NCBI GenBank assembly: GCA_009777915.1 | Contig: WRKV01000005.1 | Span: forward strand, 1 to 45,807 | DNA from: Bacteroidales bacterium | GTDB taxonomy: Bacteria > Bacteroidota > Bacteroidia > Bacteroidales > P3 | Length of the DNA: 45,807 nt | Direction of reading: 5' to 3' | Shown here: piece by piece, positions 1 to 45,807 of the stretch | How the letters are laid out: every line of letters starts with the position of its first letter | How positions within the stretch are numbered: the stretch's first letter is position 1 | Translations under genes and position numbers: made by a program | Notes under the pieces: model-generated | The model's database searches: none | What the model saw: the letters and a program-made list of their open reading frames with translations, nothing else | What the model was told of the DNA's origin: nothing

Positions 1-3000
1 GCAACAACCACCGACACTCTCAGAGCAAATATGCCGGCAGTAGAAGACCTCGAATTTTCCTGCACCTACACCCTCGACGGTTGTAGCGTTACGGCAACAG
101 CCCAAATCGAAAACTCACAATGTACACCACCAACCATGCCGGGAGGATTCACAGCAGACCTCGCGGCAATTTGCTTAGGCGATTCAACCATACTCCGCCT
201 TAGCAGTGGAGTACGAAACCAAGGAGAATGGGTGCTATACGCAGGAGGATGCGGAGACGGAACTCCGATCGCAAGATCCCACGAGAACCTTATAGGGAAC
301 GTAACTTTTACCGTAAAACCTACCCAAACCACAGAGTATTTTATTAGAGGCGAAGGCTGCGGAACAAACACCAGCTGCCAACAACTGACCATAACCGTGA
401 ACCCGTTGCCCAACGTGATTCAAGGTGAGAACGAGGTATGTGTCGGTGCCACCGCTACCGTTATCAACCTAACTCCGGGTGGAACATGGGAAGTAGGCGT
501 TTCAGGACATCTCGCCGTAGACGATCCGGCAGTGGGAACCGTCAGAGGTGTGATGGCAGGAACCGGTACTATATATTATGTACTCCCAACAGGATGCCGC
601 CGCGAAGGACAAATTACCGTGAAAGAGACGCCCGCAGCTATCGTTGGCGATACCAACCTTTGTGTGGGTAGCACCAGAATTTTTACATCTGCAACCCCTG
701 ACGGCATTTGGACTTCATCAGCATCACTTGTGGCAAGCCTAACCTCGCACACATCGGGAGAACTCACCGCAAACACCATCGGCACCACTGAGCTACGCTA
801 TACCCACTCGCTAACCGGTTGCGATATCATGAAAACCGTCAGAGTATGGCAGCAACCCATCAGCACAACAGGCGACCGCTCGGTATGCCGTGGGGAATCC
901 ATTCAACTCACCAACAACACAGTGCCAACAGGCGATGACGTCGGCGTATGGTCGATACAGTCAGGTGGTTCAGCAGCAACCATTTCAGCAACAGGCTTGC
1001 TAACCGCAAACTCCGGAACCAGCTCTGCAACGGTCATCGTGCAATACACCCTCGGACATTGCAGCGATACGTTCCGCGTTGATGTCAGACAGTTGCCGAA
1101 CCCTATCACAGGACCGACAACCCTCTGCGAGGAACAGGTGCAAACCTACACCAACACCGGAACATCAGGAACCTGGTCATCATCGAACACGGCAATCGCA
1201 ACCGTGAATGCCACTTCAGGTGAACTTACCGCTGTGTCAGCCGGAACGTTTGACCTGATCTTTACCTCGCCGTACGGATGTACCACACAATTAGCTATCA
1301 CCGTCAACCCATTGCCCGCCCCCATTGATGGTCCCAACGCTGTGGGCGTAGGCGGAACCATAACTCTCTCAACCACATCAACTGCCGGAGTATGGTCGTC
1401 GCTCAACCCAACCATCGCCTCAGTAGGTGCTTCCAACGGAGTGGTAACCGGTCTATCACAGGGAACGGCAGAAATCAGATATATGTACCCAACAACAGGT
1501 TGCTACAGAATCCACGAAGTTACCGTAAGTTCGTGTGATGTGATCACCTTGACCTCCGCAGCAGGCACTAATATACAAAATAATATCTGTAACGGATCAC
1601 CGATGACCTCCATCATCTACGAACTTAGCAACGGAGTTGCTACGACAACCCAAATTGCATGGTATAGAGACGACGGTACGCCCATGATCAGTCCGCCAAT
1701 GCCGGCAGGCATAAGCTACAACGGTACCACACACACCATCTCAGGATCGCCCACAGCGGTAGGCACATTTGAATACGTCATCACATCGACAGACCACGGA
1801 CCCGGCTGCGACCCTGTTACGGCAAGCGGTGAGATAACCGTGCACCCGCCTGTGTTAGCAGGAACTATTGCAGCAAGCCATAGCATTTGCGACGGAGATG
1901 ACCCGGAAGCGTTCACATCAACAGCAGCAGGCAGTGGAGGATCCCCAACATCCGAATACAGATGGCAGTTTTCGAACAACCAAACCGATTGGTTCGACCG
2001 ATCAGGAAGCAACTCAGTAACCTTCGACGATGCAACCACCCTCAACGTGGTTGATGGTAACCCTACACCATATTATTATAGGAGAGCATTCATAAACAGT
2101 TGCTCAACGGCTTACTCTAACATCTTGACGGTTACTGTGAACCCGGCTCCCGCAATACCTACAGCCGATGTTACACCCAACTCGGCGTGCTCGGGAGATC
2201 CCAACGGTATCATAGAAATCACAGCTCCAACAGGATCAGGCTATACCTATGCTATCGCCGGTAGTGATGGCGTTAGGAGTGCATTCCAAACTTCGCCTAT
2301 ATTCAATGGCAGAAGTTCGAGTGCCTATACTGTAACCGTGAGAAACATCCATGGTTGCGAAAGCACCCAAAGTTTCACCGTGGGCAGCAGTTCCGGTGCA
2401 CCGGTGATCACAGGTTTTAACGTTACACCTAACGACAGTATATGCAGCTCGGCATTGGCAACCACAACCGTAACCCTCACACCGCAATTCGACAAGGACG
2501 GCGGCGTTACATACTCCTATCTTTGGAATACAGGTGACGGCACCTCAACCATTGGAACCGCCGAAACCCTAACCAGAATCGGAGGAACCATCTCAGAAAC
2601 AACAACCTACCAAGTAACCGTGACCAACACGACTAACGGCTGTGATGCCAAAGGTAGTACAATCATCCACGTGATAGATCCGATTACCATCTCCGGTATC
2701 ACCGTATCGAAAGATACCATCTGTATCAACCAAACTGCACCTACTATTACGGTAACACCAAGCACATTGACAGGAGTAACCTACCAATGGCAAAGCTCGA
2801 CAACCGGAATCGGTGGCTACACCAATATCGCGGACAATGCGACAGCACAAATCTATACCGTGCCAAACGCCGCTGTGTCCGACTTGTGGTACAGATGTAT
2901 CGTTACCACCACTGCCGGCATTTGCCCATCGGTAACAAGCGATTCCGTACATGTGGGAGTGTTACCTATACCGGGTTTGCCAACAGTTACAGAGAACCCT

Positions 3001-6000
3001 GTACACGTTTGTGCTATAACAGGAACAGCTGACTTGGTGGCAACCACCAACGAGGCAGGATGCTGCATTCGTTGGTACGACAACAATGGCTTGCTTCAAG
3101 CCCAAACGAACTCCGGCGAAACGTTTACAACAGCCACATTCAGTGCTCCGAACTCGGTAACCTACCGTGCATACGCCGATAACGGAACCTGCTATTCGGC
3201 AGATTTTGTGGAGGTAGTAGCAACCATGCACCTGCCGCATATCCTCACACACGCAAGCGGAGATACAAACCTCGCTACGGCTTGTATTAACCAACCTTTT
3301 AGCGAAATCCACTACAACATCGGTGGAGGTGCTGCAAGTGCATCCATCGCTTGGACACCCCAAGGAACTACCACCGGACAACCAACAGGCATGAACCTCG
3401 AGGTGAACGGACAAGATGTTATCATAAAAGGTACACCTACCGTTGCCGGAACATGGAATTTCGAAATTACAACAACTCCATTTTCAGGAAACGAATGCCC
3501 AGTATTGAAACTAACCGGCAGACTAACCGTGTATCCAACCCCTGCTACACCTACGGCAAACATAACGCCTAACTCAGCTTGTGCAGGTGGTGCACCTGAC
3601 GGTAAAATTACCATCACAGCACCTTTGGGTACAGGCTTTGAATACTCTATCAACGGTGGTACAACATGGCAAACCACGCTCGAATTCGCAGGGCTGAACA
3701 CTGCCGACTACACCGTGATCGCCAAAAACCCGGAAGGTTGCCAAAGTAGTGCAACGTTCTCCGTACCGGGAAGTTCCGGTACTCCGGTTATCACAGGCAT
3801 CAGTATCGTAACAAACCCAACCGTTAACCCTGCCAACAACCTTTGCAGATCCGTGTTAAGCACCACAGAAGTAACCCTGACCCCACAATTCAACAAAGGT
3901 ACAGGCAACTACACCTATGTATGGTCTCCGGGAAGTGCTACCACAGAAGCACTCGTCTTACCCGTGAATAGCATCACAGGAACTACAACCTACACTGTAA
4001 CCATCACCAATACGGATAATCTCTGCTCAAGCAACAAAGACACCACCATTCAGGTGACAGAGCCTATTACAGCCAGCATTGCCACAACAACGCCGGAAAT
4101 CTGCGTTGGTGGAACAGCTCCGGTGATCAACCTAACGGCAAGCACCTCCACAGGAGTTAGCTATCTGTGGCAACGCACGACAAGCGACACCGAACTCGAA
4201 ACCGGCTCGTACCAAAACGTTGGCGGAGACGCAACCACCCAAAACTACACTGTGCCTAACACCCCGGCATCAGACCGTTGGTATCGTTGCACCATCACCA
4301 CAACCGACGGCATCTGTCCGCCGGTGGTGACGAATGCTGTGCAGGTGAAAGTGGTTGCCGCACCGGCTCAGCCCGTTAGAGATGACGGCTCCATCACTGC
4401 ACTTTGTCGCAATGAATCACATGCCTTTGAGGTTCAAGCAGTTACAGGTGTAACCTTTAACTGGACAGCACCGGCAAATTGGACAGCAACAACCGGAACA
4501 GGTACAAGCTTTACAACCGCTCCCGGAACAGGTGCTGCGAGTGGCAATATCGTTGTAACACCGACCAATTCCACCGGATGTACAGGAACTCCGCTAACCA
4601 TATTTGTGACGGTTAACGAACTCCCCGCTATACCTAATCGTACCGATGGATCCCCCAGTGCACTTTGTCGCGGTACAACACATACTTTTGCCGTGAGCTC
4701 CGTTTCGAATGTGAGTTTCGCATGGACGGCTCCGGACAACAACTGGACGCCTGAAACATTCTCAGGATTGGGTTTCCAAACTACACCCGGAACAGGTGCT
4801 ACCAGCGGCAATATCACCGTGACACCAACCAATACAACCACCAACTGTGTAGGACCGGCACTCAACATAGCCATTACCGTTAACGACATTCCTTCTATGC
4901 CTGTTCGCAACGATGGCACCATCAGTGCACTTTGCCCCGGTATAGCACATACCTTTAGTGTGACTACGGAATCAGGCGTAGGCTACGCATGGACGGCTCC
5001 GACAGGCTGGACATTAACCACCGGCGGACCGGCTGCAAATTTCTCAACCGCTCCCGGATCGAGTGCCGTAGCAGGCAATATCACCGTTACGCCGTCGTAT
5101 AGCAACGGCTGCGAAGGACCAAAACTCGAATTCGCCATAGGCATTCACACACCTCCGGCTATCCCGGTTCGCACCGGAACCACCGATGTAATTATTTGTC
5201 GCAACCTTCCGCACACTTTCAGCGTGATTCAAGAAACAGGCGTAACATACGAATGGATAGCACCGGATGCTAACTGGACGCCGTATTCAGTATCTACAGT
5301 AACGTTCTCAACCACACCGGGAGCAACGGCAGACAACGGCAATGTTACTGTTACCCCAACTTCCGCAGAAGGTTGTGTTGGAAGCCCGCTCGAAATACCG
5401 ATAACCATCGCTGCACCTCTCACTTTCACCATCCACCCCGACAACCACGATCTGGTTGTGCCCGTAGGTGTGGATTTCTGCCCCGATACCCTCTTTGTAG
5501 CCGCAACAGCAGGCATATTGCCAATAACCTTCGAATGGTACTTCACAGATGCCAATAACTATACCTCCAACGTAACAGCATTCACAACCGGAGTACAGTC
5601 TACACAGACCACTTCGAAAATTACCATTCCTAACAATGTGTTGGGCGAAAGATACTACCACGTGAAAGCAAGCAACGCCTGCCAATCCAACGTGCAGTCG
5701 AATATCAGCGGACTTAGAGAAGTGGCAGAGGATAAACTGCCCGCAAGCGAATGCAATTTCATTTCAGGTACAGACAATGCTAACATCGTGACGGCTGAAT
5801 TCGCCACCGGTACGCCAACTACCATTCCGGCTCGTGGAAACATAGCAGCACAAATCTGGTCGGATTTTGTAATCTCGCCACAATGCAACAAAACAAGCTA
5901 TAATGGTGGATCAGCACCTACCTTTAATGTGGATTGCAAAAGAAATGAGACACTTACCACTTTCCCAGGAGATTATTTCTCGTGGTGTGCGGTGATGAAA

Positions 6001-6378
6001 TATGCCCATATCCTTTGTCCTGCACCTTGGCGCGTGCCAAGCAAACAAGACTTTATCCACCTCGATATCCTTTTGGGTGGACAAGGTGTACAAGATAGTC
6101 GCAATCCATCTGATCAGGTGATCAGCGGACAAGCCTACACGAGTGGTTCAAATAATAACAACAACTCTGGCACCCACAATCCTCGTGGCGGAAGTTGGCA
6201 AGGTTCTCGATTTACAGCCAATGCGTCGGTGCTCACGGTGGCAAATTCAAACTACTGGTCGTCGACCGACGGTAATACACAAGGAGCATACACCCTGTAT
6301 TACGGAGGGAACCTCATCAGTCCGCAACCAACCAGCAATAAAGGCAGCGGTTTTGCCGTGCGTTGTGTGAAGGATTAA
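1..6378 (+). CDS. Giant secreted/surface protein with many Ig-like repeats and a C-terminal FISUMP (Fib_succ_major) domain; 5' end outside window
   Basis: Frame 1 is open from base 1 (ATTDTLRANM...). Repeated Ig-like modules, then C-terminal YFSWCAVMKYAHILCPAPWRVPSKQDFIHLDILLGG...NYWSST...GSGFAVRCVKD typical of FISUMP. Confidence 0.85.
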   Translation, partial: ATTTDTLRANMPAVEDLEFSCTYTLDGCSVTATAQIENSQCTPPTMPGGFTADLAAICLGDSTILRLSSGVRNQGEWVLYAGGCGDGTPIARSHENLIGNVTFTVKPTQTTEYFIRGEGCGTNTSCQQLTITVNPLPNVIQGENEVCVGATATVINLTPGGTWEVGVSGHLAVDDPAVGTVRGVMAGTGTIYYVLPTGCRREGQITVKETPAAIVGDTNLCVGSTRIFTSATPDGIWTSSASLVASLTSHTSGELTANTIGTTELRYTHSLTGCDIMKTVRVWQQPISTTGDRSVCRGESIQLTNNTVPTGDDVGVWSIQSGGSAATISATGLLTANSGTSSATVIVQYTLGHCSDTFRVDVRQLPNPITGPTTLCEEQVQTYTNTGTSGTWSSSNTAIATVNATSGELTAVSAGTFDLIFTSPYGCTTQLAITVNPLPAPIDGPNAVGVGGTITLSTTSTAGVWSSLNPTIASVGASNGVVTGLSQGTAEIRYMYPTTGCYRIHEVTVSSCDVITLTSAAGTNIQNNICNGSPMTSIIYELSNGVATTTQIAWYRDDGTPMISPPMPAGISYNGTTHTISGSPTAVGTFEYVITSTDHGPGCDPVTASGEITVHPPVLAGTIAASHSICDGDDPEAFTSTAAGSGGSPTSEYRWQFSNNQTDWFDRSGSNSVTFDDATTLNVVDGNPTPYYYRRAFINSCSTAYSNILTVTVNPAPAIPTADVTPNSACSGDPNGIIEITAPTGSGYTYAIAGSDGVRSAFQTSPIFNGRSSSAYTVTVRNIHGCESTQSFTVGSSSGAPVITGFNVTPNDSICSSALATTTVTLTPQFDKDGGVTYSYLWNTGDGTSTIGTAETLTRIGGTISETTTYQVTVTNTTNGCDAKGSTIIHVIDPITISGITVSKDTICINQTAPTITVTPSTLTGVTYQWQSSTTGIGGYTNIADNATAQIYTVPNAAVSDLWYRCIVTTTAGICPSVTSDSVHVGVLPIPGLPTVTENPVHVCAITGTADLVATTNEAGCCIRWYDNNGLLQAQTNSGETFTTATFSAPNSVTYRAYADNGTCYSADFVEVVATMHLPHILTHASGDTNLATACINQPFSEIHYNIGGGAASASIAWTPQGTTTGQPTGMNLEVNGQDVIIKGTPTVAGTWNFEITTTPFSGNECPVLKLTGRLTVYPTPATPTANITPNSACAGGAPDGKITITAPLGTGFEYSINGGTTWQTTLEFAGLNTADYTVIAKNPEGCQSSATFSVPGSSGTPVITGISIVTNPTVNPANNLCRSVLSTTEVTLTPQFNKGTGNYTYVWSPGSATTEALVLPVNSITGTTTYTVTITNTDNLCSSNKDTTIQVTEPITASIATTTPEICVGGTAPVINLTASTSTGVSYLWQRTTSDTELETGSYQNVGGDATTQNYTVPNTPASDRWYRCTITTTDGICPPVVTNAVQVKVVAAPAQPVRDDGSITALCRNESHAFEVQAVTGVTFNWTAPANWTATTGTGTSFTTAPGTGAASGNIVVTPTNSTGCTGTPLTIFVTVNELPAIPNRTDGSPSALCRGTTHTFAVSSVSNVSFAWTAPDNNWTPETFSGLGFQTTPGTGATSGNITVTPTNTTTNCVGPALNIAITVNDIPSMPVRNDGTISALCPGIAHTFSVTTESGVGYAWTAPTGWTLTTGGPAANFSTAPGSSAVAGNITVTPSYSNGCEGPKLEFAIGIHTPPAIPVRTGTTDVIICRNLPHTFSVIQETGVTYEWIAPDANWTPYSVSTVTFSTTPGATADNGNVTVTPTSAEGCVGSPLEIPITIAAPLTFTIHPDNHDLVVPVGVDFCPDTLFVAATAGILPITFEWYFTDANNYTSNVTAFTTGVQSTQTTSKITIPNNVLGERYYHVKASNACQSNVQSNISGLREVAEDKLPASECNFISGTDNANIVTAEFATGTPTTIPARGNIAAQIWSDFVISPQCNKTSYNGGSAPTFNVDCKRNETLTTFPGDYFSWCAVMKYAHILCPAPWRVPSKQDFIHLDILLGGQGVQDSRNPSDQVISGQAYTSGSNNNNNSGTHNPRGGSWQGSRFTANASVLTVANSNYWSSTDGNTQGAYTLYYGGNLISPQPTSNKGSGFAVRCVKD

Positions 6379-6401
6379 TGAATAACAAAATCGTAAATCG
6401 T

Positions 6402-6440
6402 AAAAAAAAAATGAAATGCTTTGCATTTCATTTTTTTTTT
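6402..6440. terminator. A-tract/hairpin/T-tract terminator, likely bidirectional
   Basis: AAAAAAAAAATGAAATGC-TTT-GCATTTCATTTTTTTTTT inverted repeat directly after the FISUMP gene. Confidence 0.75.
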
Positions 6441-6450
6441 GTATCTTTGC
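6441..6450 (+). promoter_or_regulatory. Bacteroidota-type -7 promoter element (gTATCTTTGC)
   Basis: Matches the TAnnTTTG consensus; 25 nt upstream of the PAP2 start codon. Confidence 0.7.
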
Positions 6451-6474
6451 AGTCGAGAATGTAATTAAAAAACA

Positions 6475-7179
6475 ATGAAAGAATTTGTAGAAAACCTGCT
6501 CCCTTACGAGCGCAACTTGTTTTTTTTACTCAATGGTAGCGATTCTGTTTTTTTGGATAGTTTTATGCGTATCATAAGTACAACTCAAACGTGGCTCCCG
6601 CTTTATCTGCTTGTTTTGTTTTTAGTTTTTTACAAAACAACTTCGATAAAACAGTCCATATTTATTACCTTTTTCTTTATTTTAATGGTTACGCTGTGCG
6701 ATCAATTTTCGTCGGGATTAATAAAACCTATTTTCGAACGCCTTCGTCCCGGACATCATCCTGATTTTAAGGAGTTTGTGCAACTTGTAAATGGTCGTCG
6801 TGGAGGTACTTACAGTTTTATTTCAGGACATGCAACCAACAGTTTCGGATTTGCAGTATTACTTTCGCTGGTATTTCGACATCGAATGATAACGATTATT
6901 GCACTGATTTGGGCTACATTCATTGCTTATTCGCGGGTTTATCTCGGTATGCATTTTATTTCCGATATTATTGGCGGAATGATTTCAGGAACATTGATTT
7001 CATTGATTTTGTATTATTTCGTGCTTATTCCTTTGCGAAAAAGGATATTCAAGATACAAGATTCCGAAAAAACACAACTGTTTTCCAAACAACACGGCAA
7101 GATGATGTGGATAGGTTTTGCAGTATATTTTGTTGCCGTAATTTTTTACAGTCAAATTATAGTATTTTTCAATTCATAA
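6475..7179 (+). CDS. PAP2 superfamily phosphatase
   Basis: Motifs KPIFERLRPG, SFISGHATNSFG, YSRVYLGMHFISD; multiple TM segments. Confidence 0.85.
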   Translation: MKEFVENLLPYERNLFFLLNGSDSVFLDSFMRIISTTQTWLPLYLLVLFLVFYKTTSIKQSIFITFFFILMVTLCDQFSSGLIKPIFERLRPGHHPDFKEFVQLVNGRRGGTYSFISGHATNSFGFAVLLSLVFRHRMITIIALIWATFIAYSRVYLGMHFISDIIGGMISGTLISLILYYFVLIPLRKRIFKIQDSEKTQLFSKQHGKMMWIGFAVYFVAVIFYSQIIVFFNS

Positions 7180-7183
7180 AAAT

Positions 7184-8653
7184 ATGACAATTCGATTTCC
7201 ACATATTGTGTTATTTTTTGCCATTTTGCTTGGCGGAATTATTTATGCACTTCACCTGCAAGGCTTGGTAACCGCAGCAAACGAAGTGTATGCACGATTT
7301 TTGGCATTGGGTGTATTCGTTGCAAGTTTTTTGCTCATCGCTTGGCAAAAAGCAAAAAATCATCGCTTTTCGTGGGGGGATTTTTACAAGAATGAGACGT
7401 CGATTATCGTCAGTTTGACCTTGCTTTTGGTAACTTCCTTTCTTGCACGAGAAATGGGATACTATGCTGTAACATTTTTTGTCGTAGCGGCGTTAGTTCA
7501 TTTTCTTTACACGCACAAATTTTATCCGCCACCCAAAGTTTTTTACTTCGTGTTTTTGTATGCCCTACTTATGTTTTTGGGTACTATAGGCACCCCAAAG
7601 GGCTTTGGCTTTCCGGATCGTACCCTTTCATTTTACGTGCTACCATTGTCGCTATGTTTTTTTCGTTTATCGAAAGAAACGTTGTTGAAAATTGGGGAAG
7701 TTTTTTTTAAGATGACTATTGTTTTTCTCACTGTATGTGTGCTATATTGGTGGTACAATTTTTTGCATTTAGATGCGGATTTTCTGCCGTGGATCTCAGG
7801 AAAAACGGGCTATATAACCGAGATGCCCCGAAGTATTATGGGCAGTCAATCCGGAGAGAGCGTTAGCAATCCTGTGCATCTTCCAGCCTATTTTTTTATT
7901 TCCTTATGGTCGTACTACAACCATCCGAGTTTCATTGCATTTGTTTTGCTTTGCGGACTTATTGTCGGCTTTTATCTGTATTCCCAAAAGTGCATTGCAA
8001 CATTAGAATTGGCATTGTGCATCGCACTTTGCTTTTTTGTGGTGTTTTTGCTGCAAAGCCGTGTTGGTATCGTGAGCGTTTCGCTTATTACCGCAATCTC
8101 CATATTGTATTTTTTATTCAAAAAAAGCAGGCGACTTGCTCTCTTAGTTGGGCTTTTCCTTATAGTTATCGGCGCATTTTTTTATTCGCATAGAGATAAA
8201 GTGGAGTTCATATTTATTGGCGACCCCATTCGAACGTCATACAGTCAGATAGCTGTAAGTTATATAAAAGAAAATTTTTGGTGGGGAAGCGGGTATAATA
8301 ATCAGCAACAAGTGTTGGAGCAGCAAGCCGAAAAGATGATAGAAACATTAGCATATCCTGTGTATCCGCCAATATATTTTGTACACAACCAGTTTCTTGA
8401 CGATATGGTGCAGTACGGTATTTGGGGGCTGATAGCACTGTTGCTTGTGCTTGGTGCAATAGCCTGTTATGCTATAAAAAATCGCAGCTACCTGTTGCTG
8501 ATGCTGCTATGTTCTACAGTTATACTTATGTGGATAGATGCACCTTTTTACAAGCAGATTGGTATTATGCGCTGCATAACGTTTTTAGTGTTTTTTGTAG
8601 CAATAGTTGAGAGTACAAAAGATAAATCTAAAATTGTAAATATAGAATCGTAA
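7184..8653 (+). CDS. O-antigen ligase/polymerase-like polytopic membrane protein
   Basis: Many hydrophobic helices, Wzy/WaaL-like loop, location in polysaccharide cluster. Confidence 0.65.
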   Translation: MTIRFPHIVLFFAILLGGIIYALHLQGLVTAANEVYARFLALGVFVASFLLIAWQKAKNHRFSWGDFYKNETSIIVSLTLLLVTSFLAREMGYYAVTFFVVAALVHFLYTHKFYPPPKVFYFVFLYALLMFLGTIGTPKGFGFPDRTLSFYVLPLSLCFFRLSKETLLKIGEVFFKMTIVFLTVCVLYWWYNFLHLDADFLPWISGKTGYITEMPRSIMGSQSGESVSNPVHLPAYFFISLWSYYNHPSFIAFVLLCGLIVGFYLYSQKCIATLELALCIALCFFVVFLLQSRVGIVSVSLITAISILYFLFKKSRRLALLVGLFLIVIGAFFYSHRDKVEFIFIGDPIRTSYSQIAVSYIKENFWWGSGYNNQQQVLEQQAEKMIETLAYPVYPPIYFVHNQFLDDMVQYGIWGLIALLLVLGAIACYAIKNRSYLLLMLLCSTVILMWIDAPFYKQIGIMRCITFLVFFVAIVESTKDKSKIVNIES

Positions 8654-9436
8654 ATGGCAAAGCCACAAGTCATAGTATCCTTAACCTCGTTTCCGGCAGC
8701 AATACGCTACGCAACAAGTGCCGTGCAGTCTCTTTTGGAAGGCACTGTGCTACCCGATAAACTTGTGCTTTATCTTACGTTTTCACAATTCAAAAACGGC
8801 GAAATACCACAGGAGTTAAAAGATTTGTCGGCAAAACATCCGGTGTTTGAAATCCGAAATTACGACGACGAGATTCGTTCATACCGCAAACTAATTCCGG
8901 CATTGAAAGATTTTCCGGATGCCACCATTGTAACCGTTGACGATGATGTGTGGTATGATAAAAATATGTTGCGTGATTTATTGTGCTTACACAAACAAAT
9001 TCCCAACGTGATCATTGCACACCGTGCCAAACGCATAAAGTTGAATGTGCCATATCGCAAGTGGAAGAAATATCGTTGGTATAGTTTTTTGACAAAAAAG
9101 TTGAACGTTAGTTTCAGAAACATACAAACCGGCGTGGGCGGTGTGCTGTATCCGCCCCACTCGTTAAAGGCTGATATGCTTGATGCCACGCTATTCAAAG
9201 AGATTGCACCAACTACGGACGATATTTGGTTTTGGGCTGCGGCTGTGGCAAACGGTACGAAAATCGTGCCTTTTCCTTTTGGAATACACAACAAGCCTCG
9301 CGGTTTGCAAAAACCAAAAGAACTGTCGCTAAAAACTGTGAATTTCAAAACCGGAACAGACCTGAACCGCACAACACTTGAAAAAATTCTTAAAAAATAT
9401 CCAATAATTAAACAAAGATTTGAAGATGAAAACTAA
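8654..9436 (+). CDS. Putative glycosyltransferase
   Basis: VIVSLTSFPAAIRYATSAVQSLLEGTVLPDKLVLYL..., VDDDVWYD DXD-like motif; start codon abuts previous stop. Confidence 0.65.
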   Translation: MAKPQVIVSLTSFPAAIRYATSAVQSLLEGTVLPDKLVLYLTFSQFKNGEIPQELKDLSAKHPVFEIRNYDDEIRSYRKLIPALKDFPDATIVTVDDDVWYDKNMLRDLLCLHKQIPNVIIAHRAKRIKLNVPYRKWKKYRWYSFLTKKLNVSFRNIQTGVGGVLYPPHSLKADMLDATLFKEIAPTTDDIWFWAAAVANGTKIVPFPFGIHNKPRGLQKPKELSLKTVNFKTGTDLNRTTLEKILKKYPIIKQRFEDEN

Positions 9437-10310
9437 CGAAAAAAATCCGCTTGTATCTGTTATCATTCCCGTTTACAAGTCTGAAAAACACCTTGAACAA
9501 TGCTTGGTATCTGTGATTTTTAACTCTTACAAAAATCTCGAAATCATTGTTGTTGACGATGGCTCACCCGATAACAGTGCTGCCGTTTACAACAAGTATG
9601 CCGAATTCGACAAGCGAATAAAGATCATTGTTCAAGAGAACAAGGGTGTTTCCTTTGCCCGAAACGCCGGAACCAACGCTGCAACCGGTGAATATGTTCA
9701 CTATTTGGACAGCGATGATTACGTTGACTTAAATTTTTACGAGGAACTTGTAAATGATGCCGTGTTGTACGATGCCGATATTGTCGCCTGCGGAGTAAAA
9801 ATGGCAAGCACCGTTGTAACCATAACGTACGATGCCCGAATAATTTGTACCGACCTGTACACCAAAATCGAAAAACTTCAATGTGCTAAATACGGCTACG
9901 CGGTGCGCTACTTGTTACGCCGAAGTTTTTTAACAGAAAATGAATTTCAATTCGTTACCGGAAGATACTTTGAGGATTTGCCTTTTACGCTTTCGGTAGT
10001 GAAAGCCGCTAATCGCGTTGTTATCAATCCAAACACGTTTTACTACTACGTTCGTCGCCCGGGTACCATAACCACCTCTCTCAAAGGGCGTCGAAAACTT
10101 AGAGAATGGGCACGTGAATTTAGAACGAATTTTTTGAAGGAAAATATGCTGCCCAAATCGCTGATGAATGAACCAAAAACCGTATACAAAATTCTCCTGT
10201 TCGGACATATCCCTGTGGGAAAAAAAGTCGTTAGGAGTGGCGGCAGTCGGGTTTCGTACAATTTATTCGAAGTGCCGATTTTCAAAACAAGACGCAAGTT
10301 ATACGAATAA
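9426..10310 (+). CDS. Glycosyltransferase family 2
   Basis: PLVSVIIPVYKSEKHLEQCL...IIVVDDGSPDNS...DSDDYVD. Confidence 0.9.
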   Translation: MKTNEKNPLVSVIIPVYKSEKHLEQCLVSVIFNSYKNLEIIVVDDGSPDNSAAVYNKYAEFDKRIKIIVQENKGVSFARNAGTNAATGEYVHYLDSDDYVDLNFYEELVNDAVLYDADIVACGVKMASTVVTITYDARIICTDLYTKIEKLQCAKYGYAVRYLLRRSFLTENEFQFVTGRYFEDLPFTLSVVKAANRVVINPNTFYYYVRRPGTITTSLKGRRKLREWAREFRTNFLKENMLPKSLMNEPKTVYKILLFGHIPVGKKVVRSGGSRVSYNLFEVPIFKTRRKLYE

Positions 10311-10315
10311 AACGA

Positions 10316-11203
10316 ATGAAAAAGAAACAACCTTTGATCTCCGTCATCATCCCTGTTTACAAGGTTGAGAAGTACTTGGAACAGTGCTTAGTATCCGTGA
10401 TTTTCAACTCGTACAAAAATCTCGAAATCATCGTTATTGACGATGGTTCGCCCGACAATAGTGCCGCCATTTACAACAAGTATGCTGAATGTGATGAACG
10501 AATAAAAATAATCGTTCAAGAAAAAGAAAGCGAAGGACCTTCTGCCGCACGAAACACAGGAATCAAGAATGCAACAGGCGACTACATTCATTTTATGGAC
10601 AGCGACGATTACATTGACTTAAACTTTTACGAGGAACTCATAAACGATGCTTTGCAATGCGATGCCGACATTGCCGCTGCAGGAGTGAAAATGACAAACT
10701 CTGTGCTAACCATCAAACACGATGCTCGAATAGTTTGTGCCGACTTGTACACCAAGTTTGAGAAACTTCAATGTGCCAGATACACTTATATATGGTGCTA
10801 TTTGTTTCGTCGTGATTTTTTGGTAGAAAACAACCTTTTATTCGTTGTTGGAAGATACTTTGAAGATGTGGCTTTCGCACTTTCGGCAGTAAAAGTCGCC
10901 AATCGTGTCGTTATCAATCCAAACACGTTTTACTACTACGTTCGTCGTCCGGGAGCTATAACAACCACTAAATTTCCCAAAAGAAGCGAGGATTTGAAAT
11001 GGGCACGGCATTGGAGATCTGAATTTTTCAAGGAAAATAATCTTCCTAAATCGCTGATAAGTGGACAAAAAACCGTGTATAAAATCCTCCTGTTCGGACA
11101 TATTCCTGTGGGAAAAAAAGTTGTTAGAAGCAGTGGTAGCCGAATCACGTACAGCATACTTGGGGTAACTATTTTCAAAACAAGACGCAAGCTATACGAA
11201 TAG
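10316..11203 (+). CDS. Glycosyltransferase family 2, tandem paralog of the preceding gene
   Basis: PLISVIIPVYKVEKYLEQCLVSVIFNSYKNLEIIVIDDGSPDNSAA...; near-identical C-terminus KTVYKILLFGHIPVGKKVVRS...FKTRRKLYE. Confidence 0.9.
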   Translation: MKKKQPLISVIIPVYKVEKYLEQCLVSVIFNSYKNLEIIVIDDGSPDNSAAIYNKYAECDERIKIIVQEKESEGPSAARNTGIKNATGDYIHFMDSDDYIDLNFYEELINDALQCDADIAAAGVKMTNSVLTIKHDARIVCADLYTKFEKLQCARYTYIWCYLFRRDFLVENNLLFVVGRYFEDVAFALSAVKVANRVVINPNTFYYYVRRPGAITTTKFPKRSEDLKWARHWRSEFFKENNLPKSLISGQKTVYKILLFGHIPVGKKVVRSSGSRITYSILGVTIFKTRRKLYE

Positions 11204-11263
11204 AACGAATGAAAAGAAACAACCTCTGATCTCCGTCATCATCCCTGTTGACAAGGTCGAAAA
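11204..11263 (+). pseudogene. 5' remnant of a third tandem GT2 copy
   Basis: gaacgaatgaaaagaaacaacctctgatctccgtcatcatccctgttgacaaggtcgaaaa closely matches 10311-10375 but has a 1-nt deletion (ATG AAA AGA AAC AAC CTC TGA) and stops abruptly. Confidence 0.8.
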
Positions 11264-11264
11264 A

Positions 11265-12101
11265 TCAATTCAGATATTCAGGAAACGTTATACATTTGTA
11301 GTTTTTTCCATATTGCTTGAACAACGTTTTATAGTCTGAGATTTTATCGTAGTTCAAAGCCAATTCTCTCCAAGTGGTTGTAATTTTATTTTTTACAAAA
11401 TTACCGTATAATTCAAATTCAGAAAATCCGGAGCTTTGTTGTCTATCGTAATTATGGATAATCGCCTGTATCCAGCCCGTGTTATGGCGTTTGGATATAT
11501 AATTCTGTAAATACTCAATCTTTTTTTTGTTGAAAATCATTTTATGAGAAACGTAACTTAATTTTGACAACTTTATACTTCCCATCAGTTTTTCCAAATT
11601 ACGATAATAAGGCTGATGACATTCCGAACTCATATAAAACACCGCTTTGTTTTTCTTGGACAGGAAAGCGTGTGATTGTAGGAGAATGTGATCTGAATCA
11701 ATACATAAATAATTTTCACAAGTTCCGAATTTATTTCCGGATAGTTTTATCAATTGCTGAAACAGCCAACCGCTTCTATCGGAAAATGTGCCATCGTCGG
11801 TCATAATTTTTAGGTCAATATCTTTTGGAGAAAATCCCAAAACAGTATTTTCATCAACAAAAATCAAATGATGAGATTCGCAAAAAGAGATTATTTCCTC
11901 CAAAGGGGGTGCTACAATATAAATGTTTTTGATAGGATGTGCAACACAATTTCTTATCCCCTCTATACATAAAGGAAGAATGTTTAAATCTTTCTTTATC
12001 ACAGGGATAGTTACATCTATTTCTTGATTTGACGATTTGATTTTTCTAAAATCAATGAAATCGAATAATCGATATAGTTTTTTTCTGGTGGATTTTTTCA
12101 T
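11265..12101 (-). CDS. DUF6492-like putative glycosyltransferase
   Basis: DVTIPVIKKDLNILPLCIEGIRNCVAHPIKNIYIVAP...CIDSDHILL. Confidence 0.5.
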   Translation of the reverse strand: MKKSTRKKLYRLFDFIDFRKIKSSNQEIDVTIPVIKKDLNILPLCIEGIRNCVAHPIKNIYIVAPPLEEIISFCESHHLIFVDENTVLGFSPKDIDLKIMTDDGTFSDRSGWLFQQLIKLSGNKFGTCENYLCIDSDHILLQSHAFLSKKNKAVFYMSSECHQPYYRNLEKLMGSIKLSKLSYVSHKMIFNKKKIEYLQNYISKRHNTGWIQAIIHNYDRQQSSGFSEFELYGNFVKNKITTTWRELALNYDKISDYKTLFKQYGKNYKCITFPEYLN

Positions 12102-12955
12102 TAAAGCTTTATCCAGTTTTGAGGTAATAAATTAGTCGTTTTTTCTTGCATTTCGGAATTTGCGTACCATTTTTCCGGTGCAATTACAATTTTATGTTCA
12201 TTTTTATTCAACCACGCAGCCCACCAACTGTACGAACTATTGGCAATGATATTGTGTTTACAAAGCGACATGAGTTGAAAATCGCTGTGTGCGATTTCGT
12301 CCTTTTCCTCTACAAAAACCGTCGGAAAATTGATGCTGAAATTATCTATAACCCACCGAATGTCGTCCGAAAAAACAAAAAACAGCGGATTTTCCGTTTG
12401 CTCGGCAATCTCTTTAACTGCCTTGTGGTAGTAGTCCATCGAACAAACACCATGATACTGATTCGCCTTTTGATTTTCAATGTAATCGCCTCTGCGAAAA
12501 TGCAACGAAATGGAATTTGAATTTGTGATTTGCTCTTTTATATCAGCCCATTTTGCTTCGGTTAGTGAATTTCGGAACGTCAATTCGTTGCGAATTTGCT
12601 CGGCAGCATTTACAAAATACGTTTCGCTCTGAAAATACCCATCTAAATAACAGTTTTTGCCTGCCCTATTAAATTGGCTGTAACAGCCACCCCCTCGCTC
12701 TTTGATCCAAGTGGGAATAAAGATATTTTTCCACCTTTGCCCTTTGATTGTTTTAATTTCTTTTTCAGATGCAATTTCAAAATTGATATGGAGTTTATCC
12801 AATTCAAGCGATCGTTTTGTGTAGCTTGTCGGCTCAGCATTGAGAAACGATAAGTCGAATTTTAAGGGAGCATTGTGCTTTACAGACAGCTGCTTTCCTG
12901 CTGCATACTGAAACAGTTGATTTCCCAAACCGCCTTTTAGTTGAACAATAATCAT
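12101..12955 (-). CDS. Alpha-1,2-fucosyltransferase (GT11)
   Basis: MIIVQLKGGLGNQLFQYAAGKQL...ISLHFRRGDYI...NIIANSSYSWWAAWLN; start taken at the internal Met. Confidence 0.88.
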   Translation of the reverse strand: MIIVQLKGGLGNQLFQYAAGKQLSVKHNAPLKFDLSFLNAEPTSYTKRSLELDKLHINFEIASEKEIKTIKGQRWKNIFIPTWIKERGGGCYSQFNRAGKNCYLDGYFQSETYFVNAAEQIRNELTFRNSLTEAKWADIKEQITNSNSISLHFRRGDYIENQKANQYHGVCSMDYYHKAVKEIAEQTENPLFFVFSDDIRWVIDNFSINFPTVFVEEKDEIAHSDFQLMSLCKHNIIANSSYSWWAAWLNKNEHKIVIAPEKWYANSEMQEKTTNLLPQNWIKL

Positions 12956-13899
12956 TTTTTGAATGTATTTCTGATTTTTAAGAGAACAATGTGCGCTTTC
13001 TTTTTCCAACTCCAACGGTATTTTAATTTTGTTGCAAAATAATCTTCGTCATATACTTTCAGTGATTCGTTTTGTTTCAGCACTCTGTTTACCCAAGCAG
13101 TTACGTTTTTTCGCTCTTTTTTACTGAAAATTAAAATACCTGCGGGATCGCACAGTAAGTTGTAATGCAAATTCGATTCGTAAGAGGTGGGGACGATACT
13201 CAATTTTTGAAAGTGATAAGCATGAATTTTTTTAACTGTATCAACTTGTTGCTGTTTGTGTTGAACACTCACGCTTTGCTGATGTTTACGGTATTTCATC
13301 AAGGTTTCGGGTAAATTTGTTACAGGGTATTTGAAAGCAATTTGCGACCACAAAAAGTAATCTTCCGCATAAATGTAATTTGCATTATAACGAAATTCTT
13401 CCAGAACATTCTTACGAATGAGTACAATAGGGTGTACAAAGGTATTTCTAAAAAACAGTTGTGTTTTAAGTAAGTGTGCAGGACAAGGTCTGTTAACCCA
13501 TCTGATGTGCTGATCATCGTCGGTTATTTCTTCTATATTTCCTCCAACCATTGCAAACTCAGGGTTAGCGTTCAAAAAATCCCACTGTTTTTGTAAGCGT
13601 TCCGGTAGAGAAATATCATCAGCATCCATTCGTGCGATGAACTCTCCTGTACACAAATCAATCCCCTTATTCAAAGAAGCAACGATACCGATATTTTCGG
13701 GATTTTTGTAATACTTTATGCGTGGATCGTTGTAAGCTGAAATGATTTGCTCTGTGGAATCCGTTGAGCCGTCGTCGATAATAATCAATTCCAAATCTTG
13801 AAAGGTCTGATTCAGGATGCTGTCAATTGCTGCTTTCAAGTAGCGTTCGCCGTTGAAGACGGGCATTAGTACGGATATTTTGGGTGCGTTCTTTGTCAT
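12952..13899 (-). CDS. Glycosyltransferase family 2
   Basis: PKISVLMPVFNGERYLKAAIDSILNQTFQDLELIIIDDGSTDST...RMDADDIS. Confidence 0.92.
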   Translation of the reverse strand: MTKNAPKISVLMPVFNGERYLKAAIDSILNQTFQDLELIIIDDGSTDSTEQIISAYNDPRIKYYKNPENIGIVASLNKGIDLCTGEFIARMDADDISLPERLQKQWDFLNANPEFAMVGGNIEEITDDDQHIRWVNRPCPAHLLKTQLFFRNTFVHPIVLIRKNVLEEFRYNANYIYAEDYFLWSQIAFKYPVTNLPETLMKYRKHQQSVSVQHKQQQVDTVKKIHAYHFQKLSIVPTSYESNLHYNLLCDPAGILIFSKKERKNVTAWVNRVLKQNESLKVYDEDYFATKLKYRWSWKKKAHIVLLKIRNTFKK

Positions 13900-13931
13900 A
13901 GTTCTTTTATATCGTTAATGTCCATAGTATC

Positions 13932-14942
13932 TTACGTGTAAAAATTCAAATACCAATCAACAAATCTTCCAACGCCTTTCTCCATATCCGTATTGGGTCG
14001 GTAAGCGATTTTCTTTTCCAACTTTGAAACATCTGCAAGCGTAGACAGCATGTCGCCCGGCTGCAGCGGAAGGAAATTTTTAACAGCATCGACACCCAAT
14101 TTATTTTCCAATGCTTTGATAAAATCCATTAAACAAACCGAACGACTATTTCCTATATTGTAAAGTTGGAACAGCTCGTCGTTTCCCGATTTTTTGGAAT
14201 TTATCAGCAATACCATGCTTTGGATAATATCATCAATAAAAGTAAAGTCTCGATACATTTTCCCCTCGTTGTATATGTTTATTGGTGTACCTTCTACGAT
14301 GGATTTTGTGAAAATGATTGGTGCCATGTCCGGTCTTCCCCAAGGTCCGTAAACGGTAAAAAACCTCAGTCCTGTAGTATGTATTTTGTAAAGATGGCTA
14401 TAGGTATGTGCTAAAAGTTCATTCATTTTTTTTGTGGCAGCATACACGCTTATTGGGCTGTCTGTCGCCTGCTCCGTGGTGTAGGGCTGTTCCTTATTCA
14501 GTCCGTAAACACTAGAGCTGCTTGCATAAATCAAATGCTCAACGGGGTAATATCGGCAAGCCTCCAAAATATTCAAAAATCCGTCAACATTGCTTTGGAT
14601 ATAAGCATTAGGATGGGCAAGACTGTAACGGACACCGGCTTGTGCGGCCAAATTGCAAACGTATTCGGGACGCTCATCGGCAAACAAGGAAAACACATCA
14701 TTTTTGTTGGAAATATCTATTTTGACAAACCGATAGTTGGGATATTTTTTGCTTTGCACCAATACATTTTCTTTAATTCCGTTCTTATCAATACCGGTTT
14801 CGGCTAATCTGGCAAGTTTCAAATCCACATCGTAGTAGTCGTTAATGTTGTCAACGCCTACCACCTCATCTCCTTTTTCGATGAAGGCTTTTGCCAAATG
14901 AAATCCTATAAATCCGGCTGTTCCGGTAATTAAAATTTTCAT
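13932..14942 (-). CDS. NAD-dependent epimerase, UDP-glucuronate 4-epimerase-like
   Basis: MKILITGTAGFIGFHLAKAFIEKGDEVVGVDNINDYYD...SSSSVYG...YAATKK. Confidence 0.88.
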   Translation of the reverse strand: MKILITGTAGFIGFHLAKAFIEKGDEVVGVDNINDYYDVDLKLARLAETGIDKNGIKENVLVQSKKYPNYRFVKIDISNKNDVFSLFADERPEYVCNLAAQAGVRYSLAHPNAYIQSNVDGFLNILEACRYYPVEHLIYASSSSVYGLNKEQPYTTEQATDSPISVYAATKKMNELLAHTYSHLYKIHTTGLRFFTVYGPWGRPDMAPIIFTKSIVEGTPINIYNEGKMYRDFTFIDDIIQSMVLLINSKKSGNDELFQLYNIGNSRSVCLMDFIKALENKLGVDAVKNFLPLQPGDMLSTLADVSKLEKKIAYRPNTDMEKGVGRFVDWYLNFYT

Positions 14943-14969
14943 ACCTAATCAGTCAATTTATTTTATTGA

Positions 14970-15842
14970 TTATTGCTCTTTAATGTCGTTGAGATCATAA
15001 CGTTCGAAATAATCGTCCCACATTTTCACCGCTCTCACTCGTCCTCGTGCACGTTTTGCTATGTATTCTTCGTATGATTTTACTGCATAATGGTTTATGC
15101 GTATAACATCGTGTTGTGCTTTGCGGTCTCGAAAATTTTTGTTTATCGGCTTGCCGTGTGAATCGGCGGTATGCCCTGATAAACGGGTTGCTTCGTGAGC
15201 ACCTGTAAATGAAAATATGCAGCGTGGATTGACGATGCTCTTTACAAGTTTGTTCATTGTTTGATCAGGAGCTGCGTGATGTCTAAATCTTTCCATTACC
15301 GTTCCGGGTTGCTTTTCCCTTGCACCACCACTTCCGTATATCAGCCAATTTATTTCAACTGCCGAAAAATTTTCAAAACGTTGCAAAAACTCGGTTATGG
15401 TGCGATCTTTTATCGGCACTATAAACTCATCTAAATCAATCACAGCAATCCATCGAGAGTCTAACCTATGTTTCTCAAGACAGTCGTCATAAGCAGGAAG
15501 TTGTTGTTTTTTTCCCGGAAAAAACGTGTATTCTACCAACCCCGATTCGATGTAAGGTGCAAGAACTTCTCGTGTGTTGTCCGTGCTATCATTGTCGTAA
15601 ATGTAAAATTTTTCTACACCTAAATTTTTATGCCACTCTATCCACTCCTCAAAATACACACCTTCGTTTTTCACAATGGCACAGATTGCCAAGTAATATC
15701 TTGGTGGTGTTTTATCGTTTTTCAGCCGTCGTTTCAGCTTCAAAGCACGAAAAACACCATAGCGTAAAATGCCACGCCACCGATTGCGCGTCATTTTGTG
15801 CGGAATAACTCCGGCGATGATTTCAGCAAATACCTTGTTCAT
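14970..15842 (-). CDS. GT92/DUF23-type glycosyltransferase
   Basis: YYLAICAIVKNEGVYFEEWIEWHKNLGVEKFYIYDNDSTDNTREVLAPYI. Confidence 0.75.
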   Translation of the reverse strand: MNKVFAEIIAGVIPHKMTRNRWRGILRYGVFRALKLKRRLKNDKTPPRYYLAICAIVKNEGVYFEEWIEWHKNLGVEKFYIYDNDSTDNTREVLAPYIESGLVEYTFFPGKKQQLPAYDDCLEKHRLDSRWIAVIDLDEFIVPIKDRTITEFLQRFENFSAVEINWLIYGSGGAREKQPGTVMERFRHHAAPDQTMNKLVKSIVNPRCIFSFTGAHEATRLSGHTADSHGKPINKNFRDRKAQHDVIRINHYAVKSYEEYIAKRARGRVRAVKMWDDYFERYDLNDIKEQ

Positions 15843-15896
15843 TTTTTATTCTTTATTTTCATTTATTCTTAATCGGATAGTGCAAAGATACGCATT

Positions 15897-16925
15897 TTAT
15901 TTTACTTTTGGACTATTTTTTGCGAGTTTTTCGGCAATTTCAAATGTTGACTTTTCGGGCAAAATGCTTTCGAAGGCATTTTTAATATTTTCCATTACCT
16001 GTGCGTAGTTGCGAATGCGCACATGATCGTTGATGCATACGAGCTTGTATGATTGATTTTGTATGGCTCTTACTGCTTGCTTGGGTCGTATCATAAGTGG
16101 AAACATTTTTGTATCCGCATAAGTATTGTAAGGAGTAAAATTACCACTGCAAATTTGCCACGTGCGAAAAAGTTCAGGCGTGTAGTCGCTCACAGCACGA
16201 AAGCGATTCGCCGATGTTTCGGTCAACTCTTTTTCGGCAGCAGCCCACACTTCTTCAAAGGTGCTTTTCAGAAAAGGCTGTGCGTTGTGTGGCGTACGCA
16301 ACGTAATGAATTTCCTGTAAGGTTTTAGCATATAATTCATGCGTGCTTTGGAACCATAACTCGGTGCAAACCACTTCTCATGCCAACGGCTCATTACCTC
16401 TTTCTTGTCGAAGTGTGCGTTGATAATCGTTATGTTATTTTTTATTCTTTTGTACCACTGCGACCAACTGGGATTGTACTGAAAAGCGGCAATGTCGCAA
16501 GGCAAACCATTTTGGAAAAAACGTTCTTCTTCTACGGAATTGATGATGAAAAAATCGTCGTTGAAATAAACAAAATGTTCGGCGATGTCCGGTATTTTGT
16601 GCAGATAACGCTCAATGACTACCGAGTTGTAGCAAGGCAAAAACTGTTGCGGGATATAGTCTTTGTGGTCAACGAGGTTTAGCTTTGGATGGCTTGCATC
16701 AAGCCATTCAGGCTTTTGTCCGCAAGTTACAAAGTGAATCTTATTGACCCATGGTGCAAATTTTTCAACACCACGAAACCAATACTTGAGAAATCCATAA
16801 TCCCGAAAACGCGCAACGGAAACAGCGTTTTTTTCGTTCACGGTTTTACCCGAGTGGTGAGCAAAATCCCTTTGCCACGCAGGGTCTTCCATATCGACCC
16901 AAGTTATCACAAAATCTATTTTCAT
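15897..16925 (-). CDS. Stealth-family protein (capsular polysaccharide phosphotransferase-like)
   Basis: IDFVITWVDMEDPAWQRDF (CR1) and FRDYGFLKYWFRGVEKFAPWVNKIHFVTCGQKPEWL...FVYFNDDFFI (CR2). Confidence 0.85.
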   Translation of the reverse strand: MKIDFVITWVDMEDPAWQRDFAHHSGKTVNEKNAVSVARFRDYGFLKYWFRGVEKFAPWVNKIHFVTCGQKPEWLDASHPKLNLVDHKDYIPQQFLPCYNSVVIERYLHKIPDIAEHFVYFNDDFFIINSVEEERFFQNGLPCDIAAFQYNPSWSQWYKRIKNNITIINAHFDKKEVMSRWHEKWFAPSYGSKARMNYMLKPYRKFITLRTPHNAQPFLKSTFEEVWAAAEKELTETSANRFRAVSDYTPELFRTWQICSGNFTPYNTYADTKMFPLMIRPKQAVRAIQNQSYKLVCINDHVRIRNYAQVMENIKNAFESILPEKSTFEIAEKLAKNSPKVK

Positions 16926-16940
16926 AATGGTTGCTATTTG

Positions 16941-17354
16941 TTAAAAAACTTCAATGGCTAAATCGTATCCTAACAATCCTAAACCGGCGATAACACCTTT
17001 GCAATTCGGGGCTATCAGCGATTTGTGACGAAATTCTTCTCGTGCAAAAACATTGGAAATATGCACTTCTATTACCGAAGTTTTAATGGATTTCACAGCA
17101 TCGGCAATGGATACGGACGTGTGTGTATAACCCGCCGCATTGAGAATGATGCCGTCAAAATCAAATCCGATTTCGTGCAATTTGTTGATGATCTCTCCTT
17201 CGATATTGCTTTGAAAATAAGTCAACTCAATATTCGGAAATTTCATTTGAAGTCGCTCGAAATAACTCTCAAATGTTTGATTACCGTAGATTTCGGGCTC
17301 TCGTGTCCCTAATAAATTCAGGTTGGGTCCGTTGATGATGGCGATTTTTTTCAT
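16941..17354 (-). CDS. aroQ: Type II 3-dehydroquinate dehydratase
   Basis: IAIINGPNLNLLGTREPEIYG...ILNAAGYTHTSVSIADA...EVHISNVFAREEFRHKS. Confidence 0.93.
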   Translation of the reverse strand: MKKIAIINGPNLNLLGTREPEIYGNQTFESYFERLQMKFPNIELTYFQSNIEGEIINKLHEIGFDFDGIILNAAGYTHTSVSIADAVKSIKTSVIEVHISNVFAREEFRHKSLIAPNCKGVIAGLGLLGYDLAIEVF

Positions 17355-18355
17355 AATTGATTAAACGTTTTTTGTTTTTTGATGTAGTATTTCCAAACGA
17401 TTGAAAAATCAGTTTTTCCGATATGATGTTTACAGATGATTTGCTGCTGTTTTCGTTTTTTTCGAATGTGTAGAAAGTTTTTTACAAAATAAAATTGGGC
17501 TTTCCAAACGGCAAAGAAATCTCCAAAACTTCCACCCAACAGGAATTTCAACGCAGCCACCTCATCTAAAAAACAACGCATAAAAAACACAAAAAACAAG
17601 TCTCTTGAATACAAATTTTTGTAAAGCAAACTCAAATTATTTCTGAAATTCAGATAGGTTTTCCGAGACGAATTTTTGGGCAATGTTCCTCCGCCAATGT
17701 GGAATACTGTGGAATTCGGGCAATACATAATTTTGTATCCGGCATTTTTCACTCGCCAACAAAAATCAATTTCTTCCATGTGTGCGAAAAAATCTTCGTC
17801 AAGTCCTCCAAATTCGTTGTAAACAGAGGCTTTTACAAACATGGCGGCTCCTGTTGCCCAAAAAATTTCACATACATCATCGTATTGTTTTCGGTCGGTT
17901 TCTATGGTTTCAAAGATTCGTCCTCGACAAAACGGATAGCCGAACCTGTCGATGAAACCGCCCGCAGCACCTGCGTATTCGAATTTTTCTCGCTCGTAGT
18001 ATGAACGGATTTTAGGCTGACAAACGGCGATAGTTTGATCGCTTTCCATCACATCAATTACAGGTTGAATCCAATTTTCCGTAACTTCAATATCGGAATT
18101 TAACAACACCAAATAATCCGCCTCAACATGTTTCAATGCATCGTTGTAACCTTTTGAAAATCCGCCGTTTTCGGCATTTTGTATCAGTCGAATTTGAGGG
18201 AAATTTTGTTTCAAAAAATCTACGGAATCGTCAGTTGATGCATTGTCGGCAACGATGACTTCCGCCACATGTTCCGAATATTCGATAACGTTTTGCAGAA
18301 ATTTTTCGAGGAATTTTTTTCCATTCCAATTTAATATGACGACAGCGATTTTCAT
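17351..18355 (-). CDS. Glycosyltransferase family 2 (rhamnosyltransferase-like)
   Basis: IAVVILNWNGKKFLEKFL...VIVADNASTDDSVDFLKQNFP...EEIDFCWRVKNAGYKI. Confidence 0.88.
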   Translation of the reverse strand: MKIAVVILNWNGKKFLEKFLQNVIEYSEHVAEVIVADNASTDDSVDFLKQNFPQIRLIQNAENGGFSKGYNDALKHVEADYLVLLNSDIEVTENWIQPVIDVMESDQTIAVCQPKIRSYYEREKFEYAGAAGGFIDRFGYPFCRGRIFETIETDRKQYDDVCEIFWATGAAMFVKASVYNEFGGLDEDFFAHMEEIDFCWRVKNAGYKIMYCPNSTVFHIGGGTLPKNSSRKTYLNFRNNLSLLYKNLYSRDLFFVFFMRCFLDEVAALKFLLGGSFGDFFAVWKAQFYFVKNFLHIRKKRKQQQIICKHHIGKTDFSIVWKYYIKKQKTFNQL

Positions 18356-19218
18356 TCTGTGGGGCGTTTATGTTTCCAGCGTCGATGCGACCAAAGCCAA
18401 TATGGCGGTTTTTCGTTGATGGTTTGTTCCAAGATATTCGCACTATGTTGTGTGATTTCGCCGTATTCGGTTTGATTGGGATGCTCGGCAATCAACGTTA
18501 AATCAAACTCGTAAAAACCGCGTTTTACTTTTTTTACGTTGTAGTAAAACACTGGAAAATCGTATTTTTTTGCAAAATATTCCGGACCGAAAATAAATCC
18601 GGTATCTTGATTTAAGAATGTCGTCCAATAACATTTTTTCGGATTATGTGCTTGATCGAAAAGCATCATATAGGCAGTCGGAAACTCTTGCTGTTTGTAG
18701 GTTTCAAAGGTTTCTCGAACATTGGATGCGAATACAACTTCGGTTCCATAACGCTGTCTGTAACGATTCAAAGTTTTGTCGAACCATCGATCCGACAACG
18801 GTTTCCCGACACCAACGCCATGATGTTTGAATTGCATACCAAGCGAAAGAACCATGTACTCCCAGTTGTTGTAATGTGCCGAAACTAAAATCACGGATTT
18901 TTTTTGATTGAAATATGGCATCAGAATTTCAGGATTTTTACAAGCATAACGCTGTAAAACTTGCTTTTTCGACAACGATAAATTTTTGATTCCTTCCAGA
19001 ATAAGATCGGCAAAATGATCGTAAAATTGATTGGTTATGGTCTTGATTTCGCTTTCGCTGTGCGTAGGGAACGAATTCCTCAGATTTTTCACAACGACTT
19101 CTTTACGATACTTCAAAATCCGGTTCAAAACAAACGACAAACCGTTGGAAAGACCGTATATCAAAGGAAACGGAAGTTTTGAGAGAGGTAAGATAAATAT
19201 GTAAAAAACGATTCGCAT
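18352..19218 (-). CDS. LpxL/HtrB-family lipid A acyltransferase
   Basis: SAHYNNWEYMVL HX4E-type motif, GVGKPLSDRWFDKTLNRYRQRYG; start taken at MRIVFYIF. Confidence 0.8.
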   Translation of the reverse strand: MRIVFYIFILPLSKLPFPLIYGLSNGLSFVLNRILKYRKEVVVKNLRNSFPTHSESEIKTITNQFYDHFADLILEGIKNLSLSKKQVLQRYACKNPEILMPYFNQKKSVILVSAHYNNWEYMVLSLGMQFKHHGVGVGKPLSDRWFDKTLNRYRQRYGTEVVFASNVRETFETYKQQEFPTAYMMLFDQAHNPKKCYWTTFLNQDTGFIFGPEYFAKKYDFPVFYYNVKKVKRGFYEFDLTLIAEHPNQTEYGEITQHSANILEQTINEKPPYWLWSHRRWKHKRPTE

Positions 19219-19278
19219 TCCGCAAAGGTACAAAAAAAAGTTGAAAGTTAAAAGTTGAAAGCCGAAAATTTGCAAAAA

Positions 19279-19686
19279 TTATTCTAAATGCCAAACAAAT
19301 TCTTTGCTCAATTTGCCGGAAAACCGTTTAAGAACGACGTAATAAAGTGTTGCAGCACATATCGCACCGGTGCCGTAAATAAGTTCATGCTCAAAAACCA
19401 ACGACAGTCCGAACAAGGCGATAATACACACTAAGAAAGGCATGACGTATGCCCAAAAAACGGCTTTCAATCCCAATTGTTCTTGCATCACAATGTTCAC
19501 GGATTCTCCAATAGTGTATTTTTCGGGATTTTCAACCGGAACTTCGATGATTTTTTCTTTCCTTTCCGACATTGTGCACATGGATTTTGACTTGCACGAA
19601 GCACAAGCCGAAAGCGAAATAAATTCAACTTTCACAACATGTTTATCAATGTTTACGACGGTTCCGGCGTGTTTGATGTTTTTCAT
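19279..19686 (-). CDS. SoxR-reducing RseC family protein
   Basis: HAGTVVNIDKHVVKVEFISLSACASCKSKSMCTMSERKEKIIEV, two C-terminal TM segments. Confidence 0.8.
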   Translation of the reverse strand: MKNIKHAGTVVNIDKHVVKVEFISLSACASCKSKSMCTMSERKEKIIEVPVENPEKYTIGESVNIVMQEQLGLKAVFWAYVMPFLVCIIALFGLSLVFEHELIYGTGAICAATLYYVVLKRFSGKLSKEFVWHLE

Positions 19687-19695
19687 AACGATTCG

Positions 19696-20877
19696 CTAAA
19701 TATAAATCACTTTTACATCTTTCAAAAATTTCGTTTCGAGTAGTCCAATCAAGCGTTTGACAACGGTTCTACGAAGTTCGAATTGTGTGGGGAGGGTAGG
19801 GTCGAGGTGAGAACGATTCAATCGCGTTCCCACCAAAATCGTGATTTCATCTGATTCTAAAAGCATTTTGATAATTCGATCAGGCGGGGTTTGCGTCATG
19901 ACGTAGGTTGGTTTGTACCGGTCTAAAATCTCTGCAACGGCATTCAGTGTGATAACACCTTCCGTAACCAAATCGACGCCGTCCATTCGTGAGGTTGGCG
20001 GAAATCCTGGAAAATGTGTAGGTTCATCAATAACAGGTTCGAGCCATTCTCGTGATAATAAATCGGCAGTAGTTGCACCACTTACAATTTTTTTTCCATC
20101 GAATTTTTTTACTAATTCAGCAACATGACTATCTTGTTTTCTTTCGATGGGAGGACCCGTGAAAAGCATGATTTTTCGCGGTGTTCGGAGATAGATACAG
20201 GCACAACTGATGTCGTCTCCGGCTTTGTAATTATCGTTGAGATGTGAAAAATTTACAATTTTTTTTGCCAAATTTTGTGCAGAAATTTTTGAATCGTTAT
20301 GCAATAAATCTAAAATAAATTTATTCAGATTTTCATGTCCGAAACCCGTCGGATATTTTGGAGTCCCTAATCCGGATTGCGTTACACCATCACTGAACAT
20401 TAGGATTCGGTCGTCTTTTTGCTGTGTAAATTCGCACATGGCGAGTTCATCACGACGAATGTTTTGCCCGTTTGTTACAACATTTTTCCAATTTAAATCC
20501 AAAATTTTTCCATCGCGAACCACAATGGTTTGCGGATTTCCATACTCCAAAATACGAGTGTTTCCGCCAATTTGAATGTCGACAATCGAAAAAGTAGCAT
20601 AGCTCATTTTTCGTTCGCTACAAACGGGGAGCGTACACAAAATAACTTCCGCAATACGATTAAATTCCTTTTTATCCTTAGTGAAATTCATCGCCATCTT
20701 TGCGGTCAACGTGGCTAAAACATTGGCTTTTACACCATGTCCCATACCATCGGTGAGAACGGAAATCACGCGTTGTTCGCCTTTCAATTTTTCAGACAAA
20801 AACATATCTCCGCAGATGCGTTCTTTGTCGTGATTACGTTGATTGACGCCGACTTCGATATAGTATTGTTCCGACAC
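19696..20877 (-). CDS. SpoIIE-type PP2C phosphatase with an additional C-terminal domain
   Basis: GDMF..., VLTDGMGHGVKANVLA, DRILMFSDGVTQSG, AGDDISCACIYL. Confidence 0.85.
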   Translation of the reverse strand: MSEQYYIEVGVNQRNHDKERICGDMFLSEKLKGEQRVISVLTDGMGHGVKANVLATLTAKMAMNFTKDKKEFNRIAEVILCTLPVCSERKMSYATFSIVDIQIGGNTRILEYGNPQTIVVRDGKILDLNWKNVVTNGQNIRRDELAMCEFTQQKDDRILMFSDGVTQSGLGTPKYPTGFGHENLNKFILDLLHNDSKISAQNLAKKIVNFSHLNDNYKAGDDISCACIYLRTPRKIMLFTGPPIERKQDSHVAELVKKFDGKKIVSGATTADLLSREWLEPVIDEPTHFPGFPPTSRMDGVDLVTEGVITLNAVAEILDRYKPTYVMTQTPPDRIIKMLLESDEITILVGTRLNRSHLDPTLPTQFELRRTVVKRLIGLLETKFLKDVKVIYI

Positions 20878-20881
20878 GATG

Positions 20882-22561
20882 TTAGCCTTCTTGTTTTAAC
20901 ATTTTGATAATTTGATTCAAATCTTTTTCGGTATTGGACGCACCTTCTCCTAGAACAAAGCCGATTTCCTGAACCATCGTCAAATTTTTATCGATAGTTT
21001 TTTGGATGCTTAAAACCAATTCGTCGGTATCCAATTTTTGTGTAGACATTTGTCGAAAAATACCTCCAACCAATTTGTTTTCTATGATATTGAACACCGA
21101 TAAAATCAACGGTATGTTGTTAATTCTCACTTCTTTTCGATCTATGTTTTCGTGATGACGCAACACATAATCGAACAAATTGCTAATTGATTTATCCAAC
21201 ATCGTGTCCAAGTTTGCACCTTTCAATCCGGGGATTACTTCTGCGATTGCAGCAACTTCCTCACCGATTGTTGTGATCAAAGAATCGTTGGCAATCAAAA
21301 TTTTCATTTCGCTATCCACAATAGCAACGCCCGAACTGATTTGATTGATGAGCGTGTGGAGTGCTTGATTGGCTTGAAAAGTACGATAATCTGCTTCGTC
21401 AATTTGGCTTTGACTGTCGGTTAAAACCAAATTTTTTTGATCCGCTTTTTTTAGAAAAAGTTGATATTTTTGATCGTCGAATGTTGGAACGGCTTTTGCA
21501 GAGAATGCAGCCTGTGTATCCAAATCTTTCCATTCGTCCATTTCTTCTTGCCATTCGTCTTCATCGAAATTTTCCAAACGTTTTTTAGCATAATCCACCA
21601 CATTTGCTGAACGCACAAATTTGTTGGTATGATCGTGCATGGTGCCGGGTCCCATCACACACCCTTCACAGAAAAACAAATTCAAATGCGAATGTAAAAT
21701 TTCATTTTGCATATCGAACGAACCAATGGCTTTCATCACATTTTGCATACCGTTGGTGTTTCGAATGTTGCCATCTAAAAGGCTTTCGCTGATTCCTCCG
21801 GCTTCTAAAATTCCTCTGCTGATTGGATAAAGCAATCCTTTTTTGCCTTCCAATCCATCGAAATCAGAAAATTCCACTTGACGTTCTTGGATATTTTTTT
21901 CATCGAATAATTTTCGGATTTCCGGAAACAGCAACACGGTGTCGTACTTGGTTTTCAGCTCATCTCTAACCAGGTCTTGTTTGTGTGCTAAACATGGCGT
22001 AAGATATACCAAAGCGACATCTGTTTTTTTGAATTGTTCGCGAATGATTTTTGCTGCGAGCAAATCCGGTGCTAAAATCGGAGCTAAATTTCCAATCAAA
22101 TGCGGATAGTAACGTTCCACCAAATTCACGACTACAGGGCAATTTGCCGAAAGATAATACTTTCCCTTAAATTCTTTATCAAACAATTTTTTGTATTGTG
22201 CTGCCACCAAATCTACCGCCAACGCAGTCGAAAATACTTTTTTGAATCCTACGGCTTTCAACATAGAAACGAATTTTCGATAGTCGGAAATATCTGTAAA
22301 TTCCGCAGAAATATCCGTATCACAAACGATAAAAACCGGACGATCTTCATCTAAAAGTCGTTTCACTTTTACAATGGAATCTTGATATGAAATTGCTTCC
22401 ACAGGACAATCTGTAAAGCAAGCCCCACAAGCGATACAACGCTCTTCAATAATGTTTAATTCATCATTTTTTTTGTCGTAATCAATGGCATTTACCGGAC
22501 ACGAACGCATACAGATGTAGCAGCGAGTACAGGTGGCGTGGTTTATGGATAATAGTGGCAT
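20882..22561 (-). CDS. Sensory [FeFe]-hydrogenase-like protein: 2x[4Fe-4S] ferredoxin, hydrogenase large-subunit-like domain, PAS-like C-terminus
   Basis: CTRCYICMRSCPVNAI and CIACGACFTDCPVEAI; H-cluster-like loops SANCPVVVNLVERYYP, LTPCLAHKQD, FFCEGCVMGPG; C-terminal SGVAIVDSEMKILIANDSL. Confidence 0.8.
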   Translation of the reverse strand: MPLLSINHATCTRCYICMRSCPVNAIDYDKKNDELNIIEERCIACGACFTDCPVEAISYQDSIVKVKRLLDEDRPVFIVCDTDISAEFTDISDYRKFVSMLKAVGFKKVFSTALAVDLVAAQYKKLFDKEFKGKYYLSANCPVVVNLVERYYPHLIGNLAPILAPDLLAAKIIREQFKKTDVALVYLTPCLAHKQDLVRDELKTKYDTVLLFPEIRKLFDEKNIQERQVEFSDFDGLEGKKGLLYPISRGILEAGGISESLLDGNIRNTNGMQNVMKAIGSFDMQNEILHSHLNLFFCEGCVMGPGTMHDHTNKFVRSANVVDYAKKRLENFDEDEWQEEMDEWKDLDTQAAFSAKAVPTFDDQKYQLFLKKADQKNLVLTDSQSQIDEADYRTFQANQALHTLINQISSGVAIVDSEMKILIANDSLITTIGEEVAAIAEVIPGLKGANLDTMLDKSISNLFDYVLRHHENIDRKEVRINNIPLILSVFNIIENKLVGGIFRQMSTQKLDTDELVLSIQKTIDKNLTMVQEIGFVLGEGASNTEKDLNQIIKMLKQEG

Positions 22562-22585
22562 GGTTATTCAAGTAGCATGGTTTTT

Positions 22586-23923
22586 TTATCGAAAAATCTT
22601 AAACAAATCGTTGCTAAACGCAAAAAACATCAAGGCAAACAGAATAATCATACCGATTTGTTGCGTTACCATCAAAAATTTGTCGCTCGGTTTCTTGCGA
22701 GTGATGATTTCCCAAAGGGTAAACACGATATGTCCGCCGTCTAATGCGGGAATTGGCAAGAAATTCATAAACGCTAAAATCAACGAAAGGATTCCGGTAA
22801 CATACCAAAATCTCGACCAATCCCATTTTGCACCGTAAATTCGAGCCATTCCGATGGGTCCTTGAATGGTTTCGGTGGCTTTTTCTTTTCCGGAAATTAC
22901 CTTGCCAAGCCCTTTGGCATTGGCTTTCAGCAAATCCATACCATCTCTGTAACCATAAGCCAACGCAGAACTCAATGTATACTGTGTCAATTCAAACGGA
23001 ATGCCGACAAAAACACCCAATCTGCCTGTGGAATCAAGGGTTGTATGTAATTCGAAAGTTTCGTAAATGGCATAAGGAATACTATGTGTTTTACGTTCTA
23101 CCAAAATCTGAACATCTTGATTTTTATAGGCATTCAGAATGTTTTGTAATTCTCCGAACGAAAAAACAGAATCATCATTGATTTGCAAAATTCGGTCGTC
23201 AGCGAGCATTCCCATTTGTTCGGCAAGTCCGCCTTCCTGCAAATCGTTTACAATCACAGGAAAATTTTGAGCACTAAAAAACTGTACATTTTGTTCCGCC
23301 ACACGCCGATATGTATCTTTCGGAATGGTAATTTTCAATGTGTCATCTCCTCTCAATACGTTGATTTCAGAGCCAAACAAGACATTCATACCTTGTGCAT
23401 CTTGAAAACGTACGATTCTTTTTCCGTCAATATTCAAAATTTGATCGCCGTGTTGAAAGCCGATTTCTTGTGCCAATGGCGAAGGAGTGATACCGCCAAA
23501 TTCCGAAACGGTTTCATTGCTCAAATAGCCTTTTGACGAGCCAAGCAGGAGACACGACAGAATCAGAATACCGGTAATAAAATTCAAAAATATCCCGCCA
23601 AAAATCACAACCAAGCGTTGCCAAGCCGGTTTCGAGCGATATTCCCAAGGTTGTGGTTCGGACGCCAAATCTTTTTCGCCTTGTGTTTCATCAATCATTC
23701 CTGCGATTTGACAATAGCCTCCGAGCGGTAGCCAACCGATTCCGAATTCCGTATTACCACGCTTAAAGCTAAATAATTTATATCCCCAAGCATCGAAAAA
23801 CAAATAGAATTTATTCACCCGAATGCCAAACATTCGTGCCGCTAAATAATGCCCCATTTCGTGGATAAACACTAAAAGTGATAATCCCAAAAGGAGTTGC
23901 AAAGTCATGATTAATCCCGACAT
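22586..23923 (-). CDS. rseP: RseP-family site-2 protease (M50) with PDZ domains
   Basis: LLVFIHEMGHYLAARMFGIRV (HExxH), C-terminal FLPIPALDGGHIVF. Confidence 0.92.
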   Translation of the reverse strand: MSGLIMTLQLLLGLSLLVFIHEMGHYLAARMFGIRVNKFYLFFDAWGYKLFSFKRGNTEFGIGWLPLGGYCQIAGMIDETQGEKDLASEPQPWEYRSKPAWQRLVVIFGGIFLNFITGILILSCLLLGSSKGYLSNETVSEFGGITPSPLAQEIGFQHGDQILNIDGKRIVRFQDAQGMNVLFGSEINVLRGDDTLKITIPKDTYRRVAEQNVQFFSAQNFPVIVNDLQEGGLAEQMGMLADDRILQINDDSVFSFGELQNILNAYKNQDVQILVERKTHSIPYAIYETFELHTTLDSTGRLGVFVGIPFELTQYTLSSALAYGYRDGMDLLKANAKGLGKVISGKEKATETIQGPIGMARIYGAKWDWSRFWYVTGILSLILAFMNFLPIPALDGGHIVFTLWEIITRKKPSDKFLMVTQQIGMIILFALMFFAFSNDLFKIFR

Positions 23924-23978
23924 AATTTTTTATTTTTTCGACATTACCAAATACCGTGTATTTGTCATGGACGGCGTT

Positions 23979-24662
23979 TTATTCATTGATACCGAATAAT
24001 TCTACTGTGAAAATAAGCGTTGCTCCCGGAGGAATTCGTTCACCTGCACCACGATCGCCGTAAGCCAAATCCGATGGAATATAGAAAATAAATTTCGATC
24101 CAACCGGCATCAACTGCACGCCTTCCGTCCAACCTGCAATCACTTGATTCAAGCCAAAAGAAATATCTTGACCACGAGCAACCGACGAATCAAACACAGT
24201 TCCATCTAAAAGTGTACCTTCGTAATGAACTCTCACTCTGTCGGTTGGAGACGTTGGTTTTGGACCTTCGCCCATAGTTACAACTTTGTACTGCAAGCCC
24301 GATGGCGTAACCTGTACATCTTGATCTTGTTTGTTTTTTTCCAAAAATTCTCTACCTTCGGCTTTGTTTTTTTCAGTTTCTGCGTTGGCTTGGTTTTGTT
24401 GAGCAGCCTGCATATTCATCGACCATTCTTGCAACGTTTGTTGCATGTCTTGATCGGTAAATCCCGGATCTTGTTTTTCAAGTCCTGTTTTGATGCCGTT
24501 GTAAAGGGCTTCCGCATCAAAGTTAAACGGGTGTTGCGACAAATTTCTGCCAATGTCGTACCCGATCATGTTGCTGATTTTTTGTTCGTAAGTCATAGTG
24601 TTTTGTGAAATTAGATTTGTTGAAATTAGCAGTGTTACTGCGACAATTAAAATTTTTTTCAT
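23979..24662 (-). CDS. FKBP-type peptidyl-prolyl isomerase
   Basis: VTPSGLQYKVVTMGEGPKPTSPTDRVRVHYEGTLLDGTVFDSS...IPPGATLIFTVELFGI. Confidence 0.93.
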   Translation of the reverse strand: MKKILIVAVTLLISTNLISQNTMTYEQKISNMIGYDIGRNLSQHPFNFDAEALYNGIKTGLEKQDPGFTDQDMQQTLQEWSMNMQAAQQNQANAETEKNKAEGREFLEKNKQDQDVQVTPSGLQYKVVTMGEGPKPTSPTDRVRVHYEGTLLDGTVFDSSVARGQDISFGLNQVIAGWTEGVQLMPVGSKFIFYIPSDLAYGDRGAGERIPPGATLIFTVELFGINE

Positions 24663-24680
24663 GGTGATATTTTTTTTAGC

Positions 24681-24708
24681 GTAGGGGAGGGGTTGCCCCC
24701 GTCCTTAC
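24681..24708. repeat. Degenerate copy of the 28-bp palindromic repeat
   Basis: gtaggggaggggttgcccccgtccttac. Confidence 0.55.
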
Positions 24709-24714
24709 ATGTTA

Positions 24715-25551
24715 TTATTTGTGATATTTCAATAATCCGTCGAGCGGAGTTTGTTCGATTTTTGAAATCGTGAGACCATATTTTTCTGCGGATTTACGCA
24801 GTTCGTCGGCAAAAATAAAACTTACCGAACCTACAAAACACAACGGATATTGTGCATGATTTTCGTAACGCAAAACTTGTTTTTTAAAGAAAATATCAAA
24901 CGCCGAACTCACTAATTCTTTCACAAATGAATCCGATTTATTTTCATTCAAAAACTCTACAAGCGAGGCGAGAAAGCGATTTGGGAAAGGTTGACGATAA
25001 ACTTTATCCAACACTTCGGCTAATTCCGCAGGATATTTTTGTGCGAGTAATTTTTGCAAATGTTCGGGAAATTCTCCGCTGAAATATGCTGATAGCAACT
25101 GTTTGCCCAAGTATGCACCACTTCCTTCATCGCCCAAAATATAGCCTAACGACGGCAAACGTTCGGTAATTTGTTTTCCATCATACAAGCACGAACTTGC
25201 ACCTGTTCCTAAAATACAGACTAATCCGCTTTCCGCACCACACAAGGATCTTGCAGCACCAAGCAAATCGTTTTCAACGTCCACATCGGCATGAACAAAA
25301 AAGAAATCCAATGCAAATTGCAACACTTGTTTTTTATGAGGCAATGCACAACCCGACCCGTAAAAAAATACTTGTTCCACTTTTTTATTGTCTAAAAACG
25401 GATATAAATCTTTTCGCAAAACGTTCAAAACGCCGTCCTCATCTAAGAAATACGGATTCAAACCAATCGTTTGAACCGTTTTAATTTCGCCCGATCCATT
25501 AATCAAACACCAATCGGTTTTGGTCGAGCCACTGTCTGCAATTATTTTCAT
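24715..25551 (-). CDS. BadF/BadG-type ATPase, N-acetylglucosamine kinase-like
   Basis: MKIIADSGSTKTDWCLI...GLVCILGTGASSCLYDGKQ...LGYILGDEGSGAYLGK. Confidence 0.85.
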   Translation of the reverse strand: MKIIADSGSTKTDWCLINGSGEIKTVQTIGLNPYFLDEDGVLNVLRKDLYPFLDNKKVEQVFFYGSGCALPHKKQVLQFALDFFFVHADVDVENDLLGAARSLCGAESGLVCILGTGASSCLYDGKQITERLPSLGYILGDEGSGAYLGKQLLSAYFSGEFPEHLQKLLAQKYPAELAEVLDKVYRQPFPNRFLASLVEFLNENKSDSFVKELVSSAFDIFFKKQVLRYENHAQYPLCFVGSVSFIFADELRKSAEKYGLTISKIEQTPLDGLLKYHK

Positions 25552-25559
25552 GTTTTTTA

Positions 25560-27089
25560 TTAGATATTGTGCAAAGATACGAAATTTTTTCTAACTACAT
25601 TTGCAATTTCCGAAATTGCAATACGGTCTTGTTGCATACTGTCTCGATAACGAATCGTAACCGTGTTATCTTCCAAAGTCTGCGTGTCTACGGTGATACA
25701 GAACGGTGTGCCAATTGCATCTTGACGCCGATAACGCCGTCCGATTGCATCTTTTTCATCATATTGACACATGAAATCTTGTTTCAATGTATCCATGATT
25801 TCTCTTGCTTTTTCAGGCATTCCGTCTTTTTTTACCAATGGTAAAATCGCAATTTTATACGGTGCTAAAATCGGTGGAAGTTTCATGACGACACGTGTTG
25901 AACCATCGTCTAAAACTTCCTCGTTGTAGGCATAACTCAACATTGCCAAGCATGTTCTATCCAATCCGATCGACGTTTCAACCACGTAAGGAATGTAACT
26001 TTCGTTTAATTCAGGATCGAAATACTGCATTTTTTTGCCCGAAAATTCTTGATGTTGTTTCAAGTCAAAATCCGTGCGAGAGTGAATGCCTTCCAATTCT
26101 TTGAAACCAAACAAAAATTCGAACTGAATATCTGTTGCAGCATTGGCGTAATGCGACAATTTTTCGTGATCGTGAAAACGGAATTTTTCCGCAGGAATTC
26201 CCAACGATTGGTGCCATTCCATACGAACTTTTTTCCAGTATTCGAACCATTCGATTTCCGTTCCGGGACGAACAAAAAACTGCATTTCCATTTGTTCAAA
26301 TTCACGCATTCTGAACACGAACTGACGGGCTACAATCTCGTTTCTAAAAGCCTTTCCGGTTTGTGCAATGCCAAACGGAACTTTCATTCTCGATGTTTTT
26401 TGTACATTCAAAAAATTCACAAAAATACCTTGTGCCGTTTCCGGACGCAAATAAATGGTGTTTGCCTCCTCAGAAAGCGAACCGATTTGCGTAGAAAACA
26501 TCAAATTAAACTGACGAATGTCCGTCCAGTTGCGACTTCCCGAAATTGGACAAGCAATTTCCAATTCTTCGATTAATGCTTTTACATCTGCAAGATTATT
26601 CTCTAATCCGGCATTCATACGATGCAACGTGTCGGTAATTTTTCTCTGATATTCCAACACTCTCGGATTGGTTGTAACGAACTGTTCTCTATCAAAACTA
26701 TCGCCGAAACGCTTTTCTGCTTTTTCAATTTCTTTGTTGATTTTATCCTCGATTTTCGCACAATAATCTTCAATCAACACATCGGCACGATAGCGTTTTT
26801 TGCTGTCTTTGTTATCAATCATCGGATCGTTGAACGCATCAACATGTCCGGAAGCCTTCCAAATTGTGGGGTGCATGAAAATCGCAGAATCTATTCCCAC
26901 GATATTTTCGTGCATTTGCACCATAGATTTCCACCAGTATTGACGGATATTATTTTTGAGTTCGACACCGTATTGACCATAGTCGTAGACAGCGGCTAAC
27001 CCGTCGTAAATCTCGCTTGACGGAAAAATAAAACCATACTCTTTTGCATGAGCGATAAGTTTTTTGAATTGTTCTTCGTGATTTGCCAT
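25560..27089 (-). CDS. glyS: Glycyl-tRNA synthetase
   Basis: GFIFPSSEIYDGLAAVYDYGQYGVELKNNI...LRPETAQGIFVNFLN...FRMREFEQMEMQFFV. Confidence 0.96.
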   Translation of the reverse strand: MANHEEQFKKLIAHAKEYGFIFPSSEIYDGLAAVYDYGQYGVELKNNIRQYWWKSMVQMHENIVGIDSAIFMHPTIWKASGHVDAFNDPMIDNKDSKKRYRADVLIEDYCAKIEDKINKEIEKAEKRFGDSFDREQFVTTNPRVLEYQRKITDTLHRMNAGLENNLADVKALIEELEIACPISGSRNWTDIRQFNLMFSTQIGSLSEEANTIYLRPETAQGIFVNFLNVQKTSRMKVPFGIAQTGKAFRNEIVARQFVFRMREFEQMEMQFFVRPGTEIEWFEYWKKVRMEWHQSLGIPAEKFRFHDHEKLSHYANAATDIQFEFLFGFKELEGIHSRTDFDLKQHQEFSGKKMQYFDPELNESYIPYVVETSIGLDRTCLAMLSYAYNEEVLDDGSTRVVMKLPPILAPYKIAILPLVKKDGMPEKAREIMDTLKQDFMCQYDEKDAIGRRYRRQDAIGTPFCITVDTQTLEDNTVTIRYRDSMQQDRIAISEIANVVRKNFVSLHNI

Positions 27090-27220
27090 TTTGAATTACT
27101 TTATCCTGCAAAGATACGATTTTTTTTCGAGACAGCCAAATTTTTGCTCATTGCTTTTTCAAATTTACTATTTATCGGGCGAGGCATGCCCCGCCATGCT
27201 ACTCTCGCCGGCGGATCTGA

Positions 27221-27373
27221 TTACGGTGCGACCCTTACGATTTTATTATCGCGAAGTACAACTATTTTCTTACCATTTGCTCTTTTATCTGCGAGCAGTT
27301 TTTTGTAGGTGAGGTCAAGTCCTTCAAGGATTTTGCTCACTCTTACGCTACTTTCTTTTTCCGTGGTTGTCAT
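27221..27373 (-). CDS. 50-aa ORF overlapping the zeta toxin 3' end; putative cognate partner
   Basis: MTTTEKESSVRVSKILEGLDLTYKKLLADKRANGKKIVVLRDNKIVRVAP; absent from the ORF track because of length. Confidence 0.65.
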   Translation of the reverse strand: MTTTEKESSVRVSKILEGLDLTYKKLLADKRANGKKIVVLRDNKIVRVAP

Positions 27374-27941
27374 ATTGCTGTTTTAATAAATTAAACTTAG
27401 TATCGGTCAAGATTGATAACTCTTGATTATTTATTTTCTGTGCGATAAGTTCGTGCTTTCCCTCCGAATTGTCGAAGATCAAAACTTCATCTGCCACCGG
27501 CAAATAAATCTCAAACAAGTTCCGTATCCCGCTCAGATAGCGACGTTCGATGGTTTCGGCATCTATGTTATGTCCGCCCTCTGCCACTCTGATTTGCACT
27601 CTTTCCTTTGCCAATTCAACCGTTCGCAACCAAAAGAACAGCAAGGTAACATTATAGCCTGCGGCTTGTGCTCGCAAAATGGTATTTCTGTAACTTCTTG
27701 TTGCTAATGTCGTTTCAAACGCAAAGTTACAATTCTCATTCAGCAGATTTTCAATTCTGCCAAGCATGACCCTACCCGCCTCTATTGCCACGTTCTCGGG
27801 CTGAAACGGCGACAACCCTCGTGCTATTTCGTCGGCATTCACAAACTCGCGACAATCCAATATCTCCGGCAAAATCGTAAACGATGCCGTTGTTTTTCCT
27901 GCGCCGTTGCAGCCTGCTATGATGTATAGGTTTTTTGACAT
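27348..27941 (-). CDS. Zeta toxin family protein (P-loop kinase)
   Basis: LYIIAGCNGAGKTTASFTILPEIL...FVNADEIARGLSPF...FAFETTLATRSY. Confidence 0.88.
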   Translation of the reverse strand: MSKNLYIIAGCNGAGKTTASFTILPEILDCREFVNADEIARGLSPFQPENVAIEAGRVMLGRIENLLNENCNFAFETTLATRSYRNTILRAQAAGYNVTLLFFWLRTVELAKERVQIRVAEGGHNIDAETIERRYLSGIRNLFEIYLPVADEVLIFDNSEGKHELIAQKINNQELSILTDTKFNLLKQQYDNHGKRK

Positions 27942-28077
27942 GTGTTAATCAAGATGCAAAGATACGGAAATTTTTTGGAATATGCAAGTCATTTTTGACG
28001 CTGCATCCGTCACGTCGAGCGGCGCCACGCAGTGGCGAAGTCGAGACATCTCCCGGCTATTGACCGTTCCCGAATTT

Positions 28078-28105
28078 GTAGGGGCGACGCATGCGTCGCC
28101 CCTAC
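28078..28105. repeat. 28-bp perfect palindrome
   Basis: gtaggggcgacgca/tgcgtcgcccctac. Confidence 0.95.
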
Positions 28106-28125
28106 GGCGATTGTCGCGAATGTCC

Positions 28126-28153
28126 GTAGGGGCACAAAATTTTGTGCCCCTAC
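28126..28153. repeat. 28-bp perfect palindrome, same family with different arms
   Basis: gtaggggcacaaaa/ttttgtgcccctac. Confidence 0.95.
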
Positions 28154-28168
28154 AATTCACCATTCAAC

Positions 28169-29176
28169 CTAATTATCCCTCACACACCGCAGGGCGAACC
28201 CGTGATCCTTATTGACGTAGTACTGCGGGCTGACATACGACGCATGGTAGTACTGGCGGAACGCATCCGTGGCACTGTACTCTGAGGACGACCAGTAGTT
28301 CGAAGTCGCAGTCGACAGATCGTTCGCGTACGCAGCAAAGCGGGAGCCACCCCAAGTTCCTGCGTCGGTGCCGGTGTACTTCTGATCAGTCCCCGTCCCC
28401 GTGAAACCATTCTCACCGGAATCTACATTGCGATTTTCGCCATCGCCTCCTAAAAGAATATCCAAATCGATAAAATCCTGTCGAGTAGGCACCCGCCAAG
28501 GCGAAGGACAAAGTATATTGGCATGTTTCATCACAGCACACCACGAGAAGTAATGAACTCCGGAACCATTGGTGGAAGCACGACAATCCACATTGAAATT
28601 CGGGTCAGCACCGCCATTGTAAAAGTCGCCTCTTGGCGTGCATTGGGGTGAAGTTACCGGTCCCGACCAAATTTGCTGCGCCTTGCCGTTGGCAGCAGGA
28701 ATAATCCATTCCTGAGCAGTTGCAAAACTTGCCGAGGTGATGGAGACACGGTTTCTTTCCGCTGTACAAAAGTCGCAGCCCGTTGGCGACGGTGTAGCAT
28801 TGAGTGTTATGCTACCATGCAGCAACTCCACACCACAGGTATTACTCACAGTGTAATGGTGCGTGCCGATATCTGTCGGTGCACCTTTAATAGAAACAGG
28901 CCACGCGTATTCTCGGTCGCCGAGCGGAGTCGAGGCGTCGCCGGAAACTGTAATGCCGGGAGGCGTGCCAATCGACGCAAAACGTGTACCATCCGTCCAC
29001 CAATTGATGATTAGAGTTCGTCCAATCACTGACGGAAATTCGATAGGGTCTATCTGTTCGCCTGGGCAAAGAGTTTGATGCAAGGGGGCTGATGGGCACC
29101 ACTGAGGAATAGGACAATGAGCAAAACTTTTGGTTCCAAAAGTTGCGAAAACTAAGATTAGGGTGATTTTTTTCAT
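28169..29176 (-). CDS. Secreted FISUMP-domain protein (FISUMP-A)
   Basis: Signal peptide then HCPIPQWCPSAPLHQTLCPG; C-terminal YFSWCAVMKHANILCPSPWRVPTRQDFIDLDILLGG...NYWSSSEYSATDAFRQYY...GFALRCVRDN. Confidence 0.85.
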   Translation of the reverse strand: MKKITLILVFATFGTKSFAHCPIPQWCPSAPLHQTLCPGEQIDPIEFPSVIGRTLIINWWTDGTRFASIGTPPGITVSGDASTPLGDREYAWPVSIKGAPTDIGTHHYTVSNTCGVELLHGSITLNATPSPTGCDFCTAERNRVSITSASFATAQEWIIPAANGKAQQIWSGPVTSPQCTPRGDFYNGGADPNFNVDCRASTNGSGVHYFSWCAVMKHANILCPSPWRVPTRQDFIDLDILLGGDGENRNVDSGENGFTGTGTDQKYTGTDAGTWGGSRFAAYANDLSTATSNYWSSSEYSATDAFRQYYHASYVSPQYYVNKDHGFALRCVRDN

Positions 29177-29212
29177 GCTTGTTTATGATTTATGGTTTAT
29201 GATTTAGGGCAA

Positions 29213-29364
29213 TAAAAAAAAGCGGACCTACTATCCGCCACTAAGGTTTACCACAACCCGCATACAGAAACAAATAAGCCCGCATCTTGCGAACGTTTAG
29301 TTATTATTCTGTATGCCTAAAAGTGGTAATTTTAGTGGCAAGAATAGCAAACGCTATATTTTAC
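29213..29364 (-). ncRNA. Structured 5' leader with terminator-like hairpin upstream of FISUMP-A (copy A)
   Basis: Nested stems CCACTAA/TTAGTGG, TTACCAC/GTGGTAA, GCATACAGAA/TTCTGTATGC; hairpins ATAGC-GTTT-GCTAT and GCGGA-N7-TCCGC-T8. Confidence 0.7.
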
Positions 29365-29412
29365 TGATACTTCCGTTTATTTCATGGTTTGGTTTTTTGG
29401 TTAAAATGTTTT

Positions 29413-29421
29413 GCAAAGATA
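29413..29421 (-). promoter_or_regulatory. -7 promoter element of the copy A leader (TATCTTTGC)
   Basis: Reverse complement of gcaaagata, ~49 nt upstream of the structured element. Confidence 0.65.
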
Positions 29422-29460
29422 CAAATTTTTTTTTACAATACAACTATTTTTCTCACAAAA

Positions 29461-29493
29461 ATTTGGTCAATTCAAAAAAATGTTGTATCTTTG
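29461..29493 (+). promoter_or_regulatory. rpsO-pnp promoter
   Basis: atttggtcaattcaaaaaaatgttgtatctttgc; upstream 20-mer shared with 32089-32108. Confidence 0.7.
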
Positions 29494-29536
29494 CGGACTA
29501 TTTAAATAATGAAAAAAGATTAAACCGTTAAAAATT

Positions 29537-29806
29537 ATGTATTTAACAACAGAAGTAAAGAAGAACATTCTCTCTAAACACGGAAAATCCACAGTGGATA
29601 CCGGGTTATCGGAAGGACAAATTGCGTTATTTACGCACAGAATCCAACATTTGTCCGAGCACATGAAACAAAACAAAAAAGACATGAGAACCAAACGCTC
29701 GTTGGTGGGTTTGGTTGGACAACGTCGCAAATTGCTTGATTACCTCAAAGAACGCGATATCACCAGATATCGTGCGATTTTGAAAGAGCTTAACTTGCGT
29801 AAATAA
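29537..29806 (+). CDS. rpsO: 30S ribosomal protein S15
   Basis: [54 protein letters not shown]. Confidence 0.97.
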
Positions 29807-29808
29807 TC

Positions 29809-32049
29809 ATGTTAGTTCATCAAAAAACATTCTTACTTCCCGATGGTCGCGAAGTAATGATCGAAACCGGAAAATTGGCGAAACAAGCCGACGGTTCAGT
29901 AGTTGTAAGAGTTGGTAACACGATGTTGTTGGCAACCGTAGTCAGTAAAAAAGAGGCAGGCGAAAATGTAGATTTCATGCCACTTACAGTAGATTATCAA
30001 GAAAAATATGCATCGGCAGGACGTTTCCCCGGCGGTTTTTTCAAACGGGAAGCTCGTCCTTCGGAATACGAAATTTTGATTTCGAGATTAATTGACAGAG
30101 CACTCCGTCCGTTGTTTCCAAGCGATTATCACGCAGAAACGCAAGTGTTAGTGTATTTGATTTCAGGCGACAGAAATGTGTTGCCCGACGCTTATGCAGC
30201 ATTGGCGGCATCGTCAGCATTGGCAGTGTCGGATATTCCGTTCAACGGGCCAATCTCGGAATGTCGTGTAGCACGCATCAATGGCGAGTTTGTGGTTAAT
30301 CCAACGGTTGAACAAATGGAAAACGCCGACCTGGATTTGATTGTTGCCGCTTCCGAAAAAGACATCAACATGGTGGAAGGCTCCATGAAAGAAGTGTCGG
30401 AAGACGTCATGGTTGAGGCTCTCAAAGTGGCTCACGAAACGATCAAAGTACAATGTCGTGCACAACGCGAATTGGCGGAAATGGTTGGCAAAACACAAAA
30501 ACGCGAATATTGTCATGAAACTCACGACTCGGATTTGAAGAAAAAAGTATGGGATTTTTGTTATCAAAAATACTACGATGCTGCCAACGAACGTATCGCC
30601 AATAAAGCGATTCGCGGAGAAAAAGTTAAAGAAATTCAAGAACAATTTTTAGCTACCATTTCGGAAGAAGAAGCGGCAGAAAAGAAATTTATGTTGAACA
30701 TTTATTTCCACGATTGTCACAAAGAAGCGGTTCGAAATATGGTTTTGGACACCAAGTTTCGCTTAGACGGACGCCAAACAGACGAGATTCGTCCGATTTG
30801 GTCGGAAGTGGATTATCTGCCATCGGCTCACGGTTCGGCAGTGTTCACGCGTGGCGAAACGCAGTCGTTAACGACCGTAACGTTGGGTACCAAATTAGAC
30901 GAGCAAACGATTGATGGTGCGATTATCGAAGGCAAAAACAGATTCTTGTTACACTATAATTTTCCGCCGTTCTCAACAGGCGAAGCAAAACCTAATCGCG
31001 GAACCGGTCGAAGAGAAGTCGGACACGGAAACTTGGCAATGCGTGCCTTGAAACCGATGTTGCCGTTGGGCGAAAATGATGATTTTCCATACACGATTCG
31101 CATCGTTTCCGATATTTTGGAATCCAACGGATCGTCCTCAATGGCAACGGTTTGTGCAGGTTCGCTTGCATTGATGGATGCCGGTGTGAAAATCAAACGT
31201 CCGGTTACAGGTATTGCCATGGGCTTGATTTCTGACGAAAAAAATCCAAACAGATTCGCTGTATTATCAGATATTTTGGGAGATGAAGACCATTTGGGAG
31301 ATATGGATTTCAAAGTGTGTGGAACACGCAACGGAATCACCGCTTGTCAAATGGATATCAAAGTGGACGGACTCTCGTACGACGTGTTGGCACAAGCCCT
31401 CATGCAAGCGAACGCAGGACGTATGCACATTATGAACGAAATCGAAAAAACGATTGCCGAACCAAGAGAAGATTATCGTCCGTTTGTTCCGAGAATTGTT
31501 CAAATTACGATTCCGAAAGAATTTATCGGAGCCGTGATTGGTACGGGTGGCAAAGTGATTCAAGAACTCCAACGCGAAACAGGTACGGAGATTGCCATCG
31601 AAGAAGTTGGCGAATTCGGTATCATTGATATCGCTTCTCCGGATAAAGATTCGATTGAAGCTGCAATCGCTAAAATCAAGGCTATTATTGAAGTTCCGGA
31701 AGTCGGATCGGTATATCAAGGTATTGTAAAAACCCTTCAACCGTTTGGTGCTTTCGTTGAAATTTTACCCGGAAAAGATGCGTTGTTGCACATTTCCGAA
31801 ATTGCTTGGAAACGCATCGAAACTATGGAAGAAACCGGTATCAAAGAAGGCGATTCTATCGAAGTGAAATTGTTAGATATCGACAAAAGAACCGGAAAAC
31901 TAAAACTTTCTCACCGAGTTTTGTTGCCGAAACCTGAGGGTTATGTCGAGCCGGAACGCAGAGAACGTCCGCCTCGCAGAGATGGCAACCGTCGTCCGCC
32001 GAGAAGAGATTTCAATCCGGGTCGTCCGCAAAGAAGAACCGAGGAATAA
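29809..32049 (+). CDS. pnp: Polyribonucleotide nucleotidyltransferase
   Basis: [27 protein letters not shown]...KH and S1 domains; follows rpsO. Confidence 0.97.
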
Positions 32050-32051
32050 TG

Positions 32052-32088
32052 AAAAAAAAACGAAACGCAAGCCGTTTCGTTTTTTTTT
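32052..32088. terminator. pnp terminator hairpin
   Basis: aaaaaaaaacgaaacg-caagc-cgtttcgttttttttt. Confidence 0.8.
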
Positions 32089-32144
32089 ATTTGGTCAATT
32101 CAAAAAAAAATTGTACCTTTGCGAAAACCAAAATCACTAATGAC

Positions 32145-33548
32145 ATGAAACGAATTTTAATTTTAATCGGAACCACAATTATTGGTTCGTCAGCATTTGC
32201 ACAACACCTGGCATTCCCCTCTGCCGAGGGTTTTGGAAAGTACACTTGGGGCGGACGAGGCGGAAACGTCTTGACGGTAACCAAACTCACCGACGATGGC
32301 AGCGAAGGCACGTTGCGTTGGGCAGTAGATCAGTCCGGAGCAAGAACCATTGTATTTGATATTTCGGGAACGATCATGCTCGAAAGTCCGTTGAGAATTC
32401 AAAACGACAGCATCACTATTGCCGGACAATCGGCACCGGGAGACGGCATTTGCATTGGTGGTAACACGGTGATCAACGAAGCCAATCAAGTGATTATTCG
32501 GTATATGAGATTTCGCCCCGGCGATAAATCCGGAGAAGTAGATGCTATCGAAGGTAAAGGTCAACGCGATATCATCATCGACCATTGTTCGATGAGTTGG
32601 AGTACGGACGAGGTAAGTTCGTGGTATAATAATGAAAATTATACCATGCAATGGTGTCTGCTTGCAGAACCGTTGAACCGATCCGTGCATGAAAGAGGAA
32701 ATCACGGATATGGCGGAATGTGGGGCGGTTTTGGAGCAACATTTCATCACAATTTGATTGCACACAGCAATAATCGAAATGCACGTTTGAATGGTGCAAG
32801 ATTGTTGTATTTTAATCAAGAATCGGAACTTGGAGATTATGTGAATAACGTGGTTTACAACTGGGGAAATGCCGACAATTTTTACGGTGGCGAAATGGGG
32901 CGTTACAACATTCGAAACAACTATTACAGACCGGGTCCGGCAAGCACAAATCCTGAACTTCAAAACAGAATTTTTCAAGCGTGGGCAGGAATTGATAATA
33001 ATGCCGGAGGACAAGGCATTTTCTTGGATTTCGGACGATTTTATATGAGTGGCAATGTGATGGAAGGTAATGCCGAACTTTCTGCCGATAATTGGAGTGG
33101 AAACGGTATGTCATTTAGAATCGGTCGCGGACAAACATCTACTCGTGGTCATAAAGATTCTGTGAGAGAATTAACACCGTTTAAGGTGATTGAAATCCGG
33201 ATGGAAACCGCCGAACAAGCCTACGAATCCGTGTTAACGAAAGTCGGTGCAAGCAAATTTCGCGATGCGGTTGATACCAGAATTATCAACGATGTTCGAA
33301 ATCGAACATTTCAATTTAATGGTTCAAAAGGTAGTGAAAACGGACTTATCGACAGTCAAAATGATGTCGGTGGATGGCCTGATTTGAAAAGCCTTCCTGC
33401 CCCCGTATCTACCGCCAAAGACGGAATTCCGGATATGTGGAAACGAGATAAGGGATTGCAGATTAATCAAAATGTTGCAAACGATTACAGCCTTTCGCAA
33501 GTTTATACTAATCTCGAAATGTATCTAAATTCGCTTGTTGGCGAATAA
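32145..33548 (+). CDS. Secreted pectate-lyase-like (PL1-type beta-helix) protein
   Basis: Signal peptide; FPSAEGFGKYTWGGRGGNVLTVTKLTDDGSEGTLRWAVDQSGARTIVFDISGTI...; start taken at MKRILILIG. Confidence 0.8.
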   Translation: MKRILILIGTTIIGSSAFAQHLAFPSAEGFGKYTWGGRGGNVLTVTKLTDDGSEGTLRWAVDQSGARTIVFDISGTIMLESPLRIQNDSITIAGQSAPGDGICIGGNTVINEANQVIIRYMRFRPGDKSGEVDAIEGKGQRDIIIDHCSMSWSTDEVSSWYNNENYTMQWCLLAEPLNRSVHERGNHGYGGMWGGFGATFHHNLIAHSNNRNARLNGARLLYFNQESELGDYVNNVVYNWGNADNFYGGEMGRYNIRNNYYRPGPASTNPELQNRIFQAWAGIDNNAGGQGIFLDFGRFYMSGNVMEGNAELSADNWSGNGMSFRIGRGQTSTRGHKDSVRELTPFKVIEIRMETAEQAYESVLTKVGASKFRDAVDTRIINDVRNRTFQFNGSKGSENGLIDSQNDVGGWPDLKSLPAPVSTAKDGIPDMWKRDKGLQINQNVANDYSLSQVYTNLEMYLNSLVGE

Positions 33549-33619
33549 TAAGAGCCTTATTGAACCGGAATTGACCAATTCCTAAAAATTAATATGTCAT
33601 TTTGTCATAAATTTCCTTT

Positions 33620-33635
33620 TGGCACGGATTTTGCT
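33620..33635 (+). promoter_or_regulatory. Sigma-54-type (-24/-12) promoter upstream of dnaK
   Basis: TGGCAC-GGATT-TTGCT matches TGGCAC-N5-TTGCW. Confidence 0.75.
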
Positions 33636-33684
33636 ATACATTAAATAGAAACAAATTCGAAAATTTAAGAAAGGAGAAAATATT

Positions 33685-35622
33685 ATGGCAAAAATTATTG
33701 GAATTGACCTCGGAACCTCGAACTCCTGCGTAGCAGTGATGGAAGGCAACGAATCTGTTGTAATCACAAACAACGAAGGTCGCAGAACTACACCTTCAGT
33801 GGTGGCGTTTGTCGATGGTGGCGAACGTAAAATGGGTGATCCTGCCAAACGTCAGGCAATCACTAATCCTACCAAAACCGTTTTTTCAATCAAGCGTTTT
33901 ATGGGTGAAACTATGGAACAGGTGAAAAACGAAATCCCGCGTGTACCGTACAAAATAGAAGCCGGAAAAAACAATATGGCAACTATCAGTATTGATGGAA
34001 AAACGTATACACCGCAAGAAATTTCGGCGATGATCCTTCAAAAAATGAAGAAAACCGCTGAGGATTATCTCGGACAAACCGTGTCGGGTGCGGTAATTAC
34101 CGTTCCTGCATATTTCAACGATTCGCAACGTCAAGCGACCAAAGAAGCCGGAGAAATCGCCGGTCTGAAAGTTCATCGTATCATCAACGAGCCGACTGCC
34201 GCAGCATTGGCGTATGGTATCGACAAGCAGCACAAAGACAGTAAAATCGCTGTGTTCGACTTGGGTGGTGGCACGTTTGACATTTCGATTCTCGAATTGG
34301 GCGATGGCGTTTTTGAAGTGAAATCAACCAACGGCGACACACATTTGGGTGGCGATGATTTCGACCAAACCATCATCAATTGGCTTGCAGACGATTTCCT
34401 AAAAGATAAAGGTATTGATTTGCGGAAAGATCCGATGGCTCTGCAACGCTTGAAAGAGGCGGCAGAGAAAGCAAAAGTGGAATTATCAAGTTCGACATCT
34501 ACGGAAATCAATTTGCCGTATATCATGCCGGTGGAAGGCATTCCGCAACATTTGGTGAAAACGTTGACACGTGCAGAGTTTGAAAAAATCAACGATAAAT
34601 TAATTCAACGTTGTGTTGCACCTTGCGAAAAAGCCTTATCTGATGCGGGTTTGAAAGCATCACAAATTGATGAAGTCATTCTCGTTGGAGGTTCAACACG
34701 TATTCCGGCAATTCAAGCATTGGTGGAAAAAATCTTTGGAAAAGCACCTTCAAAAGGTGTGAATCCTGATGAAGTTGTAGCACTTGGTGCTGCCATTCAA
34801 GGTGCAGTGTTGACGGGCGAAGTGAAAGATGTGTTGCTCTTAGATGTAACGCCGCTTTCTCTCGGAATTGAGACTATGGGTGGTGTAATGACCAAACTTA
34901 TCGAAGCGAACACGACTATTCCGACTAAAAAATCAGAAGTATTTTCGACTGCTGCAGATAATCAACCATCGGTTGAAATCCACGTGTTGCAAGGCGAACG
35001 CCCAATGGCAGACAACAATAAAACCATCGGACGTTTCCACTTAGATGGTATTCCGTCTGCCCCTCGCGGTATTCCGAAAATCGAAGTTACGTTCGATATT
35101 GATGCCAACGGAATCTTGAATGTTTCCGCACTGGATAAAGGAACCGGAAAATCGCAACAAATCCGTATTGAAGCCTCTTCCGGACTTTCCGATGAAGAAA
35201 TCAAACGTATGAAAGCCGAAGCCGAAACCAATGCTGAAGCCGACAAAAAAGCAAAAGAAGAGGCAGATAAATTGAATGCTGCAAATGCACTGATTTTCCA
35301 AACGGAAAAACAACTCAAAGAGTATGGCGAAAAAATTTCGGAAGAAAAACGCACGCCGATTGAAGAGGCTTTGAAAGAACTGAAAGAAGCTGAAACGAGC
35401 AAAGATTTAACCAAAATCGAATCGGCTCTTGAAAAGCTGAATGCCGCATGGACAGCCGCTTCTGAGGAGCTCTATAAAGCAACACAGGAAGCACAAGGCG
35501 GTGCCTCGCCGGATCCATTTAACGGTGCAAATCCGTTCGCCGGAAATACCTCATCAACGGAGGGAGCACCACCAACAGAGGAACCTCCAATCGCAGATGC
35601 AGATTTCGAAGAAGTCAAGTAA
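33685..35622 (+). CDS. dnaK: Molecular chaperone DnaK (Hsp70)
   Basis: [18 protein letters not shown]...[15 protein letters not shown]...[13 protein letters not shown]. Confidence 0.98.
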
Positions 35623-35623
35623 G

Positions 35624-35654
35624 AAAAAAAGCACGGTAAACCGTGCTTTTTTTT
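35624..35654 (+). terminator. dnaK intrinsic terminator
   Basis: aaaaaaagcacggtaaaccgtgctttttttt. Confidence 0.85.
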
Positions 35655-35731
35655 GTTATTTTTTTTACATTTCGCCTTGCTATATTCAATTTTTTTTGTA
35701 CCTTTGCAAAAGCAAGTTAAAAGAAAAAATT

Positions 35732-35959
35732 ATGAATACCGTTTCCATACCTCAAAACACAGATTTTATTTTTCCGCTTTTATACGGAAAAATAGAGGGT
35801 TTGCCTATCGAAATGCAAAAGGAAGTTTCTCTTTTTGCCGAATTTTTGTTGAGCAAAACTTCGCATATAGTAACTCCAAAATTTGGCTCTTTGAAAGGAA
35901 AAATACATTTGTCTGCCGATTTTGACGCACCTTTGTCTGACTTTAAAGAATACATGTAA
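35732..35959 (+). CDS. DUF2281-like antitoxin of a VapBC-type module
   Basis: GLPIEMQKEVSLFAEFLLSK...FGSLKGKIHLSADFDAPLSDFKEYM; TAATG overlap with the PIN gene. Confidence 0.8.
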   Translation: MNTVSIPQNTDFIFPLLYGKIEGLPIEMQKEVSLFAEFLLSKTSHIVTPKFGSLKGKIHLSADFDAPLSDFKEYM

Positions 35960-36342
35960 TGAGAGTTTTGTTAGACACACACGCTTTTCTTTGGTTTCTT
36001 GGTGGAAATTCCGAACTATCAAGCCAAGCAAGGACTATTATCGAAAACCCCGAATACGAGAAATATATAAGTATTGCGAGTTTTTGGGAAGTCGCCATAA
36101 AAAGCAGTTTAGGAAAGTTGACGCTTGATGTTCCTTTTTCAGAATTGAAAACCGAAGTATTGAAAAACAATTTTCAAATTCTGCCCATTACTTTTCAAGA
36201 CACATTGCACTTGACAAAACTTCCATTTCATCATCGCGACCCATTCGACCGCATTATTATTTCGCAAGCGAAAGAAAATAATTTAACGCTTATTTCGTGC
36301 GATGGCAACTTTGGGCAATACGAGATGAGTTTGTTGTGGTAA
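35959..36342 (+). CDS. PIN-domain toxin (VapC-type)
   Basis: MRVLLDTHAFLWFLGG...SIASFWEVAIKSSLGKL...HHRDPFDRIIISQAKENNLTLIS. Confidence 0.88.
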   Translation: MRVLLDTHAFLWFLGGNSELSSQARTIIENPEYEKYISIASFWEVAIKSSLGKLTLDVPFSELKTEVLKNNFQILPITFQDTLHLTKLPFHHRDPFDRIIISQAKENNLTLISCDGNFGQYEMSLLW

Positions 36343-36391
36343 CTTAAAAAAGTGGCGAGACAAACCCACCTCTTTCAATAATTGCTTGAAA

Positions 36392-37303
36392 TTACTTGAC
36401 ACACCGTAGCACGTACCCGCTACCTTTGCTGCCCCAATTCTGTGGGTAGATGTAGCCACCTGTATTAAAACTCAAGAGGAACCCGAGAGCCGTACTACTC
36501 TCCGACTGCGACCAGTAGATTCCAAAGAAACCTTGATTGAGCAACGAGCCGTCCGAGTAGCAGCTACCTCCGTAGGCACCACCCCAAATAGTGAGATATG
36601 TGTTGAGTTGAACCTGCCAAGACGTATCCTTAACCGTTTCTTGATAACGATTCTGACCGTTAAAATCTAAAGCAATATCCAAATCTATAAAATCTTGTGA
36701 AGTAGGAACTCGCCAGCCATCAGGACAAATTTCTGCGACTTCTTTTACTGCACGCCAAGAAAATAAATCGCCTTTTTGACCCGGATTGGAACGACAATCA
36801 ATGTTGAAACCACTTGTTGAGTTACCACCACTGAAAGTAGTTTTGCTACTGCAATCAACCGTCTGAACAGCATCCGACCACTCTTGCGTAATACTATTTC
36901 CGGAAATTTTCCAAGTGAAATCGGTGGCAAAAGAGGCTTTACCAAGAGATGTTTCCCAAGTGGTTTTACTTACGGTTACAACGCAAGTAGCAGTTTTTTC
37001 ACCGTCTTGCGTGGTAACGATAATGGTTGCATTTCCGGCACTCACCGCAGTAACTAAACCATTTGAATCGACTGTTGCTACGACTGTATCACTACTACTC
37101 CATGTTACCGTTTTGTTGATTGCATTGTTGGGCAACACAGTAGCAATAAGCATAAGCGTGTCATCAACGTTAAAGATGGTAGCGATCTGGTTTAGCGTTA
37201 CGCTTTCAACAGCGGTTGATTCGGTTTCTCGTTGGGGCTCTTTGTCACAAGAAATTGCAAATGCAAACGATAAAATCATCACAGAATAAAGAAGGTTTTT
37301 CAT
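36392..37303 (-). CDS. Lipoprotein with BIG2 Ig-like domain and C-terminal FISUMP domain (FISUMP-C)
   Basis: FAISCDKEPQ lipobox-like; VTLNQIATIFNVDDTLMLIATVLPNNAINKTVTWSSSDTVVATVDSNGLVTAVSAGNATI; C-terminal YWSQSES...GSGYVLRCVK. Confidence 0.85.
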   Translation of the reverse strand: MKNLLYSVMILSFAFAISCDKEPQRETESTAVESVTLNQIATIFNVDDTLMLIATVLPNNAINKTVTWSSSDTVVATVDSNGLVTAVSAGNATIIVTTQDGEKTATCVVTVSKTTWETSLGKASFATDFTWKISGNSITQEWSDAVQTVDCSSKTTFSGGNSTSGFNIDCRSNPGQKGDLFSWRAVKEVAEICPDGWRVPTSQDFIDLDIALDFNGQNRYQETVKDTSWQVQLNTYLTIWGGAYGGSCYSDGSLLNQGFFGIYWSQSESSTALGFLLSFNTGGYIYPQNWGSKGSGYVLRCVK

Positions 37304-37326
37304 ATGGCAATTTTAATGGTTTTTTT

Positions 37327-37374
37327 GCAAAGATACGAAAAAAAAATGAAATGCAAAGCATTTCATTTTTTTTT
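37327..37374 (-). promoter_or_regulatory. Hairpin plus -7 promoter composite upstream of FISUMP-C
   Basis: gcaaagatacgaaaaaaaaatgaaatgc-aaa-gcatttcattttttttt. Confidence 0.7.
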
Positions 37375-37465
37375 ATTTACTATTTACCATTTACTATTTG
37401 GCGAAGCGTAAATTGTACATTTGTAAATCGTACATTGGAACCACTATTCACTAATCACTATTCAC

Positions 37466-37493
37466 TCTTGGGTGACGCATGCCTCGCCCCTAC
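37466..37493. repeat. Degenerate 28-bp palindromic repeat
   Basis: tcttgggtgacgcatgcctcgcccctac. Confidence 0.5.
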
Positions 37494-37527
37494 TATTCAC
37501 TAATCACTAATCACTATTCACTAATTT

Positions 37528-37620
37528 TCGCATGGTTATTAACAATTTGCAAAAGTTTTCAACATTTTAACACTTTTTAACAAATTTTTTATACGAAAAT
37601 CAGGGGGTCGAGCGTTATAT
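37528..37620 (+). repeat. Left copy of a 93-bp element upstream of dinD
   Basis: Matches the reverse complement of 41088-41180 with about 9 mismatches and no gaps. Confidence 0.9.
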
Positions 37621-37689
37621 ATATGTGAGGCGTGAACTGTGAACTGTGAACCGTGAATAGTGAATAATGAACCTAAAAATCAAATTATC

Positions 37690-38520
37690 ATGAAAGAAAA
37701 TGAAATCAAACAACTGTTCGAGCAATTTGAAGCTATTGCTTGTGAGTTCGAAGGTGTAGAATGCTGGAGTGCCAGAGATTTACAAAAACTCCTTGACTAT
37801 GCCGAATGGCGAAATTTTTGCAAAATCATCGACAAAGCCAAAGACGCATGTCAAAATGCAACTGCTTGTTTATCAGATCACTTTGTTGAGGTCAACAACT
37901 TGATCGAGAGAGGTAAAGGTGCTCAGTATCAAACAGATGACATCATGTTAACACGCTATGCATGTTACCTAATTGCACAAAACGGGGACACTCGCAAGCC
38001 TCAGATAGCATTTGCACAGACTTATTTTGCAGTGCAAACACGTAAGGCTGAGGTAATTGAGCAAAGATTGCTGGAATTCGAGCGAGTACAAATTCGCCAA
38101 AAGTTGACCGAGTCTGAGAAGGTTTTGTCCGGAATTTTGTACGAAAGAGGAGTCGATGACAAAGGTTTTGCCATCATCAGAAGCAAGGGCGATCAAGCAT
38201 TATTCAGTTTGAGTACGCGGAAACTTAAACACAAGATGGGTGTTCCGAAAAACCGCTCCCTCGCGGATTTCCTGCCCACCATAAGCATTAGAGCAAAGGA
38301 ATTTGCAGCAAATATGACGAGTATCAATGTGCAAAGCAAAGACCTGACCGGACAGCCAAGCATCGAAACCGAACACATCGACAACAACCTCGCCGTAAGA
38401 GAAATCCTGCAAAAGCGTGGCATCACTCCGGAAAACCTGCCGCCTGCTGAGGATGTAAAGAAAGTTGAGCGTCGCCTGCAAAGCGAACGAAAAAAACTGA
38501 ACGGCTTGCCGAATACGTGA
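37690..38520 (+). CDS. dinD: DNA damage-inducible protein D-like
   Basis: [32 protein letters not shown]...[33 protein letters not shown]; a GTG start at 37660 is also possible. Confidence 0.85.
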
Positions 38521-38523
38521 ACC

Positions 38524-38551
38524 GTATGGGTCGAAAATTTTCGACCCATAC
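38524..38551. repeat. 28-bp perfect palindrome (30 bp including flanking c/g)
   Basis: gtatgggtcgaaaa/ttttcgacccatac. Confidence 0.95.
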
Positions 38552-38565
38552 GCCCCTACTATTCA

Positions 38566-39957
38566 CTATGGCACATCCCGCACACAACGCAGAGCGAACC
38601 CTCCGCTCTTAGCAAGGCTGTTATGAGGGCCGACGTAGGACGCAGTCAGGCTCAGACGGAAGCCATACGTAGCACTGCTCTCTGACGAGGACCAGTAGCG
38701 CGAAGTCGCATCCGTGAGATCGCCCTGACTTGCAGTAAAGCGGGAGCCACCCCAGGTTCCGCCGTTGTTGGTTGCGGGATTGCCCGAACCGGTGTCCCCG
38801 ATATACCAAGCAACCTGAGCTTCTATCGTCTTATCATTACTTGGCACCGAGGCAGGGTCAGCATTGCCCGTACCGTCTGCCCAACGGTTATGTCCCGTGC
38901 CCCCCAAAGCCACATCTAAATTGACAAAATCCTGGCAGGTAGGTACACGCCAATCACCTGGACAGAGTTGGCCTTGATAACGAATCATGAAACAGAAATT
39001 GAAGTAATCCCCATCAAAACCATTAGTGGCATTGCGACAATCGGTTGTGATACCATTCATAGTGAATGTTGATCGAGAGTTACACGTGACAGTGCTCACA
39101 GACCCCGACCATCGCTGCGTAATCCCATTGCCGGAAATTGTGCGAGCATGTGTTTCTATATTGGGAGATCCGCCCCAACTAACAGCACCGATGTCAGGGA
39201 CATAATTTTCCCCTGCACATAGCGACAAGTCGCCTGGTGTACCAGGACAAGCGGGAACAACAATATGCTTGCCGCTCGTGTTGCTTGTAGTTGCCGTGCT
39301 CCCACAACGGTCGGTAGCCACGGCGTAGTAGTAGATGCCGTCAGTGTTTACTGTATTTGCAGGCGGTGTAAAAGTGTTGGTTTGTGCACCGTTGACAGTG
39401 CCCATGCTTATGCCGCCTGTGGTGCTTGCTGAGGTGTTCGAATACCATTGTATGGTAATCGGTGGCATGCTGCCTGCGGGTTCGGCTGTAAGAGTGAGTG
39501 GTGCGAATGCCGTGCCTATGGTGGTATAGCGTTCGCCGGTTGGTGTGACCGTGCCAATGGTGGGCGGTTCAGCATTAAGGGTAATGCTACCATGTAGCAG
39601 CTCCACGCCGCAAGTATTGCTTACCGTGTAGTGGTGCGTGCCTGCAACCGTTGGTGCTCCTTTAATAGAAACAGGCCATGCGTATTCTCGGTCGCCGAGC
39701 GGATTTGAGGCATCGCCGGAAACCGTAATGCCGGGAGGAGGAGTGGGCCTAAAGTTGGTGCGTGTCTCGTTCGTCCACCAGGTGACGATCAAGGTTTTAG
39801 CTATTACCGATGGAAATTCAATAGTTTCTATCGTGTCGCCGGGACAAAGAGTTTGATGCAAGGGTGCTGATGGACACCACTGCGGGATTGGACAATGAGC
39901 AAAACTTTTGGTTGCAAAAGCTGCGATAAAGATTAAGATTAGGGTGATTTTTTTCAT
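38566..39957 (-). CDS. Secreted FISUMP-domain protein (FISUMP-B), paralog of 28169-29176 with an extra Ig-like module
   Basis: MKKITLILIFIAAFATKSFAHCPIPQWCPSAPLHQTLCPG...RYWSSSESSATYGFRLSL...GGFALRCVRDVP. Confidence 0.85.
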   Translation of the reverse strand: MKKITLILIFIAAFATKSFAHCPIPQWCPSAPLHQTLCPGDTIETIEFPSVIAKTLIVTWWTNETRTNFRPTPPPGITVSGDASNPLGDREYAWPVSIKGAPTVAGTHHYTVSNTCGVELLHGSITLNAEPPTIGTVTPTGERYTTIGTAFAPLTLTAEPAGSMPPITIQWYSNTSASTTGGISMGTVNGAQTNTFTPPANTVNTDGIYYYAVATDRCGSTATTSNTSGKHIVVPACPGTPGDLSLCAGENYVPDIGAVSWGGSPNIETHARTISGNGITQRWSGSVSTVTCNSRSTFTMNGITTDCRNATNGFDGDYFNFCFMIRYQGQLCPGDWRVPTCQDFVNLDVALGGTGHNRWADGTGNADPASVPSNDKTIEAQVAWYIGDTGSGNPATNNGGTWGGSRFTASQGDLTDATSRYWSSSESSATYGFRLSLTASYVGPHNSLAKSGGFALRCVRDVP

Positions 39958-39980
39958 AAGTATTTTTTGATTTTAGGGCA

Positions 39981-40134
39981 TAAAAAAAACGGACTTACAG
40001 ATCCGTTATCGAGGTCGTGAGAACTACCCATGTACAAGAACAAGCAAGCCCGCACCGCAGGCGTTACATTCTCTTGTACACTCAGAAGTTTCTCACGTTT
40101 CGATAACAAGAATTTAGCAACCGCTATATTTTAT
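39981..40134 (-). ncRNA. Structured 5' leader with terminator-like hairpin upstream of FISUMP-B (copy B)
   Basis: Nested stems GTTATCGA/TCGATAAC, CGTGAGAA/TTCTCACG, TGTACAAGA/TCTTGTACA; hairpins TAGC-GGTT-GCTA and ACGGA-N8-TCCGT-T8; conserved GCGGGCTT loop. Confidence 0.7.
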
Positions 40135-40174
40135 GTTTTCGTTTATTTACATATTTTTTAATTAAAATTAGACT

Positions 40175-40222
40175 GCAAAGATACGAAAAAAAAATGAAAT
40201 GCAAAACATTTCGTTTTTTTTT
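40175..40222 (-). promoter_or_regulatory. Hairpin plus -7 promoter composite upstream of leader copy B
   Basis: gcaaagatacgaaaaaaaaatgaaatgcaaaacatttcgttttttttt. Confidence 0.65.
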
Positions 40223-40224
40223 CT

Positions 40225-40252
40225 GTAGAGACGTGGCATGCGTCGCCCCTAC
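40225..40252. repeat. Degenerate 28-bp palindromic repeat
   Basis: gtagagacgtggcatgcgtcgcccctac. Confidence 0.55.
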
Positions 40253-40256
40253 GGAT

Positions 40257-41037
40257 TCACACCGGCGGGCGAAATCCGATTTTCGAAAAGGCAAACCATT
40301 TTTTGCCAAGGTCTTTCAGCGATGCACCGATATGGTAAGTGTCGTTGTCAATCAACAAAAACCGGTCGTGTGAGCGGTCGAAAGTGTGAATTGTTATGGG
40401 AGGATATTGTGCGTTGTGCCGTTGCAAATCCGGTCTGAACCACGATTTTGACAAGATTAACACGATTATCAAGATTAAATTTGTCACAACTAAAATCTTG
40501 GTAATCTCGAAAATCTTGAGAAAATCTTGGTTCAGACAAATCGGAAACGAAAGCGTATGCATCAAAAACCTGCCCATCATAAAAGATACCCTCGACTGGT
40601 GGTAGGGCTGCTTTCACGAAAAACGCAATTTGTTTTTCGTTCTCAAGTGTGCGGTCCTCTAAGCGTTCAAAGCGTTGGTTTATGGCATATCCTTTGATGA
40701 GGTAGTCTTTCAGGACGCTGGTTGCCCATTGGCGGAACAAAATACCCTGCCGAGATTTCACGCGATATCCAACGGATATGATCATATCAAGGTTATAGTG
40801 CTCAACCTCATATATTTTACCGTCTGTGGCAGTATGTGCAAAATTTGCACATACTGAATTTTTGTCTAACTCCCTTTCTTTGAAAATGTTAAGAATGTGT
40901 TTTGTAATAACAGAGCGGTTTCTTTGAAAAAGCATGCCCATCTGTGCTTGCGTAAGCCAAACGGTTTCCTCCTCCATACGGACTTCCAATTTCATGGAGC
41001 GGTCAGGCTGATAAATGGCAATTTGATTTGTTTCCAT
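40257..41037 (-). pseudogene. RhuM-family protein gene, interrupted; C-terminal domain split across frames by an inserted repeat
   Basis: N-part METNQIAIYQPDRSMKLEVRMEEETVWLTQAQMGMLFQRNRSVITKHI...FDAYAFVSDL; C-part DLQRHNAQYPPITIHTFDRSHDRFLLIDNDTYHIGASLKDLGKKWFAFSKIG in another frame beyond the repeat. Confidence 0.75.
40433..40537. repeat. 105-nt interspersed repeat with terminal inverted repeats
   Basis: gtctgaaccacgatttt...aaaatcttggttcagac. Confidence 0.85.
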
Positions 41038-41087
41038 AATTTTCGATTTTTCGTTAATAATTTTTCGAGATTTATATCCCGTTACCT

Positions 41088-41180
41088 ATATAACGCTCGA
41101 CCCCCCGATTTTCGTATAAAAAATTTCTTAAAAAGTGTTAAAATGTTGATAACTTCCGCAAATTGTTAATAAACCCACGA
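41088..41180 (-). repeat. Right (inverted) copy of the 93-bp element, upstream of rhuM
   Basis: About 90% identical to 37528-37620 in reverse complement. Confidence 0.9.
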
Positions 41181-41227
41181 AAAAAAAACGAAACGCTATG
41201 CATTTCGTTTTTTTTTCGTATCTTTGC
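41179..41227 (+). promoter_or_regulatory. Hairpin plus -7 promoter composite upstream of fic
   Basis: gaaaaaaaaacgaaacgctatgcatttcgtttttttttcgtatctttgc. Confidence 0.7.
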
Positions 41228-41254
41228 AAAATATTTGTAGGAAACTACTGTAAT

Positions 41255-42361
41255 ATGAATTTTGATGAGTACATAAGGCAAGTCGAGCCCGGTAAAAAAG
41301 AGAAGGGCGTTATTTGGCAAACAGCAATTGGTTTGCAGCAGGTTGATGGCTTAAAGCCGTCGGAATACCTTATTCAAACTGCCATACAGAATATCGAGGG
41401 CGACATCACGTTTGATGAAGTGAAACATCGCTTGGATACGTATTACCAAACCTCGCTCACCCGACAAACCGACACGGACGACCGCACTGAGGAGGCAGAC
41501 AAGGTTTCGGCACGCATGGCAGAGATATTGTCGGAACGAACATTCTCGTTTTCGCCCACCGAATACCTGAATATTCACCGAAGGCTGTTTACCGGACTAT
41601 ACAAATTTGCAGGCACCATCCGCGACTACAACATCACCAAAGCCGAGTGGGCACTCGATGGCGAGACCGTGCTCTATGCCGGTGCCGACAACCTTCGTGC
41701 TACTTTGGAATACGATTTTGAGCAAGAGAAAAAGTTCGATTTCAAGGGATTAAGCCAACAGCAGGCGATCGAACATATCGCCCACTTCATTGCCTATTTG
41801 TGGCAAATCCATGTTTTTGGCGAGGGAAATACCCGCACCACAGCCGTATTTCTGATCAAATACTTGCGTAAATTAGGGTTCAAACACATAAACAACGATT
41901 TGTTTGCCCAACATTCGTGGTATTTCCGAAATGCCCTCGTGCGGGCTAATTATGCCGACGTATCGCGAAACATAACCAAGACCGAAACCTATCTCCTGCG
42001 GTTTCTCTCAAATCTTGTGTTTGGTGAAACGCATGCGCTTAAAAACAGAGAACTGCATATACATTTTGTAGCACCCGCCGGCAGCAAGTTGGGTGTAAAT
42101 GACGAAAATGAGGGTGTAAATGGTCGTGATGAGGGAATAAATGGTGGTGTAAATGGTGGTGTAAATGGTGGTGTAAGCGAAACTCAGCAGAAGATTTTAG
42201 ATTTAATCAAGGAAAATCAGCATATATCAGTCATGGATATTGCTCGAAATATAGAAATATCAAGACGTACCATAGAAAACAACATGAAACAATTAAAAGA
42301 TAGAGGAATTATCGAACGCTTTGGCTCCGACAAAACCGGCGGCTATCGCATAAAAAAATAA
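41255..42361 (+). CDS. Fic-domain protein with C-terminal winged-helix domain
   Basis: HVFGEGNTRTTAVFL Fic motif; C-terminal TQQKILDLIKENQHISVMDIARNIEISRRTIENNMKQLKDRGIIERFGSDKTGGYRI. Confidence 0.88.
   Translation: MNFDEYIRQVEPGKKEKGVIWQTAIGLQQVDGLKPSEYLIQTAIQNIEGDITFDEVKHRLDTYYQTSLTRQTDTDDRTEEADKVSARMAEILSERTFSFSPTEYLNIHRRLFTGLYKFAGTIRDYNITKAEWALDGETVLYAGADNLRATLEYDFEQEKKFDFKGLSQQQAIEHIAHFIAYLWQIHVFGEGNTRTTAVFLIKYLRKLGFKHINNDLFAQHSWYFRNALVRANYADVSRNITKTETYLLRFLSNLVFGETHALKNRELHIHFVAPAGSKLGVNDENEGVNGRDEGINGGVNGGVNGGVSETQQKILDLIKENQHISVMDIARNIEISRRTIENNMKQLKDRGIIERFGSDKTGGYRIKK
42139..42174 (+). repeat. Three perfect 12-nt tandem repeats in the Fic linker
   Basis: aaatggtggtgt x3, encoding NGGVNGGVNGGV. 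Confidence 0.95.
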
Positions 42362-42382
42362 TCCTCAATTCAAAAAAAATTC

Positions 42383-42413
42383 GTATCTTTGCAAAACATT
42401 TTAACCAAAAAAC
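42383..42413 (+). promoter_or_regulatory. Orphan promoter copy identical to the FISUMP-A leader promoter
   Basis: gtatctttgcaaaacattttaaccaaaaaac, identical to the reverse complement of 29392-29422. Confidence 0.8.
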
Positions 42414-42503
42414 AAAAAGTATTAAGAAAATGATAGCAAGGGGATGTCTCGACTTCGCCACTTCGTGGCTCCGCTCGACATGACGGCGAAAAAAATTGTA
42501 AAC

Positions 42504-42550
42504 AAAAAAAACGAAATACACCGCATTTCGTTTTTTTTTCGTATCTTTGC
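42504..42550 (+). promoter_or_regulatory. Hairpin plus -7 promoter composite for ispG
   Basis: aaaaaaaacgaaatacaccgcatttcgtttttttttcgtatctttgc; ATG follows 3 nt later. Confidence 0.7.
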
Positions 42551-42553
42551 AAA

Positions 42554-43678
42554 ATGTATCACCCGCGAACGTTACATATCGGTGCTTTAACCATGGGAGG
42601 CGATGCTCCTGTGCGAATCCAGTCGATGACCAACACCGACACGATGGATACGTTTGCTACTGTCGAACAGTGCAAACGCTTGGCAGACGAGGGTTGTGAG
42701 ATGGTGCGAATCACTGCACAAAATGTGAAAGAGGCAGAAAATTTGGCAAATATCAAATCGTCGTTAATTCAGCAAAGATACGATATTCCATTAGTGGCGG
42801 ATATTCATTTTCAACCCAAAGCTGCGGAAATTGCTGCAAAAATTGTTGAAAAAATCCGAATCAATCCGGGAAATTATGTTCCCACATTGGATCATGATAG
42901 TCCTGTAGAGGCGAGGCATACAGCGTTTCGACAAGAAATTATCGACAAGATTTCCCCCTTGTTAGAAATTTGTAAAACACACCAAACCGTGATTCGCGTA
43001 GGCGTTAATCATGGTTCGCTGTCAAAACGAATTTTGGAAAAATTCGGAAACACACCGCAAGGTATGGTCGAATCGGCAATGGAATTTGTACAGATTATTC
43101 ACAGTTTGAACTTTGAGAATTTGGTGCTTTCGATGAAAGCGAGTCGTGTGAAAACGATGGTGGGAGCAACGCGTTTATTGGTGTCTCGATTGCAAGCGGA
43201 ACATTTGGATTATCCCATTCACTTGGGCGTTACAGAAGCCGGCGATGGTGAAGACGGACGGATAAAATCCGCTATCGGCATCGGAAGTTTGTTACTTGAT
43301 GGAATCGGAAATACCATTCGTGTTTCGTTGACCGAAAAACCTGAAAACGAAATTTCTGTTGCTAAAGCAATTTTGCAATCGTGCGGAAACCGTGTGTTTA
43401 CGGCTGAATACATCGCCTGTCCGACTTGCGGACGCACGCAGTACGACGTGGAATCTGTGTTAAAAGAAATAAAACTTCGTACCAAACATCTCAAAGGATT
43501 GAAAATTGCAGTCATGGGTTGTATCGTGAATGGTCCCGGCGAAATGGCTGATGCCGATTTTGGATACGTGGGTGCAGGTAACGGGAAAGTTACGATTTAC
43601 AAGGGAAATGACCCTGTTCGAAAAAATATAGATGAAAAAATTGCTGTGGATGTTTTGATGGAAGTAATGGAAAATTGA
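42554..43678 (+). CDS. ispG: 4-hydroxy-3-methylbut-2-en-1-yl diphosphate synthase (short form)
   Basis: GGDAPVRIQSMTNTDTMD...VADIHFQPKAA...GVTEAGDGEDGRIKSAIGIG...MGCIVNGPGEMADADFGYVGAG. Confidence 0.95.
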   Translation: MYHPRTLHIGALTMGGDAPVRIQSMTNTDTMDTFATVEQCKRLADEGCEMVRITAQNVKEAENLANIKSSLIQQRYDIPLVADIHFQPKAAEIAAKIVEKIRINPGNYVPTLDHDSPVEARHTAFRQEIIDKISPLLEICKTHQTVIRVGVNHGSLSKRILEKFGNTPQGMVESAMEFVQIIHSLNFENLVLSMKASRVKTMVGATRLLVSRLQAEHLDYPIHLGVTEAGDGEDGRIKSAIGIGSLLLDGIGNTIRVSLTEKPENEISVAKAILQSCGNRVFTAEYIACPTCGRTQYDVESVLKEIKLRTKHLKGLKIAVMGCIVNGPGEMADADFGYVGAGNGKVTIYKGNDPVRKNIDEKIAVDVLMEVMEN

Positions 43679-43699
43679 CAATCGAAAAATAAAAAAACA

Positions 43700-45082
43700 A
43701 TGAAAAAATATCTCTTTTTTATGCTATGTATGGGCATGTGTTTTGCACAAGCTCAAAACACAGAAATTGCAACGATTCATGCTTGTGCAAAAGGCTCTGA
43801 AAACCGCACTGTACGCTTGTATTTGGAAGATGCGATCACTAAATTTCAATGGAAAGTTGATGAGCAAATGATCGACGAAAATGGTTGTTTTCAACTCTCT
43901 GTCGAACTTCCTCAAACCCAAAAAGCATTTATCAAAATCGATTTTTATCAAACGTATATCTATCTCGAACCCGACAGAGAATACCGTATAATCTACGATT
44001 CGTTCAATTTCCGAATCGACGAACAAATCAATCCGTTTAGGTTGGATCAATTTTTATCGTATCGTTTTGAACAGCCCGATTCAAACGAACTCAATCGCCT
44101 CATTTGGAGATTTGAAAATATGTTTGATGATTTTCTCCTAAACAACTACTCTGACGGGATTTCCAGAGAGAGGTACCATAGTTTCAAAAATCAAATTCAA
44201 CAAACGTTTGCTTATTCCGGACATGATTATTTCAATAATTATTGGCAATATGCCCTTGCGGATATGGAACGAATTTTCAATTTAACATCATCGGGAAATT
44301 TGTTTTCAACGTATTTGGATAACAAGCCGATTCTCCACGAAAATGAGGCTTTTGCGGATTTCATAACCGAATTTTATGCCGGTTATTTTCCTCATCAAAT
44401 TCGCTATAATCGCAATATCTTTGCAAACCAAATCAATCGTGCCGACAACCTCACTGCCATCATGGATTCGTTGGGACGTGACACGACTTTGCAAAATGAA
44501 AAACTTCGGGAATTGGTGTTTTTATTGGGGTTGCGAGAAATGTATCAAGGTTCGGAATTTAACAGTTCGTCCATTTTAAGATTGTTGTCGGATATTAAAT
44601 CCACCACAAAATTTCCCGAACATACCACATTGGCAGATTATATAATTCAAACCCTTCAACGTTACGAATCCGGCGTCAATACAGCAGTTTTCAAGTTTTT
44701 TGATTGGGAGAAAAACGGGCTTTATGACTTCTCTAAATCATCAAAATTTAAGTATGTTTTGTTTGTCAACAGCCTTTGCCAATCGTGCGATGTAGAAATA
44801 AGCATCTTGCAAAGTGTTGCAGAAAAATTCAAAGACGACGTAGATTTTTACATCGTGAATTGCGATTATGAAGTTGGTCGAGCGTTGAGAAATAAGCCGA
44901 GAAATTTGCAAGATATTACCTATTTGCATTTTCATAAAGATTTTGAAACCCTTGAAAAACTTGGCATTTCAGACTATCCGATTGCTGTGTGGTTAGACGG
45001 AAATACGATCATTCAATCGTACTATTTTCAACTGCCGAGTCGAGGAGCAGAACGCACCATTCGTCAGTTATTATCCGAATAA
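43700..45082 (+). CDS. Secreted/periplasmic thioredoxin-fold protein (TlpA-like)
   Basis: Signal peptide; C-terminal YVLFVNSLCQSCDVEISILQSVAEKFKDDVDFYIVNCD... Confidence 0.65.
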   Translation: MKKYLFFMLCMGMCFAQAQNTEIATIHACAKGSENRTVRLYLEDAITKFQWKVDEQMIDENGCFQLSVELPQTQKAFIKIDFYQTYIYLEPDREYRIIYDSFNFRIDEQINPFRLDQFLSYRFEQPDSNELNRLIWRFENMFDDFLLNNYSDGISRERYHSFKNQIQQTFAYSGHDYFNNYWQYALADMERIFNLTSSGNLFSTYLDNKPILHENEAFADFITEFYAGYFPHQIRYNRNIFANQINRADNLTAIMDSLGRDTTLQNEKLRELVFLLGLREMYQGSEFNSSSILRLLSDIKSTTKFPEHTTLADYIIQTLQRYESGVNTAVFKFFDWEKNGLYDFSKSSKFKYVLFVNSLCQSCDVEISILQSVAEKFKDDVDFYIVNCDYEVGRALRNKPRNLQDITYLHFHKDFETLEKLGISDYPIAVWLDGNTIIQSYYFQLPSRGAERTIRQLLSE

Positions 45083-45092
45083 ATGATTTTTT

Positions 45093-45807
45093 TTATTTCA
45101 ACAAATAATACACTTCATTGAGGCGAATTTCTTTTTTGAAATTATCAATAGTCGTATTCTCATCAATAACCAAAATTTCGATGCCGGCGATTTCGGCGTA
45201 ATCTTGCCAATATTCAACAGTTAAATCGTAGGAAAACGCCGAATGATGCGTTCCTCCGGCGATGATCCAAGCGGCGGCACCAACCTCAAAATTCGGACGC
45301 GGAATCCACAACGCCGATGCAACAGGAAGTTTCGGAAGTGGTTTACTTTTGATGCAATCCACCTTGTTTACAATCAAACGAAACCGATTACCCATATCGA
45401 CAATCGTCGATGCCGTGCCCTCGCCAACTTTCGATGTAAACACCAAACGAGCCGGATCGTTTTTTCCGCCGATGCCCAATTTATGAACTTCCAATTTCGG
45501 TTTATGCTCAGCAATCATCGGCGAAATTTCCAACATGTGGGCTTGCAAAATCGCCGAGTTTTCGCCATCGAAATTCAACGTATAATCTTCCATAAACGAA
45601 CAGCCGTTCGGCAATCCCAAACTCATCACATACATCGTGCGACACAGTGCAGCCGTTTTCCAATCGCCTTCCGCACCAAAACCGTAACCCTCTGCCATCA
45701 AGCGTTGACAGGCTAATCCGGGCAGTTGGTCGATGCCGTCCAAATTATCAAAATGCGTGGTAAATGCCTTGGCTCCGGTTTCTTTCAATAAACGCCGAAG
45801 TGCAACT
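45093..45807 (-). CDS. araA: L-arabinose isomerase, C-terminal part; 5' end outside window
   Basis: VALRRLLKETGAKAFTTHFDNLDGIDQLPGLACQRLMAEGYGFGAEGDWKTAALCR...AAAWIIAGGTHHSAFSYDL; frame open to the window edge. Confidence 0.88.
   Translation of the reverse strand, partial: VALRRLLKETGAKAFTTHFDNLDGIDQLPGLACQRLMAEGYGFGAEGDWKTAALCRTMYVMSLGLPNGCSFMEDYTLNFDGENSAILQAHMLEISPMIAEHKPKLEVHKLGIGGKNDPARLVFTSKVGEGTASTIVDMGNRFRLIVNKVDCIKSKPLPKLPVASALWIPRPNFEVGAAAWIIAGGTHHSAFSYDLTVEYWQDYAEIAGIEILVIDENTTIDNFKKEIRLNEVYYLLK

What the first reader, a model, noticed from the sequence alone, without database searches (positions are those of the whole stretch)
38575..38760. DGR-like variable region at the C-terminus of FISUMP-B
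The last 62 codons of FISUMP-A (28175-28360) and FISUMP-B align without gaps. Frozen codon blocks (TGG GGT GGC TCC CGC TTT; GCG ACT TCG; GGG TTC GCY CTG CGK TGT GTG) alternate with about 20 non-synonymous codons. Many variable codons differ at positions 1 and 2 but keep a third-base pyrimidine (AAC/CGC, TAC/AGC, GAT/TAT, CAT/ACT, TAC/AAC, AAT/GCT), as expected if AAY codons of a template were randomised at adenines. Serine at variable sites is AGY, whereas nearly all conserved serines are TCN. FISUMP-type domains are, to my knowledge, among C-lectin-like folds reported as DGR targets. About 12 synonymous differences argue against a very recent shared template, so this may be an old or multi-template system. 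No reverse transcriptase is in this window.
Basis: partly seen in the sequence, partly recalled or inferred. Interest (0 to 1): 0.78.

Follow-up and report, generated by a model that had tools for sequence, protein, structure and literature searches.

The report
Dispersed targets of a mutating retroelement
The ends of these bacterial surface-protein genes look like ones deliberately scrambled by a diversity-generating retroelement that sits elsewhere in the same genome, and dozens of similar genes appear to share the same treatment, giving one gut bacterium a large set of hypervariable recognition proteins.

Summary
The two C-terminal blocks are gene ends on the minus strand and align without gaps (130 of 186 bases identical). 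The window's genome has one reverse transcriptase over cut-off, on a 6.2-kb contig with two adenine-rich template repeats and two Avd-like genes. Template TR1 differs from a variable repeat on contig C176 at 18 of 195 bases, 15 of them at template adenines. The window's blocks belong to another class of 22 to 29 repeats whose variable columns are adenine-type (0 of 20,000 permutations). The best pairs match 97-98% outside adenine columns, differ at about 60% within them, and have host genes only about 70% alike just upstream. This fits templated, adenine-directed rewriting. A sibling species carries a template of this class beside its own RT and Avd. The matching template is missing from this fragmented assembly. 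FISUMP domains were already known DGR targets. The scale is unusual: about 41 repeats in two classes with the signature in a 2.3-Mb genome. Activity, and RT action in trans, are inferred. VR-B is older or uses an unsampled template.

The parts
38578..38763 (-). VR-B: 62-codon variable repeat at the C-terminus of FISUMP protein P0002 (core from the TGG codon: 38578-38754)
   Evidence: Ungapped class II member; against a template inferred from the other 20 repeats, 26 of 51 adenines and 25 of 135 other bases differ
28178..28363 (-). VR-A: 62-codon variable repeat at the C-terminus of FISUMP protein P0001 (core 28178-28354)
   Evidence: Same test: 20 of 51 adenines and 9 of 135 other bases differ; nearest repeat C110 (L034): 6.9% core difference, 51% at adenine-type columns
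38578..38601 (-). Conserved 3' block of VR-B (GGG TTC GCT CTG CGT TGT GTG CGG), candidate initiation-of-homing region
   Evidence: Near-invariant codons 55-62 in 22 repeats; homology stops directly after it
28178..28201 (-). Conserved 3' block of VR-A, same role proposed
38566..39957 (-). P0002, 463-aa FISUMP protein with signal-peptide-like N-terminus (target gene)
   Evidence: Fib_succ_major E 1.5e-9
28169..29176 (-). P0001, 335-aa FISUMP protein with the same N-terminal family (target gene)
   Evidence: Fib_succ_major E 2.5e-11
38522..38553 (-). Loopless palindrome 24 nt after VR-B, possible cruciform or terminator
   Evidence: 15-bp stem; the family is enriched near FISUMP ends but not exclusive to them
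28125..28154 (-). Loopless palindrome 23 nt after VR-A; a second copy at 28077-28106
   Evidence: 14-bp stems
36395..36817 (-). Third FISUMP domain of the window (class III repeat), in a 303-aa Big_2 protein at 36392-37303
   Evidence: class III signature weak (5 members)
5926..6372 (+). Fourth FISUMP domain, C-terminus of a protein of at least 2115 aa; diverged singleton repeat

Best explanation
VR-A and VR-B are variable repeats of a diversity-generating retroelement (DGR). A template RNA carrying AAY codons at defined sites is copied by an error-prone reverse transcriptase with Avd. Adenine positions come out randomised, and the cDNA replaces the homologous C-terminal block of a FISUMP (C-type-lectin-like) surface protein. 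The RT and Avd genes lie on contig C131 of the same genome and act in trans on dispersed target genes. The window's repeats use class II templates that are missing from the assembly. Shown: the RT, TR and Avd locus, adenine-directed TR1-VR pairs, the class II signature, VR cores homogenised among diverged host genes, and a class II template in a sibling species. Inferred: that the C131 RT serves class II, that it acts today, and that the proteins bind variable ligands.
For: RT over cut-off on C131. TR1, Avd1, RT, then TR2 and Avd2 on the opposite strand; Avd matches in PHROGs 'Avd protein of DGR', Pfam bAvd and NCBIfam DivGenRetAVD below cut-off. TR1 vs C176 repeat: 18 mismatches of 195, 15 at adenines; vs C149: 26, of which 22 at adenines. 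Class II: adenine-plurality columns mean 1.37 bits vs 0.42-0.66; 0 of 20,000 permutations. Non-circular check: columns under adenines of the sibling template are more variable (1.30 vs 0.53-0.62 bits, p = 6e-11), and 231 of 231 pairs differ more there than elsewhere. L034 vs L039: 2.1% core difference, 56% at adenine columns, 204 of 292 identical upstream; L016 vs L045: 2.8%, 61%, 178 of 255. Sibling G018: its template vs two of its own repeats, 23 of 32 and 22 of 35 mismatches at adenines.
Against: No class II template is in the assembly: the template-signature pattern finds only the two C131 repeats in G000, and no class II repeat has more than 59% adenine at its hypervariable columns. The class II 3' tails differ between genes and lack the tail shared by TR1 and the C176 repeat, so homing into them is not demonstrated. 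VR-B's excess at adenines is weaker than VR-A's, and neither sub-template explains it. No reads or second strain were available to show current activity. TR2 has no close repeat in the assembly. The AlphaFold model of the domain was poor (pLDDT 36).
Confidence: 0.88

Rival explanations
1. Ordinary diversifying selection on a duplicated gene family; no retroelement is involved in these two genes.
For: The genes are paralogues with a shared N-terminus, VR-B carries 25 differences of 135 at non-adenine positions from the inferred template, and no class II template was found.
Against: Selection on amino acids does not pick adenines nor leave third bases fixed at hypervariable codons. Repeat cores are 97-98% identical between genes only about 70% alike upstream. 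The variable columns match adenines of a sibling's template.
Confidence: 0.04
2. Class II repeats are a retired archive: rewritten by a DGR in the past, but the class II template is lost and the repeats now only drift.
For: Template absent from the assembly; VR-B and several others have diverged at non-adenine positions; tails are not shared with known templates.
Against: Some pairs have almost identical cores (2.1% and 2.8%) with about 60% difference at adenine columns, which suggests recent rewriting. The assembly is 189 contigs at 94% completeness, so an RT-adjacent or repeat-rich template could easily be missing.
Confidence: 0.25
3. Gene conversion between paralogues shuffles the C-termini, without reverse transcription.
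For: Repeat cores are homogenised with sharp edges.
Against: Conversion copies adenine-type columns too, yet these differ in at least about 44% of columns in all 231 pairs of the 22 repeats.
Confidence: 0.02

Closest known systems
Treponema denticola TvpA-type DGR (PMC4891356, passages read)
   Same: One RT with targets scattered over the chromosome, mostly far from the core locus; adenine-directed differences; predicted surface proteins.
   Different: Two to seven targets per isolate and one template there; here about 41 repeats in two significant classes and at least two templates.
Fib_succ_major / DUF1566 DGR targets of human gut metagenomes (PMC4159848, passages read)
   Same: The same Pfam domain at the C-terminus as the diversified region; Big_2 domains also seen.
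   Different: Reported from metagenome assemblies (9 Fib_succ_major proteins in all), not as a genome-wide family.
Bordetella phage BPP-1 DGR (PMC3240598, passages read)
   Same: RT, Avd, adenine-rich template, C-terminal repeat, inverted repeat within about 35 bp downstream of VR.
   Different: Phage-borne, with its target beside the RT; 8-bp stem with a tetraloop, against loopless 14-15-bp palindromes after the window's repeats.
Thiohalocapsa PB-PSB1 DGRs (PMC10907252, passages read)
   Same: Several template classes in one genome and evidence that some targets are diversified in trans.
   Different: Nine loci, 15 targets linked to conflict systems; here one RT locus found and secreted-looking FISUMP proteins.

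Membership tests
Diversity-generating retroelement | Reverse transcriptase of the DGR type | tested here: met
   RVT_1 E 1.7e-18; PHROG reverse transcriptase E 1.1e-85; 37-39% identical to RTs of three Bacteroides phages, a group in which PMC8143477 reports DGRs (seen as a search listing only); best solved relative 8ub7, recalled as the BPP-1 RT. The IGNLTSQ and YVDD motifs are visible; their DGR meaning is recalled. No RT tree was built.
Diversity-generating retroelement | Avd accessory protein | tested here: met
   Two copies; PHROG Avd E 5.8e-11 and 1.3e-13; Pfam bAvd over cut-off for Avd2 only; NCBIfam below cut-off for both
Diversity-generating retroelement | Template repeat beside the RT | tested here: met
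   TR1 and TR2 on C131
Diversity-generating retroelement | Adenine-specific TR-to-VR differences | tested here: met
   TR1 pairs: 15 of 18 and 22 of 26 mismatches at adenines
Diversity-generating retroelement | The window's repeats have a matching template in the same genome | tested here: not met
   Not found in the assembly; a class II template exists in sibling G018. The window's genes are therefore called targets by signature, not by a matched TR-VR pair.
Diversity-generating retroelement | Hairpin or cruciform just downstream of the VR | tested here: inconclusive
   Palindromes 23-24 nt after both window repeats, but the same family also follows ordinary genes
Diversity-generating retroelement | Ongoing retrohoming | not testable with these tools
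   No reads or second strain available
FISUMP (Fib_succ_major, PF09603) | Profile match over the curated cut-off | tested here: met
   P0001 44.6 bits, P0002 38.8 bits, cut-off 33.9
C-type-lectin fold | Structure | tested here: inconclusive
   Model pLDDT 36; no solved relative by sequence. The fold is taken from PMC4159848 and PMC8144416.

The most novel reading that the evidence does not exclude
One RT locus with two Avd copies and several template classes keeps some 40 dispersed, secreted FISUMP receptors hypervariable in trans: a bacterial recognition repertoire of gene-family size, in which template class and host gene are re-assorted, and with more target genes than the DGR target sets in most papers read here.
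Probability: 0.4. Interest if true: 0.8.

Novelty: new member of a known kind. Interest (0 to 1): 0.62.

Why it matters
DGRs are usually seen with one or a few targets. If one RT serves dozens of dispersed receptors, it would make testable how trans homing picks its targets, and how a symbiont uses a large hypervariable surface repertoire in a gut. It also warns that FISUMP families and contig ends in such metagenome bins may be retroelement targets rather than ordinary paralogues.

Tried and rejected
Ordinary selection and gene conversion were tested and rejected. The idea that the palindromes after the repeats are DGR-specific was tested: of 50 listed places (the genome has 53) 16 lie within 60 nt downstream of a FISUMP match, against 0.1 expected by uniform placement, but others follow ordinary genes, so they are not specific. 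Assigning VR-B to a Y-type or L-type sub-template did not reduce its non-adenine mismatches (27 of 136 and 30 of 143). The structure prediction failed (pLDDT 36) and was not used for a fold search. No relative of the RT was found in viral contigs by peptide patterns. The paper PMC5758913 was not held.

Rows dropped: the repeat set (69 sequences, two of them the C131 templates) required an LRCVR-like end and a tryptophan motif within the loci fetched, so FISUMP matches without that end are not in it. The 22-repeat class II set was chosen by at least 60% ungapped identity to VR-A; clustering gave 29. In one search I compared 50 of 53 palindromes with 78 of 79 FISUMP matches, leaving out the C131 template.

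Full report
What is there. The two blocks are C-terminal ends of two FISUMP proteins on the minus strand, P0001 (28169-29176) and P0002 (38566-39957). In the register 28178-28363 and 38578-38763 they align without gaps, with 130 of 186 bases identical and 23 non-synonymous and 13 synonymous codon differences. The window holds two further FISUMP domains (36395-36817 and 5926-6372). The whole genome has 79 matches at E <= 1, one of which is a template repeat.

The machinery. The genome (2.33 Mb, 189 contigs, 94.25% complete, 1.68% contamination) has one RVT_1 match, over the cut-off, on contig C131. That 6201-bp contig reads TR1 (1947-2156), an Avd-like gene (2275-3006), the RT (3069-4103), then on the other strand TR2 (4199-4408) and a second Avd-like gene (4809-5708). 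Its left end is the start of another gene with an N-terminus like that of P0001. The RT matches PHROG reverse transcriptase (E 1.1e-85) and both Avd-like proteins match PHROG 'Avd protein of DGR'. In a phage collection the RT is 37-39% identical to RTs of three Bacteroides phages. Its best solved relative by sequence is 8ub7 (E 1.2e-26), which I recall as the BPP-1 enzyme.

The C131 system rewrites at adenines. Against TR1, the repeat on C176 has 18 mismatches of 195, 15 at the 53 adenines; the repeat on C149 has 26, 22 at adenines. For C176 the homology starts sharply before the TTTTGGGG block and ends 20 bases after the last codon.

The window's repeats carry the same signature. Twenty-two repeats aligning to VR-A without gaps were compared by column. 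Adenine-plurality columns average 1.37 bits of entropy, others 0.42-0.66; 30 of 44 adenine columns and 7 of 142 others exceed 1.4 bits; 0 of 20,000 permutations within codon position reach the observed value. At the 19 codons hypervariable at positions 1 and 2, the third base is a pyrimidine in 379 of 418 cases. With VR-A and VR-B left out, a template was inferred from the other 20: VR-A differs at 20 of 51 adenines and 9 of 135 other bases (p = 3.7e-7), VR-B at 26 of 51 and 25 of 135 (p = 3.1e-5).

Two tests separate a retroelement from selection. First, an independent template: the RT contig of sibling G018 carries an adenine-rich repeat of the same class. Two repeats of G018 differ from it mostly at adenines (23 of 32 and 22 of 35). 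In the window's genome, columns lying under its adenines are more variable (1.30 against 0.53-0.62 bits; p = 5.8e-11); all 231 pairs of repeats differ more at those columns than elsewhere. Second, homogenised cores: L034 and L039 differ at 2.1% of non-adenine-type columns and 56% of adenine-type columns, while the 300 bases upstream are 204 of 292 identical; L016 and L045 give 2.8%, 61% and 178 of 255. The adenine-type columns in that count were chosen by entropy and adenine content, so the sibling-template version is the unbiased one; by it the same two pairs differ at 6.6% and 3.6% of other columns and 40% and 52.5% of adenine columns. For L016 and L045 identity falls off at both edges of the repeat; for L034 and L039, and for VR-A and L034, it stays high in the first bases upstream and falls off only downstream.

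Scale. Clustering 69 repeat sequences gave class II with 29 members, class I with 12 repeats plus the two templates, a class III of five, and 21 others in small groups or alone (others by subtraction). Classes I and II are significant for adenine (Fisher p 5e-9 and 1.5e-11), class III weakly (0.0013). So about 41 repeats carry the signature; 41 is a count of assembled places, and collapsed or split strains could change it. The signature is a property of each class as a group; a minority of members may be retired. The same three kinds of 3' tail occur in classes I, II and III, so template class and downstream sequence are not tied.

Relatives. In 101 genomes of the family, an RT match at E <= 1e-10 was found in 16, the own genome included. 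In the same genus, G018 and G039 have close RTs (75-76% identical) and 32 and 34 FISUMP matches; G006 and G029 have no RT match and 16 and 15. Other genera show 0 to 7 (which lists 78 of the 101). A template pattern found one place per template: two on C131, one each in G018 and G039, none in G006 and G029.

What is missing. No class II template is in the assembly, and no class II repeat is a hidden template (at most 59% adenine at hypervariable columns). TR2 has no close repeat. VR-B is 17-21% different outside adenine columns from its nearest repeats and fits neither sub-template, so it is either retired or uses an unsampled template. Current activity is untested.

Downstream elements. Loopless palindromes follow both window repeats by 23-24 nt. 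Their stems vary with compensation between copies, which recalls the BPP-1 finding that stem structure rather than sequence matters (PMC3240598, passages). But the family has 53 copies in the genome and also follows ordinary genes, so terminators or a dispersed repeat are equally possible. The C176 repeat and a G018 repeat share another downstream stretch followed by an inverted repeat.

Literature. FISUMP was reported as a DGR target domain in human gut metagenomes (PMC4159848, passages). Multi-target and trans-acting DGRs are known: Treponema denticola, two to seven targets (PMC4891356, passages); Thiohalocapsa, 15 targets (PMC10907252, passages); cyanobacteria, 58 DGRs with 90 targets (PMC7517822, passages); and one report of 91 TR-VR pairs in a Pseudomonas genome with six templates, 21 merged repeats lying in one ORF (PMC6642488, passages). 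Cellular targets are mostly surface proteins with C-terminal lectin-like repeats (PMC8144416, abstract and sections 8 and 9). Searches for DGR with FISUMP or with termite gut, and two on multi-target DGRs, listed no paper that by title or abstract start describes such a family-wide target set; the library holds open-licence papers only.

Noticed in passing
L002 2275-3006 and 4809-5708: Both Avd-like proteins have an N-terminal region resembling MutS domain I (22.7 bits, over the cut-off of 20.6, and 18.5 bits, under it). The second also ends in a proline- and glutamine-rich tail.
   Followed up: partly
L002 4199-4408: TR2 is an orphan: apart from TR1, the nearest repeat in the assembly differs at 59 of 195 bases, 22 of them at TR2's 51 adenines, far from the TR1 pattern.
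   Followed up: partly
window 28077-28106, 28125-28154, 38522-38553; 53 places in G000: A family of loopless GC-rich palindromes (GTAKGGG...CCCMTAC) enriched after FISUMP genes but also after ordinary genes.
   Followed up: partly
L002 2991-3072 and tails of several FISUMP genes: Heptamer tandem repeats (AGTGAAT and AGTGATT) between Avd1 and the RT and after many target genes.
   Followed up: no
L008 tail and L223 tail: A near-identical 19-base stretch (CTTGATTCCTYGAATTTTG) then an inverted repeat downstream of the template-matched repeats in two species, absent after the templates.
   Followed up: no
L119 (own C3), G018 contigs C3, C11 and C22, G039 contig C1: Very long open frames (1481 to 6034 aa) with many tandem FISUMP domains.
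   Followed up: no
window 31-6378: A protein of at least 2115 aa ending in a diverged FISUMP repeat, followed by an A/T-rich hairpin at 6402-6440.
   Followed up: no

Follow-up and report, generated by a model that had tools for sequence, protein, structure and literature searches.

A structured leader RNA of FISUMP genes with two competing folds, a probable transcription attenuator of a multicopy RNA family in Bacteroidota

In the copy control of plasmids, the RNA pairs CopA/CopT and RNAI/RNAII carry hairpins with complementary loops of ~7 nt, which first kiss and then proceed to a full duplex. The tetQ leader of CTnDOT reportedly involves a short peptide. Within Bacteroides, tetQ is listed as attenuator-controlled (PMC5418344), and FopS is a multicopy family of 14 small RNAs (sRNAs); FopS and GibS, by their description, act in trans and have a conserved seed that is single-stranded (PMC11697453). 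Uncharacterised Bacteroidota RNAs are also listed in PMC8040213 and PMC9723704.

The window analyzed here is a stretch of 45,807 nt from a Bacteroidales genome. It contains two copies of a structured leader RNA, called B and A, each upstream of a gene whose protein carries the Fib_succ_major domain (Table 1). An earlier, sequence-only reading had described the sequence and position of copy B and the existence of copy A, all of which we found as given, together with the promoter motif ~40 nt upstream of copy B. It had also proposed a small hairpin, three nested stems and a terminator hairpin with U8, and these appear in the predicted fold of copy B. This fold reaches -60.5 kcal/mol, compared to -35.8 ± 3.7 kcal/mol for shuffled sequences (z -6.7); for copy A the value is -58.8 kcal/mol (z -6.3 vs shuffles). 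The 3′ strand of the terminator is complementary to the local ACGGA and also to the apical GCGGGCTT. Downstream, the FISUMP-B start codon at 39957 follows ~24 nt past the U-tract.

Table 1 Features of the two leader RNA copies and their surroundings in the window.
Feature	Position	Strand	Basis
Promoter -7 motif TATCTTTGC, copy B; Bacteroidota TAnnTTTG type	40175..40183	-	read in sequence
Mini-ORF of copy B, ATG-TAA (start-stop)	40147..40152	-	
Structured leader RNA, copy B	39981..40134	-	fold, BLASTN, covariance model match of 121 bits
Segment 1 TAGCGGTTGCTAAATTCTTG, strand of local hairpin; partner in the alternative fold is segment 2	40107..40126	-	own-vs-swapped z
P1 5′ strand GTTATCGA; partner 40005-40012	40100..40107	-	
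HPa GAAACGTGAGAAACTTC, small hairpin; loop is the P2 5′ strand	40085..40101	-	
P2 5′ strand CGTGAGAA; partner 40016-40023	40090..40097	-	
P3 5′ strand TGTACAAGA; partner TCTTGTACA inside 40031-40040	40072..40080	-	
Segment 2 ACAAGAGAATGTAACGCC; partner is segment 1 or segment 3	40060..40077	-	
Segment 3 GCGGGCTTGC, P5/P4 3′ strand; partner is segment 2 in the rod, segment 4 in the terminator	40044..40053	-	
HPb GGGTAGTTCTCACGACC, small hairpin; loop is the P2 3′ strand	40013..40029	-	GGU:ACC covariation
P1 3′ strand TCGATAAC; last bases shared with the local terminator stem	40005..40012	-	column 148
Segment 4 GTAAGTCCGT, terminator 3′ strand	39989..39998	-	3:4 z -15.3
U-tract (T8), copy B	39982..39989	-	
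FISUMP-B gene, 463 aa, signal peptide, Fib_succ_major PF09603	38566..39957	-	
Promoter motif TATCTTTGC, copy A	29413..29421	-	
Mini-ORF of copy A, ATG-AAA-TAA	29377..29385	-	
Structured leader RNA, copy A	29213..29364	-	covariance model match of 133.6 bits
FISUMP-A gene, 335 aa, PF09603	28169..29176	-	

Searching the host genome by BLASTN with copy B yielded 30 other approximately full-length copies, 69–80% identical. A covariance-model search, which had been proposed along with the sequence-only reading, was performed with a model built from 31 copies and detected 48 class-1 copies (147–166 nt) and 22 longer class-2 copies (169–196 nt); a broader model lifted the total to 72. The same genome of 2.3 Mb contains 79 FISUMP matches, ~60 of them above the Pfam cut-off. 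Further FISUMP-domain proteins in the window (36392-37303 and 1-6378) are encoded without this leader RNA, and elsewhere contig C3 holds a 3157-aa frame with several FISUMP domains.

The five helices P1–P5, which form a long rod, covary strongly. Covariation had been suggested from the comparison of copies A and B, and it extends to the family. In a structure-blind MAFFT alignment of the 31 copies, 92.4% of the cells pair and the score is 0.428 compared to 0.193 ± 0.008 for shuffles (0/500). An arm fits its own partner better than the arm of every other copy in 29 of the 31 copies, with a mean of -31.7 kcal/mol for own and -15.6 kcal/mol for swapped arms. In a further alignment (A4), 95.8% of the cells of the rod helices are paired, and the score is 0.735 versus 0.199.

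The rod is not the only predicted fold. The blocks TTCTTG, GCGGGCTT and AAAATATAGCG..TTGCTA had been taken as conserved and unpaired or in loops; they are conserved but not simply unpaired, as they represent strands of alternative helices. We compared the duplex energies of segment pairs within their own and in swapped molecules. For the whole segments of 101 members, the z values were -16.7 for 1:2, -14.6 for 2:3 and -15.3 for 3:4, while the combinations 1:3, 2:4 and 1:4 were at chance. With relatives of >75% identity excluded and permutation restricted to groups, the three pairings still scored -12.3, -10.6 and -11.0, respectively. A separately found set (A5; 60 non-redundant members), for which P2 was the sole selection criterion, gave -13.9, -9.5 and -7.6. 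At the level of sub-segments, the within-group z values were -7.6 for X:Y5, -10.8 for J:K, -10.8 for Y3:Z and -12.3 for P5; W:Z, the local terminator stem, was weaker yet real (-6.0), and the remaining combinations stayed within ~2.5. Even in the A4 alignment, whose model held the rod only, the pair counts were in agreement, with a score of 0.244 versus 0.180 for 1:2 and 3:4 together. Folded in isolation, the 5′ halves adopted 1:2 in 86/86 and 58/60 members and the 3′ halves adopted 3:4 in 84/86 and 55/60 members.

One pairing that is striking by eye, between the 5′ end and the U-tract (segments 1:4, GACATATAAAAAGCG with CGCTTTTTTTATGTC), was rejected as a general match in composition, since swapped molecules paired as well as own ones (z values of 0.6 to 1.6). 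Because 1:4 lacks covariation, 3:4 is no by-product of the rod plus 1:2. In class-1 copies, the terminator is extended by the short local stem ACGGA/TCCGT, and a base of its outermost pair is shared with P1: column 148 of the MAFFT alignment pairs with column 31 (P1) and with column 167 (terminator), the latter pair being AU in 24, GC in 4 and GU in 3 cases.

Judged by this covariation, both competing folds are under selection, and two independent covarying folds rule out a simple structured terminator. Segment 3 pairs specifically with both segment 2 and segment 4, which makes it an antiterminator strand shared with the terminator. The topology is that of an attenuator, in which 1:2 together with 3:4 gives the terminator and the rod P1–P5, containing 2:3, the antiterminator. 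A run of at least five T is present in 95 of the 101 aligned members; U-tracts are weak or interrupted in some members, and 17 of 85 in A5 have no T5. That the two folds control termination is inferred from the attenuator topology, the U-tract and where the element lies. The rod is ~15–18 kcal/mol more stable than two separate hairpins. Since it is favored at equilibrium, control would fall during transcription, and switching would be kinetic or assisted.

Looking at the center of the rod, helix P2 is 7 bp long in the models. Near-invariant bases flank it, namely AA and UU at its 5′ strand and GG(U) and (A)CC at its 3′ strand, and on either strand the two flanks are complementary to each other, as GAAA/UUUC in the small hairpin HPa and as GGU/ACC in HPb. 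Thus, P2 can be read as a loop-loop kiss between HPa, which sits inside the 1:2 loop, and HPb, which sits inside the 3:4 loop, and both stems are predicted to form simultaneously with the kiss. For HPb, the GGU:ACC stem varies as UA in 82, CG in 10, UG in 4 and AU in 1 case, and one basal GC to AU change was found (L071). The HPa stem is almost invariant and its covariation is therefore thin.

Positions A48, A49, G180, G182, C200 and C201 are 98–100% conserved and lie between covarying helices. Such a core, next to an expression platform with a terminator, could belong to a small-molecule riboswitch, as a special case of the attenuator in which a metabolite bound around P2 decides between rod and terminator. 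However, the near-invariant positions are largely accounted for by the pairing of the HPa and HPb stems, no common pathway connects the downstream genes (FISUMP, SusC, RteC, ECF sigma, response regulator, RibD/DHFR, subtilase), and there are up to ~72 copies per genome, a number that to our knowledge is unusual for a metabolite riboswitch. We consider a riboswitch rather unlikely.

The position of the leader is constant. A same-strand ORF starts within 150 nt downstream in 63 of the 64 testable host copies, at a median gap of 43 nt; on the other side, a divergent ORF is found in 26 of 69. Of the proteins encoded by those 63 genes, 60 look signal-peptide-bearing and 45 possess a FISUMP-type N-terminus. 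Lipoproteins and unrelated exported proteins are among the others, so that no single gene family has the leader to itself. The TAnnTTTG motif occurs within 130 nt upstream in 58 of 69 host copies, with 5.4 expected, and in 86 of 110 copies phylum-wide; it is absent from the 15 longer gaps between the leader and a SusC-type gene.

A promoter and a terminator of its own, the many paralogs and the precedent of the 14-member FopS family in Bacteroides (PMC11697453) would also be compatible with free-standing, trans-acting sRNAs of ~170 nt, similar to FopS or GibS, whose gene neighborhood is incidental. This reading appears improbable, because 63 of the 64 testable copies directly precede a same-strand start codon, the median gap is too short for a promoter and the 15 longer gaps lack the motif. 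Moreover, no conserved single-stranded seed was seen, and the conserved blocks pair internally. From the attenuator, riboswitch and ncRNA options of the sequence-only reading, the location of the leader between a promoter and a gene, with a terminator, matches the attenuator, and the evidence speaks for a cis-acting conditional terminator rather than a free-standing sRNA.

Upstream of the leader, a minimal ORF (ATG, 0–2 codons, stop) is present in 53 of 69 host copies (shuffles 13, maximum 22) and in 18 of 32 relatives (shuffles 6.9, maximum 17). In Bacteroidales, this mini-ORF (ATG-AAA-TAA or ATG-TAA, ATGAAAAAATAA) is kept ~25–45 nt before the element. These frequencies, together with the listing of tetQ in Bacteroides as attenuator-controlled (PMC5418344), would fit a leader-peptide attenuator, in which ribosomes on AUG-NNN-UAA before segment 1 decide on 1:2 and the leader reads the translation status as in tetQ. 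Phylum-wide, however, the minimal ORF is absent or close to chance (6/29 vs 5.2 and 23/85 vs 15.2), which argues against a general mechanism, and a ribosome at the stop codon would presumably barely reach segment 1. We regard this variant as unlikely.

Two further repeats were noted. An inverted repeat (A-run CGAAATGC..GCATTTCG T-run) occurs five times in the window (32040-32093, 37326-37379, 40174-40227, 41168-41221 and 42491-42544); its copies mostly adjoin the TATCTTTGC motif, the copy B promoter being one such case, and it is possibly a combined terminator/promoter element. A dispersed palindrome, TGTAGGGGCGACGCATGCGTCGCCCCTACGG, is located at 28077-28107, 37465-37495, 40224-40254 and 42904-42934 in the window and, in other parts of the genome, also precedes several leader copies.

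To describe the distribution beyond the host, searches R1 and R2 gave matches in 37 of 61 relatives and in at least 31 of 248 genomes of the phylum (11 candidates scored per genome), respectively. With full scoring, single genomes contained 25, 19 and 18 copies and Flavobacteriia-like genomes 1–5; three genomes of the same order had no copy among 150 scored candidates each. A DNA pattern based on P2 matched at least 119 loci in named genomes plus 8 viral contigs, and R2 confirmed 84 of the 88 loci fetched from these matches. Carriers include Flavobacterium, Chryseobacterium, Elizabethkingia, Maribacter, Mucilaginibacter, Pedobacter, Bacteroides and Parabacteroides. Genes downstream of these copies encode SusC/RagA receptors, RteC, ECF sigma factors, a response-regulator-like protein, RibD/DHFR, a T9SS subtilase and lipoproteins.

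At individual loci, the element precedes genes for RteC (L195, L217) and for ECF sigma factors or short response-regulator-like proteins (L224, L250, L207, L232, L178, L181, L205, L223), with a Pfam check for one ECF sigma factor and one response-regulator-like protein among them. At L173, L221 and L231 it precedes a RibD/DHFR-type gene (Pfam check for L221 only). Locus L173 also holds the rteR sRNA, placing the element there inside a CTnDOT-like conjugative transposon. The eight IMG/VR viral contigs are L297, L298, L299, L300, L301, L302, L303 and L304; R2 confirmed six of them (not L298 and L299), and the gene that follows in L297 and L300 codes for a protein with a signal peptide. One aberrant copy, L102, has an expanded first segment (AACGAACAAGCACTTACGTTTTT...) and is possibly a rearranged or decaying member.

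Numerous dispersed copies, their occurrence on viral contigs and their proximity to the conjugative-transposon genes RteC and RibD/DHFR might suggest a mobile repeat, a miniature transposon or recombination site that came to lie in leaders by chance. But the copies are 69–80% identical with compensatory changes instead of near-identical, their orientation and site between promoter and start codon are fixed, and the fully counted Flavobacteriia-like genomes have only 1–5 of them, making this explanation highly improbable. A diversity-generating retroelement template or retron RNA, prompted by the fact that FISUMP proteins can be variable, was dropped, as the element is a many-copy leader. An integron attC-like site was dropped as well, given the fixed order of promoter, element and gene.

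The sequence-only reading had recognized no known riboswitch class, and the leader has no match in Rfam 15: none of its 4227 families reached the gathering threshold on any member tested. In E-value mode, tRNA and rteR, both unrelated, were alone in passing their thresholds in the element regions, and permissive scans of these regions returned low-scoring chance matches only. A riboswitch of a known class was rejected on these grounds. Literature searches yielded no description of such a leader motif in Bacteroidota; the uncharacterized RNAs listed in PMC8040213 and PMC9723704 may include an earlier prediction without a name. Attenuators are a known kind of element, whereas this RNA family, its abundance and the exchange from two hairpins to a rod are undescribed as far as the available libraries show.

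Based on these comparisons of sequence and predicted structure, the leader is likely a cis-acting, bistable transcription attenuator, one of ~72 in the host genome and part of an undescribed, Bacteroidota-wide RNA family. Judging from the motif, transcription would start at the TAnnTTTG promoter just upstream. The emerging 5′ half would fold alone into hairpin A (segments 1:2) with HPa at its tip, and the 3′ half alone would form hairpin B (segments 3:4) with HPb at its tip, ending in the U-tract and acting as an intrinsic terminator that keeps the gene off. If the two halves join, the 7-bp loop-loop helix P2 would form first and P1 and P3 would then zip up into the long rod. In the rod, segment 2 would pair with segment 3 (P4/P5), withdrawing it from segment 4 and allowing read-through, with the gene on. 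Pairing 2:3 would exclude 3:4, and 1:2 would exclude 2:3.

The balance between the folds could be tipped by a protein or small molecule bound to the near-invariant core of GAAA/ACC and AnUUU/GGU, by translation of the conserved mini-ORF, or by a further RNA that kisses the loops of P2. The functionally mixed downstream genes suggest no single ligand. In a more far-reaching version, to which we give tentative credence, the family would be a new class of gene-control RNA found across Bacteroidota: neighboring hairpins of one transcript, complementary in their loops, would kiss and swap strands, a CopA/CopT reaction in cis, thereby converting terminator into antiterminator in response to a common signal and setting dozens of surface-protein genes per genome simultaneously.

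Given ~72 structured leaders in a genome of 2.3 Mb and a range of relatives that extends from Flavobacterium to Bacteroides, one would expect to find the family in Rfam. It probably represents an undescribed switch that turns many genes on or off together. If the leaders act as read-through switches, they would constitute a general RNA layer over SusC/RagA outer-membrane receptors, FISUMP paralogs, sigma factors and regulators of conjugative transposons, in a phylum that ranks among the main ones of gut, soil and sea. Both folds are specified well enough for the design of compensatory mutants.

Compared to known systems, the leader resembles Flavo-1 (RF01705) and other Rfam Bacteroidota motifs in being a structured RNA widespread in Flavobacteriaceae, but Flavo-1 did not reach its gathering score on any member tested and was absent from the permissive scans. 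With FopS/GibS it shares the multicopy nature, the occurrence in Bacteroidota and links to surface-protein genes such as SusC; it is set apart from FopS, by the description of the latter, in being internally paired throughout. The tetQ leader of CTnDOT is likewise a Bacteroides leader with attenuation but, compared by description, is reported to act on translation. The trp-type attenuators are similar in their four consecutive segments with 1:2, 2:3 and 3:4 pairing, the U-tract after 3:4, the location in a leader and, for the Bacteroidales copies, a short ORF upstream. In contrast to them, the long P1–P3 and a 7-bp loop-loop contact join the hairpins here, the mini-ORF has no run of regulatory codons and is missing in flavobacterial copies, and the genes are non-biosynthetic. 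As in CopA/CopT and RNAI/RNAII, two hairpins with complementary loops of ~7 nt are able to kiss and zip up; here, however, both reside in one molecule, and the proposed outcome is antitermination of the same transcript.
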